DNA of 45,753 nucleotides, taken from positions 1 through 45,753 of the forward strand of contig JADGEJ010000030.1 in NCBI GenBank assembly GCA_016744435.1, written 5' to 3'. The DNA is from Lentibacter sp. GTDB lineage: Bacteria > Pseudomonadota > Alphaproteobacteria > Rhodobacterales > Rhodobacteraceae. Of the stretch, positions 1 to 45,753 are shown piece after piece (the first letter of the stretch is position 1; each line of letters opens with the position of its first letter). The notes below the pieces were generated by a model, which saw only the letters and a program-made list of their open reading frames with translations, did not search any database and was not told where the DNA came from. The translations under genes and the position numbers were made by a program.

Positions 1-8
1 GTATTGAG

Positions 9-626
9 ATGAATTTTGAAGCCTGGACCATATTCGCCCTGTTCTGGGTGGTGTTCGTCACCACGCCGGGGCCAAATGCTGTGAACTGTATCCAAACGGG
101 CATGCAGCTTGGATTCTTGCGAACGCTCCCAGCGGTCGCGGGCATCCTCACACAGGCGACGCTGTTTCTAACGCTCTCAGCGCTTGGTGTCACGGCGTTG
201 ATCGCGGCCTCTCCGGCAGCCTTTCAGGCGCTAAAGTTTCTCGGTGCGGCTTTCCTGATCTACCTCGGCTTGCGCGCCATACTCACCGCGCATCGGCCGA
301 TCAGAACCGAGGCACAGACAGGCCGTTCTGTCTATTGGCGGGCCTTGGCCATCGCCACGATCAACCCGAAGTCTGTCGCGGGTTACTTGGCCGCTTTCAG
401 CCAGTTTGTAGACCCTAACACAGCCATTTCTGCGCAAATGTGGGTAATCTTTCCTACGGCGCTGACGCTGACAACGCTGAGCTATTGCACCTATACGGCG
501 CTTGGCGCAGGGCTTGGAAAGCTCGCTCTGGGCGCAGTTATGGGCGCCTGGTTCCGCCGTATCATGGGCATCTGCTTTATCCTCTACGGCATCGCCCTTG
601 GCACATCATCAGGGAGAGTATCATGA
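9..626 (+). CDS. LysE/RhtB-family amino-acid exporter (first copy)
   Basis: A 205-residue, very hydrophobic protein of the LysE/RhtB translocator family, which exports amino acids or their derivatives across the inner membrane. The N-terminus has the family signature TPGPNAVNCIQTG (about residues 19-31), and the middle has NPKSVAGYLAAFSQFV. About six membrane segments are apparent and the length is normal for the family. The start is the ATG at 9; its ribosome site lies at the window edge and cannot be judged. The stop overlaps the next start by 4 nt (ATGA), so it is cotranscribed with the GFA gene. The substrate cannot be read from sequence. It is only about 30-40 percent alike by eye to the LysE gene two places downstream, so this is not a recent duplication. 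Confidence 0.88.
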   Translation: MNFEAWTIFALFWVVFVTTPGPNAVNCIQTGMQLGFLRTLPAVAGILTQATLFLTLSALGVTALIAASPAAFQALKFLGAAFLIYLGLRAILTAHRPIRTEAQTGRSVYWRALAIATINPKSVAGYLAAFSQFVDPNTAISAQMWVIFPTALTLTTLSYCTYTALGAGLGKLALGAVMGAWFRRIMGICFILYGIALGTSSGRVS

Positions 627-994
627 CACAGGGTTCCTGCCTTTGCGGCGCATGCACCTATAAAACATCGGCCACACCAAAAGGCCCAAGCATGTGCCAC
701 TGCAGCCAGTGCCGCGCGCAGTCAGGCGGTGTCTGGTCGTCGGCCTATGTACCGCGCTCAGAACTGATCATTTCAGGCCCCGTCAAATGGTTTGCGTCTA
801 GCCCCAGCGCGCGCCGTGGCTTCTGCCCCGAATGCGGCAGCTTCCTGTTTTGGGAGGCCCATGACGAAGACACCACCAGCTTCTCGCTTGGCAGCCTTTC
901 CAAACCGACGGGCGTGACCCTCGAAAAGCACATCTTCACCGCAGACAAGGGCGACTACTACACAATCGCCGATGGCCTGCCGCAGAAGGATTAG
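623..994 (+). CDS. GFA/CENP-V family zinc protein
   Basis: A 123-residue protein of the GFA (glutathione-dependent formaldehyde-activating enzyme-like, CENP-V) family. Zinc ligands are clear: GSCLCGAC near residues 5-12, CHCSQCRAQSGG near 26-37 and FCPECGSFLFW near 69-79. The family takes its name from Gfa, proposed to speed formation of S-hydroxymethylglutathione from formaldehyde and glutathione; most members are uncharacterised and that activity is disputed. The ATG at 623 overlaps the stop of the upstream exporter (ATGA). A longer upstream reading frame exists but would overlap the exporter gene extensively, so it was rejected. The gene lies three nucleotides before another LysE gene and upstream of two demethylating-type flavoproteins, so a role with formaldehyde is an attractive but unproven inference. 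Confidence 0.85.
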   Translation: MTQGSCLCGACTYKTSATPKGPSMCHCSQCRAQSGGVWSSAYVPRSELIISGPVKWFASSPSARRGFCPECGSFLFWEAHDEDTTSFSLGSLSKPTGVTLEKHIFTADKGDYYTIADGLPQKD

Positions 995-997
995 GCT

Positions 998-1618
998 ATG
1001 TTAGAGACGTTTTTGAGCATGGATACCGGCCTAATTATCGCCTTTATCAGCGCGGGCGTCTTGCTCAACCTGACGCCAGGTGCTGACGTCGCATTTGCAA
1101 TGGCCTCGGGAATATCGGGCGGGCCAAAGACAGGCATCACAGCAGCGCTCGGGATAACTCTCGGAGGCCTCACCCACATGATCTTGGCAGTGCTTGGCAT
1201 CACCGCTGCCCTCAAGGCCATTCCACATGCCTACGACATAATCCGCTATCTCGGCGCGGCCTATCTGCTCTTTCTCGCCTTCATGTCATGGAACAGCGGC
1301 AACACCCCGCAGCAGCAGGGCGAAAGCGGCCACTTTCCAGCCTTGAAGCGCGGCATTGTCACCAACATCCTCAACCCGAAGGTTGCGTTGTTTTTCCTTG
1401 CGTTCTTCCCGCAGTTTATCCGCCCACACGCAGGGCCAGCATGGCAGCAAATGCTCATCCTCGGGCTGATCTTCAACTTCAATGGCTTCATCATTACCGC
1501 CGCATACGGTGCCTTCGCTGGCCTTGCGCGCGACACGCTCGCCCGCTTTGGCAGCGCCCTCAACAAACTCACATCCATCATCTTCGGCAGCTTAGCAGCG
1601 CGCCTTGTCTGGGAGTAA
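998..1618 (+). CDS. LysE/RhtB-family amino-acid exporter (second copy)
   Basis: A 206-residue multi-pass membrane protein of the LysE/RhtB family. It shows the family start LLNLTPGADVAFAMASG (about residues 20-36), the NPKVALFFLAFFPQF motif in the middle and about six hydrophobic segments. The start ATG at 998 has a good ribosome site (AAGGA at 987-991) that lies inside the end of the GFA gene, three nucleotides upstream. The next gene begins 5 nt after its stop. It is expected to export an amino acid or amine from the cytoplasm. Being next to dimethylglycine/sarcosine-type dehydrogenases makes a small methylated or product amino acid a reasonable guess, but nothing in the sequence fixes the substrate. 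Confidence 0.88.
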   Translation: MLETFLSMDTGLIIAFISAGVLLNLTPGADVAFAMASGISGGPKTGITAALGITLGGLTHMILAVLGITAALKAIPHAYDIIRYLGAAYLLFLAFMSWNSGNTPQQQGESGHFPALKRGIVTNILNPKVALFFLAFFPQFIRPHAGPAWQQMLILGLIFNFNGFIITAAYGAFAGLARDTLARFGSALNKLTSIIFGSLAARLVWE

Positions 1619-1623
1619 CCTCT

Positions 1624-4071
1624 ATGTCTGATCTTCCGACCAAAGCTCGCGTTGTGGTTATCGGCGGCGGTGTCGTCGGTTGCTCATCACTCTATCACCT
1701 CGCCCAAAAGGGTTGGACAGACTGCGTGTTACTCGAAAAGAACGAGCTAACCGCTGGCTCGACATGGCACGCCGCTGGCAACGTGCCGACGTTCTCAACC
1801 TCATGGTCGATCATGAACATGCAGCGTTACTCAACCGAGCTTTACGCGCGCCTTGGTGAAGAAGTCGACTATCCGATGAACTACCACCAAACAGGCTCGA
1901 TCCGCCTCGCGCACACAAAGGAGCGCATGCAGGAGTTTCAGCGCGCCATGTCGATGGGCCGCTACCAAGGCATCGAGATGGAAATGTGGACACCTGAGCA
2001 AGCGAAGGAACGCTACCCTTTCCTTGAAACGCACGACTTGCTCGGCGTTCTCTTTGATCCGTCAGATGGCGACATTGACCCAGCTCAGCTCACCCAAGCG
2101 CTTGCCAAAGGCGCGCGTGACATGGGCGCGAATATTCTCCGCTTCTGCCCCGCAACAGGCGTCACGCAACAGCCGGATGATAGCTGGGTCGTCCACACCG
2201 AAAAAGGCGATATCGAATGTGACTACGTCGTCAACGCTGCGGGCTACTACGCCCAGCGCGTTGGTGAGTGGTTTAAGCCCTATGGTGGCCGCACCGTTCC
2301 GATGATGGTGATGGAGCACCAATATTTGCTGACCGAGCAGATCCCCGAAGTTGAGGCGTGGTCAAAAGAGCACGGCACCAAGCTGCCGCTCATCCGCGAC
2401 GTCGACGTGTCTTACTACCTGCGGCAGGAAAAGGGCGGCTACAACCTCGGCCCATACGAGCCCAACTGCAAGGCGCACTGGACAGAAGCCAGTGACGCGA
2501 TGCCAGACGACTTCTCCTTCCAGCTTTGGCAGGAAGACCTTGATCGTATTGAGGACATCGTCACCGACGCCATGGAACGCGTGCCGCTGATGGCAACTTC
2601 GGGCATCAGCAGCGTTATCAACGGCCCGATCCCCTATGCGCCCGATGGCTTGCCACTTATCGGCCCTATGCCCGGCGTGAAGAACGCCTTTGAGAACTGC
2701 GTCTTCACCTTCGGCATCGCCCAAGGCGGCGGCGCTGGCAAAGTCCTCGCCGAGTGGATCGTCGATGGCGCAACAGAATGGGACATGTGGGCAGTCGATC
2801 CGCGCCGCTACACCGACTACACTGATCAAGACTACTGCAACCAAAAGGGCCGCGAAGTTTACGGCAATGAATACGCCATGCACTTCCCGCAACACGAGTG
2901 GCCCGTCGCGCGCGACAAAAAGCTGTCGCCTGTGCATGACAAAGTCAAAGCGCTTGGTGGCGTCATGGGCGCCTACAACGGCTGGGAGCGCGCCAACTGG
3001 TATGCGCAAGAGGGCGACGACACATCGCTTGACGCAACCCACACTTGGGGCCGCTCTGGCCCATGGGAGCAACGCATCAAAGAGGAATGCGAAGCGGTGC
3101 GCGACCACGTCGGCGTTCTCGACTTGCCGGGCTTCTCGCGTTTCATGGTGAAGGGCGAAGGCGCGGCAGAAACACTGCGCTGCCTCGTCACTGGCGGCTT
3201 GCCCAAGGTTGGCCGGATGAACCTCGTCTACATCTCCGACAACCGCGGCCGCATCCTGACAGAGATGTCCTGCATGCGTCTTGAAGACGACGCCTTCGTC
3301 ATGATCACAGCCGCGACAGCCCAGTGGCATGACCGCGACATTCTCATGACCACAATGCCTTCAACTGTCTCGGTTGAAGACGTCACAACAACGCGCGACA
3401 CATTGATCGTCACTGGCCCAGAAGCGCGCAACCTGCTCAGCAGACTGACAGACGCTGACCTCTCGACAGGCTGGCTGACGCACCAAGCGGCAAAAGTGGC
3501 TGGCAAAAACGCCTACCTTATCCGCGTGTCGTTTGCTGGTGAGCTCGGCTGGGAAGTGCACGCTCTCAACGAGAACATGCCCGACATCTACGATGCGGTG
3601 ATCGCGGCAGGTGCCAAGCCCTTTGGCATGTATGCGCTCAACTCCCTGCGTCTCGAAAAAGGCTACCGCGCTTGGAAGGGAGACCTCTCAACCGACTACT
3701 CTCTGTTCGAAGATGGGCTAGACCGCTTCGTCAAACTCGACAAACCGCAAGACTTCCCCGGCAAAGCCGCCCTGCAATCAGAGCGTCAACAAGGCAGCAA
3801 AAAGCGTTTTGTTACCCTCACAGTTGAGGCAGGCGAAGCCGACGCGCCCTACATGTCCTGCATCTACGCAGGTGACGAAATCGTGGGCGAAACCACCTCA
3901 GGCGGCTGGGGCTATCGCGTAGGAAAATCTATCGCTTTGGGCATGATCAGAGCCGATCTTGCCACCGCTGGCACCGAGCTTGAAGTCGACATCTACGGCA
4001 CCCGCGTCAAAGCCCGTGTTGAAGAAGACCAACCGCTCTGGGATCCGGCCAACGAGCGTATCCGCGCATGA
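1624..4071 (+). CDS. DMGDH-like FAD oxidoreductase / GcvT-type aminomethyltransferase (paralogue A)
   Basis: An 815-residue flavoprotein of the dimethylglycine/sarcosine dehydrogenase family. Domain order: FAD-binding DAO domain (about 1-370, GGGVVGCSSLYHLA dinucleotide motif near 14-27), FAO_M linker (about 375-430), GcvT domain (about 435-710) and GcvT C-terminal barrel (to the end). Such enzymes oxidise an N-methyl amine and pass the one-carbon unit to tetrahydrofolate. ELTAGSTWHAAG places His49 where the mammalian enzymes attach FAD covalently. TGSIRLA and GDIDP resemble dimethylglycine dehydrogenase more than sarcosine dehydrogenase. The ATG at 1624 is chosen because the Rossmann motif follows directly; longer in-frame starts run through the LysE gene. 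Its stop overlaps the DUF2867 start (ATGA). The true substrate is uncertain because the family is large in roseobacters. Confidence 0.9.
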   Translation: MSDLPTKARVVVIGGGVVGCSSLYHLAQKGWTDCVLLEKNELTAGSTWHAAGNVPTFSTSWSIMNMQRYSTELYARLGEEVDYPMNYHQTGSIRLAHTKERMQEFQRAMSMGRYQGIEMEMWTPEQAKERYPFLETHDLLGVLFDPSDGDIDPAQLTQALAKGARDMGANILRFCPATGVTQQPDDSWVVHTEKGDIECDYVVNAAGYYAQRVGEWFKPYGGRTVPMMVMEHQYLLTEQIPEVEAWSKEHGTKLPLIRDVDVSYYLRQEKGGYNLGPYEPNCKAHWTEASDAMPDDFSFQLWQEDLDRIEDIVTDAMERVPLMATSGISSVINGPIPYAPDGLPLIGPMPGVKNAFENCVFTFGIAQGGGAGKVLAEWIVDGATEWDMWAVDPRRYTDYTDQDYCNQKGREVYGNEYAMHFPQHEWPVARDKKLSPVHDKVKALGGVMGAYNGWERANWYAQEGDDTSLDATHTWGRSGPWEQRIKEECEAVRDHVGVLDLPGFSRFMVKGEGAAETLRCLVTGGLPKVGRMNLVYISDNRGRILTEMSCMRLEDDAFVMITAATAQWHDRDILMTTMPSTVSVEDVTTTRDTLIVTGPEARNLLSRLTDADLSTGWLTHQAAKVAGKNAYLIRVSFAGELGWEVHALNENMPDIYDAVIAAGAKPFGMYALNSLRLEKGYRAWKGDLSTDYSLFEDGLDRFVKLDKPQDFPGKAALQSERQQGSKKRFVTLTVEAGEADAPYMSCIYAGDEIVGETTSGGWGYRVGKSIALGMIRADLATAGTELEVDIYGTRVKARVEEDQPLWDPANERIRA

Positions 4072-4487
4072 TCAGACCCAGCTCACCCCCCGACTGGCAA
4101 GACAGCTTCGCAGGCCCGACTGATCCAGAGATCACAACAGCCCGCAATGCCTATGAAACTGGCTTTCGCCGCCTGCCCGCTTGGGTTGGCTGGGCGTTAA
4201 GCGCGCGCAACAAAGTGGTAAATCTCCTCGGTCTTAAAACCAAGATCGAAGGCCGTGAGGAAGAGTTGATGCTCGCCCTCCCTGTCTTGCAAGAATCACC
4301 TGAAGCTTACGAGGTCGGCATCGACGACAAACACCTCACCTTCACCATCCTCACCGAGCGCACAGCACAAGGCACACGGCTCACCACGTCCATCTGGTTC
4401 AACCACTGGACAGGGCGCGCCTACCTCGCCCTCGTCTACATCCCGCACAAGATCATCGTGCGCCTCGCCATAAAGGCTCTCTCATGA
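4068..4487 (+). CDS. DUF2867 family protein
   Basis: A 139-residue cytoplasmic protein that I recognise as DUF2867-like. Typical features are the DDKHLTFTILTER strand near residue 86 and the C-terminal WFNHWTGRAYLALVYIP followed by a hydrophobic helix. The family has no established biochemical role that I know of. It starts on an ATG overlapping the flavoprotein stop and ends in an ATGA overlap with the homocysteine methyltransferase. It is therefore translated as part of a tightly coupled operon, between an N-demethylating-type oxidoreductase and a methyl acceptor enzyme. Its fold class is often compared with START/SRPBCC-like small proteins; that is my inference, not visible here. Confidence 0.75.
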   Translation: MIRPSSPPDWQDSFAGPTDPEITTARNAYETGFRRLPAWVGWALSARNKVVNLLGLKTKIEGREEELMLALPVLQESPEAYEVGIDDKHLTFTILTERTAQGTRLTTSIWFNHWTGRAYLALVYIPHKIIVRLAIKALS

Positions 4488-5380
4488 CAGAGATCACCCT
4501 CCTCGACGGCTCCGTCGGCCAAGAAATTGTCAAGCGAGCAGGCGACAGGCCAACGCCGCTTTGGTCAACCTCGGTGATGATGGAAAAACCCGACATCGTC
4601 GGCGACGTCCACGCTGACTACTTTCACGCTGGCGCAACAATCGCCACGGCCAACAGCTACGCCGTCTACGTCGACAGGCTTGAGCGCGTCGGCCTGAAAC
4701 ACGACCACTTGCAGCTGCTAGATATTGCGATGAAACAAGCCGCGGCCGCACGCGACGCGCATGGCTCCGGTCGTATCGCCGCCGCCCTCGGCCCCCTCGG
4801 TGCAACATACCGCCCCGACATCGAACTCCCGCTTGAAGAAGCCGCCGCAACCTTTCGCGCCAACGCAAAGCGCATGGAGCCCCTGGCTGACCTCTTTATT
4901 ATCGAAACAGTGTCTTCTCTCCAGAACGCGCGCGGCGCTCTCATGGGCTGTGCCGACACAAACAAACCCGTCTGGCTGTCACTCTCGGTTGACGACAACG
5001 ACGGAACCAAACTGCGCTCAGGTGAGCCGCTCGCCGACATCGCCCCACTCCTTCAAGAGTTCTCGCCCGACGCGCTCCTGCTCAACTGTTCTCGCCCAGA
5101 GGCAATCACCCAAGGCATGCCCATCCTCGCAACTCTGGGCAAACCCTTCGGCGCCTACGCCAACGGCTTCACATATATCTCAGACGGCTTTCTTACTGCG
5201 GCCCCAACTGTCGACGCACTGGAACAGCGCCAAGACCTCGGCCCAAAAGACTACGCCAAATTCGTCATGCACTGGGTCTCTCAAGGCGCAACCATAGTCG
5301 GTGGTTGTTGCGAAGTCGGCCCCGAACATATCGCCGAACTCGCCAAACAACTCAAAGCCGCAGGCCACACAATCATCTAA
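4484..5380 (+). CDS. homocysteine S-methyltransferase family protein
   Basis: A 298-residue TIM-barrel methyltransferase of the homocysteine S-methyltransferase (MmuM/BHMT/MetH N-terminal) family. It would transfer a methyl group from a donor such as S-methylmethionine or a betaine to homocysteine, giving methionine. The zinc ligands are visible: a single Cys in LLNCSRPEA near residue 202 and the paired Cys of IVGGCCEVGPEHI near residue 273. The N-terminal LLDGSVGQE is the usual first strand. It begins in an ATGA overlap with DUF2867. The neighbouring DMGDH-like enzymes fit a betaine-to-dimethylglycine demethylation series, which would make the donor a methylated amine, but MmuM-type use of S-methylmethionine is equally possible. 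A hairpin-bearing repeat follows the stop before the second flavoprotein gene. Confidence 0.87.
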   Translation: MTEITLLDGSVGQEIVKRAGDRPTPLWSTSVMMEKPDIVGDVHADYFHAGATIATANSYAVYVDRLERVGLKHDHLQLLDIAMKQAAAARDAHGSGRIAAALGPLGATYRPDIELPLEEAAATFRANAKRMEPLADLFIIETVSSLQNARGALMGCADTNKPVWLSLSVDDNDGTKLRSGEPLADIAPLLQEFSPDALLLNCSRPEAITQGMPILATLGKPFGAYANGFTYISDGFLTAAPTVDALEQRQDLGPKDYAKFVMHWVSQGATIVGGCCEVGPEHIAELAKQLKAAGHTII

Positions 5381-5381
5381 C

Positions 5382-5429
5382 TTTTTTCTTTCCAGAAATA
5401 TCCCGGGGGTCTGGGGGCAGCGCCCCCAG
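5382..5429 (+). repeat. dispersed hairpin element, copy 1
   Basis: Just after the methyltransferase stop is a T-rich stretch, the words TTTCTTTCCAGAAATATCC and GGGGG, then a perfect hairpin of 8-bp arms CTGGGGGC/GCCCCCAG around a 3-nt loop (5411-5429). The same design recurs at 21194-21246 with a different arm sequence. No T-tract follows the hairpin, so it is not a standard intrinsic terminator. It may attenuate read-through between the two halves of the operon or be a REP-like mobile or structural element. Confidence 0.7.
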
Positions 5430-5467
5430 CCTTGCGCCAAAGCCCCTCCCCAAACAGGATAAAACCA

Positions 5468-7915
5468 ATGCCAAACCTCCCGTCTCATGCCCGTGTCGTC
5501 ATCATCGGTGGTGGCATTATTGGATGTTCCGTCGCCTATCACCTCACCAAGCTCGGCTGGAAAGACGTTGTGCTACTCGAGCGCAAACAGCTCACATCCG
5601 GCACCACATGGCACGCCGCTGGCCTCATCGCGCAGCTTCGTGCAACTGCCAACATGACCAAGCTCGCGAAGTATTCCCAAGAGCTTTACGGCAACTTAGA
5701 GACTGAAACAGGCATCGCCACAGGCTTCAAGCGCGTCGGTAGCATCACCGCCGCGCTGACAGATGAGCGCCTCGAAGAGCTACACCGCTCCGCAGGCATG
5801 GCGCGCGCTTTTGGTGTTGAGATCGAAGAGATATCCCCAAGCGAGATCAAACAGCGCTATGAGCATCTCAACATCAACGGGGTTACAGGCGGCGTCTACC
5901 TGCCGCTTGACGGTCAGGGCGACCCTGCCAATATCGCCCTCGCTCTGGCCAAAGGCGCGCGCCAAGGCGGCGCTGTGGTGCAAGAGCGCGTCAAAGCCAC
6001 AGGCGTCGCCAAAGACGGCCGCCGCATCACGGGTGTCAACTGGCAAGGCGAAGACGGCTCATCAGGCCACATCGCTTGCGACCACGTTGTCAACTGCGCG
6101 GGCATGTGGGGCCACGAGGTTGGCCGCATGACGGGCACCAACGTGCCACTGCACGCCTGCGAGCATTTCTACATCGTCACCGAGGCCATCAAAGGCCTCA
6201 CCCAAATGCCCGTGCTGCGTGTTCCTGACGAATGCGCCTACTACAAGGAAGACGCGGGCAAAATGATGCTCGGGGCCTTTGAGCCAGTCTCAAAGCCTTG
6301 GGGCATGGGCGGCATTTCCGACAGCTTTGAGTTCGACCAATTGCAAGAAGACTTTGACCACTTCGAGCCGATCCTTGAACAGGCGATCAACCGAATGCCC
6401 ATGCTCGCCGAGGCTGGCATTCACACCTTCTTCAACGGCCCAGAAAGCTTTACGCCTGACGACGCCTACCACCTTGGTCTTGCACCAGAGATGGACAATG
6501 TCTGGGTCGCTACTGGCTTTAACTCGATCGGCATCCAGTCAGCCGGCGGCGCTGGCATGGCGCTAGCGGCCTGGATGGACACGGGCGAGAAACCGTTTGA
6601 TCTGGGCGATGTCGACATTTCGCGCATGCAACCTTTCCAAGGCAACAAGCACTACTTGTTCGAACGCTCCAAAGAGACGCTTGGCCTGCTCTACGCCGAT
6701 CACTTCCCCTTCCGCCAGAAGGCCACTGCGCGCGGTATTCGCCGCTCGCCGTTTCACGACCAACTCCTCTCCAATGGGGGCGTCATGGGCGAAATCGCCG
6801 GATGGGAGCGCGCCAACTGGTTTGCCGACGAAGGCCAGAAACCCGAGTATGACTACACATGGAAGCGGCAGAACTGGTTTGAAAACCGCGCCCGCGAACA
6901 CGCCGCCATTCGCGACAATGTTGGCATGTATGATATGTCGAGCTTCGGCAAACTCCGCGTCGAAGGGCCGGATGCAGAGGCCTTCCTCAACCTTGTCTGC
7001 GGCGCAAATATGTCGGTGCCAAACGGCAAGATCGTCTACACGCAGTTTCTCAACAAGAACGGCGGCATCGAGGCCGACGTCACCGTCACCCGCCTGACAG
7101 AAACAGCCTACCTCGTCGTCACACCAGCCGCCACACGCCTTGCTGACGAGACGTGGTTGCGCCGCAACATAGGCTCTAACATGGCGATAATCACAGATGT
7201 TACAGCTGGTGAAGGCGTGCTCGCCGTCATGGGGCCGAACGCGCGCCAGCTCATGCAAGCCGTCTCGCCGAATGACTTTTCAAACGAGGTAAACCCCTTC
7301 GGCACCGCCCAAGAGATCGAGCTCGGCATGGGCCTCGCCCGCGCGCACCGGGTGTCCTATGTTGGCGAGCTTGGCTGGGAGATCTACGTCAGCTCCGACA
7401 TGGCCGCGCATGCGTTTGAAACCCTGCACACGGCAGGCCAAAACATGGGCCTCAAGCTCTGTGGCATGCACGTGATGGACAGTTGCCGCATCGAAAAGGC
7501 CTTCCGTCACTTTGGCCACGACATCACCGCCGAAGACAATGTTGTCGACGCAGGCCTCAGCTTCGCGGTTGACCTCAACAAGCCTGACTTTATCGGCAAA
7601 GCCGCCGTCGCTGCCCGCAAAGAAAGTGGGCCGCACGCCCGCATGGTGCAGTTCCTTTTGGAAGACAGTGAACCGCTGCTCTATCACAACGAGCCGATCA
7701 TCCGTGATGGCGAAATCGTCGGTTACTTGTCTTCGGGCAGCTACGGCCATACCCTCGGCGCCGCTGTCGGCCTCGGTTATGTGCCGTCCAAAGGCGAGAA
7801 GCCGGCCGACGTGCTGGCAAGCTCCTACGAGATCGACGTCAAAGGCACCCGCGTGAAAGCAAAAGCCTCGCTCCGTCCGATGTATGACCCCAAGTCAGAG
7901 CGCGTGAAAGCCTAG
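5468..7915 (+). CDS. DMGDH/SARDH-like FAD oxidoreductase / GcvT-type aminomethyltransferase (paralogue B)
   Basis: A second 815-residue protein with the same layout as paralogue A: FAD-binding DAO domain, FAO_M linker, GcvT domain, GcvT C-terminal barrel. GGGIIGCSVAYHLTK is the dinucleotide-binding motif. QLTSGTTWHAAG puts His49 at the same number as in paralogue A, the expected covalent FAD site. The SGTTWHAAGL version and following AQLRA look more like sarcosine dehydrogenase or PDPR than DMGDH, so the two genes may act on successive methylated substrates. The ATG at 5468 is preferred over a start 36 nt upstream because it matches the paralogue's N-terminus; its ribosome site is weak. The stop overlaps the convergent DinB gene by 4 nt. 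Confidence 0.9.
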   Translation: MPNLPSHARVVIIGGGIIGCSVAYHLTKLGWKDVVLLERKQLTSGTTWHAAGLIAQLRATANMTKLAKYSQELYGNLETETGIATGFKRVGSITAALTDERLEELHRSAGMARAFGVEIEEISPSEIKQRYEHLNINGVTGGVYLPLDGQGDPANIALALAKGARQGGAVVQERVKATGVAKDGRRITGVNWQGEDGSSGHIACDHVVNCAGMWGHEVGRMTGTNVPLHACEHFYIVTEAIKGLTQMPVLRVPDECAYYKEDAGKMMLGAFEPVSKPWGMGGISDSFEFDQLQEDFDHFEPILEQAINRMPMLAEAGIHTFFNGPESFTPDDAYHLGLAPEMDNVWVATGFNSIGIQSAGGAGMALAAWMDTGEKPFDLGDVDISRMQPFQGNKHYLFERSKETLGLLYADHFPFRQKATARGIRRSPFHDQLLSNGGVMGEIAGWERANWFADEGQKPEYDYTWKRQNWFENRAREHAAIRDNVGMYDMSSFGKLRVEGPDAEAFLNLVCGANMSVPNGKIVYTQFLNKNGGIEADVTVTRLTETAYLVVTPAATRLADETWLRRNIGSNMAIITDVTAGEGVLAVMGPNARQLMQAVSPNDFSNEVNPFGTAQEIELGMGLARAHRVSYVGELGWEIYVSSDMAAHAFETLHTAGQNMGLKLCGMHVMDSCRIEKAFRHFGHDITAEDNVVDAGLSFAVDLNKPDFIGKAAVAARKESGPHARMVQFLLEDSEPLLYHNEPIIRDGEIVGYLSSGSYGHTLGAAVGLGYVPSKGEKPADVLASSYEIDVKGTRVKAKASLRPMYDPKSERVKA

Positions 7916-8406
7916 GGTTCAGGCATAAACGGCAGGTCAGTGTCGGTCGTCTTAGCACCAGCCGCCGTCACCATCGCGTGGATTTGCCCGCGATGGTGTG
8001 TCTGGTGGTTGAAGAAATGCACAACCGCTGTGGTTTTGGGAGTGGTGAAGTCTTTTCCTGCCGCGATTGAACTCCACTTCATGTCACCAACAAACCATTT
8101 CGCCTCAAGCTGTTTCGCCCAAGTCAAAATTTCCCGATCAAAGGCCCGTCTCTGAACAACAAAAGCGGCCCAATCTTCGATCTCTCCATCAAGACTGCCA
8201 ATTGCGGGCGCACTCTCCCCCGAGAAGCGGCCCATCCAAAGCTTATCGCCCAAGAGCAAATGCGCAAAGGTTGCCTCAATCGAACCAAAGAAAGCGCCCC
8301 TGTCTTTGCGTCGCGCCTCATCAGAAAGCGTCTCTACACTGGCCAAAAGGCTATCATTTTGCCACGCATTGTAGCGCGCCATCATAACGGAAAATTCTTT
8401 ATTCAT
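7912..8406 (-). CDS. DinB-family protein
   Basis: A 164-residue four-helix-bundle protein of the DinB/YfiT-like superfamily. The N-terminus MARYNAWQND and the His-containing stretches FAHLLLGDKLW (first metal His near residue 49) and HFFNHQTHHRGQIHAM (near 130-145) give the usual three-His metal site. Members include thiol transferases with bacillithiol, mycothiol or glutathione, but most, like this one, have no known reaction. The gene ends in a 4-nt convergent overlap with the second flavoprotein gene and lies 10 nt after the upstream minus-strand NTF2-like gene, so the two are probably cotranscribed. A ribosome site (AGGAG) precedes the ATG at 8406. Confidence 0.85.
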   Translation of the reverse strand: MNKEFSVMMARYNAWQNDSLLASVETLSDEARRKDRGAFFGSIEATFAHLLLGDKLWMGRFSGESAPAIGSLDGEIEDWAAFVVQRRAFDREILTWAKQLEAKWFVGDMKWSSIAAGKDFTTPKTTAVVHFFNHQTHHRGQIHAMVTAAGAKTTDTDLPFMPEP

Positions 8407-8416
8407 TCCTATCTCC

Positions 8417-8827
8417 TCAACTCAAAGCATCTTTAAACTTCAAGAACCGCGCGTCTTTCATAACCCGCGCGTTCATCGCCTCGCGCAGCGCACCGATACT
8501 TTTGTAGGGGCGCATGACAACTTCAAACTTGGCGATTTTCCCGTCAGTGCCAAGCGTGATCAGGTCGACGCCGACCGCGTCAAGCTCGCCGATCTTGCAC
8601 TCAAACTCTAGCGCCCAATCGTTGCCTTCCCCCATAATGCGGCGATACTCAAACTCCTGAAAAATCTGCCCGACATGGCCGAGAATGGCCGCGACAGGCT
8701 CAGCGCCCACCCATGTTTTGTAGTAGGTCGGCGGCATAAACTGCACATCGTCGGCCAGTATCATTACAATCTTGCTATCATCGCCAGAGGCCACTATTTC
8801 GGTCATGCGCTGAATGGTAGGGTGCAT
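8417..8827 (-). CDS. NTF2-like (SnoaL-type) small protein
   Basis: A 136-residue protein with the cone-shaped NTF2-like fold pattern: N-terminal helices, VQFMPPTYYKTWVGAEPV, and a C-terminal strand pair with ITLGTDGKIAKFEVVMRP. Members are small enzymes (isomerases, cyclases, dehydratases) or ligand-binding proteins; nothing here identifies the ligand. The ATG at 8827 is preferred over a start 75 nt upstream because AAGGAG stands seven nucleotides before it and the extra residues look unlike the family. It is the first gene of a short minus-strand unit with the DinB gene, divergent from the RarD-like permease gene. Confidence 0.75.
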   Translation of the reverse strand: MHPTIQRMTEIVASGDDSKIVMILADDVQFMPPTYYKTWVGAEPVAAILGHVGQIFQEFEYRRIMGEGNDWALEFECKIGELDAVGVDLITLGTDGKIAKFEVVMRPYKSIGALREAMNARVMKDARFLKFKDALS

Positions 8828-8990
8828 TATTTTTCTCCTTTTGCTCCCCTCAGCCTGCCCAAAGCAGCACAGCTTGCAAGCACTACCTTCCGTCATTTTC
8901 ATTTGTGAAGTCTTACAAACGATATTTGATCAAAAAACGGGTTTCGCGCGCCCATACATCCGCCTAAGCTCTCTTCTGAAAGGGGCACTC

Positions 8991-9881
8991 ATGGCTCAAA
9001 ATGAAGACACACCACAAGGCCTTGCCTTCGCCGTCACAGCCTATGTGCTCTGGGGGTTTCTACCGCTTTACATGAAGTTGCTCAGTCACATTCCGCCCGC
9101 TGAAGTTGTCGCGCATAGGGTGATTTGGTCAGTTCCGATCGCCGGAGCTTTGCTCTTCTTCCTTGGCCGCACAGATAGCATAAAACAGGCTCTAACATCG
9201 CCTAAAACGCTTTTGATGGGGTGTATCACCGCCGCGCTTATCTCGCTCAATTGGGGGATATACGTCTGGTCGATCACATCAGGCCACGCGCTTGATGCGG
9301 CGCTTGGTTACTATATCAACCCGCTATTTTCCGTCTTCCTCGGAGCCGTGTTGCTCGGCGAGCGCCTCACCAAACTCCAGCTCGCCGCCATCGCACTTGC
9401 CGCTGCCGCGGTTGTTGTGCTCACGTTAGACACAGGCAGCTTACCGTGGGCTGCGATCGGCATGTTCCTCACATGGGGGCTTTATGCGTTTTTCAAGAAG
9501 TCTCTGCCCATCGGCCCCAACCAAGGCTTCTTGCTTGAGGTCCTCATCCTCACACCACCAGCACTCGCTTATCTGGCGTGGCTCGGGCCAAGCAACCATT
9601 TCGCAGCCACGTCATACGACACCTGGCTTCTCTTAGGCTGCGGTATCGTCACAGCCGTTCCGCTGATCATCTACGCAAACGGCGCGAAGCTTCTGCGCCT
9701 TAGCACAATCGCAGTGCTGCAATACATCGCGCCAACGATGATCTTCCTCATTGGAGTCTTCGTCTTTGACGAGCCCTTCGGCCAAGCCCGGATGATAGCT
9801 TTCCCGATGATCTGGGCGGCGCTCGTGCTCTACTCAGTCGCTCTGTTTCGCAACCTGCGCGCTCAGAAAGCTACCCCATGA
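8991..9881 (+). CDS. rarD: RarD-type EamA drug/metabolite transporter
   Basis: A 296-residue inner-membrane protein of the EamA superfamily with about ten membrane segments. It matches the RarD subgroup: AYVLWGFLPLYMKLL at the N-terminus, LISLNWGIYVWSI and DAALGYYINPLFSVFLGAVLLGE in the first repeat, and LQYIAPTMIFLIGVFVFDEPF in the second. RarD itself was named for chloramphenicol sensitivity; natural substrates are unclear. The ATG at 8991 is chosen because GAAAGGGG lies just before it and the EamA repeat begins right after; the longer frame from 8814 would overlap the divergent NTF2-like gene. The stop overlaps the next gene start (ATGA). Confidence 0.87.
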   Translation: MAQNEDTPQGLAFAVTAYVLWGFLPLYMKLLSHIPPAEVVAHRVIWSVPIAGALLFFLGRTDSIKQALTSPKTLLMGCITAALISLNWGIYVWSITSGHALDAALGYYINPLFSVFLGAVLLGERLTKLQLAAIALAAAAVVVLTLDTGSLPWAAIGMFLTWGLYAFFKKSLPIGPNQGFLLEVLILTPPALAYLAWLGPSNHFAATSYDTWLLLGCGIVTAVPLIIYANGAKLLRLSTIAVLQYIAPTMIFLIGVFVFDEPFGQARMIAFPMIWAALVLYSVALFRNLRAQKATP

Positions 9882-10711
9882 ACAAGCTGCTCATCATCGG
9901 CTATGGCTATTCCGCCCAAGCGCTGGCCAAACGGCTCTTGCCGCAAGGCTGGGCCGTTTCCGGCACCACACGCAGCCAAGAAAACTTTGTTGAAATCACC
10001 GAACAAGGCGTCACTCCTCTGCTGTGGCCGGGCGACATCTCAGATGCGCTCGTTGACGCCACACATCTTCTGATGTCAGCTGCACCCAATGAGAACGGTG
10101 ATCCTTTCTTGGCAGATTTAGGCTCTAACATTGGCCAACTAGCGCCAAACCTCGCTTGGGCAGGCTATCTCTCTACCACGGGTGTTTATGGCGACCATGC
10201 AGGTGGCTGGATCACAGAAGACACACCGCTAATCCCCTCAACCAGCCGCGGTGAAATGCGCGTTGCCGCTGAGGCCGAATGGCGCGCCACTGGCTTGCCG
10301 CTTCACATTTTCCGTCTCGCCGGCATCTACGGCCCCAAGCGCGGGCCCTTCGCCAAAGTGCAAAGCGGCACAGCGCGCCGGATCGTCAAACAAGGGCAAG
10401 TCTTCTCGCGCACCCATGTTGAAGATATCGCGCAAGTCTTGGAAGCCTCAATGGCACGGCCCAACCCCGGTTCGGCCTACAACGTCTGCGACGATGACCC
10501 AGCGCCGCCGCAGGACGTACTCACTTATGCCGCCGAGTTGTTGGGTGTCGAACCGCCTCCAGAAGTCGCCTTTGAAGACGCTGATCTCACGCCAATGGCG
10601 CGCAGTTTCTATGCTGAGAACAAGCGCGTCTCTAACGAGAAAATCAAACAAGAGTTGGGCGTGAAGTTGCTCTACCCGAGTTATCGAGATGGGCTCAAAG
10701 CGCTGCGTTAG
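9878..10711 (+). CDS. SDR-family NAD(P)-binding epimerase-like protein
   Basis: A 277-residue atypical short-chain dehydrogenase. The N-terminus [15 protein letters not shown] forms the dinucleotide-binding loop. The [19 protein letters not shown] segment near residue 95 is a diagnostic stretch of YeeZ-like NAD(P)-dependent epimerase/dehydratase proteins. [14 protein letters not shown] and the C-terminal [13 protein letters not shown] are also typical. The reaction of this group is unknown to me. It is translationally coupled to the RarD-like gene by ATGA and ends in a 4-nt convergent overlap with dxs. It is cytoplasmic, with no signal peptide. Confidence 0.83.
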
Positions 10712-12636
10712 GCCCGCTTGTCACCAATCTGCGCAACGTCCAAAACATCGAGGACTTTCGCGACGATATGCTCTGCTTGCAGGCCCGCTTCTTCATACAT
10801 TTCGGCAGGTGAGCCTTGGTCGATAAACCAGTCAGGCAGCACCATCGAGCGGAACTTGAGGCCCGTGTCGAACACGCCCTCGTCGGCCAAAAGCTGCGCC
10901 ACATGCGAGCCAAAGCCGCCGACAGCGCCCTCTTCGAGGGTTATCAAAACTTCATGCTCTGCAGCCAAGCCAAGGATCATCTCGCGATCAAGCGGTTTGG
11001 CAAAACGCGCGTCAGCAACCGTTGGCTCAATGCCTTTTGAAGCCAAAACTTCTGCGGCTTTTTCAGCCTCGGCCAAACGTGTTCCGAAAGAAAGCAGAGC
11101 AACGCGCTTGCCCTCTCGCAAGACGCGGCCACGGCCGATCTCAAGCACTTCTCCCACGGCTGGCATCTCGACACCAACGCCCTCACCACGCGGGAAGCGG
11201 AAAGCGATGGGCCCGCTGTCATGCGCAGCAGCAGTGGCCACCATATGCTTCAACTCGGCCTCGTCAGCCGCCGCCATAACCACCATATTTGGCAGGTTCG
11301 CAAGGAAGGCCACGTCAAAGCTGCCTGCGTGAGTCGCCCCGTCAGCGCCCACCAAACCAGCCCGATCAACCACAAAGCGCACGGGCAGGTTTTGCAAAGC
11401 AACGTCGTGCACAACTTGGTCGTAACCGCGCTGCAGGAAGGTTGAATACATCGCGCAAAACGGCTTCATGCCGCCCGCAGCAAGCCCCGCGCAGAACGTC
11501 ACGCCGTGCTGCTCGGCGATGCTCACATCAAAGCAGCGGCTAGGGTAACGCTCGGCCATTAAGTCAAGGCCCGTGCCTGACGGCATCGCAGCCGTGATCG
11601 CACAAATCTTGTCATCAGCCGCTGCCAGCTCAACCAGCGTATCGCCAAAAACACCAGTGTAGCTCGGCGCATTGCTTGGCGCTTTCTGCTGCTTTCCGGT
11701 CACCACATCAAACTTCGCAGTCGCATGGCCCTTGTCGTCGCGTGCCTCGGCAGGGGCATAGCCTTTGCCCTTTTTCGTCAGCGCATGGATGATGATCGGG
11801 CCAGTTGCGCGCGCCTTAACAGTGCGCAACACGTTGAGCAACTGCTCCATATCGTGGCCATCAATCGGCCCGACATAGCTAAACCCAAGCTCTTCAAAAA
11901 GCGTGCCGCCCACAGCCATGCCTTTGATCATCTCCTTAGCGCGCTTGGCGCCTTCTTTGAAAAACGGTGGCATCAAGCTCACCGCACCCTTGGCGGCGGC
12001 CTTGAACTCCTGAAACGGCTCTTCCGCGTAAAGACGGCTCAGGTAGTTTGAGAAAGCCCCAACTGGCGGCGCAATGCTCATGTCGTTGTCGTTGAGAATT
12101 ACAATCAAGCGCTTACCCAAATGGCCCGCGTTGTTCATCGCCTCAAAGGCCATGCCAGCGCTCATTGCTCCATCGCCGATCACCGCGATCGCGTCGCCCA
12201 GCCCCTCGGGGCAGTTGCCGCCCAAGTCGCGCGCCACGGCAAAGCCAAGCGCTGCGCTGATCGAGGTCGAAGAATGCGCCGCGCCGAACGGGTCAAACGG
12301 GCTCTCGCTGCGCTTGGTAAAACCGCTCAAACCGCCACGTTGCCGCAGGGTGCGAATGCGCTCGCGACGACCAGTCAGGATCTTGTGAGGGTAGCTTTGG
12401 TGCGACACATCCCAGATGATCTTGTCTTTGGGCGCATCAAAAATCGCGTGCAGCGCCACCGTGATCTCGACAACCCCTAAGCCAGCACCAAGATGCCCGC
12501 CCGTCTCAGACACAGCGCTGATGGTTTCGGCGCGCAGCTCGCTGGAAAGCTGCACCAATTGCGCATCGCTCAGCTGCTTCATGTCAGCTGGCGTCGCGAC
12601 AGTGTCGAGCAGCGGTGTATCAGGGCGGTGGCTCAT
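10708..12636 (-). CDS. dxs: 1-deoxy-D-xylulose-5-phosphate synthase
   Basis: A 642-residue thiamine-diphosphate enzyme that condenses pyruvate and glyceraldehyde-3-phosphate to DXP, the entry step of the MEP isoprenoid pathway and a source of thiamine and pyridoxal precursors. Visible landmarks are [15 protein letters not shown] near residue 76, the ThDP motif [18 protein letters not shown] near 153, the transketolase-like middle domain with [14 protein letters not shown] near 370, and [15 protein letters not shown] near 424. Length is normal. GGGAG precedes the ATG at 12636. It lies 21 nt behind ispA and after xseB, the standard alphaproteobacterial isoprenoid unit, so it should be cotranscribed with them. 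Confidence 0.97.
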
Positions 12637-12657
12637 TCGGCTCCCTTTCGGGGTAAA

Positions 12658-13545
12658 CTACTTTCGCCGCGCAATAACGAAGCGCGCGGCCTCTCGCAAG
12701 CATTCGGCGTCGGCTCCATAAGAAGATAAGGCCTCACAGGCCTGTTCCACAAGGTCTGACGCTTGGCGTTTTGCCGCATCAAGCCCAAGCAGTGACACAA
12801 ACGTCGCCTTGCCTGCGTCCGCGTCCTTGCCCACGGCCTTGCCCGTCTCGGCGGCGCTACCCTCAACATCGAGGATGTCATCAGCGATCTGGAAAGCGAG
12901 GCCCAAAGCCTCACCATACGTCTCTAACTCTGCCGAACTCGCCCCCGCCATGACAGCACCCGCACTCGCCGACCACCTGATAAGCGCGCCGGTTTTACCG
13001 TGTTGCACCGCTTTGATCTGCTCAAGTGTCAGGGGCGCTTCGGCGGTTTCCGCGGCAATGTCCATCATCTGCCCGCCAACCATGCCCTCGTGGCCCGAAG
13101 CAACCGCAAGCCCGCGCACAAGCTCCAACGCATTACCGCCAAGCTCGGGCGTGGCCAAAAGCTCAAACGCTTTGGCTTGCAAGGCATCGCCCGCCAAAAC
13201 AGCCGTATGCTCGTTCCACTTGCGGTGCACCGTAGGCTTGCCGCGGCGCAAGTCGTCGTCATCCATGCAGGGCAAATCATCATGAATAAGCGAATAGGCG
13301 TGGATACACTCCACAGCCAGCGCCGCTTGTGCTGCCGCTGTCATCGTCTGCCCATGCAAGCGCGCTGATTCGATCACAAGAAAGGCTCGCAACGCCTTGC
13401 CGCCCTCCAGAGCATAGAACATCGCAAACACAAGCGCGGCCTCGGCCCGCGATTCTGGCGCGCGAAACCTGTCCCAAGCTGTCTCGCGTGTCGCCTCTAT
13501 CGCGCGCTCTAGCGAGGGCTCAAATGCGAGCGGCTCAATCAACAT
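12658..13545 (-). CDS. ispA: polyprenyl (farnesyl/geranyl) diphosphate synthase
   Basis: A 295-residue short-chain trans-prenyl diphosphate synthase that joins IPP and DMAPP/GPP into farnesyl diphosphate, used for quinones and carotenoids or sterol-like lipids. The first aspartate-rich motif is in IHDDLPCMDDDDLRRGKPT and the second is FQIADDILD; both are complete. The KALRAFLV and VHRKW regions are also typical. The start is uncertain: the ATG at 13545 overlaps the xseB end by only 11 nt and is preferred, but in-frame starts at 13569 and 13581 are possible. It sits between xseB and dxs, 21 nt before dxs, in the usual operon order. Confidence 0.93.
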   Translation of the reverse strand: MLIEPLAFEPSLERAIEATRETAWDRFRAPESRAEAALVFAMFYALEGGKALRAFLVIESARLHGQTMTAAAQAALAVECIHAYSLIHDDLPCMDDDDLRRGKPTVHRKWNEHTAVLAGDALQAKAFELLATPELGGNALELVRGLAVASGHEGMVGGQMMDIAAETAEAPLTLEQIKAVQHGKTGALIRWSASAGAVMAGASSAELETYGEALGLAFQIADDILDVEGSAAETGKAVGKDADAGKATFVSLLGLDAAKRQASDLVEQACEALSSYGADAECLREAARFVIARRK

Positions 13546-13777
13546 CAAGTGGCTTAAGGCCTGCTGCATTGCCGTCGCCATCCAGCGTGATCACGGCGAT
13601 CTTCTCTTCGGCTTCCTTCAGCTTGGCACCACAATGCGCCTTCAGCTTGGCGCCACGCTCATAAAGCTTGATCGAGTCTTCCAGCGGCACGTCTCCGCGC
13701 TCAAGCTGCCCCACGACTTTCTCAAGTTCCGCCATCGCGGCCTCAAAGCTCATCTCTGCTACGTCTGTCTCGCTCAT
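13535..13777 (-). CDS. xseB: exodeoxyribonuclease VII small subunit
   Basis: An 80-residue protein matching XseB, the small subunit of exonuclease VII, which degrades single-stranded DNA with the large subunit XseA (not in this window). The helical hairpin MSFEAAMAELEKVVGQLERG (residues 8-27) followed by LEDSIKLYERGAKLKAHC is the family signature. The ATG at 13777 is chosen because GGAGAG lies six nucleotides upstream and it gives the normal length of about 80; a frame from 13831 would add residues without similarity. It is the first gene of the xseB-ispA-dxs unit, and its stop overlaps the ispA start region. Confidence 0.93.
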   Translation of the reverse strand: MSETDVAEMSFEAAMAELEKVVGQLERGDVPLEDSIKLYERGAKLKAHCGAKLKEAEEKIAVITLDGDGNAAGLKPLDVD

Positions 13778-13861
13778 CCGTCTCTCCAGGCTGGTTTCAA
13801 ACACCATACGCGCCCAAACAAATGGGTTCAATTCAGAACCACGCGCGCTTAGGCTGCTCTC

Positions 13862-14818
13862 ATGTCAAAGATCGAACAAAGCAATATCGAGCTGTTCCCG
13901 AAAGAAACCAAAGCTGCTTGGGCGCGGCTTGAAAGTGCTTTGGGCGGGTATGATGCCTTGGTTGAAGCTGCTCTGCACATTGTGCCCGGTAAACACGCGC
14001 TTTTCAAAGGCCGCTGGCAAGGCGCGAAAGCCGTCTTTCGAATCGTGCTTGATGAGGCCAACCTTGAAACTGCCAGTAAAGAGTTCGCCGAGCTCACCCG
14101 CGCTTGGGCCTATATGCGCGAGCCGCCTTTGACGGTGTCACAGCCGCTGCACTTTGAGTCCGATCAAGGCGTAACAGTGACTGCTTTTGCCCCCGGACGT
14201 GGCCTGCTTTACCATCTTTGGTCGCTTGAGCCAGCCGCGCGTGTCGGGCGCATAAACCTTGCCGCAGACTGGCTTCATAAGTACACGCAGCCCACCGTCG
14301 AGCTGCGCAAACCCAACCGCCGCCCGTGGCGCACATGGGCCGAAGCCGCAGCCGCCAAGCAACCGCACGAGGCCTTGCAGAAAGCCGAAGCCCGCGTGCT
14401 GCAGAAGATGAAAAAACTCTATGGCCAGATTGACTTGCCCGAGTGGCGCGTCGCCCTCGCGCATGGCGACTTTCACCTCAACAATCTGCATTATCACGCC
14501 GGAACAGTGACTGGCTTGGACCTTGGCGGCACCAACTTTGCCCCGCTCTACAAAGACATCGCCCGCGCGCTCGTCCACATGGCGCGGCGCGGCATGGTGC
14601 CGTCAGGTGCGCGCCGCTTCGGCGTCGACGCTGCTGCGTTTGAACACTACGTAAAACGCTTTGAACTGACAGATACCGAAGCAAACGGCTTCCTGCCCTA
14701 CTTCATCTGCTTTGAAACACTGATCAAAGTCGAGCACCCCGACATGCCCAAACAACGCATCGAACACGCGCTTGCCATGTCAGAAGCTCTGTTTGCCGAC
14801 ATGAAGCAGATCACCTGA
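13862..14818 (+). CDS. aminoglycoside-phosphotransferase/choline-kinase-like protein
   Basis: A 318-residue protein with the protein-kinase-like fold of the APH family. The catalytic loop is HGDFHLNNL near residue 201 (Asp as the general base), and the metal-binding segment is GLDLGGTNFAPLYKDIARAL near 218, where LDLGG replaces the more common IDFGD. The N-lobe is less clear but has FKGRWQGAKAVFRIVL near residues 48-63. Members phosphorylate small molecules such as aminoglycosides, choline, methylthioribose or homoserine; this substrate cannot be told. It is divergent from xseB with about 85 nt between start codons. No partner gene is evident. A housekeeping small-molecule kinase is more likely than a resistance gene. 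Confidence 0.75.
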   Translation: MSKIEQSNIELFPKETKAAWARLESALGGYDALVEAALHIVPGKHALFKGRWQGAKAVFRIVLDEANLETASKEFAELTRAWAYMREPPLTVSQPLHFESDQGVTVTAFAPGRGLLYHLWSLEPAARVGRINLAADWLHKYTQPTVELRKPNRRPWRTWAEAAAAKQPHEALQKAEARVLQKMKKLYGQIDLPEWRVALAHGDFHLNNLHYHAGTVTGLDLGGTNFAPLYKDIARALVHMARRGMVPSGARRFGVDAAAFEHYVKRFELTDTEANGFLPYFICFETLIKVEHPDMPKQRIEHALAMSEALFADMKQIT

Positions 14819-14834
14819 TCCACAGGCTTCAAGT

Positions 14835-14876
14835 TTGATCTAGGTCAGTGCCAAAAACACATACCAGATTTACAAT
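14835..14876 (+). promoter_or_regulatory. predicted class II FNR/FnrL-dependent promoter
   Basis: TTGATCTAGGTCAG at 14835-14848 matches the alphaproteobacterial FnrL box (TTGAT-N4-(A/G)TCAA) at all but the last base. A -10-like TACAAT lies at 14871-14876, predicting a start near 14883. The box centre would then be at -41.5, the canonical spacing for FNR as a class II activator. The downstream gene is a secreted 108-residue protein starting at 14924. Confidence 0.65.
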
Positions 14877-14923
14877 ACGAGGTATGAGCTAAACGGCTCG
14901 TCACCAACTCAGAGGAACCCAAT

Positions 14924-15250
14924 ATGAAGTTCTCAAAAATATTCGCCGCCGCAACGGCAATTGTTGTGACAGCGTCAGCCTCCTATGCGACCGAGCTCGT
15001 TGGAGGCCCGATCTTAAGCGACGGAAACACCGCGATTGCCATCAAAAGAGATCAGGGTGTCTACAAGGTTAACGTTTGCGGAGCCAACTATTGGCTCAGT
15101 GACAGCAACTCTATCAGCATCTACAAAAGCATACGCCCGCGACTGAAAAGCAATGGTGGCTATATCTATTTTCACACAGCCACGTCTGGCAAAAAATACT
15201 ACGAATGCGCGTGGGGCCGCTACGACCACTTGCATGGCAAAGTCTACTAA
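14924..15250 (+). CDS. small secreted protein of unknown function
   Basis: A 108-residue protein with a clear Sec signal peptide: MKFSKIFAAATAIVV, then ASASYA before a likely cut near residue 22-23. The mature part (about 85 residues) is rich in Lys, Ser and Tyr. It holds two cysteines, in NVCGANYWL and YYECAWGRYDH, which could form one disulfide in the periplasm. I do not recognise the family. A good ribosome site (GAGGAA) precedes the ATG. Upstream is the FNR-type promoter described separately, which suggests expression under low oxygen. The gene ends in a 4-nt convergent overlap with mutS, so it is a single-gene unit. Confidence 0.8.
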   Translation: MKFSKIFAAATAIVVTASASYATELVGGPILSDGNTAIAIKRDQGVYKVNVCGANYWLSDSNSISIYKSIRPRLKSNGGYIYFHTATSGKKYYECAWGRYDHLHGKVY

Positions 15251-17919
15251 TCGCCAGCTTCGCCGCTTAGCTTGGCCTTCAAGTCATACAAAACCTGAAG
15301 CGCCTCGCGCGGCGTTAGGTTGTCTGGGAAAACTTCAGCAAGCGCGTCTTCAACAGCGCTGTCTTTCACAGCAACAGGCGCAGGTGCAGGCGCTGCCGAG
15401 AACAGCGGCAAGTCGTCGATAACGGCTTTCGCCTGCCCCTCGCGTTCACCCTTTTCAAGCGCCTCAAGCACAACTCGCGCCCGCGCAATAACGCTATCGG
15501 GAAGCCCAGCGAGCTTGGCAACTTGCACACCATAAGAGCGGTCGGCAGTGCCCTTGCGCACCTCATGCAGGAAGATAATTTCGCCCTCCCACTCTTTCAC
15601 AACAACAGTCGCGTTCGAGCAGCGCTCAAGCTTGTCTGACAGCTGCGTCATCTCGTGGTAGTGCGTCGCAAACAACGCTCGGCAGTGGTTGCTTTCGTGC
15701 AAATGCTCAAGCGTCGCCCAAGCGATCGAGAGGCCGTCATATGTCGCAGTGCCACGGCCGATCTCGTCGAGGATCACCAAGGCGCGATCATCCGCTTGGT
15801 TCAGAATCGCGGCAGTCTCAACCATTTCGACCATGAAGGTTGACTGCCCGCGCGCCAAGTCATCGCTCGCGCCAACGCGGCTGAACAACTGGCTCACAAT
15901 GCCCACCTGCGCGCGCGCAGCAGGCACATAACTGCCCATCTGTGCCAGCACGGCAATAAGCGCGTTCTGCCGCAAGAATGTTGACTTACCAGCCATGTTC
16001 GGCCCGGTGAGGAGCCAAAGCTGATCGTCCTCTGCCAACGCGCAGTCGTTCGGCACAAAGCCCTCGCCGCCTTGCTTGCGCAGCGCTTGCTCAACAACGG
16101 GGTGGCGGCCCTTTTCGATCACCAGCGCGCGGCTGTTGTCAACACTGGGTCGCGCCCAGTCTTCCTCGCGCGCGATGGTTGCCAAGCCCAGCGCCACATC
16201 AAACTCTGCAAGCGCGCCAGTCGCCCCAAAGACAGCTTCCTGCGCCGCCAAGATGGCCCCGCGCAGCTCGCCGAAAATGCGCACCTCAATCTCGTTGGCA
16301 CGCCCGCCCGCGTTCAGAATCCGCGTTTCCATTTCGCTCAGCTCAACCGTGGTAAACCGCACTTGGTTGGCCGTGGTCTGGCGGTGTTTGAACATCTCGC
16401 TATGTGTCTCAGACAGCATCTTTTCAGCATGCGTCGCCGTCACCTCGACGAAGTAACCCAGCACATTGTTGTGTTTGATCTTGAGCGCACTGATGCCCGT
16501 CTCAGCCACATAGTCTTGCTGCATCTTGGCGATCACGCTACGCCCTTCGTCACGCAGCGCACGGCACTCGTCAAGCTCGGCGTCATAGCCCTCAGCGACA
16601 TAGCCACCGTCGCGCGCCAAAAGTGGCGGCTCAGCGACAAGTGCCTGGTCGAGAAGCGCGCTCAGGTTTTCATGGCCAGCAAGCTTTTCAGATGCCGCCT
16701 TCAGCACCTCAGGCAGCTCAAGTTGCGCCATATTAGAGCCTATTTCGGCAGCTTTCTTCAAGCCATTCCTAATCGCGGTTAGGTCACGCGGCCCACCCCG
16801 CTCAAGGCCAAGCCGTGACAGTGCGCGTTCCATATCCGGCACATGGCGCAAGTGCTCGCGTGTGACACTCAAAAACCCAGTGTCGCCGTGTGCAAACGAA
16901 ACAGCGTCTAGCCGTTGCCCGATCTTGCCGACGTCACAAGACGGCGAGGAAACCCGCCGCTCAAGCAGCCGCCCTCCTGATGCTGTCAAAGTCCTGTCAA
17001 TCGCCCCCAGCAGTGAGCCCGCCCGCGCCCCTTGCATCGAGCGCGTTAGCTCAAGGTTGCGCCGTGTCGCGGCATCAATCTGCATCGCGCCACCAGCCGC
17101 CTCACGCACCGGCGCTTGCAACAGGGGCAGCTTGCCCTTTTGGGTTATCTCTAAGTAGTCAAGCACAGCGCCAAGCGCCGACACTTCCGCACGCGAGAAC
17201 TGCCCGAAAGCGTCAAGCGTCTTCACGCCGAAAAAGTCGCACAACCGCTTGGTCGCGCCTTCACTATCAAACGAAGCTTTGCCAAGCTCTGTCACAGCAA
17301 CGCCCTGCTCTTCGGCAATCTCGGCGAGCTCACCAAATTGCGCATCGGCAAAGATGATCTCGCTCGGCGCAAGCCGCGCAAGCTCAGGCCCAAGCCGCAC
17401 CCGCGTGGCTTCCATCACCCGAAAGTCGCCTGTCGACATGTCGATCCACGCCAGTCCCGCAGTATCGCGAATCTCGACATAGGCTGCCAAGTAGTTGTGC
17501 CGCCGTGCCTCAAGCAGGCTTTCTTCCGTCAGCGTTCCGGGCGTGACAAGCCGCACAACATCGCGCCGCACAACTGACTTATAGCCGCGCTTCTTTGCCT
17601 CAGCAGGGCTTTCAAGCTGCTCGCACACGGCCACGCGAAAGCCCTTGCGAATAAGCGTCAGCAGGTAATTCTCCGCCGCATGGTGAGGCACGCCGCACAT
17701 GGCAATGTCGTGGCCCTCGTGCTTGCCGCGTTTTGTGAGCGCAATATCGAGTGCCTCAGCCGCCGCGACGGCGTCGTCAAAGAACATCTCATAAAAGTCG
17801 CCCATCCGGTAAAACAGGAGCGCCTCGGGGTAGTTCCCCTTGATCTCAAGATACTGCGCCATCATTGGCGTCACAGCTGACTTGGCAGTTGACTTGGCAG
17901 CTGGCTTGACGGTGCTCAC
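15247..17919 (-). CDS. mutS: DNA mismatch repair ATPase MutS
   Basis: An 890-residue MutS, which recognises base mismatches and recruits MutL. Domains in order: mismatch-binding domain with the GDFYEMFFDDA clamp (the Phe that wedges at mismatches, about residue 40), connector, core and lever, clamp, then the ATPase with Walker A GPNMAGKST near residue 640 and DEIGRGTATYDGLS. The C-terminus with LYDLKAKL is the dimer/tetramer helix region. The start is not certain: no ATG is available near the N-terminus. GTG at 17919 has GGGGGA about eight nucleotides before it and is preferred over TTG at 17949. It is divergent from maeB and overlaps the small secreted gene by 4 nt at its end. Confidence 0.96.
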   Translation of the reverse strand: MSTVKPAAKSTAKSAVTPMMAQYLEIKGNYPEALLFYRMGDFYEMFFDDAVAAAEALDIALTKRGKHEGHDIAMCGVPHHAAENYLLTLIRKGFRVAVCEQLESPAEAKKRGYKSVVRRDVVRLVTPGTLTEESLLEARRHNYLAAYVEIRDTAGLAWIDMSTGDFRVMEATRVRLGPELARLAPSEIIFADAQFGELAEIAEEQGVAVTELGKASFDSEGATKRLCDFFGVKTLDAFGQFSRAEVSALGAVLDYLEITQKGKLPLLQAPVREAAGGAMQIDAATRRNLELTRSMQGARAGSLLGAIDRTLTASGGRLLERRVSSPSCDVGKIGQRLDAVSFAHGDTGFLSVTREHLRHVPDMERALSRLGLERGGPRDLTAIRNGLKKAAEIGSNMAQLELPEVLKAASEKLAGHENLSALLDQALVAEPPLLARDGGYVAEGYDAELDECRALRDEGRSVIAKMQQDYVAETGISALKIKHNNVLGYFVEVTATHAEKMLSETHSEMFKHRQTTANQVRFTTVELSEMETRILNAGGRANEIEVRIFGELRGAILAAQEAVFGATGALAEFDVALGLATIAREEDWARPSVDNSRALVIEKGRHPVVEQALRKQGGEGFVPNDCALAEDDQLWLLTGPNMAGKSTFLRQNALIAVLAQMGSYVPAARAQVGIVSQLFSRVGASDDLARGQSTFMVEMVETAAILNQADDRALVILDEIGRGTATYDGLSIAWATLEHLHESNHCRALFATHYHEMTQLSDKLERCSNATVVVKEWEGEIIFLHEVRKGTADRSYGVQVAKLAGLPDSVIARARVVLEALEKGEREGQAKAVIDDLPLFSAAPAPAPVAVKDSAVEDALAEVFPDNLTPREALQVLYDLKAKLSGEAGD

Positions 17920-17995
17920 AGTAACATTCCCCCGAATGGTTCTGGCCAAACTAACCAGTCAGCGAAGCCCGCGAAAGTGCAAAGTCGTGTTTCGG

Positions 17996-18024
17996 TTGAG
18001 AGAATCTGCCCACCACGTTATAGC
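17996..18024 (+). promoter_or_regulatory. predicted sigma-70-type promoter of maeB
   Basis: TTGAGA (17996-18001) and TATAGC (18019-18024) are separated by exactly 17 nt, a good housekeeping-type promoter in the divergent gap between mutS and maeB. The start of transcription would fall near 18031, leaving a leader of about 24 nt before the maeB ATG. Confidence 0.5.
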
Positions 18025-18054
18025 GGCGCAACTCCTTCTTGAATCGGGCCCATA

Positions 18055-20310
18055 ATGTCGAAACAAAAAATCTCCCGCGAAGACGCACTTGCCTTTCACC
18101 TTGAGCCAACACCCGGCAAATGGGAGGTGACAGCGACTGTCCCAATGACAACGCAGCGCGACCTGTCGCTGGCCTATTCTCCGGGCGTGGCTGTGCCATG
18201 CGAAGACATCGCGGCAAACCCTGCGCTGGCCTACGACTACACCAACAAGGGCAACCTTGTGGCCGTTATTTCAAATGGTACAGCGGTACTTGGCCTCGGC
18301 AACTTGGGCGCACTTGGCAGCAAGCCAGTGATGGAGGGCAAGTCTGTTCTGTTCAAGCGCTTCGCTGATGTTAACAGCATCGACCTTGAGCTCGACACAG
18401 AAGACCCTGATGAGTTTATCAACGCTGTGCGCCTGATGGGGCCAACCTTCGGTGGCATCAACCTCGAAGACATCAAAGCGCCTGAGTGTTTTATCATCGA
18501 GCAAACGCTCAAAGAGCAGATGGACATTCCCGTCTTCCACGACGACCAGCACGGAACAGCCGTGATCTGCGCCGCTGGTCTACTTAACGCCTTGCAAATT
18601 TCCGGCAAGAAGATCGAAGATGTTAAGATCGTGGTGAACGGTGCTGGCGCGGCTGGCATCGCTTGTATCGAGCTGATCAAAGTCATGGGTGCCAAGCACG
18701 ACAACTGCATCCTGTGTGACACCAAAGGCGTGATCTACCAAGGCCGTGAGCAGGGCATGAACCAGTGGAAGTCGGCCCACGCCGCCAACACCGAAAGCCG
18801 GACCTTGGCCGAGGCCATGGATGGCGCTGACGTCTTCCTCGGCGTCTCTGCCAAAGGCGCCGTCACGCAAGACATGGTCGCCTCGATGGGCAAAAACGCT
18901 GTCATCTTCGCGATGGCCAACCCTGATCCGGAGATCACCCCCGAAGAGGCCCACGCCGTGCGCGAAGACGTGATCGTCGCGACAGGGCGCTCTGACTACC
19001 CCAACCAAGTCAACAACGTGCTCGGCTTCCCCTACCTGTTCCGCGGCGCACTCGACATTCACGCACGCGCGATCAACGACGAAATGAAGATAGCCTGCGC
19101 CGAAGCCCTCGCCAAGCTGGCCCGCGAAGACGTGCCTGACGAAGTTGCCATGGCCTACGGCACCAAACTCACGTTTGGCCGCGACTACATCATCCCGACA
19201 CCGTTTGATCCTCGCCTGATCTACGTCATCCCGCCCGCCGTTGCGAAGGCCGGCATGGACACAGGCGTCGCCCGCCGCCCGATCATCGACATGGAAGCTT
19301 ACGAGCTTTCGCTCAAATCGCGGATGGATCCGACAGCCAGCATCCTGCGCAGCCTCAACGCGCGCGCGCGCCAAAACCAAGCCCGCATGATCTTCGCTGA
19401 GGGCGACGACCCTCGCGTGCTGCGCGCCGCCGTGCAATACACCCGCTCAGGCATGGGCCAAGCCGTTGTTGTGGGCCGCGAGGAGGATATCAAAGATAAG
19501 CTCACCGCTGAAGGCATGGCCGACGCAGTGGGCGAACTCGAGATCGTCAACGCCGCCAACACGCCGCACTTGGACGAATACAAAGCCTTCCTCTACGAGC
19601 GCCTCCAGCGACAGGGCTTTGACAAGCACGACACGCACCGCCTCGCCGCGCGCGACCGCCACGTTTTCGCGGCACTCATGCTGGCCCACGGCCACGGCGA
19701 CGGGCTTGTCACAGGCGCAACCCGCAAGTCAGCCCACGTTATGCAGCGCATCAACATGGTGTTTGACGCCGACGCCCAACACGGCGCCGTTGGCGTCACA
19801 GCTCTCTTGCACAAAGGCCGCATCGTTATCGTCGGTGACACGCTGGTGCACGAGTGGCCCGACGAGCAAGACCTCGCGACAATCGCCGAGCGCTCTGCTG
19901 ACGTTGCCCGCCACTTGGGCCTTGAGCCGCGCGTCGCTTTCGTGAGCTTCTCAACGTTTGGCTACCCACGTTCAGAGCGCGCCGAAAAGATGCACCTCGC
20001 GCCAACTGTTTTGGAGCAACGCGGCGTCGACTTCGAGTTCGAAGGCGAGATGACAGTTGATGTCGCCCTCAACGCAACAGCGCAAAAGAGCTACCCGTTC
20101 TCGCGCCTCACTGGCCCAGCCAACATCTTGGTTGTGCCCGCGCGCCACTCGGCCTCGATCTCAACCAAGCTCATGCAAGAAATGGCCGGCGCAACTGTCA
20201 TCGGCCCCATCCTCGCTGGCATTGATGAAAGCATCCAAATCTGCTCGACGGTTTCGACAGTCAACGACATCGTAAACATGGCGGTTCTGGCGGCCTGTAA
20301 AGTGGGGTAG
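18055..20310 (+). CDS. maeB: NADP-dependent malic enzyme (MaeB type)
   Basis: A 751-residue MaeB-type malic enzyme that decarboxylates malate to pyruvate with NADP, supplying pyruvate and NADPH in cells growing on organic acids. The N-terminal malic part (about 1-430) shows DLSLAYSPGVAVPC, IKAPECFIIEQ and VFHDDQHGTA with the metal-binding acidic residues, then the NAD(P) fold VVNGAGAAGIACIEL. The rest (about 440-751) is a phosphotransacetylase-like domain, which in this family is regulatory (acetyl-CoA sensing) rather than catalytic. Length is normal. Its ATG follows a likely promoter at 17996-18024. The stop is 6 nt before the next gene, suggesting cotranscription with the PfkB kinase. Confidence 0.96.
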   Translation: MSKQKISREDALAFHLEPTPGKWEVTATVPMTTQRDLSLAYSPGVAVPCEDIAANPALAYDYTNKGNLVAVISNGTAVLGLGNLGALGSKPVMEGKSVLFKRFADVNSIDLELDTEDPDEFINAVRLMGPTFGGINLEDIKAPECFIIEQTLKEQMDIPVFHDDQHGTAVICAAGLLNALQISGKKIEDVKIVVNGAGAAGIACIELIKVMGAKHDNCILCDTKGVIYQGREQGMNQWKSAHAANTESRTLAEAMDGADVFLGVSAKGAVTQDMVASMGKNAVIFAMANPDPEITPEEAHAVREDVIVATGRSDYPNQVNNVLGFPYLFRGALDIHARAINDEMKIACAEALAKLAREDVPDEVAMAYGTKLTFGRDYIIPTPFDPRLIYVIPPAVAKAGMDTGVARRPIIDMEAYELSLKSRMDPTASILRSLNARARQNQARMIFAEGDDPRVLRAAVQYTRSGMGQAVVVGREEDIKDKLTAEGMADAVGELEIVNAANTPHLDEYKAFLYERLQRQGFDKHDTHRLAARDRHVFAALMLAHGHGDGLVTGATRKSAHVMQRINMVFDADAQHGAVGVTALLHKGRIVIVGDTLVHEWPDEQDLATIAERSADVARHLGLEPRVAFVSFSTFGYPRSERAEKMHLAPTVLEQRGVDFEFEGEMTVDVALNATAQKSYPFSRLTGPANILVVPARHSASISTKLMQEMAGATVIGPILAGIDESIQICSTVSTVNDIVNMAVLAACKVG

Positions 20311-20316
20311 CACCGC

Positions 20317-21192
20317 GTGACAATCTTCTGCCTCGGCTCGATCAACCTAGACCACTTCTATGAAGTGCCCCACCTGCCGCAGCCGGGCGAAACACTCCTC
20401 GCAATCGCCCACAGCACAGGCCTCGGCGGCAAAGGCGCGAACCAATCTGTCGCCGCCGCCCAAGCCGGCGCGCCCGTCGTGCACATAGGCTCCATCGGGC
20501 CTGACGGCAGCTGGGCCACAGAGCGCTTGGCAGCCTTAGGCGTCGACACTGCTCACATCGCGACAGTCAAAGCCCCCACTGCCCACGCCATCATCAACGT
20601 TGATCCAAACGCAGAGAACGCCATCGTGGTTTTTGCAGGCGCAAACATGAAACAGTCTCTAACAAGGCTAAATAAGGCACTTGAGACTGCCAGAAAAGGC
20701 GACATGCTGCTGCTCCAAAACGAGACCAACTTACAGTTTGAGGCAGCCACAATCGCTCGCGCGAAGAACGTGACAGTTGCCTACTCCGCCGCCCCCTTCA
20801 ACGCCGAAGCAACGCAATCCCTCCTTCCACTGACAGACATCCTCATCCTCAACACAGTCGAAATGCAGCAACTCTCAGACGCCACAGGCCTCACACCTCA
20901 GCAGCTCAACCCGCAAACAATCGTCATCACCGAAGGCGCAAACGGCGGCCGCGCCATAACCCCTGAGGGCGAACAGCGCTTCCCTGCATTCCCCGTCAAA
21001 GCCCTCGACACAACAGGCGCGGGCGACACCCACGCAGGCTATCTCGCCGCCGCCCTCCATGAAGGTCAGCCTTTACAAGAAGCCCTCCGCCTCGCCTCAG
21101 CCGCCGCCGCCCTCAAGGTCAAAAAAAGAGGGGCAGCCGAAGCAATCCCCTCCCGCGCCGAAGTCGACACATTCCTAAGTTTTCAAACCTAG
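20317..21192 (+). CDS. PfkB-family sugar kinase (ribokinase-like)
   Basis: A 291-residue kinase of the PfkB/ribokinase family. GLGGKGANQSVAAAQAG (about residues 33-49) is signature 1. DTTGAGDTHAGYLAAAL (near 228) is signature 2, with the catalytic Asp in GAGD. These features resemble RbsK, which phosphorylates ribose, but sugar choice cannot be told by eye. The start is GTG at 20317 with GGGG a few bases upstream; no closer ATG is available. It follows maeB by 6 nt. No sugar transporter lies next to it. A hairpin repeat shared with 5382-5429 follows its stop. Confidence 0.85.
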   Translation: MTIFCLGSINLDHFYEVPHLPQPGETLLAIAHSTGLGGKGANQSVAAAQAGAPVVHIGSIGPDGSWATERLAALGVDTAHIATVKAPTAHAIINVDPNAENAIVVFAGANMKQSLTRLNKALETARKGDMLLLQNETNLQFEAATIARAKNVTVAYSAAPFNAEATQSLLPLTDILILNTVEMQQLSDATGLTPQQLNPQTIVITEGANGGRAITPEGEQRFPAFPVKALDTTGAGDTHAGYLAAALHEGQPLQEALRLASAAAALKVKKRGAAEAIPSRAEVDTFLSFQT

Positions 21193-21193
21193 C

Positions 21194-21246
21194 TCTTTTT
21201 CTTTCCAGAAATATCCTGGGGGAGTTTGAGGGGGCAAGGCCCCCTC
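21194..21246 (+). repeat. dispersed hairpin element, copy 2
   Basis: After the kinase stop the sequence again reads CTTTTTCTTTCCAGAAATATCC then GGGGG, as at 5382-5410, and ends in an 8-bp perfect hairpin GAGGGGGC/GCCCCCTC with a 3-nt AAG loop (21228-21246). Between convergent genes it could act as a transcription end or barrier, but no T-tract follows on either strand. The arm sequence differs from copy 1 while the pairing is kept. Confidence 0.7.
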
Positions 21247-21281
21247 ATCACCGCGACTTGGCGAAGCCAAGGCGCAATCCT

Positions 21282-21932
21282 TTAGCCTGCAAACGGAGCC
21301 GCACTTCCCCAGAGAGCTTTCACTTTCTTGTCGCGCCCACAGGCCTTGCGATAAAACTTATACGCGGCCGCCTTGCTCTTCGGTCCGGCCCGCGTCAGCA
21401 CCACCTTGCTGCTCTTGTAGTAATCCTGATGGTAGGCTTCCGCCGCGTAAAACCCCTTCAGCGGCAAAACCTTGGTGACAATCTTGCGCCCCAAGTCCTT
21501 GCCCGCTTCCGCTACGGCCTTCTGAGCCGAAGCTTTCTGCGCAGCGCCTTTATAAAACAACGCCGTTTTATAGGCCGAGCCCCTGTCACAAAACTGCCCG
21601 CCCGGGTCCGTCGGGTCAATCGAGCGCATAAACATGTTCAGCACTTTATCGCGGCTGATCTTCCCTGCATCAAAAGTGATCTTCACCACCTCATAGTGCC
21701 CCGCGTGGCTCTTGTATGTCGGGTTGGTCGACTTGCCGCCACTAAAGCCCGAAACCGCGCTGATAACGCCGGGAACGCTCTCAAAGTCTTTCTCGACACA
21801 CCAAAAGCAGCCGCCCGCGACAACAAGTTCTTCACGCGGCCCCGCATGGGCCAACCCCGCCTGCAGCAGAACGGCCAATCCGATCAGCACGCCCAATACC
21901 CAGGCTTTCGTTTCTCTCACACAGCACATCAT
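21282..21932 (-). CDS. msrA: exported peptide-methionine (S)-S-oxide reductase
   Basis: A 216-residue MsrA that reduces the S-form of methionine sulfoxide in oxidised proteins. The catalytic motif is GCFWCVEKDFE near residue 41, followed by SGFSGGKSTNPTYKSHAGHYE. SIDPTDPGGQFCDRGSAY (near 108) carries a further Cys that may resolve the disulfide. Unlike the usual cytosolic enzyme, it has a signal peptide (WVLGVLIGLAVLLQAGLAHA, residues 10-29), so it probably acts in the periplasm. The start is ATG at 21932, eight nucleotides after AAGGAG; GTG at 21935 is possible. No MsrB or MsrPQ gene is adjacent. Confidence 0.92.
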   Translation of the reverse strand: MMCCVRETKAWVLGVLIGLAVLLQAGLAHAGPREELVVAGGCFWCVEKDFESVPGVISAVSGFSGGKSTNPTYKSHAGHYEVVKITFDAGKISRDKVLNMFMRSIDPTDPGGQFCDRGSAYKTALFYKGAAQKASAQKAVAEAGKDLGRKIVTKVLPLKGFYAAEAYHQDYYKSSKVVLTRAGPKSKAAAYKFYRKACGRDKKVKALWGSAAPFAG

Positions 21933-22041
21933 CACGCGTTCTCCTTCATTTCGCTTGGCTCCACCCTAGCGCCATAAAACTCGCCTGTAGACAGGCCTCA
22001 CAGAGAGGTTACTACTCGTTCCCAAAACGTGAGGAGCCGAC

Positions 22042-22947
22042 ATGTCTGACAAAATCACAACCCACGCCGCCGAAGAAGACGCGCGCAATGAGAAAATCCT
22101 GATCTGGCTTAATGGCCGCTGTGTTCCCAAGGCCGAGGCACTGGTGAGCGTTTATGACAGCGGCTTTATGCTTGGCGACGGTGTTTGGGAAGGTCTGCGC
22201 CTTTACAACGGCAACTGGGCCTTCTGGAGCGAGCACTTTGACAGGCTTTTTGAGGCCGCAAAGGCGATTGATCTCAACATTGGCATGACCAAAGAACAGC
22301 TCTTTTCCGCCTTGTTAGAGACACAAACAGCGAATGAGATGACAACAGATGCGCATGCGCGCCTTATGGTCACGCGCGGTGTCAAAACACGCCCGTTCCA
22401 ACACCCCTCGCTCAGCCAGCAAGGCCCTACAGTGACCATCATAATGGAGCACTCTCAGCCGAAAATCCCACGTCCTATCAAGCTGGCGACAGTGCCACAC
22501 ATCCGCGGTTTGCCGATGACGCAAGACCCGAAGCTAAACTCGCATTCCAAGCTTAACTGCATCCTCGCCTGCATCGCCGCCGAGAAAGCAGGCGCTGACG
22601 AGGCCTTGATGCTTGATGTGCATGGCTTTGTGAACACCACCAACGCCTGCAACTTTTTCATCGTCCGCAAAGGCGCCGTTTGGACAAGCACAGGCGACTA
22701 TTGCATGAACGGCATCACCCGCCAGAAAGTGATAGATGTTTGCCGCGCTGACGGCATCCCGATTTTTGAGCGCAACTATTCTCTGGTTGACACCTACGGC
22801 GCTGACGAGGCCTTCCTCACAGGCACATTCGGCGCGCAAACTCCGGTGAGCGAGATAGATGGCCGCGCAATTGGCGAAGGCGAAATGGGGCCAATCACCC
22901 TGCGCATCCGCACTCTCTACAAAGAGCTGATCGAGGCCAGCACATGA
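22042..22947 (+). CDS. class IV aminotransferase-like protein (BCAT/D-AAT fold), atypical
   Basis: A 301-residue protein of the class IV PLP aminotransferase fold. Landmarks are WLNGRCVPKAEALVSVYDSG, the PLP lysine in NSHSKLNCILA (Lys170) and TGTFGAQTPVSEIDGR near 256. Against BCAT, D-amino-acid aminotransferase and ADC lyase, the segment V-x-E-x4-N-x-F that gives the PLP-N1 glutamate reads VNTTNACNFF here, with Thr199 at the Glu position. That argues for altered chemistry or substrate. It begins after GAGGAG at ATG 22042 and overlaps the sulfotransferase-like gene by 4 nt. Plants have BCAT-like proteins that, as I recall, fuse such a domain to a P-loop domain. It is not a safe call for branched-chain transamination. 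Confidence 0.8.
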   Translation: MSDKITTHAAEEDARNEKILIWLNGRCVPKAEALVSVYDSGFMLGDGVWEGLRLYNGNWAFWSEHFDRLFEAAKAIDLNIGMTKEQLFSALLETQTANEMTTDAHARLMVTRGVKTRPFQHPSLSQQGPTVTIIMEHSQPKIPRPIKLATVPHIRGLPMTQDPKLNSHSKLNCILACIAAEKAGADEALMLDVHGFVNTTNACNFFIVRKGAVWTSTGDYCMNGITRQKVIDVCRADGIPIFERNYSLVDTYGADEAFLTGTFGAQTPVSEIDGRAIGEGEMGPITLRIRTLYKELIEAST

Positions 22948-23660
22948 CTTCTATTGCCATGTGGTCAGGCCCGCGCAACCTCTCCACCGCGATGATGTAT
23001 GCTTTCGGCAATCGCGATGATTGCGCCGTGGTCGACGAACCGTTCTATGCGCACTACCTCGCCGAAACGGGCCTTGAGCACCCGATGCGCGAAGACGTGC
23101 TCGCCAGCCAGCCGCAAGACGCTGAATCAGTCGTTCAGTCTCTAACACAGCCCAAGTCTCAGCATTTCTACCAAAAGCATATGTGCCAACACATGCTGCC
23201 TTCAGTGCCGCGCGACTGGATGTTTGGCGTGCAAAACGTCTTCCTCATCCGCCACCCCGCCCGCGTTATTGCCAGCTTTGGGGCCAAGTATGAGGGCTTC
23301 GGGCTTGCCGACATCGGCTTTTCGCAACAGCTTGAGCTTTACAAAATGCTGCGTGCTGCCGGGCAAAACCCGCTGGTCATCGACAGTGCTGACATTCGCA
23401 ACAACCCCGCCGCCATGCTGCGCGCGCTCTGCGGCAAGCTCGACATCGCATTTGACGAGGCCATGTTGCACTGGCCCAAAGGCGGTCACGCCTCTGACGG
23501 CGCTTGGGCGCCGCACTGGTATAACGCGGTGCACGACTCCACAGGCTTTGCCGGCCCCGAAGGCCCGTTGCCCTCGTTAGACTCACCGCAGCAAAACGAA
23601 CTCCTCACCAGTGCCATGCCAATTTATGAGGCCCTTTCGACATGCAAACTGACAGCCTAA
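22944..23660 (+). CDS. sulfotransferase-like P-loop protein
   Basis: A 238-residue protein of the sulfotransferase superfamily. MWSGPRNLSTAMMYAFGNR (residues 6-24) corresponds to the 5'-phosphosulfate-binding loop, and VFLIRHPARVIASFGAKYEGF (near 99) to the 3'-phosphate-binding segment with Arg-His-Pro. The protein is short for a sulfotransferase, so both sulfonation by PAPS and another nucleotide-linked role are open. It begins by ATGA overlap with the atypical aminotransferase-like gene and overlaps the DUF3137 gene by 19 nt at its end. The tight coupling indicates a joint function. No signal peptide is present, so it is cytoplasmic. Confidence 0.78.
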   Translation: MTSIAMWSGPRNLSTAMMYAFGNRDDCAVVDEPFYAHYLAETGLEHPMREDVLASQPQDAESVVQSLTQPKSQHFYQKHMCQHMLPSVPRDWMFGVQNVFLIRHPARVIASFGAKYEGFGLADIGFSQQLELYKMLRAAGQNPLVIDSADIRNNPAAMLRALCGKLDIAFDEAMLHWPKGGHASDGAWAPHWYNAVHDSTGFAGPEGPLPSLDSPQQNELLTSAMPIYEALSTCKLTA

Positions 23661-24556
23661 CTAACGACTTTTCCGCCGCCGTAGAGGCGATCACCGCCCA
23701 GAAAATGCGTTTCAAACTTGAGTTGGGTTTGGGGGCAGTTGTTATGATCATCATCTACTTTTGGATGATCAACGCCAAATTCGACGGCTTCACTTTCTAC
23801 GTGATCCCCGCCTTAGGCCTGTGTGGCCTCTATGTTTTGCAAATGAAACGATACAAAAAACACAGCGCTGACCAGATCATGCCCTTGCTTTGCGGAGCCA
23901 TCGACGGCCTCAGATACAACGGCCTTCAAACGCCGAGCTTGTCTCACCATGAAAAAACCATGTTGCTTCCAAAGGGCCACTTCAGCGGAGAGGGCATCAG
24001 CATTTCCGGAAGCTTCGGCGACCAAAGATTTCGGCAAAGCAACATCATTCTTCAGGAAAGACGTGGCAAGTCTACGGTGACAACCTTCCAAGGTGTTTTG
24101 CTTGCACTCCCAGCGCTTGGCATCGAGCCCACACTGCTTGTGCGCCCCTCCGACCAAGGGCGCGGAGCAATCAGCACTTGGATCTTCGGCTCTGATGATC
24201 CGATGCCCGCTCAAGCCCCGCTTGGCAGGCTCTCGAGCTTCGGCGAACACCTCACCCTCTTTGCGCCTGACGATTCAGCCCTTGCCGAGTTCGCCCCGAA
24301 GCTCAAAAGCTTGATCAAACAGTCTGACGCCGTGTTCACAGACAGCGCAACAATCGACGCTGTTTTGACCACTCAAAGCAGCACCCTCATCGCGATTGCT
24401 GACGGCTCTCTGCCCTTCGCAATTGGTGGCATTTTCCAGTCAAAGGCAGCGCTCGCCCACGACATTGAGCGCGCATCAGGCGAATTGAGCTTGCCCATCA
24501 AGCTGATGCAACTTTGGTCGCAAGGCCTGAGCGGAATAGCATATGAGCTGAATTAA
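23642..24556 (+). CDS. DUF3137-like membrane protein
   Basis: A 304-residue protein with two membrane segments near the N-terminus (about 27-45 and 51-68), then a long cytoplasmic or periplasmic domain of about 230 residues. It resembles DUF3137: FKGVLLALP-like segments (here TTFQGVLLALPALG near 147) and a paired FGSDDP/LFAPDD region near 178-205. Function is unknown. The ATG at 23642 lies within the sulfotransferase-like gene and overlaps it by 19 nt, so it is translated as part of the same unit. The DUF assignment is from memory of the general pattern and should be taken as moderate. Confidence 0.6.
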   Translation: MQTDSLTNDFSAAVEAITAQKMRFKLELGLGAVVMIIIYFWMINAKFDGFTFYVIPALGLCGLYVLQMKRYKKHSADQIMPLLCGAIDGLRYNGLQTPSLSHHEKTMLLPKGHFSGEGISISGSFGDQRFRQSNIILQERRGKSTVTTFQGVLLALPALGIEPTLLVRPSDQGRGAISTWIFGSDDPMPAQAPLGRLSSFGEHLTLFAPDDSALAEFAPKLKSLIKQSDAVFTDSATIDAVLTTQSSTLIAIADGSLPFAIGGIFQSKAALAHDIERASGELSLPIKLMQLWSQGLSGIAYELN

Positions 24557-24679
24557 CCAAAAACTCACCGTTAAACCGCTACCTTTTGGCCCAATTGCGA
24601 CAGAAAACACGCTATTCCCCTTGTCACACATCTCGGTTGCTCTATCTGTCATTCAAACAACAAAAAGCTACAAAGACGC

Positions 24680-25729
24680 ATGAACATCACACCAGATTTT
24701 CCGACCGAGAAGCCAGACGCTAAATCAGCCCAAGCCAAATCAGCCCAAGCATGGGTAAGAATCCTCGCCAAATATCGCGACCCCGACACAACGCGCAGCT
24801 TTCTCGAGCTGGCAGTCACGGTTGTGCCCTTCCTTGCGCTTTGGGCCCTCGCTTGGGCCGCGCTCTCTGTCAGCGTTTGGCTCACACTTTTGCTGTCTGT
24901 CCCGACAGCTATGTTCCTCTTGCGCCTGTTCACAATCCAGCATGACTGCGGCCATGGCTCGCTGTTCAAAAACCGCGATCTGAGTGACTGGGTCGGGCGT
25001 GTTCTCGGTGTTGCCACGGTCACGCCTTACGCGCTCTGGCGCCGCACGCATTCGATCCACCACAGCACGCACGGCAACCTCGCCAAGCGCGGCATCGGTG
25101 ACATCGTCACGCTCACGGTTGACGAATACAATGCGCGCTCGCCGCTCTGGAAGCTTCAGTATCGCGCCTATCGCAACCCCGTCTTTCTGTTTGCTTTCGT
25201 GCCAAGCTATCTCTTCCTCATCCAGCAACGCTTCCCCGTTGGCCTGACGAATGACAAGAAATACTGGATCAGCGCCATGGGAACCAACCTCGCCATCTTC
25301 GCTATCCTCGGGACGATGTACGCATTCGGCGGCTGGGCTCCGATCCTGTTTATCTTCCTGCCATCCACAATCATGGCGGCTACGCTCGGCATGTGGCTGT
25401 TCTATGTCCAGCACCAGTTTGAAGAAACAACCTGGGACCAGAACGAAGACTGGCAGTTGCACGACTCAGCGCTGCACGGCAGCTCCTATTACGTGCTGCC
25501 GAACTGGCTCAACTGGTTCAGCGCCAATATCGGCATCCACCACGTGCACCACCTCTACGCGCGCATCCCGTTCTACCGCCTGCCCGAAGTGCTGCGTGAC
25601 AACGAAGAACTTGCGCAGATCAACCGGATGACGATTACGGAAAGCTTCGCCAGCGCCCGCATGCGCCTGTGGGACGAGCAGGGAAAACGCCTGCTCACAT
25701 TCGCCCAAGCAAAAGCGCTAACCGCTTAA
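24680..25729 (+). CDS. membrane fatty acid desaturase
   Basis: A 349-residue di-iron membrane desaturase. The three histidine boxes are complete: HDCGHG near residue 91, HSIHHSTHG near 126 and HVHHL near 290. Hydrophobic stretches between them give about four membrane passes. It fits acyl-lipid or acyl-CoA desaturases (DesA/DesC type), which adjust membrane fluidity, or beta-carotene-like ketolases; the box spacing favours a fatty acid. The N-terminus (KSAQAKSAQA, residues 15-24) carries a 15-nt tandem repeat. Its stop overlaps the convergent crotonase gene by 4 nt. A 120-nt gap separates it from DUF3137, with a weak promoter-like pair TTGTCA and TATCTG. Confidence 0.9.
   Translation: MNITPDFPTEKPDAKSAQAKSAQAWVRILAKYRDPDTTRSFLELAVTVVPFLALWALAWAALSVSVWLTLLLSVPTAMFLLRLFTIQHDCGHGSLFKNRDLSDWVGRVLGVATVTPYALWRRTHSIHHSTHGNLAKRGIGDIVTLTVDEYNARSPLWKLQYRAYRNPVFLFAFVPSYLFLIQQRFPVGLTNDKKYWISAMGTNLAIFAILGTMYAFGGWAPILFIFLPSTIMAATLGMWLFYVQHQFEETTWDQNEDWQLHDSALHGSSYYVLPNWLNWFSANIGIHHVHHLYARIPFYRLPEVLRDNEELAQINRMTITESFASARMRLWDEQGKRLLTFAQAKALTA
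24722..24750 (+). repeat. 15-nt tandem duplication in the desaturase N-terminus
   Basis: The unit AAATCAGCCCAAGCC at 24722-24736 is repeated at 24737-24750, differing only where the second copy runs into the following base. It encodes KSAQA twice in frame, in an apparently disordered N-terminal tail. Near identity at the DNA level suggests recent slippage. Confidence 0.85.
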
Positions 25730-26394
25730 GAAATCTGCTCAAGGTAGGCGCGCATTTCTGCGAGCGTGTCACTGCGAACATACGCCTTGTTACGCCCATA
25801 AGCGCTTGAAAGCTTCGCCAACTGCTCGGCAATGCCCCGCGTTGTGGCCACAAGCGCGGCAGGCTCAACCACAACATCAAGCAAGCCAGCTTCCACCGCC
25901 AGATCAGGCCCAAGGTTCTCTGACTGGATAGCAACCCGTGTGAGAAAACGCTTGGTGATCCGCGCCTTCGCAAGGGCTACAAGCAGCGCGTTCAAGTCCA
26001 TGCCGATAGCTGTTTCCGGCAGGCTAAACTTGTGGCTGCCCTGCGTGCCTACCCGCGTATCACAGGCCATGAGCAAGAAGGCCCCCATGCCAATAGCGTG
26101 GCCGTCGCAGGCGGCGAGAAGCGGCTTCTTAAACTCATAAAGTCGCACCAAAAGCTCAAATCCGCCCTTGATAAGAACACTCTGATGCTCGCCGCCTTTT
26201 TGCAGCTCCTTCAAGTCAAACCCAGCCGAGAACATGCCTTCGCGCCCCGTCAAGATAAGCGCGCTAGCCTTGTCAGCTTCAGCACGATCAAGCGCGGCGT
26301 TCATACCCTCAAGAAACCCCGATGAGACAGCATTTGCCTTGCTGTCGTTCATCGTGATCGTGGCAATCGTGCCGTCTAGCTGGTAGTCAAACAT
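25726..26394 (-). CDS. crotonase / enoyl-CoA hydratase-isomerase family protein
   Basis: A 222-residue crotonase-fold protein. Oxyanion-hole segments are visible: FSAGFDLKEL near residue 56 and ACDGHAIGMGAFLLMACD near 95. SLPETAIGM near 121 supplies the second catalytic-position Glu. It is about 40 residues shorter than typical hydratases, lacking part of the C-terminal trimerisation region, so its chemistry (hydration, isomerisation or hydrolysis of acyl-CoA) is open. Convergent with the desaturase by 4 nt. Its 5' region holds a repeat-like inverted sequence at 26411-26455. Confidence 0.85.
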   Translation of the reverse strand: MFDYQLDGTIATITMNDSKANAVSSGFLEGMNAALDRAEADKASALILTGREGMFSAGFDLKELQKGGEHQSVLIKGGFELLVRLYEFKKPLLAACDGHAIGMGAFLLMACDTRVGTQGSHKFSLPETAIGMDLNALLVALAKARITKRFLTRVAIQSENLGPDLAVEAGLLDVVVEPAALVATTRGIAEQLAKLSSAYGRNKAYVRSDTLAEMRAYLEQIS

Positions 26395-26410
26395 GTCTAT
26401 GATCTTTCCT

Positions 26411-26455
26411 AAAGCGTTTCGAGTTTACGTTGGATCACAGTGTGAACTGAAACGC
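26411..26455. repeat. inverted-repeat sequence upstream of the crotonase gene
   Basis: Arms GCGTTTC (26414-26420) and GAAACGC (26449-26455) enclose a 28-nt centre with TTGGATCACAGTGTGAAC. It lies 17 nt upstream of the crotonase start, within the probable 5' leader on the minus strand. It resembles short interspersed sequences I have seen in alphaproteobacteria, but only one copy is present here, so the dispersed-repeat label is an inference. Confidence 0.4.
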
Positions 26456-26576
26456 GCGAAACACTGATATGTTGTGGGCCGAATATCTGCTTTATCCGTA
26501 CCTGAAGGGCGCAATTACTCGCAAGCCCGATAGGCGAAATCAGCCTGATACGTTGCGTTACCAGAGCGAAGCATAG

Positions 26577-26852
26577 TTACAAAAGTTTGGCCAGCCGCAG
26601 CGCTGTTGGCATGTCGCCTGATATCTTGAGCTTGCCCGTCATCACACCGGTCATTGGGTTAAGCTTGCCCTTGAGCAGCTTCACGAGGTTGTCGCGACTT
26701 AGCTTCAGCGTGCAGTCGGTGTCTTGATCGGCGGTCAGCACAGCGCCGTCAGCCAAAATGACAACGCCGTCATTGCCGCAATCAAACTTCAGCGAGCCAT
26801 CAAAGCTCTTGCCGTTCAGCCCCTGCTCAATGCCTGCTGCGATCTCGTCCAT
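26577..26852 (-). CDS. SCP2 sterol-carrier-like domain protein
   Basis: A 91-residue single-domain SCP2 protein: FDGSLKFDCGNDGVVILADGA then DCTLKLSRDNLVKLLKGKLNPMTGVMTGKLKISGD, the strand order and final helix (MPTALRLAKLL) of the sterol-carrier-protein-2 fold. Such small proteins bind acyl chains or lipids and are common in roseobacters with unknown partners. The start ATG at 26852 is preferred because AAAGGAG lies eight nucleotides upstream; the GTG at 26861 overlaps that site. It lies 182 nt upstream of the crotonase start. The desaturase and crotonase neighbours fit a lipid role. Confidence 0.88.
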   Translation of the reverse strand: MDEIAAGIEQGLNGKSFDGSLKFDCGNDGVVILADGAVLTADQDTDCTLKLSRDNLVKLLKGKLNPMTGVMTGKLKISGDMPTALRLAKLL

Positions 26853-26974
26853 GGTGCTCACTCCTTTGACCTGCACTCAGTATATCAGCCTGCCAAACAC
26901 CGCGAAAAGCCTAACCAAGCGGCAAGCAACGCGCGGTGCATTAATTAATTTGCGTTAAGGCTTTCGCCAAAATC

Positions 26975-27007
26975 GTATGCACGCGTTATGCACAGGGTGC
27001 TGCATAC
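26975..27007. promoter_or_regulatory. inverted repeat, possible operator upstream of the SCP2 gene
   Basis: GTATGCA (26975-26981) and TGCATAC (27001-27007) are perfect 7-nt arms with 19 nt between them; ATGCAC also recurs in the centre. The site lies about 125 nt upstream of the SCP2 start and beyond the argG terminator, in the 273-nt gap between those genes. It could bind a dimeric regulator. No cognate regulator is adjacent. Confidence 0.35.
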
Positions 27008-27073
27008 TGTAGGCACGGCGGTTTTGACGGGCTCAAAAAGATTAGCGGGCCAAAACGCAGGGGTAACAAAAGC

Positions 27074-27116
27074 AAAACGGGCCTGCGCTATACTGCACAG
27101 ACCCGCTTGTTTTTAT
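27074..27116 (-). terminator. intrinsic terminator of argG (probably bidirectional)
   Basis: An 11-bp stem (27078-27088 with 27095-27105, two G-U pairs on the minus strand) and a 6-nt loop. On the minus strand it is followed by TTTTGC, and on the plus strand by CTTGTTTTT, so it can stop transcription from both sides. It lies 20 nt past the argG stop. Confidence 0.8.
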
Positions 27117-27125
27117 TGGATATTT

Positions 27126-28343
27126 TTACTTAAGGCGGCGGTTACGGGCAGCCAAAAGCTTGAGGCGCAGAGCATTGAGCTGAATGAAGCCCGCCGCATC
27201 TTTCTGGTCGTAAGCGCCCGCATCGTCTTCAAACGTCACATGCGCCTCGGAATAAAGCGAGTGATCAGACCAACGGCCAACGCATGTCGCGCTGCCTTTG
27301 TAGAGTTTGAGCTTCACAGTGCCCGTGACGTGCTCTTGGCTTTTATCAATCGCCGCTTGCAGCATTTCGCGCTCGGGAGAATACCAGAAGCCATTATAAA
27401 TCAGCTCGGCATAGCGCGGCATGAGGCTGTCTTTGAGGTGCCCAGCGCCACTGTCGAGGGTGATCTGCTCGATGCCGCGATGCGCTTCAAGCAGTACAGT
27501 GCCGCCCGGCGTTTCGTAGATGCCACGCGACTTCATACCAACAAAGCGGTTCTCGACAAAGTCCAGGCGCCCGATGCCGTGCTTGCCGCCCAGCTCGTTG
27601 AGTTTGGTGAGGATCGTCGCGGGGCTCATCGCCTCGCCATTGATGCTCACAGCGTCGCCGCGCTCAAAGCCAACCTCGATGAACTCAGCCTCGTTCGGCG
27701 CATCCTCAGGGCTCACTGTGCGCTGGTAAACATACTCTGGCGCTTCAACCGCCGGGTCTTCGAGAACCTTGCCTTCTGAGGAGGTGTGCAGCAGGTTTGC
27801 GTCAACAGAGAAAGGCGCTTCACCCTGCTTGTCTTTCGCAATCGGGATCTGGTTTTTCTCGGCGAAATCAATCAGCTTGGTGCGGCTCGTCAAATCCCAC
27901 TCACGCCAAGGCGCGATAACTTTGATGTCTGGGTTGAGCGCATAGCAGGCCAGCTCAAAGCGCACTTGGTCGTTGCCTTTGCCCGTCGCGCCGTGGGCGA
28001 CAGCGTCGGCACCAACCTCTTCAGCGATCTCAACCAAGCGCTTTGAAATAAGCGGCCGTGCGATTGAGGTGCCGAGCAGGTAAAGCCCCTCATAAACCGC
28101 ATTGGCGCGGAACATCGGGAACACAAAGTCGCGCACAAATTCTTCGCGCACATCTTCAATGTAGATCTCTTTGACACCCATCATCTCGGCCTTTTTACGG
28201 GCTGGCTCAAGCTCTTCGCCCTGGCCCAGATCGGCGGTGAATGTCACCACTTCACAGCCATACTCGGTTTCGAGCCACTTCAGGATGATGGAGGTGTCCA
28301 AGCCGCCGGAGTACGCAAGGACAACTTTCTTGGGAGCTGACAT
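27126..28343 (-). CDS. argG: argininosuccinate synthase
   Basis: A 405-residue enzyme joining citrulline and aspartate with ATP to argininosuccinate, the penultimate step of arginine synthesis. The ATP-binding P-loop [15 protein letters not shown] is at residues 9-23, followed by [15 protein letters not shown] near 117 and the DVNLL-like [13 protein letters not shown] near 180. The length is that of the common 400-residue class. The ATG at 28343 has GAGGATAG upstream. The gene is monocistronic, ending at a strong terminator, and is divergent from ilvA. Confidence 0.98.
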
Positions 28344-28445
28344 CGTTCTATCCTCATAATTGTTGCTCGCGGGTTAGCTCTTTTTGCGAGGCTCCGCAAG
28401 CCGAAGCCCCTTGCCAGACAGGCTAAGGTTCTAGATTAAAACCTC

Positions 28446-29684
28446 ATGAGAGAGTTTCAAAAAACATCCCACGCTATCGCCGCTCAGCTGCGCGATGTGT
28501 TCGAGGCAACGCCCTTGCAACGCAACGCGCATTTATCGGAAGCCTATGAGGCCGAGATATACCTCAAGCGAGAAGACTTAACGCCAGTCCGTTCCTACAA
28601 GATCCGCGGCGCGTTTAACGCTATGACCAAGGCTATTGGTGCGCACAGTGAGTTGCCTTCTTTTGTGTGTGCCAGCGCGGGAAACCACGCTCAGGGCGTG
28701 GCCTTCATGTGCAAGTACTTGGGTGTGAAAGGGCGTATCTTTATGCCCGTCACCACACCTGATCAGAAGATCATGAAAACACGCGTGTTCGGCGGAGAGC
28801 TCATCGAGATTGAGCTCATCGGCGACTTCTTTGATGAAACACTGCAGGCGGCGCAGGAGTACTGTGCTGAACAATCAGCAGTTTTCTTACCGCCGTTTGA
28901 TGCGCAAGATGTGATTGAAGGCCAGTCAACCGTCGCTGCCGAAATCACCGCTCAACTCGATGTGTTGCCAAACCTGATCATTCTGCCCGTCGGTGGCGGC
29001 GGGCTGTCTGCGGGCGTGACATCCTACTACCAAAACGAGACGTCTTACTGTTTCGTCGAGCCTGCCGGTGGCGCTTGCTTGGCTGCTGCTTTCCAAGCTG
29101 GAAAGCCAGCCAAACTGCCCCGCGTTGATACTTTCGTCGATGGAGCAGCCGTGGCTCAGATCGGCCAAGCGACCTTTGATATCTTGAAAGACTACCAAGA
29201 CCAGCAACACCTCAGCATCAGCGAAGACAGGCTTTGCACAACATTGATTGAAATGCTCAACATTGAAGGTGTCGTACTTGAGCCTGCTGGTGCGTTGGCC
29301 ATCGACGCTCTGAAAGATATGAAGAGACAGATAAAAGGCAAAACTGTCGTCTGCATCACCTCTGGCGGCAACTTTGACTTTGAGCGCTTGCCTGAAGTGA
29401 AAGAGAGAGCGCAGCGCTACTCAGGCCTCAAGAAGTACTTTATTTTGCGAATGCCCCAGCGCCCGGGCGCGCTACGCGACTTCCTTGGTTTTCTCGGGCC
29501 ACATGACGACATCACGCGTTTTGAGTATCTCAAGAAATCGGCGCGAAACTACGGAACAGTTCTGATCGGGATAGAGACCGATGATGAAACAAACTTTGCG
29601 CGGCTGAACCTTCAGGCCGAGGCCATCGGCTTTCAAATGCGCGATATTACCGACGATGAAGTACTGGCTTCATTTCTCGTTTAG
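28446..29684 (+). CDS. ilvA: threonine ammonia-lyase
   Basis: A 412-residue PLP enzyme deaminating threonine to 2-oxobutanoate, the first step to isoleucine. PVRSYKIRGAFNAM carries the PLP lysine (Lys52), SAGNHAQGVAFMCKYLG (near 76) is typical, and LPVGGGGLSAG (near 184) is the phosphate-binding glycine loop. The C-terminal part (about 325-412, ending in DITDDEVLASFLV) is the single ACT-like regulatory domain of the short biosynthetic form. No ribosome site precedes the ATG, and a promoter-like TTGCCA-15-TAGATT lies directly upstream, so a leaderless mRNA is possible. The end overlaps the convergent cca gene by 15 nt. Confidence 0.95.
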   Translation: MREFQKTSHAIAAQLRDVFEATPLQRNAHLSEAYEAEIYLKREDLTPVRSYKIRGAFNAMTKAIGAHSELPSFVCASAGNHAQGVAFMCKYLGVKGRIFMPVTTPDQKIMKTRVFGGELIEIELIGDFFDETLQAAQEYCAEQSAVFLPPFDAQDVIEGQSTVAAEITAQLDVLPNLIILPVGGGGLSAGVTSYYQNETSYCFVEPAGGACLAAAFQAGKPAKLPRVDTFVDGAAVAQIGQATFDILKDYQDQQHLSISEDRLCTTLIEMLNIEGVVLEPAGALAIDALKDMKRQIKGKTVVCITSGGNFDFERLPEVKERAQRYSGLKKYFILRMPQRPGALRDFLGFLGPHDDITRFEYLKKSARNYGTVLIGIETDDETNFARLNLQAEAIGFQMRDITDDEVLASFLV

Positions 29685-30827
29685 GGCGCGCTGCAACAGT
29701 TCAGTCCGACTCATCTGAAAACCAGAATTGATCCAGTCAAGCTCCAGCTTTTTGTGCATGTCGCCCAATGCCTTGCCGGCAAGTTTTGGCATCAAGTCTT
29801 GTGCCGAAACGGGAAAGCTTTGTTCTGCCGCGAGCTTGATCTTGGCAAGCTGAGCACTGCTACAAGCCACCCCTTGTTTTGCACTGGCAACGCGCAAAGC
29901 AAGCTCCGCTAAGTCAGCGCCATTGCGGTAAGCAAATTCTCTCAGACATTGGTCGGTCAGCAGCAAATCCTTCGCCTTTTGCACCACCCCAGCATCTCGT
30001 TTTGAAAGACGAAGCGACACCTCTTTCTGAGCATGGGTTGCTGCCGCAAGTCGCCCTAACGGCAATGCAACCTCTTCATTCTCAATGAAATGAAGCAAGG
30101 CCTCAAACTGAACGTCTGGCACTATTTGTTCAAGCACGCCCGCGTCGTGCATGCAGTGCAAAACATCAGATGGGTCTAAAGCTGAGAGAAGTTTCATAAA
30201 CTCAGATGTTTGTCTCTCGATCGACACATGTGAAAGCCCGCCGGCCAACAGCCGCGAGGCAGCAATTGCGTCGGGATCAATGCCTTTGGCTCCAAACCCA
30301 AGTTGCGCGGCAAAGCGAAACAACCGGATAATTCTAAGGTAGTCTTCGCGAATACGAGCGTCAGCGGCGCCGACAAAGCGGATACGCTTAGCTTCGATGT
30401 CTTCAAGCCCACCTACCGGATCAATGACATTCCCGCGCCTGTCAGCATAGAGTGCGTTCATGCGAAAATCGCGCCGCTTGGCGTCATCTACTAAGGTGTT
30501 CGCAAAGGCGACAACAGCATGACGCCCGTCAGTTTCCACATCCTTGCGAAATGTCGTAATTTCAAGCGTTTCTTGCCCGTTGACCACAGTGATCGTGCCG
30601 TGCTCGATACCCGTTGGGATGGGCTTAAAATGCAACGACTGAGCCAAAGCGATCACTTGCTCAGGCCGTGCATTTGTAGCCAAGTCCAAGTCATTCACTG
30701 GCAGCCCGAGCAGCGCGTTGCGTACACAACCTCCGACAAAGTAAGCTCCAAAACCTGCCGCTTCAGCCGCTTGAAGAAACGCCTGTGCGGTTGAGTTATT
30801 CATCCAATTGTCGGTGAGGCGTTTCAA
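29670..30827 (-). CDS. cca: CCA-adding tRNA nucleotidyltransferase
   Basis: A 385-residue class II nucleotidyltransferase that builds or repairs the CCA end of tRNAs, though a poly(A)-polymerase role cannot be excluded. The catalytic motif FVGGCVRNALLGLPVNDLDLAT (split here as GGCVRNALLG and NDLDLAT) gives metal-binding Asp46 and Asp48; RRDFRMNALY and EDYLRIIRLFRFAA follow. The start is argued to be TTG at 30827, which overlaps the NUDIX stop (TTGA) and yields MKRLTDNW, like relatives that begin with an RLTAPW-type segment. The first ATG (30803) would remove this. Translational coupling to the NUDIX gene is implied. It overlaps ilvA by 15 nt at its 3' end. Confidence 0.92.
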   Translation of the reverse strand: MKRLTDNWMNNSTAQAFLQAAEAAGFGAYFVGGCVRNALLGLPVNDLDLATNARPEQVIALAQSLHFKPIPTGIEHGTITVVNGQETLEITTFRKDVETDGRHAVVAFANTLVDDAKRRDFRMNALYADRRGNVIDPVGGLEDIEAKRIRFVGAADARIREDYLRIIRLFRFAAQLGFGAKGIDPDAIAASRLLAGGLSHVSIERQTSEFMKLLSALDPSDVLHCMHDAGVLEQIVPDVQFEALLHFIENEEVALPLGRLAAATHAQKEVSLRLSKRDAGVVQKAKDLLLTDQCLREFAYRNGADLAELALRVASAKQGVACSSAQLAKIKLAAEQSFPVSAQDLMPKLAGKALGDMHKKLELDWINSGFQMSRTELLQRALNEK

Positions 30828-31420
30828 ATCGTCGTCCGCCGGGCCAAACCAAACATCATGCGCGCTGTCGCGCCCCAAATGTAATAAGGTCCATATGGGA
30901 TCGTGTAATATTTGCGAAACTGCCCAGCATAGTTTCGGCCTTCGATCATATACTTGCTGGAATCCATCACATGGGCGAAGGGAGCAAAAAGCAGTTCGGC
31001 TACTTCACCGGTATCCAACACTGGGTTGAACGATGTGTGCACCAACCCGAGAATGGGCTGCACCGTAAACCCAGTGACTGTTGTATGCACGGGGAGGCGG
31101 CCGACAACTTCTACATTTTTTGCGGGAAGCCCTATCTCTTCCTCTGCTTCTCGCAAACTCGCTTCTTCTGGTGAGCCGTCGCTTGGTTCGATCTTACCAC
31201 CCGGAAAGGCTATCTGCCCAGGATGGTGGCGCAAACCATTGGCGCGCTTAGTGAGGATGAGGTTCAAAACCCCTTCTTGTTCACGAAACGCTATCAAAAC
31301 TGCCGCCGGCCTTGGCGAATCAAACTTCGAGGGTGTCTGGAAATTTAGATCAAAATCAGACGAAGGTTCAGCCACGCGCGCCAACGCGGCTGTGAGTTGC
31401 TCAAGCTGCCCCCTTACCAA
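30824..31420 (-). CDS. NUDIX hydrolase, CoA pyrophosphatase type
   Basis: A 198-residue NUDIX enzyme of the CoA diphosphatase (NudL/PCD1) group. It has LTKRANGLRHHPGQIAFPGG (the CoA-group motif and start of the NUDIX box), then KIEPSDGSPEEASLREAEEEIGL, which gives the complete GX5EX7REUXEEXGU signature. It would split CoA or acyl-CoA to acyl-phosphopantetheine and 3',5'-ADP. No ATG is near the N-terminus; TTG at 31420 has GGGAG seven nucleotides upstream, inside the end of hslO, and is preferred. It lies between hslO and cca with almost no spacing, so one mRNA is likely. Confidence 0.88.
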   Translation of the reverse strand: MVRGQLEQLTAALARVAEPSSDFDLNFQTPSKFDSPRPAAVLIAFREQEGVLNLILTKRANGLRHHPGQIAFPGGKIEPSDGSPEEASLREAEEEIGLPAKNVEVVGRLPVHTTVTGFTVQPILGLVHTSFNPVLDTGEVAELLFAPFAHVMDSSKYMIEGRNYAGQFRKYYTIPYGPYYIWGATARMMFGLARRTTI

Positions 31421-31423
31421 AAC

Positions 31424-32380
31424 CTAGCTCCCGTCTTTGCCGACAGTCGACGGATCGAGCACAAAGTGGCGGTTGCAAAACTGGCAATCAGCCGTGACCG
31501 TTCCCTCATTCGTTGTCATTTTCTCAATGTCTTTCACGCCGTAGATCGACAGGCTTTGACGCACGCGCTCTTCTGAACAAGTGCAGCCAAATTTGACCAA
31601 CCTTGGCTCATAAACTGCCGGTTCTTCTTCGTTAAACAAACGCCAGATCAAATCCGGCGGAGTTACAAAGGGCCCAAGAAGTTCAAGGTTCTCGACTGTC
31701 CCTAGCAAGGTGTTGACGCGCAGCCAGTCCTCGTCTGTACGGCGCGCATGGGTGCGTTCATCTATCTCTTCAGATTTTGACATTTCCTTTCGCGAGCGCG
31801 GAAGGTGCTGCAAAACAATCCCAGCGGCCCGCCAGTGCGAACCTTCATTCGGCGTATATGTCTCGCCATGCTCAACAACGATCTTGGTATCGAGTTGTTC
31901 TGACGCTAGAAAGTATCCTTCGGCAGCTTCAGCGATCGAACTTCCTGAGAGAGGGGCTAACGCCTGATAAGGTTTGCTGCCTTGGCCCTGGTCAACCAGC
32001 ACCGCAAAGTACCCTTCACCAAGCTGCTCAAACGGCGCGCCATCGGTAATGCGCGCTTTGTCATAACTGGCATAAGCCCTGATTTGCGCTGCTGTTTCTC
32101 CATCTTCGGCGGCATAGTAATCTGTCGCGATCATCCGCACCGGGCCATCAGTTTGGACCTGCAGCGATAGCTTCCACTTTGGCTCAACCATACTTCCCAA
32201 GAGAGCCGTGATGATAACCATCTCCGAGATAAGTGATTCAACTTGGGGAGGGTAGTCATGTTGACTGAGGATGTCATTGACCGTCTTATCAAGCCGCACA
32301 ACGCGGCCACGGATATCAGAAGTGCGGAGCTCAAAAGGGAGAACCTGTTCATCCCATGCTACGTTCGATGTGTTTGTCAT
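31424..32380 (-). CDS. hslO: redox-activated chaperone Hsp33
   Basis: A 318-residue Hsp33, a holdase chaperone switched on by oxidative unfolding. The redox zinc site is intact: FGCTCSEERV near residue 263 and CQFCNRHFVLDP near 298, giving the four cysteines C-X-C and C-X-X-C. The N-terminal domain has VVRLDKTVNDIL. The ATG at 32380 is preferred to a GTG 33 nt upstream because relatives begin close to this point; the ribosome site (AGGG) is modest. It leads a unit with the NUDIX and cca genes. Confidence 0.94.
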   Translation of the reverse strand: MTNTSNVAWDEQVLPFELRTSDIRGRVVRLDKTVNDILSQHDYPPQVESLISEMVIITALLGSMVEPKWKLSLQVQTDGPVRMIATDYYAAEDGETAAQIRAYASYDKARITDGAPFEQLGEGYFAVLVDQGQGSKPYQALAPLSGSSIAEAAEGYFLASEQLDTKIVVEHGETYTPNEGSHWRAAGIVLQHLPRSRKEMSKSEEIDERTHARRTDEDWLRVNTLLGTVENLELLGPFVTPPDLIWRLFNEEEPAVYEPRLVKFGCTCSEERVRQSLSIYGVKDIEKMTTNEGTVTADCQFCNRHFVLDPSTVGKDGS

Positions 32381-32452
32381 AAATCTAACCCTATCAGCGC
32401 TTAGACGCTGCACCTAATCCTCGTGGAGCTTAGGTGCAAGGCATCGCATAGG

Positions 32453-33706
32453 TTAGCCTTGATGCTCCCAGACAATTGCCGATATATCATCATCGAAGTC
32501 TTCACCGCCAGCAAACCGATCAAGTGAGAAAATGAGGCTATCGAGAAGCTGCTGACCTTTTTTGGTTTTCCAGTCCTTCAAAAACTCAATAACTCCATCA
32601 TCGTCAAACAACTCACCAGACTCATTCATGCACTCTGACACGCCATCTGAGAACAGCAAAAGCCTGTCTCCTCGCTCGAGGGCTAATTCGAACTCGTCGT
32701 ATTGTGCATCAGGAATCAGACCGACAGGCAGGCCCCCAGTTCCAAGGCTTTCAACAGAACCATCTGCCCGCTGCACAAGCGGATGAGGGTGCCCAGCTTG
32801 AGACATACTAACCCTACCAGTCTTAAGGTTGGCCGTGGCATATATGAGCGTGAAATAGTGCTCTGTCGTCATCTCACGCAAAACCAGGTTATTGAGTGAA
32901 GCGATCACTTCGGCTGGCGGTAGCGGTACATAGCCGTCACCGGAGCCTCTTTCGATAGCGATGTTTTGGTCTTTAGATGCCGACGACATGTAGCCAGCCA
33001 ACCGCGCTGTCATCAGAGCCGAACTGATACCATGTCCCGAAACGTCGATTGCAAAAAGGCCAACTTCATCTTCGTTGATCGGGAAGAACCCAACCAGATC
33101 ACCGCCAACATGGCCGCTAGATTGCAACAGAAGTGAAATTTGCGCACGCCCAAAGTCTTTATAACGCTCACGTACCAATGATTGCTGCAACTGTTTTGCT
33201 TCAATCAGATCGTTGTCGATCGTGGTGTAAAGCGCCTTGAGTTCGTCAAGAGTGGTGTTGATAAGCTGATTCTTACGCTTAAGCTCACGCTCCATATCCA
33301 AGATTCGCTCTCCTGCAACAAGCCGTGCGCGCAGCTCAGCCGAACTCACAGGCTTGGTGAGGAAATCATCAGCGCCGTTATCAAGCCCCTGAGCGATCTC
33401 GACTGTTTCACTCTTGGAAGTCAGTAGGATGAAATAGCCAAACTTTTCACTCTGCATCGCTTTAAAGCGCTTGCAGAATTCAATGCCATCCATCTCCGGC
33501 ATCATCCAGTCACTGATAACTAAATCAGGGGTTTGCGCCTCGCAGAATGCAACAGCCTCTTTACCAGAGGCCACCTCCTCAACTTGGTAACCCCACTTTT
33601 TGAGCTGCACACGCAGAATACTCCGCTGAAGTTTGCTGTCATCAACAACCAACACGAGAAGCTTTTCTCTTTCAGAGATTTCTTGGTTTTGCCTACTACT
33701 TTGCAT
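32453..33706 (-). CDS. response regulator with PP2C (SpoIIE/RsbU-like) phosphatase output
   Basis: A 417-residue cytoplasmic protein. A receiver domain (about 16-135; VVDDSKLQ, phospho-accepting Asp66 in SDWMMPEMDG, LLTSK switch residues) is followed by a coiled-coil linker (about 140-185) and a PP2C/SpoIIE serine phosphatase domain (about 190-415; AIDVSGHGISSALMTARLAG, SDGVSECMN). This is the design of the phosphatases that control anti-sigma partner switches, such as RsbU and the RbaY protein of Rhodobacter capsulatus. The start ATG 33706 follows GGGGAGAG. It is divergent from an Hpt gene, a probable phosphodonor partner. No anti-sigma factor or antagonist gene lies nearby. Confidence 0.9.
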   Translation of the reverse strand: MQSSRQNQEISEREKLLVLVVDDSKLQRSILRVQLKKWGYQVEEVASGKEAVAFCEAQTPDLVISDWMMPEMDGIEFCKRFKAMQSEKFGYFILLTSKSETVEIAQGLDNGADDFLTKPVSSAELRARLVAGERILDMERELKRKNQLINTTLDELKALYTTIDNDLIEAKQLQQSLVRERYKDFGRAQISLLLQSSGHVGGDLVGFFPINEDEVGLFAIDVSGHGISSALMTARLAGYMSSASKDQNIAIERGSGDGYVPLPPAEVIASLNNLVLREMTTEHYFTLIYATANLKTGRVSMSQAGHPHPLVQRADGSVESLGTGGLPVGLIPDAQYDEFELALERGDRLLLFSDGVSECMNESGELFDDDGVIEFLKDWKTKKGQQLLDSLIFSLDRFAGGEDFDDDISAIVWEHQG

Positions 33707-33861
33707 TTTCTCTCCCCGAACAGGCCGGCGACACGGATTCCTGCAAGACATATCCAAGCAAGCTTAATTCCACGTGTAGTTTTCCCTATCAGTTTTAGGC
33801 ACTTCTTCGGAAACTGTTAACGAGACAGCGCTAGACTTAGGCAAACGAAGCGAGGCCGACT

Positions 33862-34179
33862 GTGATTAACTGGACCAAAGTTGAAGAACTGAAGAATGAT
33901 ATTGGAGCAGAGGACTTCGAAGAAATTGTTGAGGTATTTCTCAGTGAGGTTGAGGAAGAGCTCGACAAACTCCCTGACAAAACTCTGTCTGAACTTGAGA
34001 GTAGTCTCCACTTTCTAAAAGGGAGCGCGTTGAACCTCGGGTTTGCGGAATTCTCAGTTCTTTGCCAAGAAGGTGAAACGAAGTCTGCACAGGGGTCCGC
34101 ACAAGACGTTGATATTGACGCGATCTTGGCCAGTTATGCTGCTTCAAAATCGGTATTTCTTCAACAAAAAGTGAACTGA
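33862..34179 (+). CDS. Hpt (histidine phosphotransfer) domain protein
   Basis: A 105-residue helical protein with the Hpt motif SSLHFLKGSALNLGF; His50 is the expected phospho-acceptor and Lys53-Gly54 match the family. The N-terminus is strongly acidic (about ten Glu/Asp between residues 17 and 36), typical of Hpt helix 1-2. The start is GTG at 33862 with GAGG nearby. It is divergent from the receiver-PP2C gene, with 155 nt between their starts. A phosphorelay Hpt-to-receiver-to-phosphatase output is the natural reading; the kinase is not in this window. Confidence 0.85.
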   Translation: MINWTKVEELKNDIGAEDFEEIVEVFLSEVEEELDKLPDKTLSELESSLHFLKGSALNLGFAEFSVLCQEGETKSAQGSAQDVDIDAILASYAASKSVFLQQKVN

Positions 34180-34255
34180 GACTGTGAAAATTGCTGGTTT
34201 ACAAAGCCGATTCTGCTAGAACGCATCCATAACATAGGCAGATAAGAGCAGCCAA

Positions 34256-34747
34256 ATGCGGGTCATTTCCCTCCTTCTGATCGTTGTAACATTCGGTCTA
34301 TCAGCAGGATGTAGTAAGTTTCGGAGCTATAATGGCCCTGAGATTACCCATGTCTTAGTTGAAAAATCAAAACGTCGCATGCACTTACTCAGCGGCCAAA
34401 AAGTCATCAAAACCTACCGAGTTGGACTTGGCTTTGCTCCAGACGGGCATAAATTTGTAGAGGGCGATGGGCGCACACCGGAAGGCAGATATTTAATCGA
34501 TCGGCGAAACCCTAACAGCGAATTTCACCTTTCAATCGGTATTTCATATCCCAATCCGGCCGATATCGCGAAAGCGCGTTCTATGGGCAAAAGCCCCGGC
34601 GGCGATATTTTCATTCACGGGCGACCAAAGAAATACCGCAACGGCAAGCGTGACTGGACAGCTGGTTGCATCGCCGTCAAGGACCGCGAAATGGAAGAGG
34701 TCTATTCTATGGTGACAGACGGGACGCCAATTACGCTCAGAAAATGA
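34256..34747 (+). CDS. L,D-transpeptidase (YkuD) lipoprotein
   Basis: A 163-residue YkuD-domain protein. The signal peptide ends in a lipobox LSAG-C19, so it is probably a lipoprotein on the periplasmic side of a membrane. The catalytic motif is IHGRP with His121, followed by WTAGCIAV with Cys138 (HX(n)GC), as in the small L,D-transpeptidase family that cross-links meso-DAP residues or attaches Braun-type lipoprotein. Some such proteins instead act as amidases. It is the first of two YkuD genes in 2 kb; the two differ strongly. The convergent CAP gene begins 6 nt past its stop. Confidence 0.88.
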   Translation: MRVISLLLIVVTFGLSAGCSKFRSYNGPEITHVLVEKSKRRMHLLSGQKVIKTYRVGLGFAPDGHKFVEGDGRTPEGRYLIDRRNPNSEFHLSIGISYPNPADIAKARSMGKSPGGDIFIHGRPKKYRNGKRDWTAGCIAVKDREMEEVYSMVTDGTPITLRK

Positions 34748-34753
34748 GCAGCC

Positions 34754-35263
34754 TTAACTGCCCATAAGCAGCGTCCACCAAATTTTCCCACTGCTTTCTT
34801 GGAACCAGGAAAAGCCAAGGTTTGAGGCGCGATCGTCAAGAATAACTGATCGCGTGTCTGGCTTGTCCATCCAGGCGCCCAGTGTTTCAAGCTCTGTCTC
34901 ATAAGTTTCAGAGATATTCTCACCCAGCATATCACCAGTATACCCAACGCGACGCACGCGATCGAGCGGAGAAGACCCGTCTGACCCAAAGTGCCAAGGC
35001 CTGTTCTGCCCAGACATGTCACGAGAATGCGTCGCAGCTGCTGCATTGAGCTGCGCATTCATCTGAACTTCACCAAGCCCAGCCGCCTTGCGCAAGGAGT
35101 TCACCGAATCGAGTATACGGAATTGAATTTTCGAAGAGCCACTCTTCGAAATTCTGTAAAGCTTGGGGAGAGGTTTACCATCAGCAGCCAACTGCGGTGT
35201 CGTCGTTGTGGTGCAGGCTGAAAGTAAAATGGCTACTGCAAGAAAACTACCAAGAAAACGCAT
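34754..35263 (-). CDS. CAP/SCP-domain lipoprotein
   Basis: A 169-residue exported protein of the CAP superfamily. The signal peptide (MRFLGSFLAVAILLSAC) has a lipobox LLSA-C17, so it is probably a lipoprotein. The CAP domain shows VNSLRKAAGLGEVQ, HSRDMSGQNRPWHFGSDG and MLGENISE, which hold the usual His and Glu positions. Bacterial CAP proteins are little studied. The ATG at 35263 follows AAAGG; a TTG 18 nt upstream is less likely. It is convergent with the first transpeptidase gene and divergent from the second, from which it is separated by 165 nt containing a 9-nt inverted repeat. Confidence 0.87.
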   Translation of the reverse strand: MRFLGSFLAVAILLSACTTTTTPQLAADGKPLPKLYRISKSGSSKIQFRILDSVNSLRKAAGLGEVQMNAQLNAAAATHSRDMSGQNRPWHFGSDGSSPLDRVRRVGYTGDMLGENISETYETELETLGAWMDKPDTRSVILDDRASNLGFSWFQESSGKIWWTLLMGS

Positions 35264-35321
35264 TGCACGCCTTTCGAACAAAAATTCTAGTTACGTCGGG
35301 TTTAACCCTCAAACTGTGATC

Positions 35322-35368
35322 AATCAAACTCAGTTAAGCAACTCTCGGCTTATTTACTCAGTTTGATT
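35322..35368. promoter_or_regulatory. inverted repeat between the CAP and second transpeptidase genes
   Basis: Arms AATCAAACT (35322-35330) and AGTTTGATT (35360-35368) pair perfectly across 29 nt. ACTCAGTT also occurs as a direct repeat (35328-35335 and 35356-35363), so the site is both inverted and directly repeated. Lying between two divergent cell-envelope genes, it could be a shared operator. Confidence 0.4.
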
Positions 35369-35428
35369 TGCGAGTGAGGCCAAACCGCAATATTAAGGCG
35401 CGAACAAATAGAGATCGGAGCTCAACTC

Positions 35429-36034
35429 ATGTCTGATTCCAAATTTTCCCTAAGCCGCCGTGGGTTTGTCGGCGGTTGCGCATCTTTACTGGCGAGCCCT
35501 GCGCTTGCTCAGAGCACAACAGTTGACGGCGCAGGCACTGTAGAAGTTGAACGCGACATCAGTGAAGTCGTGCGCCGCAATATCTCCAGTTTCCGCTCGC
35601 TTAAGTGGCAACCCTACTTTGCCAACCTCAAGGGCGGTGCTGTTCTGGTCGATACAACGTCTCGCGCCTTACATTACTGGTCTGAAGACCAAGCAACTTA
35701 CAAACTATATCCAACTAGCGTGCCGCTGACGGAAGAGCTGACACGCCTTGGCCGTACGAAGGTCGTTCGCAAGGTTGAAGGGCCAAGCTGGCGCCCAACA
35801 CCGTCGATGCGCAAGCGAAATCCGGAGTGGCCTGACTTTGTTGGCCCCGGCCCTGACAACCCCTTGGGCACGCATGCACTCTATTTGTCTTGGACTTACT
35901 ACCGAATCCACGGCACGCATGACACGCGCAAGATCGGCCGGAGATCATCCAATGGCTGCATCGGTCTCTACAATGAGCATATTTCTGAGCTGTTCGCTCT
36001 CGCAAAAGTTGGCACTCAAGTGTTGCTTATTTGA
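35429..36034 (+). CDS. L,D-transpeptidase (YkuD), exported
   Basis: A 201-residue YkuD protein with N-terminal SLSRRGFVGGCASLLASPALA, which has a twin-arginine core (SRRGFVG) and a signal cleavage motif near residue 27. Export may be by Tat or Sec. The catalytic part has YRIHGTH (His161, His164) and SSNGCIGLYNEH with Cys177, the L,D-transpeptidase motif. It would form 3-3 cross-links or attach a protein to peptidoglycan. It follows a 165-nt divergent region and starts at ATG 35429; GATCGGAG lies upstream. It is unlike the lipoprotein YkuD gene at 34256 in length and leader. Confidence 0.88.
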   Translation: MSDSKFSLSRRGFVGGCASLLASPALAQSTTVDGAGTVEVERDISEVVRRNISSFRSLKWQPYFANLKGGAVLVDTTSRALHYWSEDQATYKLYPTSVPLTEELTRLGRTKVVRKVEGPSWRPTPSMRKRNPEWPDFVGPGPDNPLGTHALYLSWTYYRIHGTHDTRKIGRRSSNGCIGLYNEHISELFALAKVGTQVLLI

Positions 36035-36127
36035 CGATAAAGTGGCGAACATACGCTAGCTAGCTTATCATTCAATTTGCATTCAAAGAAATATGCTGGT
36101 TAACAGAAAATACATATCAAGTCTTTT

Positions 36128-36146
36128 GGGCGCCGTAGGCGCGCCC
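36128..36146 (+). promoter_or_regulatory. 5'-leader hairpin of the 59-residue peptide gene
   Basis: GGGCGC (36128-36133) pairs with GCGCCC (36141-36146) across a 7-nt loop, shortly before a strong ribosome site GGAGG (36153-36157). A leader hairpin upstream of an open ribosome site can stabilise an abundant mRNA. The function here is inferred. Confidence 0.35.
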
Positions 36147-36163
36147 GCTTCTGGAGGAAGAAA

Positions 36164-36343
36164 ATGAAAAATCTCGTTGTTGCCGCCGCATTCGTTGCCG
36201 CCGCGTCTACTGCTCAAGCCGGCTCAATGGCCGACCCAATGATCGAAGCACCAGTTATCGTTGAAGCAGCTGCAAGCTCTTCAGGTGGCATGGTTATCCC
36301 ACTTCTTATCCTCGTTGCCGTAGCTGCTGCAGCCGCAAGCTAA
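36164..36343 (+). CDS. small exported/membrane peptide, 59 residues
   Basis: A 59-residue peptide, MKNLVVAAAFVAAAST at the start, with a likely Sec signal peptide cut after AQA (residue 19) and a second hydrophobic segment at the C-terminus (VIPLLILVAVAAAAAS, 44-59). Between them is a short acidic, Ala-rich region. Similar small peptides occur, as I recall, widely in roseobacters without known function. GGAGG lies six nucleotides before the ATG, and a strong terminator follows, so the gene is an independent and probably well expressed unit. The alternative, a leader peptide or non-coding RNA, is less likely given clean signal-peptide features. Confidence 0.8.
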   Translation: MKNLVVAAAFVAAASTAQAGSMADPMIEAPVIVEAAASSSGGMVIPLLILVAVAAAAAS

Positions 36344-36362
36344 GCTCTACGCTTCGAAAAAA

Positions 36363-36396
36363 TAAAAAACGGCGGTCTCTTGACTGCCGTTTTTTT
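36363..36396. terminator. bidirectional intrinsic terminator
   Basis: A 9-bp stem ACGGCGGTC/GACTGCCGT (36369-36377 with 36382-36390, one G-U pair) with a TCTT loop, followed on the plus strand by TTTTTT. On the minus strand a run of T also follows. It ends the 59-residue peptide transcript and overlaps the end of the convergent hemH gene, whose transcript it can also stop. Confidence 0.85.
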
Positions 36397-37453
36397 ATGC
36401 CCAGCCTTGAATATTGTCCTTGATGACATCAGTCAGAAACCGCACATGCGCTGCATCGGCATTCAGGCACGGTATATAGCTAAACTCTTCCCCACCGGCC
36501 TCTTCAAACGCTTCACATATCTCTTCGTTGATTTCTTCGAGCGTCTCTATGCAATCTGCTGAGAACGCTGGAGCGACCACCGCAATCTTGCGCTTACCTT
36601 CTTCGGTTACCAGCCTCGCGACTTCCTTCACGGTATATGGCTTGAGCCACTCTTCCGGCCCAAAAACCGACTGGAACGTTGTGACAATTTCGATATCGCT
36701 CCAATTCAGCCGTTCACGTAGAAGGCGCGTCGTTCTTTGACATTGGCAATGGTAAGGGTCGCCCTGCAACAAGTAACGCTCTGGCATGCCATGATAGGAT
36801 ACAACCAGCGTCTCAGGTTTGCTTTCCATAGCGCCAACATGCGCCTCGATCGAGCTTGCTAGCACTTCAATATACCGCTCATTATCGAAGTACGGCGCAA
36901 CAGTTCGGCTGGCCGGCTGCCCAGCTTGCTTCATCAAAGCACGAAAAAACTCATCGTTCGCTGTGCCCATCGTTGCGCCCGCGTACTGCGGATACAGCGA
37001 AAAGAACAATACCTTATCACAGCCCTTTTCAACCATCTCAGAAACTTTGCTTTCTGTCGAAGGGTTGCCGTAACGCATACAGAAATCAACCAGTACTTCT
37101 CCGCCCAGTTCTTTCTGTACGAGTTCAGAAATGGCTTCGCTTTGCTCTCGGGTTATCGTCATCAACGGGCTTTCACCCGCTTCTTCATTCCAGATCGACT
37201 TATACGCCGCGCCACTGCTGAACGGACGTTTGGTCAAGATGATAAGCTGCAAAAGAGGCTGCCACTTCCAACGCGGGTAGTCGATCACACGCTTGTCTGA
37301 CAAGAACTCATTAAGATAGCGCCTCATCGACCAATAGTCATAACCATCAGGCGTACCCAAGTTGGCTATCAATACCCCGATCTTTGGCTTCAGAACGGTT
37401 GGATGGCCTTCAGGTTGGGTGGTGTTTGCCGCTTTGTCTTCAGTATTTTTCAT
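36395..37453 (-). CDS. hemH: ferrochelatase
   Basis: A 352-residue ferrochelatase that inserts Fe(II) into protoporphyrin IX, the last step of heme synthesis. Landmarks: NLGTPDGYDYWSMRRYLNEFL near residue 32, LYPQYAGATMGTA near 150, VVSYHGMPERYL near 220 with the metal-binding His, and QSVFGPEEWLKPYT near 262. Length is that of alphaproteobacterial enzymes. The ATG at 37453 is preceded by GGGAAG. It follows the methyltransferase gene by 16 nt on the same strand and is likely cotranscribed with it. Confidence 0.96.
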   Translation of the reverse strand: MKNTEDKAANTTQPEGHPTVLKPKIGVLIANLGTPDGYDYWSMRRYLNEFLSDKRVIDYPRWKWQPLLQLIILTKRPFSSGAAYKSIWNEEAGESPLMTITREQSEAISELVQKELGGEVLVDFCMRYGNPSTESKVSEMVEKGCDKVLFFSLYPQYAGATMGTANDEFFRALMKQAGQPASRTVAPYFDNERYIEVLASSIEAHVGAMESKPETLVVSYHGMPERYLLQGDPYHCQCQRTTRLLRERLNWSDIEIVTTFQSVFGPEEWLKPYTVKEVARLVTEEGKRKIAVVAPAFSADCIETLEEINEEICEAFEEAGGEEFSYIPCLNADAAHVRFLTDVIKDNIQGWA

Positions 37454-37469
37454 TGTCTTCCCTAAAACG

Positions 37470-38291
37470 TCATCGGTCTTTCAGTGGGTATTCTGTCGTC
37501 GAAAGCGCTTCGGCTAAAGACGTCTTAGCCGAGCCCGGCCTCAAAGGCTGTTGCTGACTTTCATGCGCCTTCCAGCCCGTCATAAACAAAATTTCAAAAG
37601 TCGCCACGATCCTGCCGCCCGCTTCGCCGAAATTCTTTTTGTAAATTTCATCTGCAAGCTTGAACAAGCGCTTCGTATCGGGGCTCCGCTTCCTCAAATT
37701 GAGTGCGTTGGTCTCTCCCATGCGACGTAGATCATGCATCAAGTGAAAGACGTCCCGATAACTGGCCTTCAACTCGATCTTATCGACAACTGGCAACGCA
37801 AAGCCTGACCTTTGCAGGAGTTGGCCCGCATCTCTTATCTCCGTCATCATCGCAACACGGGGTGAAAGGCCGCCATAAAGGGCAATTTCTGCCTCAGCAA
37901 GTGAACTTCGCAACTCATGCAGCGTCTCTCCGCCAAACATACAACCTAAAAATAGCCCGTCAGGCACGAGTGCATTACGGCACTGGATAAGCTGTCCCAC
38001 AATGTCGTTTGACCAGTGAAGCGCCATGCCATGCACAATCAGATCGTGCTGCTTTCCACCAAAATCGAGTGTTTCGGCGTCTTCCAATCTGTCAAACGCT
38101 CCGAGAGCGCCCCCCCAGAGACCACCTTGCCAACCGGCCAGAACAGGCGTTTTAAACGTTCTGTTAACCAAGTCTAACCGATACTGAACCTCGTCGAAGG
38201 CTGACAAGCTGACAAAATCTGCCTCAGCAAGCTGCGCTCGCGCGCGTTTCTGCTTCAGCGCTTCTCGATCGGTATGTTGGTTTAACTGCAT
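37470..38291 (-). CDS. SAM-dependent methyltransferase-like protein (BioC/NDUFAF5 type)
   Basis: A 273-residue protein of the BioC-like methyltransferase group. LHWSNDIVGQLIQCRNALVP, LFLGCMFGGETLHELR and the later GLSPRVAMMTEIRDAGQLLQRSGFALP are hallmarks of the alphaproteobacterial proteins related to NDUFAF5, the complex I assembly factor that modifies an Arg. The usual glycine-rich SAM loop is weak: the region before residue 55 has no DxGxGxG motif, so cofactor use is uncertain. Its ATG at 38291 is only 11 nt from the divergent comF start. It is followed 16 nt later by hemH. Confidence 0.8.
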   Translation of the reverse strand: MQLNQHTDREALKQKRARAQLAEADFVSLSAFDEVQYRLDLVNRTFKTPVLAGWQGGLWGGALGAFDRLEDAETLDFGGKQHDLIVHGMALHWSNDIVGQLIQCRNALVPDGLFLGCMFGGETLHELRSSLAEAEIALYGGLSPRVAMMTEIRDAGQLLQRSGFALPVVDKIELKASYRDVFHLMHDLRRMGETNALNLRKRSPDTKRLFKLADEIYKKNFGEAGGRIVATFEILFMTGWKAHESQQQPLRPGSAKTSLAEALSTTEYPLKDR

Positions 38292-38302
38292 GGGCTACAA
38301 AT

Positions 38303-39034
38303 ATGAGTTGGCGATCAAGTATACAAACAGTTGTTCAAACACTCTATCCGACAAGTTGCTTACTTTGTGGAACTACCGTTGAGGGAACCTCTGGGCTGTG
38401 TGGTAAATGTTGGCTCCATTCACCATTCATTGCCGGCCTCACATGCAACAGTTGCGGAACACCGCTACCCGGACAATCGCTTGAAGACGAAACCTGTGAT
38501 GACTGCCTCACAACACCGAGGCCCTGGAGTGCAGCCCGCGCTTGTCTTGTATATGAACAGAACGCACGTCGCTTGATTTGGGATCTAAAGTATTCTGACC
38601 GTGCCGAAATCGCTACTGCGGCGGGCGGCTGGTTGCACGCGGCTTTGCGCCCTATATTGCCGGAAAATCCTATCATCATGCCAATCCCCCTACACTGGAC
38701 GCGACTTCTTAAGCGCAAATACAACCAGTCGGCCTTGCTCTCAAAGGCCCTGTCCGACGTAGGAAAGTTTGAGCATCAACCCGAGCTTCTCAAGCGAATC
38801 AAACGCACCCCCAGCTTGGTTGGGCTCGACTATGAAGAAAGGCAATCTTGCCTGAAAGGTGCCATGCGCATGTCCCCGACGAAGGCCAAAATCGCGAAAG
38901 GGCGAAATATTGTTCTGGTGGATGACGTAATGACAACCGGAGCAACCCTTGCCGCGGCCACAGAGGCTTGCTTGACGCAAGATGTTGGAAGCGTTTCGGC
39001 GGTTTTTCTGGCGCGCACGTCAAAGAATGACTAG
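38303..39034 (+). CDS. comF: ComF-family phosphoribosyltransferase-like protein
   Basis: A 243-residue ComF protein, linked to uptake or handling of transforming DNA, with an unclear biochemical role. The N-terminus has paired Cys zinc motifs: CLLCG (near 19), LCGKCW (near 33) and CNSCG with CDDC (49 and 67). The C-terminus has the PRPP loop VLVDDVMTTGATLAA near residue 206. RRLIWDLKYSDRAEIA is also typical. Start ATG 38303 is 11 nt from the divergent methyltransferase start, so their promoters must overlap coding sequence. It is followed 31 nt later by grxC. Confidence 0.9.
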   Translation: MSWRSSIQTVVQTLYPTSCLLCGTTVEGTSGLCGKCWLHSPFIAGLTCNSCGTPLPGQSLEDETCDDCLTTPRPWSAARACLVYEQNARRLIWDLKYSDRAEIATAAGGWLHAALRPILPENPIIMPIPLHWTRLLKRKYNQSALLSKALSDVGKFEHQPELLKRIKRTPSLVGLDYEERQSCLKGAMRMSPTKAKIAKGRNIVLVDDVMTTGATLAAATEACLTQDVGSVSAVFLARTSKND

Positions 39035-39065
39035 GTCATACATATTGTAATGAGCCGAGGTCACG

Positions 39066-39323
39066 ATGAAACAAGTCGAAATATACTCTTCGCCGCTGTG
39101 CGGCTTCTGTCATGCTGCCAAGCGGTTGCTAAACAGCAAGTCAGTCAAATTCGCAGAATACAACATCCTGACTGATCCCGATCTGAAACCCGAGATGATC
39201 AAACGTGCTGGCGGCGCACGCACAGTTCCCCAAATTTTTGTCGAGGGCACACTCATTGGTGGCTGCGATGATCTCTTTGCACTTGAACAGACAGGCAAAC
39301 TCGACACGCTTTTAGGGCTTTGA
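39066..39323 (+). CDS. grxC: glutaredoxin 3 (dithiol)
   Basis: An 85-residue glutaredoxin. The active site is SSPLCGFCHAAKRLL with the dithiol Cys12-Gly-Phe-Cys15 (Phe in place of the more usual Tyr). GARTVPQIFVEGTLIGGCDDL gives the cis-Pro and glutathione-binding segments. It reduces disulfides with glutathione. Its TGA is overlapped by the TTG of the next gene. GrxC lies in the order comF-grxC-nitrilase-MarR with tight spacing, so a common transcript is likely. Confidence 0.95.
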   Translation: MKQVEIYSSPLCGFCHAAKRLLNSKSVKFAEYNILTDPDLKPEMIKRAGGARTVPQIFVEGTLIGGCDDLFALEQTGKLDTLLGL

Positions 39324-39328
39324 GCACC

Positions 39329-40162
39329 ATGAAAACCGCGCTCATTCAACTCAACTCCGGTGAAGACCCTGACCAAAACCTCCAGAGCGCCCTACGGCTT
39401 GTATCTGAAGCTGCAGACAATGGCGCTGACTTTATACTGACTCCTGAGGTGTCGAATTGCATCGCTTCAAGCCGCTCCGAGCAGTTTGAAGTCTTAGTCC
39501 ACGAAGCGGATGATCCGTTTCTCAAGGCCATGCAGACTCTAGCTGCAGGAAAGAAAATATGGCTACTGATCGGATCTTTGGGCCTGCACTGTGACGACAC
39601 TCAAGAACGGCTAGCAAACAGGTCATTTCTGATAGCTCCTGATGGGAACATCGCAGCGCGCTATGACAAAATTCACATGTTTGATGTCGATATTTCCGAG
39701 ACCGAAAGCTACCGAGAGTCAGACACTTATCGCCCTGGAAACAAAGCTGTACTAGCACAAACCGACTTTGCCACAATCGGCATGACGATTTGCTATGATC
39801 TTCGCTATCCAAGCCTTTACCGCACTCTGGCGCAGGAAGGGGCAGAAATTCTAACTGTCCCAGCTGCCTTCGCGCAAACCACGGGCGAAGCTCATTGGGA
39901 GGCTCTGTTGCGGGCCCGCGCGATAGAAAATGGCGCCTATGTTATCGCGCCGGCACAAACTGGTGTTCACTATACAAAAAACGGTGTTGAACGGCGCACA
40001 TTTGGCCACTCTCTGGCTGTTTCTCCGTGGGGCGAGGTATTGGCCGATGGCGGCACGGAAGTTGGAATAAGTTATTTCGACTTTGATGCAGCAGAGGTCG
40101 CAAAGGCGCGATCTCGTATAAACTCGCTTAGACAGGACCGTGCTTTTGAGGTTTCTAAATGA
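39329..40162 (+). CDS. carbon-nitrogen hydrolase (Nit1/Nit2-like)
   Basis: A 277-residue nitrilase-superfamily amidohydrolase. The catalytic triad is visible: Glu40 in LTPEVSN, Lys114 in YDKIHMFDVD and Cys155 in ICYDLRYP. The overall match is to Nit1/Nit2-like deaminated glutathione amidase or omega-amidase. Deaminated glutathione repair would suit the location behind grxC, but this is inference. The start is ambiguous: ATG 39329 is used; TTG 39320 overlaps the grxC stop and is possible. Its stop overlaps the MarR start by 4 nt. Confidence 0.9.
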   Translation: MKTALIQLNSGEDPDQNLQSALRLVSEAADNGADFILTPEVSNCIASSRSEQFEVLVHEADDPFLKAMQTLAAGKKIWLLIGSLGLHCDDTQERLANRSFLIAPDGNIAARYDKIHMFDVDISETESYRESDTYRPGNKAVLAQTDFATIGMTICYDLRYPSLYRTLAQEGAEILTVPAAFAQTTGEAHWEALLRARAIENGAYVIAPAQTGVHYTKNGVERRTFGHSLAVSPWGEVLADGGTEVGISYFDFDAAEVAKARSRINSLRQDRAFEVSK

Positions 40163-40599
40163 GTGACCAGCAGAATTCACTCGCGATAGCTCTGTTCAGC
40201 GAGATATTGGTCGCCGAGCAACTGCTGCGCAATCGGCTGTCAAAAGTGCTTCCAAGTGGCATGGAAATTTCCCACTTTTCCGTGCTTACGCACCTCGAAC
40301 ATACCAATACTGAGAAAACGCCTGCCCAATTGGCGAGCGCTTTTCATGTAACAAGAGGTGCGATGACCAACACACTCTCTAAGCTTGAATGGGCGGGCTA
40401 CATCCATATCCGCCCCGACTGGGACGATGCACGCCGCAAACTTGTCGCGATAAGCCCAGCAGGGAGAAAAGCTCGAGCGGCAGCCATTACCGCCATCGAA
40501 CCCATGATCTCAACTCTCGTTCAAGAAATCGGGTCCGACAACGTTCGTACAACTTTGCCGATACTGCGCGAGTTACGTGTAAAACTTGAGCGCAGCTAA
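40159..40599 (+). CDS. MarR-family transcriptional regulator
   Basis: A 146-residue winged-helix regulator. The core is [40 protein letters not shown] (recognition helix around residues 63-74), and the wing [15 protein letters not shown]. The N- and C-terminal helices form the dimer. It is translationally coupled to the nitrilase gene (ATGA) and ends in a 4-nt convergent overlap with ubiG, so it belongs to the comF-grxC-nitrilase unit. The ligand and target are unknown. Confidence 0.9.
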
Positions 40600-41339
40600 G
40601 CCTTCTTGCTCGCGGTGACATAGTTAACGCTAAGGTCACGGTCGGAGATGCGCCAACTCCAGCTAACTGGGTTGAACACGAAGCCCTTGCGATCAACAGG
40701 CGTGAGCCCCGCTTTCGCAATATAATTACACAGCTCGTCAGGCGTAATGAACTTGTTCCATTCATGTGTGCCTTTGGGAAGCCAGCGCATAACATACTCC
40801 GCGCCAACAATTGCCATCGCAAAGCTTTTTGCATTGCGGTTGATCGTCGAACAAATGTGCAAGCCACTAGGCCTTAGCAAGCTTGCTACTTCATTCAAAT
40901 ATTCCTGAGGATCAGCGACATGTTCCACGACTTCCATGTTCACGACAGCGTCAAATGCCTCACCAGCTTCAGCGAGTGCTTCCGCTGTCGTCGCTCGGTA
41001 GTCAATCGTGAGGTCTTGTTGTTCAGCATGCAGCGCAGCAACACTGATATTTTTCTCGGCTGCATCAGCCCCTACAACCGTTGCTCCTAGGCGCGTGAGC
41101 GGTTCGCTTAGCAAGCCTCCGCCGCAGCCGATATCTAGAATGCGCAGCCCGTTGAAAGGCTTAACCCCATCAAGGTTGCGGTTGAACTCCGAGGCGATCT
41201 GTTTTGTGATATAATCAAGGCGACACGAGTTCATCAGATGCAGCGGGCGGAACTTCCCATTCGGATCCCACCACTCTGCGGCCATTGCTTCAAATTTTGC
41301 GAGCTCAGCCAGATCGACTGTATTGGTTTGCTGTTGCAC
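40596..41339 (-). CDS. ubiG: 3-demethylubiquinol/polyprenyl-dihydroxybenzoate O-methyltransferase
   Basis: A 247-residue UbiG, which performs both O-methylations in ubiquinone synthesis. SAM motif [22 protein letters not shown] is at about residues 66-87; [16 protein letters not shown] near residue 22 and [15 protein letters not shown] near 191 are family hallmarks. The start is GTG at 41339 with AAGGGC upstream, giving the usual length; an ORF from 41558 would overlap the divergent pip gene. It is divergent from pip with 44 nt between starts. Confidence 0.93.
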
Positions 41340-41383
41340 GATGTTGCCCTTGGAATAGCGCCCAGTTTCGGGAATGTTACGGT

Positions 41384-42352
41384 ATGCACGAATCTCTAGA
41401 TCATAAATCAACGTCGCCGCAACTTTACCCGCTGATTGAGCCCTTTGATAAGCGTATGATCGACGCAGGTGAAGGGCATTCGCTCTATGTCGAGCAATCG
41501 GGCAACCCAAATGGCCAACCTGTTGTCGTACTGCACGGTGGGCCTGGAGGCGGCTCAAGCCCAGCTATGCGCCGGTTTTTCAACCCTAAGCACTACCGGA
41601 TTATCCTTTTTGATCAACGCGGCTGCGGCCGCTCAAGGCCTTTTGCTTCGGTGGACAACAACACAACATGGCACCTTGTTGGTGACATTGAAACAATACG
41701 CAAACAACTAGGTATTGACCGCTGGATCGTTTTTGGCGGCTCTTGGGGGGCGACACTCTCGCTTGTCTATGCAATCACCCACCCAAGCCGCGCCGAGTTC
41801 ATCACGCTGCGAGGCGTGTTTTTAGGCCGACAAAGCGAGCTTGATTGGTTCTACGGAGGCGGCGCGGGCGCTTTCTGGCCAGAGGCGTGGCGTGGTTTTC
41901 TTCAGCCCATCCCAACTGAAGAGCATCACGACATGATCGCTGCCTATCACAGGCGACTGTTCGGAGAAGACCAGAAAGCAGCAGCCGAATGTGCTCAAAT
42001 CTGGACAGCCTGGGAGAACGCGCTGGCTTCGATAGACTCAACGGGCAAACTATATGCACCGCACAGCAGTTTCAGTCGAGCCTTTGCACGACTCGAAAAC
42101 CACTACTTTCAAAACAAGCTATTTCTCAACACCGACGGTTTCATACTAAGTGAAATCGCCGCTATTTCACAGATTCCGGGGGCAATTGTTCAGGGCCGCT
42201 TTGACATGATCTGCCCGCCAGCGTCTGCGTATGAACTGTCCGAAAAATGGGGCCGTGCCGCATTGCGCATGGTCCCCTATTCAGGACACGCGTTGTCCGA
42301 ACCCCGAATCGCTGCTGAACTTGTGAGTGTCATGGACGAACTTGTTGGTTAG
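41384..42352 (+). CDS. pip: prolyl iminopeptidase
   Basis: A 322-residue alpha/beta hydrolase that removes N-terminal proline from peptides. [10 protein letters not shown] near residue 51 is the oxyanion region, [10 protein letters not shown] near 77 is a family hallmark, and [13 protein letters not shown] has the nucleophile Ser120. RFDMICPP and SGHALSEP give the Asp and His. The ATG at 41384 is preferred over one 99 nt upstream, which would overlap ubiG. It is monocistronic and is followed by a 142-nt gap holding a likely promoter and terminator before rimP. Confidence 0.93.
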
Positions 42353-42367
42353 GCTGAGATTCGGGCC

Positions 42368-42396
42368 TTGCGCTCTATTGCGACTCTCCTTATAGA
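42368..42396 (+). promoter_or_regulatory. predicted promoter upstream of the rimP leader
   Basis: TTGCGC (42368-42373) and TATAGA (42391-42396) are separated by 17 nt. Predicted transcription start is near 42403. This lies only 16 nt after the pip stop, so it would serve the rimP-nusA-infB operon. Confidence 0.5.
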
Positions 42397-42402
42397 CAAG
42401 CC

Positions 42403-42468
42403 AATAGCGGAGAGTTGGGCAACCTTCTCACCACCGAAAGTTTCAGCGGGCCGCGGGCCCGCTTTTTT
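42403..42468 (+). ncRNA. possible short leader RNA or attenuator before rimP
   Basis: From the predicted start near 42403 to the T-tract at 42468 is about 66 nt. A first hairpin contains GG-GCAA-CC (a GNRA-type tetraloop) flanked by GAGAG and UUCUC. A second is the terminator stem at 42445-42463. The RNA would end 27 nt before the rimP ATG, so transcription of the operon must read through or use another start. It matches no RNA family I know. Confidence 0.3.
42445..42468 (+). terminator. intrinsic terminator between pip and rimP
   Basis: Perfect 8-bp stem AGCGGGCC/GGCCCGCT (42445-42452 with 42456-42463) around a GCG loop, followed by TTTTTT. It could end the pip transcript or act as an attenuator for the rimP operon. 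Confidence 0.9.
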
Positions 42469-42494
42469 GTTTGAGCACTGTGAATCTTAAGACT

Positions 42495-43067
42495 ATGAAA
42501 AATCTGATCGCTAAAACAGCTCTTGATCGCCGCATGGCCGAGATCGTCACGCCCGTGGTGGAAGACCTCGGTTATGAGCTTGTGCGCCTGCGCTTGATGA
42601 GTGGTGAAACGCCAACGCTACAGATCATGGCTGAACGGCCCGAAGGCGGCATCGAAGTTGATGATTGCGGCGCGATTTCAAGCGCTGTGAGTGCTGTACT
42701 TGACGTAGAAGACCCCATTATCGAAGCTTATCATCTTGAAGTTTCTAGCCCCGGAATCGACCGTCCTCTGACACGCCTCAAAGACTTTGAGACATTCGAA
42801 GGCTATGAAGTCAAACTCGAGACTGCCGAAATGATAGACGGTCAGAAGCGCTTTCGCGGCGAACTGGCTGGCGTTGAGGGCGAAGAGGTGCTGTTGAACA
42901 TTCAAGAAGGCACTATTGGACTGCAATTTGATTGGCTTGTGGAAGCGAAGCTGATCATGACCGACGAGCTCATCAAAGCGATGTTGAGACAACGAAAAGC
43001 CGCCGGCAACTTTGCGGATGGCGGGCAAGTAGACATTGAACAATCTTCTGGTTCTGAGGAGGACTAA
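42495..43067 (+). CDS. rimP: ribosome maturation factor RimP
   Basis: A 190-residue RimP, needed for maturation of the 30S subunit. [21 protein letters not shown] near residue 9 and [21 protein letters not shown] near 94 are family hallmarks. The ATG at 42495 gives an N-terminus [13 protein letters not shown] similar to relatives; the upstream TTG (42471) and GTG (42480) are alternatives. It begins the conserved rimP-nusA-ylxR-infB operon and is 3 nt from nusA. The preceding terminator (42445-42468) makes regulation by attenuation possible. Confidence 0.95.
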
Positions 43068-43070
43068 GAC

Positions 43071-44678
43071 ATGGCAATTACATCAGCCAACCAGCTTGAG
43101 CTTTTGCAAACAGCAGAGGCGGTGGCCCGCGAAAAAATGATCGAGCCGGGCCTCGTCATTGAGGCGATGGAAGAAAGTCTCGCGCGTGCAGCCAAGAGCC
43201 GTTACGGCGCTGAGATGGACATTCGCGTTGCGATTGACCGCAAGACAGGCAAAGCCACATTCACCCGCGTGCGCACGGTTGTGACGGATGAAGAGCTTGA
43301 AAACTATCAGGCTGAATTCACTGTAGAGCAAGCCAAGCAATACATGGAAAGCCCTGAAATCGGCCAGCAGTTCACCGAAGAAGTGCCGCCGGTCGAGATG
43401 GGCCGTATTGCGGCACAAAGCGCCAAACAAGTTATCTTGCAGAAGATTCGCGAAGCCGAGCGTGAGCGCCAGTTCGAACAATTCAAGGACCGCGCCGGTA
43501 CGATCATCAACGGTGTTGTCAAACGCGAAGAGTATGGCAACGTTATTGTCGATGTGGGCAGCGGAGAAGGTATCTTGCGTCGCAACGAAAAAATCGGCCG
43601 CGAGAGCTATCGCCCGAATGACCGTATTCGCTGCTTCATCAAAGACGTACGCCGCGAGCAGCGTGGGCCACAGATTTTCCTGTCGCGCACCTCGCCTGAG
43701 TTCATGTCTGAGTTGTTCAAAATGGAAGTGCCGGAAATCTACGAAGGCATTATCGAGATCAAAGCTGTCGCTCGTGACCCAGGTTCACGCGCCAAGATCG
43801 CGGTTATCTCCTATGATGGTAGTATCGACCCTGTTGGCGCCTGTGTTGGTATGCGCGGCAGCCGTGTTCAGGCCGTTGTAAACGAGCTTCAAGGGGAGAA
43901 GATCGACATCATCCCATGGAACGAAGATGTCCCGACATTCCTCGTGAACGCCCTGCAGCCCGCGGAAGTGACAAAAGTTGTTCTCGACGAAGAAGCCGAG
44001 CGCATTGAAGTGGTTGTGCCTGACGAGCAACTCAGCCTCGCCATTGGCCGTCGCGGCCAAAACGTGCGCCTCGCGAGCCAGCTTACTGCTCTCGAAATCG
44101 AGATCATGACAGAAGCTGAAGAATCAGAACGCCGTCAGAAAGAGTTCGAAGAGCGCACTGGGCTGTTCATGGCCAAGCTCGATCTTGACGAGTTCTTCGC
44201 GCAATTGCTGGTGTCAGAAGGCTTCACCACGCTAGAAGAAGTAGCCTATGTTGAGGCAGAAGAGCTTCTGGTTATTGATGGTGTGGACGAAGGCACAGCA
44301 GGTGAGCTTCAAGCTCGAGCACGTGATGTTCTTGAGGCTGCCGCAAAAGCCGCACTTGAAAATGCCCGTGCATTGGGCATTCAAGATAGCCTCGTCGAGT
44401 TCGGTGGTCTGACCCCACAAATGCTTGAAGCGCTGGCAAAGGACGACGTGAAAACACTTGAAGACTTCGCAACATGCGCTGACTGGGAGCTTGCAGGCGG
44501 TTGGACAACCAACGAAGGCGAACGCGTAAAAGACGATGGCATTTTGGAGCCTTTCGAAATGACACTTGAAGAAGCGCAAGACCTTGTCATGACAGCACGC
44601 ATTCAGCTTGGCTGGGTTGACCCTGCCGAGATCGAAGCCGAAACCGTCGAAGGCGACGGCGACGAAGCCACAGACTAA
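43071..44678 (+). CDS. nusA: transcription termination/antitermination protein NusA
   Basis: A 535-residue NusA, which binds RNA polymerase and controls pausing, termination and antitermination. The N-terminal RNAP-binding domain is followed by the S1 domain (about 135-200, GVVKREEYGNVIVDVG), two KH domains (about 235-350, with CVGMRGSRVQAVVNELQGEKID and SLAIGRRGQNVRLASQL) and a C-terminal region with two helix-hairpin-helix segments (about 380-440) and an acidic tail. Length is normal for alphaproteobacteria. Its start follows rimP by 3 nt, with GGAGGA upstream. Confidence 0.97.
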   Translation: MAITSANQLELLQTAEAVAREKMIEPGLVIEAMEESLARAAKSRYGAEMDIRVAIDRKTGKATFTRVRTVVTDEELENYQAEFTVEQAKQYMESPEIGQQFTEEVPPVEMGRIAAQSAKQVILQKIREAERERQFEQFKDRAGTIINGVVKREEYGNVIVDVGSGEGILRRNEKIGRESYRPNDRIRCFIKDVRREQRGPQIFLSRTSPEFMSELFKMEVPEIYEGIIEIKAVARDPGSRAKIAVISYDGSIDPVGACVGMRGSRVQAVVNELQGEKIDIIPWNEDVPTFLVNALQPAEVTKVVLDEEAERIEVVVPDEQLSLAIGRRGQNVRLASQLTALEIEIMTEAEESERRQKEFEERTGLFMAKLDLDEFFAQLLVSEGFTTLEEVAYVEAEELLVIDGVDEGTAGELQARARDVLEAAAKAALENARALGIQDSLVEFGGLTPQMLEALAKDDVKTLEDFATCADWELAGGWTTNEGERVKDDGILEPFEMTLEEAQDLVMTARIQLGWVDPAEIEAETVEGDGDEATD

Positions 44679-44695
44679 GGAGCACCTAAGCCAGA

Positions 44696-45316
44696 ATGAC
44701 AGCGCACGTGACCGAGACACAAGCCAAGGCTGACGCGACAATGCGCAAATGCATTGTAACGGCTGATCTTTGCCCTAAATCTCAAATGGTGCGTTTCGTT
44801 GTCGGGCCTGACGGGACATTGGTATTTGATGTTCTAGGCAAGCTTCCCGGTCGCGGCATCTGGGTTACATCAGAACGCAGCGTGCTAGAGAAGGCTGTTT
44901 CAAAAGCCTTGTTCGCGCGCGCTGCCAAGGCCCCCGTCAAGACTCCAGGGGAGCTTCTTGACCAAGTCGAAAAAGCGCTTTGTGCGCGACTGATTAGCCT
45001 CATCGCCTTGGCCAGAAAGTCGGGCAACGCGATAACGGGGTCAACGAAAGTAAAAGATTGGGTGAACAGCGAGCGAGCAGTTGTATTGCTGCAAGCAAGC
45101 GATGGTTCACCAAGAGAAAAATCGCGAATCCGCCTCAGAGAAAATGGCAAATACTCCGAATGCCTCACTAAAGAAGAACTTGGTGGTGCTTTCGGGCGAG
45201 ATTTCGCAGTTCATGCTGCCTTAGATGCTGGAGGTTTGGCCTCACGTGTTATAGAGGAAGCGACAAGACTGGAGGGCCTGCGGGCCCCGAGCGCTGAAAA
45301 GCGCATGAAAGGATGA
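44696..45316 (+). CDS. YlxR (DUF448) / L7Ae-like RNA-binding protein
   Basis: A 206-residue fusion. The N-terminal YlxR part (about 10-90) has TMRKCIVTADLCPKSQMVRFVV and LPGRGIWVTSERS. The C-terminal L7Ae/Rpl7Ae-like part (about 95-165) has LISLIALARKSGNAITGSTKV and the rest of a kink-turn-binding fold. The architecture is usual for alphaproteobacteria between nusA and infB. It is probably an RNA- or nucleoid-binding factor; YlxR was linked in other bacteria to transcription control and RNase P. The tail (from residue 165) is basic. It starts at ATG 44696 with AAGGAGC upstream. Confidence 0.9.
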   Translation: MTAHVTETQAKADATMRKCIVTADLCPKSQMVRFVVGPDGTLVFDVLGKLPGRGIWVTSERSVLEKAVSKALFARAAKAPVKTPGELLDQVEKALCARLISLIALARKSGNAITGSTKVKDWVNSERAVVLLQASDGSPREKSRIRLRENGKYSECLTKEELGGAFGRDFAVHAALDAGGLASRVIEEATRLEGLRAPSAEKRMKG

Positions 45317-45325
45317 GTAAACCAT

Positions 45326-45753
45326 ATGAGCGATAGCGACGGCAAAAAAACACTCGGCGTTCGTAGCGGCCCTCGGGCAGGCAACGTCAAGCAGAGCTTT
45401 AGCCATGGCCGCACGAAGAACGTTGTGGTTGAAACGAAACGCAAGCGCGTTGTCGTCCCAAAGCCGAATCTTACGTCTCCGGCTAAAGGCTCGGCTGCAC
45501 CCGCGTCATCTCCGAAGTCACAGAATCGTCCAGGCGGCATTACCGATGCGGAAATGGAACGCCGTCTGAAGGCATTGCAAATCGCGAAAGCTCGCGAAGT
45601 CGAAGAAGCTGAAAAACGTGCAGCAGACGAAAAGCAACGCGAAGAAGACAGAGCGCGCCGTCGACAAGAAGCCGAAGCTAAAGAGCGTGAAGAAAAAGAG
45701 CGCGAAGAACGCACTCGTGCGAAGGCCGAAGAAGCCGAACGCAAGACCCGCGA
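45326..45753 (+). CDS. infB: translation initiation factor IF-2, partial (N-terminal 142 residues)
   Basis: The start of IF-2, running off the window. The visible part (about 142 residues) begins MSDSDGKKTLGVRSG and continues with a basic segment TKRKRVVVPKP (about 37-47) and then a long Lys/Arg/Glu-rich coiled coil (ERRLKALQIAKAREVEEAEK and onwards), the usual disordered N-terminal region of alphaproteobacterial IF-2. No GTPase motif is in the window. The ATG at 45326 follows the YlxR stop by 9 nt. It completes the rimP-nusA-ylxR-infB order. Confidence 0.93.
   Translation, partial: MSDSDGKKTLGVRSGPRAGNVKQSFSHGRTKNVVVETKRKRVVVPKPNLTSPAKGSAAPASSPKSQNRPGGITDAEMERRLKALQIAKAREVEEAEKRAADEKQREEDRARRRQEAEAKEREEKEREERTRAKAEEAERKTR

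Follow-up and report, generated by a model that had tools for sequence, protein, structure and literature searches.

A class IV aminotransferase-like protein lacking the PLP lysine, and its sulfotransferase-like partner, in Lentibacter sp. and related bacteria

Gene pair in Lentibacter sp.

The window analysed is a stretch of 45,753 nucleotides from Lentibacter sp. (Rhodobacteraceae), contig JADGEJ010000030.1. Two consecutive open reading frames on its forward strand are the subject of this work. The first (positions 22,042 to 22,947) encodes a class IV-fold, aminotransferase-like protein of 301 amino acids (Pfam Aminotran_4, 133 bits), and the second (22,944 to 23,660) encodes a sulfotransferase-like protein of 238 amino acids, with a Sulfotransfer_5 (PF19798) match of 308 bits versus a curated cut-off of 23.2. 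The two genes share an ATGA overlap (22,944 to 22,947, forward strand). An earlier, sequence-only reading had described the second gene as a P-loop sulfotransferase relative overlapping the class IV frame in this way, and the reading frame coordinates and the Pfam matches agree with it.

The class IV fold of the first protein was recognised by both Pfam and its Foldseek hits, and the 19 NCBIfam models that matched it all scored under their curated cut-offs. Three further class IV genes were found in the Lentibacter genome, each keeping the Lys and the Glu of the family, and a profile search gave no second Sulfotransfer_5 match elsewhere in this genome.

An msrA-like gene (21,282 to 21,935, reverse strand) lies divergent from the pair, and msrA-like homologs were present in 53 of 80 related loci, these being the best 80 of at least 584 relatives. 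Downstream, a 304-aa frame without a Pfam match (23,642 to 24,556, forward strand) overlaps the 3' end of the sulfotransferase gene. It was rejected as a third operon member, with no homolog in the same 80 loci. Across the Rhodobacteraceae the whole region is syntenic, and mutS-, argG-, malic enzyme- and msrA-like genes recur.

The former PLP site of the class IV protein

Codons 166 to 170 (Asn-Ser-His-Ser-Lys; 22,537 to 22,551, forward strand) occupy the former PLP-lysine site and form the signature of what we call the Lys-less family, and codons 199 to 201 (Thr-Thr-Asn; 22,636 to 22,644, forward strand) occupy the site of the former PLP-N1 Glu, both as placed by alignment and conservation. 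In phmmer alignments to the BCAT chains 5mqz and 5cm0, the BCAT stretch NIKSLNYL lies over KLNSHSKL with its lysine opposite Asn166 and without a gap at that point, and the Glu of V-x-E-x4-N-x-F lies opposite Thr199. Lys170 stands four residues after Asn166, in a column that holds Tyr in 10 and Leu in 12 of 22 canonical class IV proteins.

These 22 proteins (20 from the Rhodobacteraceae, one from genome G267 and one from an Alkalihalophilus plasmid) all carry Glu in the column of residue 199, and 21 carry Lys in the column of residue 166. The exception (L002) has its Lys two residues further on, and all 22 have a lysine within the stretch. In the joint alignment, all 129 distinct members of the Lys-less family have Asn at 166 and Thr or Ser at 199. 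The same holds for the larger set of 143 distinct relatives, where the former lysine position is Asn and the former N1 Glu position is Thr or Ser in every case. The sequence-only reading was thus right that Thr199 stands in place of the PLP-N1 Glu, and no other Glu was found to occupy this position. Its assignment of Lys170 as the PLP lysine was wrong; the catalytic position is that of Asn166, equivalent to the residue altered in the Variovorax mutant N174K described below, and Lys170 is ruled out in this role by the BCAT alignments together with the Arg found at this place in 16 of the 143 relatives.

Conservation around the two sites is strict. Asn166, His168, Ser169 and Asn201 were kept in 143 of 143 relatives, of which the most distant is 44% identical to the window protein. 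Residue 170 varies together with residue 199, with Lys170 and Thr199 in 127 sequences, Arg170 and Ser199 in 16, and zero exceptions. Altogether 42 columns are invariant across the 143 sequences, including the polar residues Asn166, His168 and Asn201 in the former motif stretches. The residues of the PLP phosphate cup, namely Arg68, Thr226 (each 143 of 143) and Thr262 (141 Thr and two Ser), are also kept, as are Arg107 and Arg112 (each 143 of 143); the phosphate-cup roles of the Arg/Thr/Thr set and the role of a substrate-carboxylate arginine are presumed here from BCAT. The predicted structure of the first protein is of moderate quality (mean pLDDT 80, with residues 156 to 168 below 50), and therefore the pocket was judged from sequence alone.

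By alignment, the window protein cannot act as the usual Schiff-base PLP aminotransferase, because the lysine is Asn and the N1 Glu is Thr or Ser. Judged by the aligned positions, the phosphate cup is kept and the lysine and the N1 acid are lost. BCAT, D-amino-acid aminotransferase and ADC lyase (fold type IV, PF01063) share their fold, cup residues and overall sequence with the window protein, whereas the Lys-less family is without the PLP lysine and the N1 Glu throughout. Copies at the loci L115 to L122 and L229 to L233 bear public labels such as aminotransferase class IV, D-amino acid aminotransferase or BCAT/ADC lyase despite the missing PLP lysine.

In a 74-row tree, the Lys-less proteins fell on one side of a branch and the 22 canonical proteins on the other, with a support of 100/99. 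For this tree 15 paired rows were drawn at random from those more than 75% identical and three rows at contig edges were dropped; the tree program flagged long canonical branches that meet. The Arg170-type rows form one clade, so that the Arg170/Ser199 type may have arisen in a single event. The strictness of the changes at both sites speaks for selection rather than decay.

The best Foldseek hits of the first protein were 7z79 and 9j32 ('mutant N174K'). The closest solved structure is 7z79, deposited as "aminotransferase-like protein from Variovorax paradoxus" and about 47% identical to the window protein. Like the latter, the Variovorax homolog has Asn at the PLP-lysine site (N174, corresponding to Asn166), but it has Arg four residues past this Asn and Ser at the N1 Glu site, where the window protein has Lys and Thr. 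Since the mutant N174K was made, the structure group had evidently noticed the Asn. No publication on 7z79 was found among the open-licence PMC matches listed.

Sulfotransferase partner and coupling of the two genes

The partner carries the motifs of PAPS enzymes, namely a WSGPRNLST loop, a DEPFY motif with an invariant Glu32 and a 3'-phosphate-type motif, RHPARVIAS; we take the 5' loop and the 3'-phosphate motif as generally understood for such enzymes, the 5' loop being assigned from the sequence motif. Among 114 distinct sequences, Arg11, Thr15, Asp31, Glu32, Lys78, Arg103 and Ser111 are invariant, and Ser14 is kept in 113. The predicted structure is of high quality (mean pLDDT 92). Its best Foldseek matches were tyrosylprotein sulfotransferase-2 (TPST2) with PAP and the sulfotransferase domains of olefin synthase and CurM, at E-values of about 3e-6 to 1e-5 and modest TM-scores of about 0.4 to 0.6. 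In a profile search the same two domains matched at about 1e-6, with an alignment that covers the R-P-S stretch; a single-sequence search gave no solved relative. The partner thus has its predicted fold and its 3'-phosphate-type motif in common with the PAPS sulfotransferases CurM and TPST2, but its sequence similarity to solved sulfotransferases is low. We infer from motifs and predicted fold that it is probably a PAPS-type sulfotransferase, and Glu32 may be its catalytic base by likeness to Stf0 and TPST, which we take as the models here. No member of Sulfotransfer_5 with an assigned substrate was found in the literature searched. At one locus (L071), an internal stop lies within the sulfotransferase match.

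APS kinase was found in 36 of 37 genomes with the sulfotransferase. This gives no real support for PAPS supply, because the base rate is 358 of 398 genomes and one genome with the pair (G032, locus L156) has zero APS kinase matches; this genome would have either another source of PAPS or another donor.

The sulfotransferase gene lies beside the first gene in 77 of the best 80 loci of at least 584 relatives, a sample biased toward the paired clade because the loci were picked as the best by match. In the other three, the contig ends 340 bases or less past the first gene. In 72 of the 77 loci, the start of the sulfotransferase match falls in a span from 60 bases ahead of the end of the first gene to 100 bases beyond it. 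About 700 bases separate the two genes at three loci from Roseovarius and Thalassobacter (L038, L061 and L089).

Two genome surveys were carried out, in which a strong sulfotransferase match was defined by E < 1e-50 and E < 1e-40, respectively. Among 398 Pseudomonadota genomes, 37 had a strong Sulfotransfer_5 match and 41 had a Lys-less protein, and all 37 were within the 41; the four with the Lys-less protein alone were G222, G247, G280 and G334. Weaker, second-kind Sulfotransfer_5 matches in G067, G226, G344 and G319 were set aside, among them that of G344 (1.5e-16), a genome without a Lys-less protein. Among 149 Rhodobacteraceae genomes, one per genus, 101 had both genes (71 adjacent, 30 apart), 43 had neither and four had the first protein alone (G411, G470, G474 and G501; 4 of 105), of which G470 is incomplete, with its Lys-less gene about 540 bases from a contig end. 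A single genome of the 149 (G475, locus L221; 99% complete) had the sulfotransferase and no Lys-less protein. The sulfotransferase was thus found without a Lys-less protein in 1 of 102 genomes of the genus survey and, by strong matches, in 0 of 37 of the wider survey. Fisher tests of co-occurrence gave tiny values that ignore relatedness, and all of these co-occurrence counts are inflated by shared ancestry.

Outside the Rhodobacteraceae, 14 distinct pairs were found in six other families. Of 14 such loci taken with wide flanks, the seven with a recognised motif had no further constant neighbour. By adjacency and by co-occurrence the pair is conserved among homologs, and the possibility raised with the sequence-only reading, that neighbours of homologs might not be conserved as a pair, did not hold. 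Strict conservation together with co-occurrence argues that the site changes and the pairing are not due to chance.

The same reading had likened the pair to a plant fusion of a P-loop domain with a BCAT-like domain. No fused class IV-sulfotransferase frame was found among the loci examined for one. At L097 (7,947 to 9,624), the frame of the first gene runs on for about 700 bases over the sulfotransferase gene, possibly through a frameshift or an assembly error; it was rejected as a fusion, the sulfotransferase lying in a different frame. For the Arabidopsis loci of the supposed plant fusion, nothing was found in the open-licence PMC literature. A survey of plant sulfotransferases has PF19798 among its profiles, and the word aminotransferase is absent from its main text (PMC12506393). 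Another paper met in this connection, PMC4867686, was a chance match.

In all nine genomes examined for this in which the two genes are apart, the first protein belonged to a separate clade and was 65 to 69% identical to that of the window. The same clade also holds plasmid copies and the copy of G339, the latter adjacent to a sulfotransferase gene. The msrA gene was retained at six of eight sulfotransferase loci from such genomes, as if a divergent copy had replaced the resident one. G484 has an Arg170-type copy next to an amino-acid ABC transporter, with its sulfotransferase gene on a separate contig. Divergent copies apparently can fill the same role, which suggests that the function of the protein, and not its position, is required.

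Contexts of solo copies and possible roles of the pair

Genes for polar amino-acid ABC importers lie beside 18 of 32 solo copies examined. All 12 solo Arg170 copies have them at a distance of about 5 kb or less; of the 20 solo Lys170 copies, six have them at about 6 kb or less, with none detected for the other 14. Other recurrent neighbours were MmgE/PrpD (6 of 32), CLC (5 of 32) and ProC-like (4 of 32) genes. At L118, L119, L198 and L230, the solo copy is followed by a CLC channel gene, and a ProC-like reductase gene is also present.

In Mameliella alba, the start of a choline-sulfatase-like gene overlaps the end of a solo Lys-less gene (L232). The plasmid region concerned (L232, 1,858 to 12,839) holds, in one direction, genes for an amino-acid ABC transporter, the Lys-less protein, a choline-sulfatase-like protein, a DHDPS-like protein and oxidoreductases, and this cluster looks catabolic. 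A weaker sulfatase match lies about 5 kb from the solo copy at L218. Together, the solo contexts suggest an amino-acid-like ligand. The sequence-only reading had proposed that the two proteins form an enzyme system, so far undescribed, for a small amino or sulfur compound; this may be so, and it agrees with the solo contexts (ABC importers, sulfatase).

The explanation that we favour, tentatively and at somewhat under even chances, is that the two proteins form a module whose common target is a single small amino-acid-like compound. In the class IV-fold protein, the cup would bind phosphate or sulfate as the anionic part of a carboxylated amino compound; the arginine aligned with the substrate-carboxylate position is kept. 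PLP would be absent, or present without a covalent bond. The sulfotransferase would sulfonate this compound, or else its direct precursor or product. Because solo copies are often found beside genes for polar amino-acid uptake, the ligand is probably imported or an internal amino-acid derivative.

The chief rival, which we consider possible and clearly less probable than the two-protein module, is that the first protein still works with PLP or PMP, holding the cofactor without a Schiff-base lysine and with His168 or Lys/Arg170 serving as the acid-base group. In its favour, the phosphate cup is retained, His168, two residues past the lost lysine, is invariant in all 143 relatives, and fold type II PLP enzymes usually have Thr or Ser near N1. 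A comparable case is ColD, the GDP-4-keto-6-deoxymannose 3-dehydratase of fold type I, in which His replaces the lysine; ColD-type enzymes, like the Lys-less family, have a PLP fold without the Schiff-base lysine. However, ColD keeps its N1 Asp, whereas the Lys-less family has a class IV fold and has lost the N1 acid. Moreover, the lysine, the N1 acid and the BCAT-type Tyr four residues past the lysine column are all replaced, and among the matches listed a D-amino acid aminotransferase with Ser in place of its N1 Glu occurs solely as a mutant (1g2w).

Alternatively, the first protein might be a pseudoenzyme that binds, senses or acts as a scaffold in partnership with the sulfotransferase and, in other settings, with amino-acid uptake; we regard this as unlikely. 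The loss of the catalytic residues of the parent family would agree with this, as would the near absence of strong sulfotransferase matches without a Lys-less protein in either survey. Against it, the 42 invariant columns seem to go beyond what mere binding needs, and the Lys-less protein occurs without the sulfotransferase in 4 of 41 and 4 of 105 genomes, the incomplete G470 among them.

A further and rather improbable possibility is that the sulfotransferase sulfates a hydroxyl on an amino or hydroxy acid so that it becomes a leaving group, and that the Lys-less protein eliminates or substitutes this sulfate without PLP while holding it in what was the PLP-phosphate cup. Among the partner's 50 listed structural matches are enzymes in which sulfate serves as a leaving group (CurM and olefin synthase domains, retinol dehydratase and LGS1); most of the 50 are ordinary sulfotransferases and P-loop kinases. 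These matches, the sulfatases at L232 and L218 and the CLC and ProC-like neighbours are hints in this direction. Nothing relevant on known serine O-sulfate degradation as a counterpart was found among the literature matches listed. If this possibility were true, the protein would be, to our knowledge, the first PLP-free catalyst on a class IV fold.

That Lys170 substitutes for the lost lysine in an ordinary aminotransferase is very unlikely. A basic residue does stand at position 170 in all 143 relatives, but in 16 of them, and in the Variovorax homolog, it is Arg, which is unable to form a Schiff base, and four of these 16 are paired with a sulfotransferase. Additionally, the N1 Glu is also lost, and the genome already has three other class IV genes with both residues. 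Finally, that the genes are neighbours by chance or merely share a promoter would agree with the synteny of the region across the Rhodobacteraceae, but it is hardly credible, as the pair recurs with different flanking genes in further families of the same class and of the phylum, and the genes co-occur even when apart.

No published account of the Lys-less family, the function of the partner or the pair was found among the open-licence PMC matches. The fold and the class of the partner are known; what is new is the undescribed and strongly coupled combination. The family is strictly conserved and carries an aminotransferase annotation, though both residues defining the PLP chemistry of its parents are gone, which makes it a clear natural example of a PLP fold turned to a different purpose, or of a different way of using PLP. 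In addition, the near-obligate sulfotransferase partner offers a direct handle for finding the substrate. Because both genes occur together in 101 of the 149 sampled genera of the Rhodobacteraceae, the compound may be widespread among these bacteria, which are largely marine.
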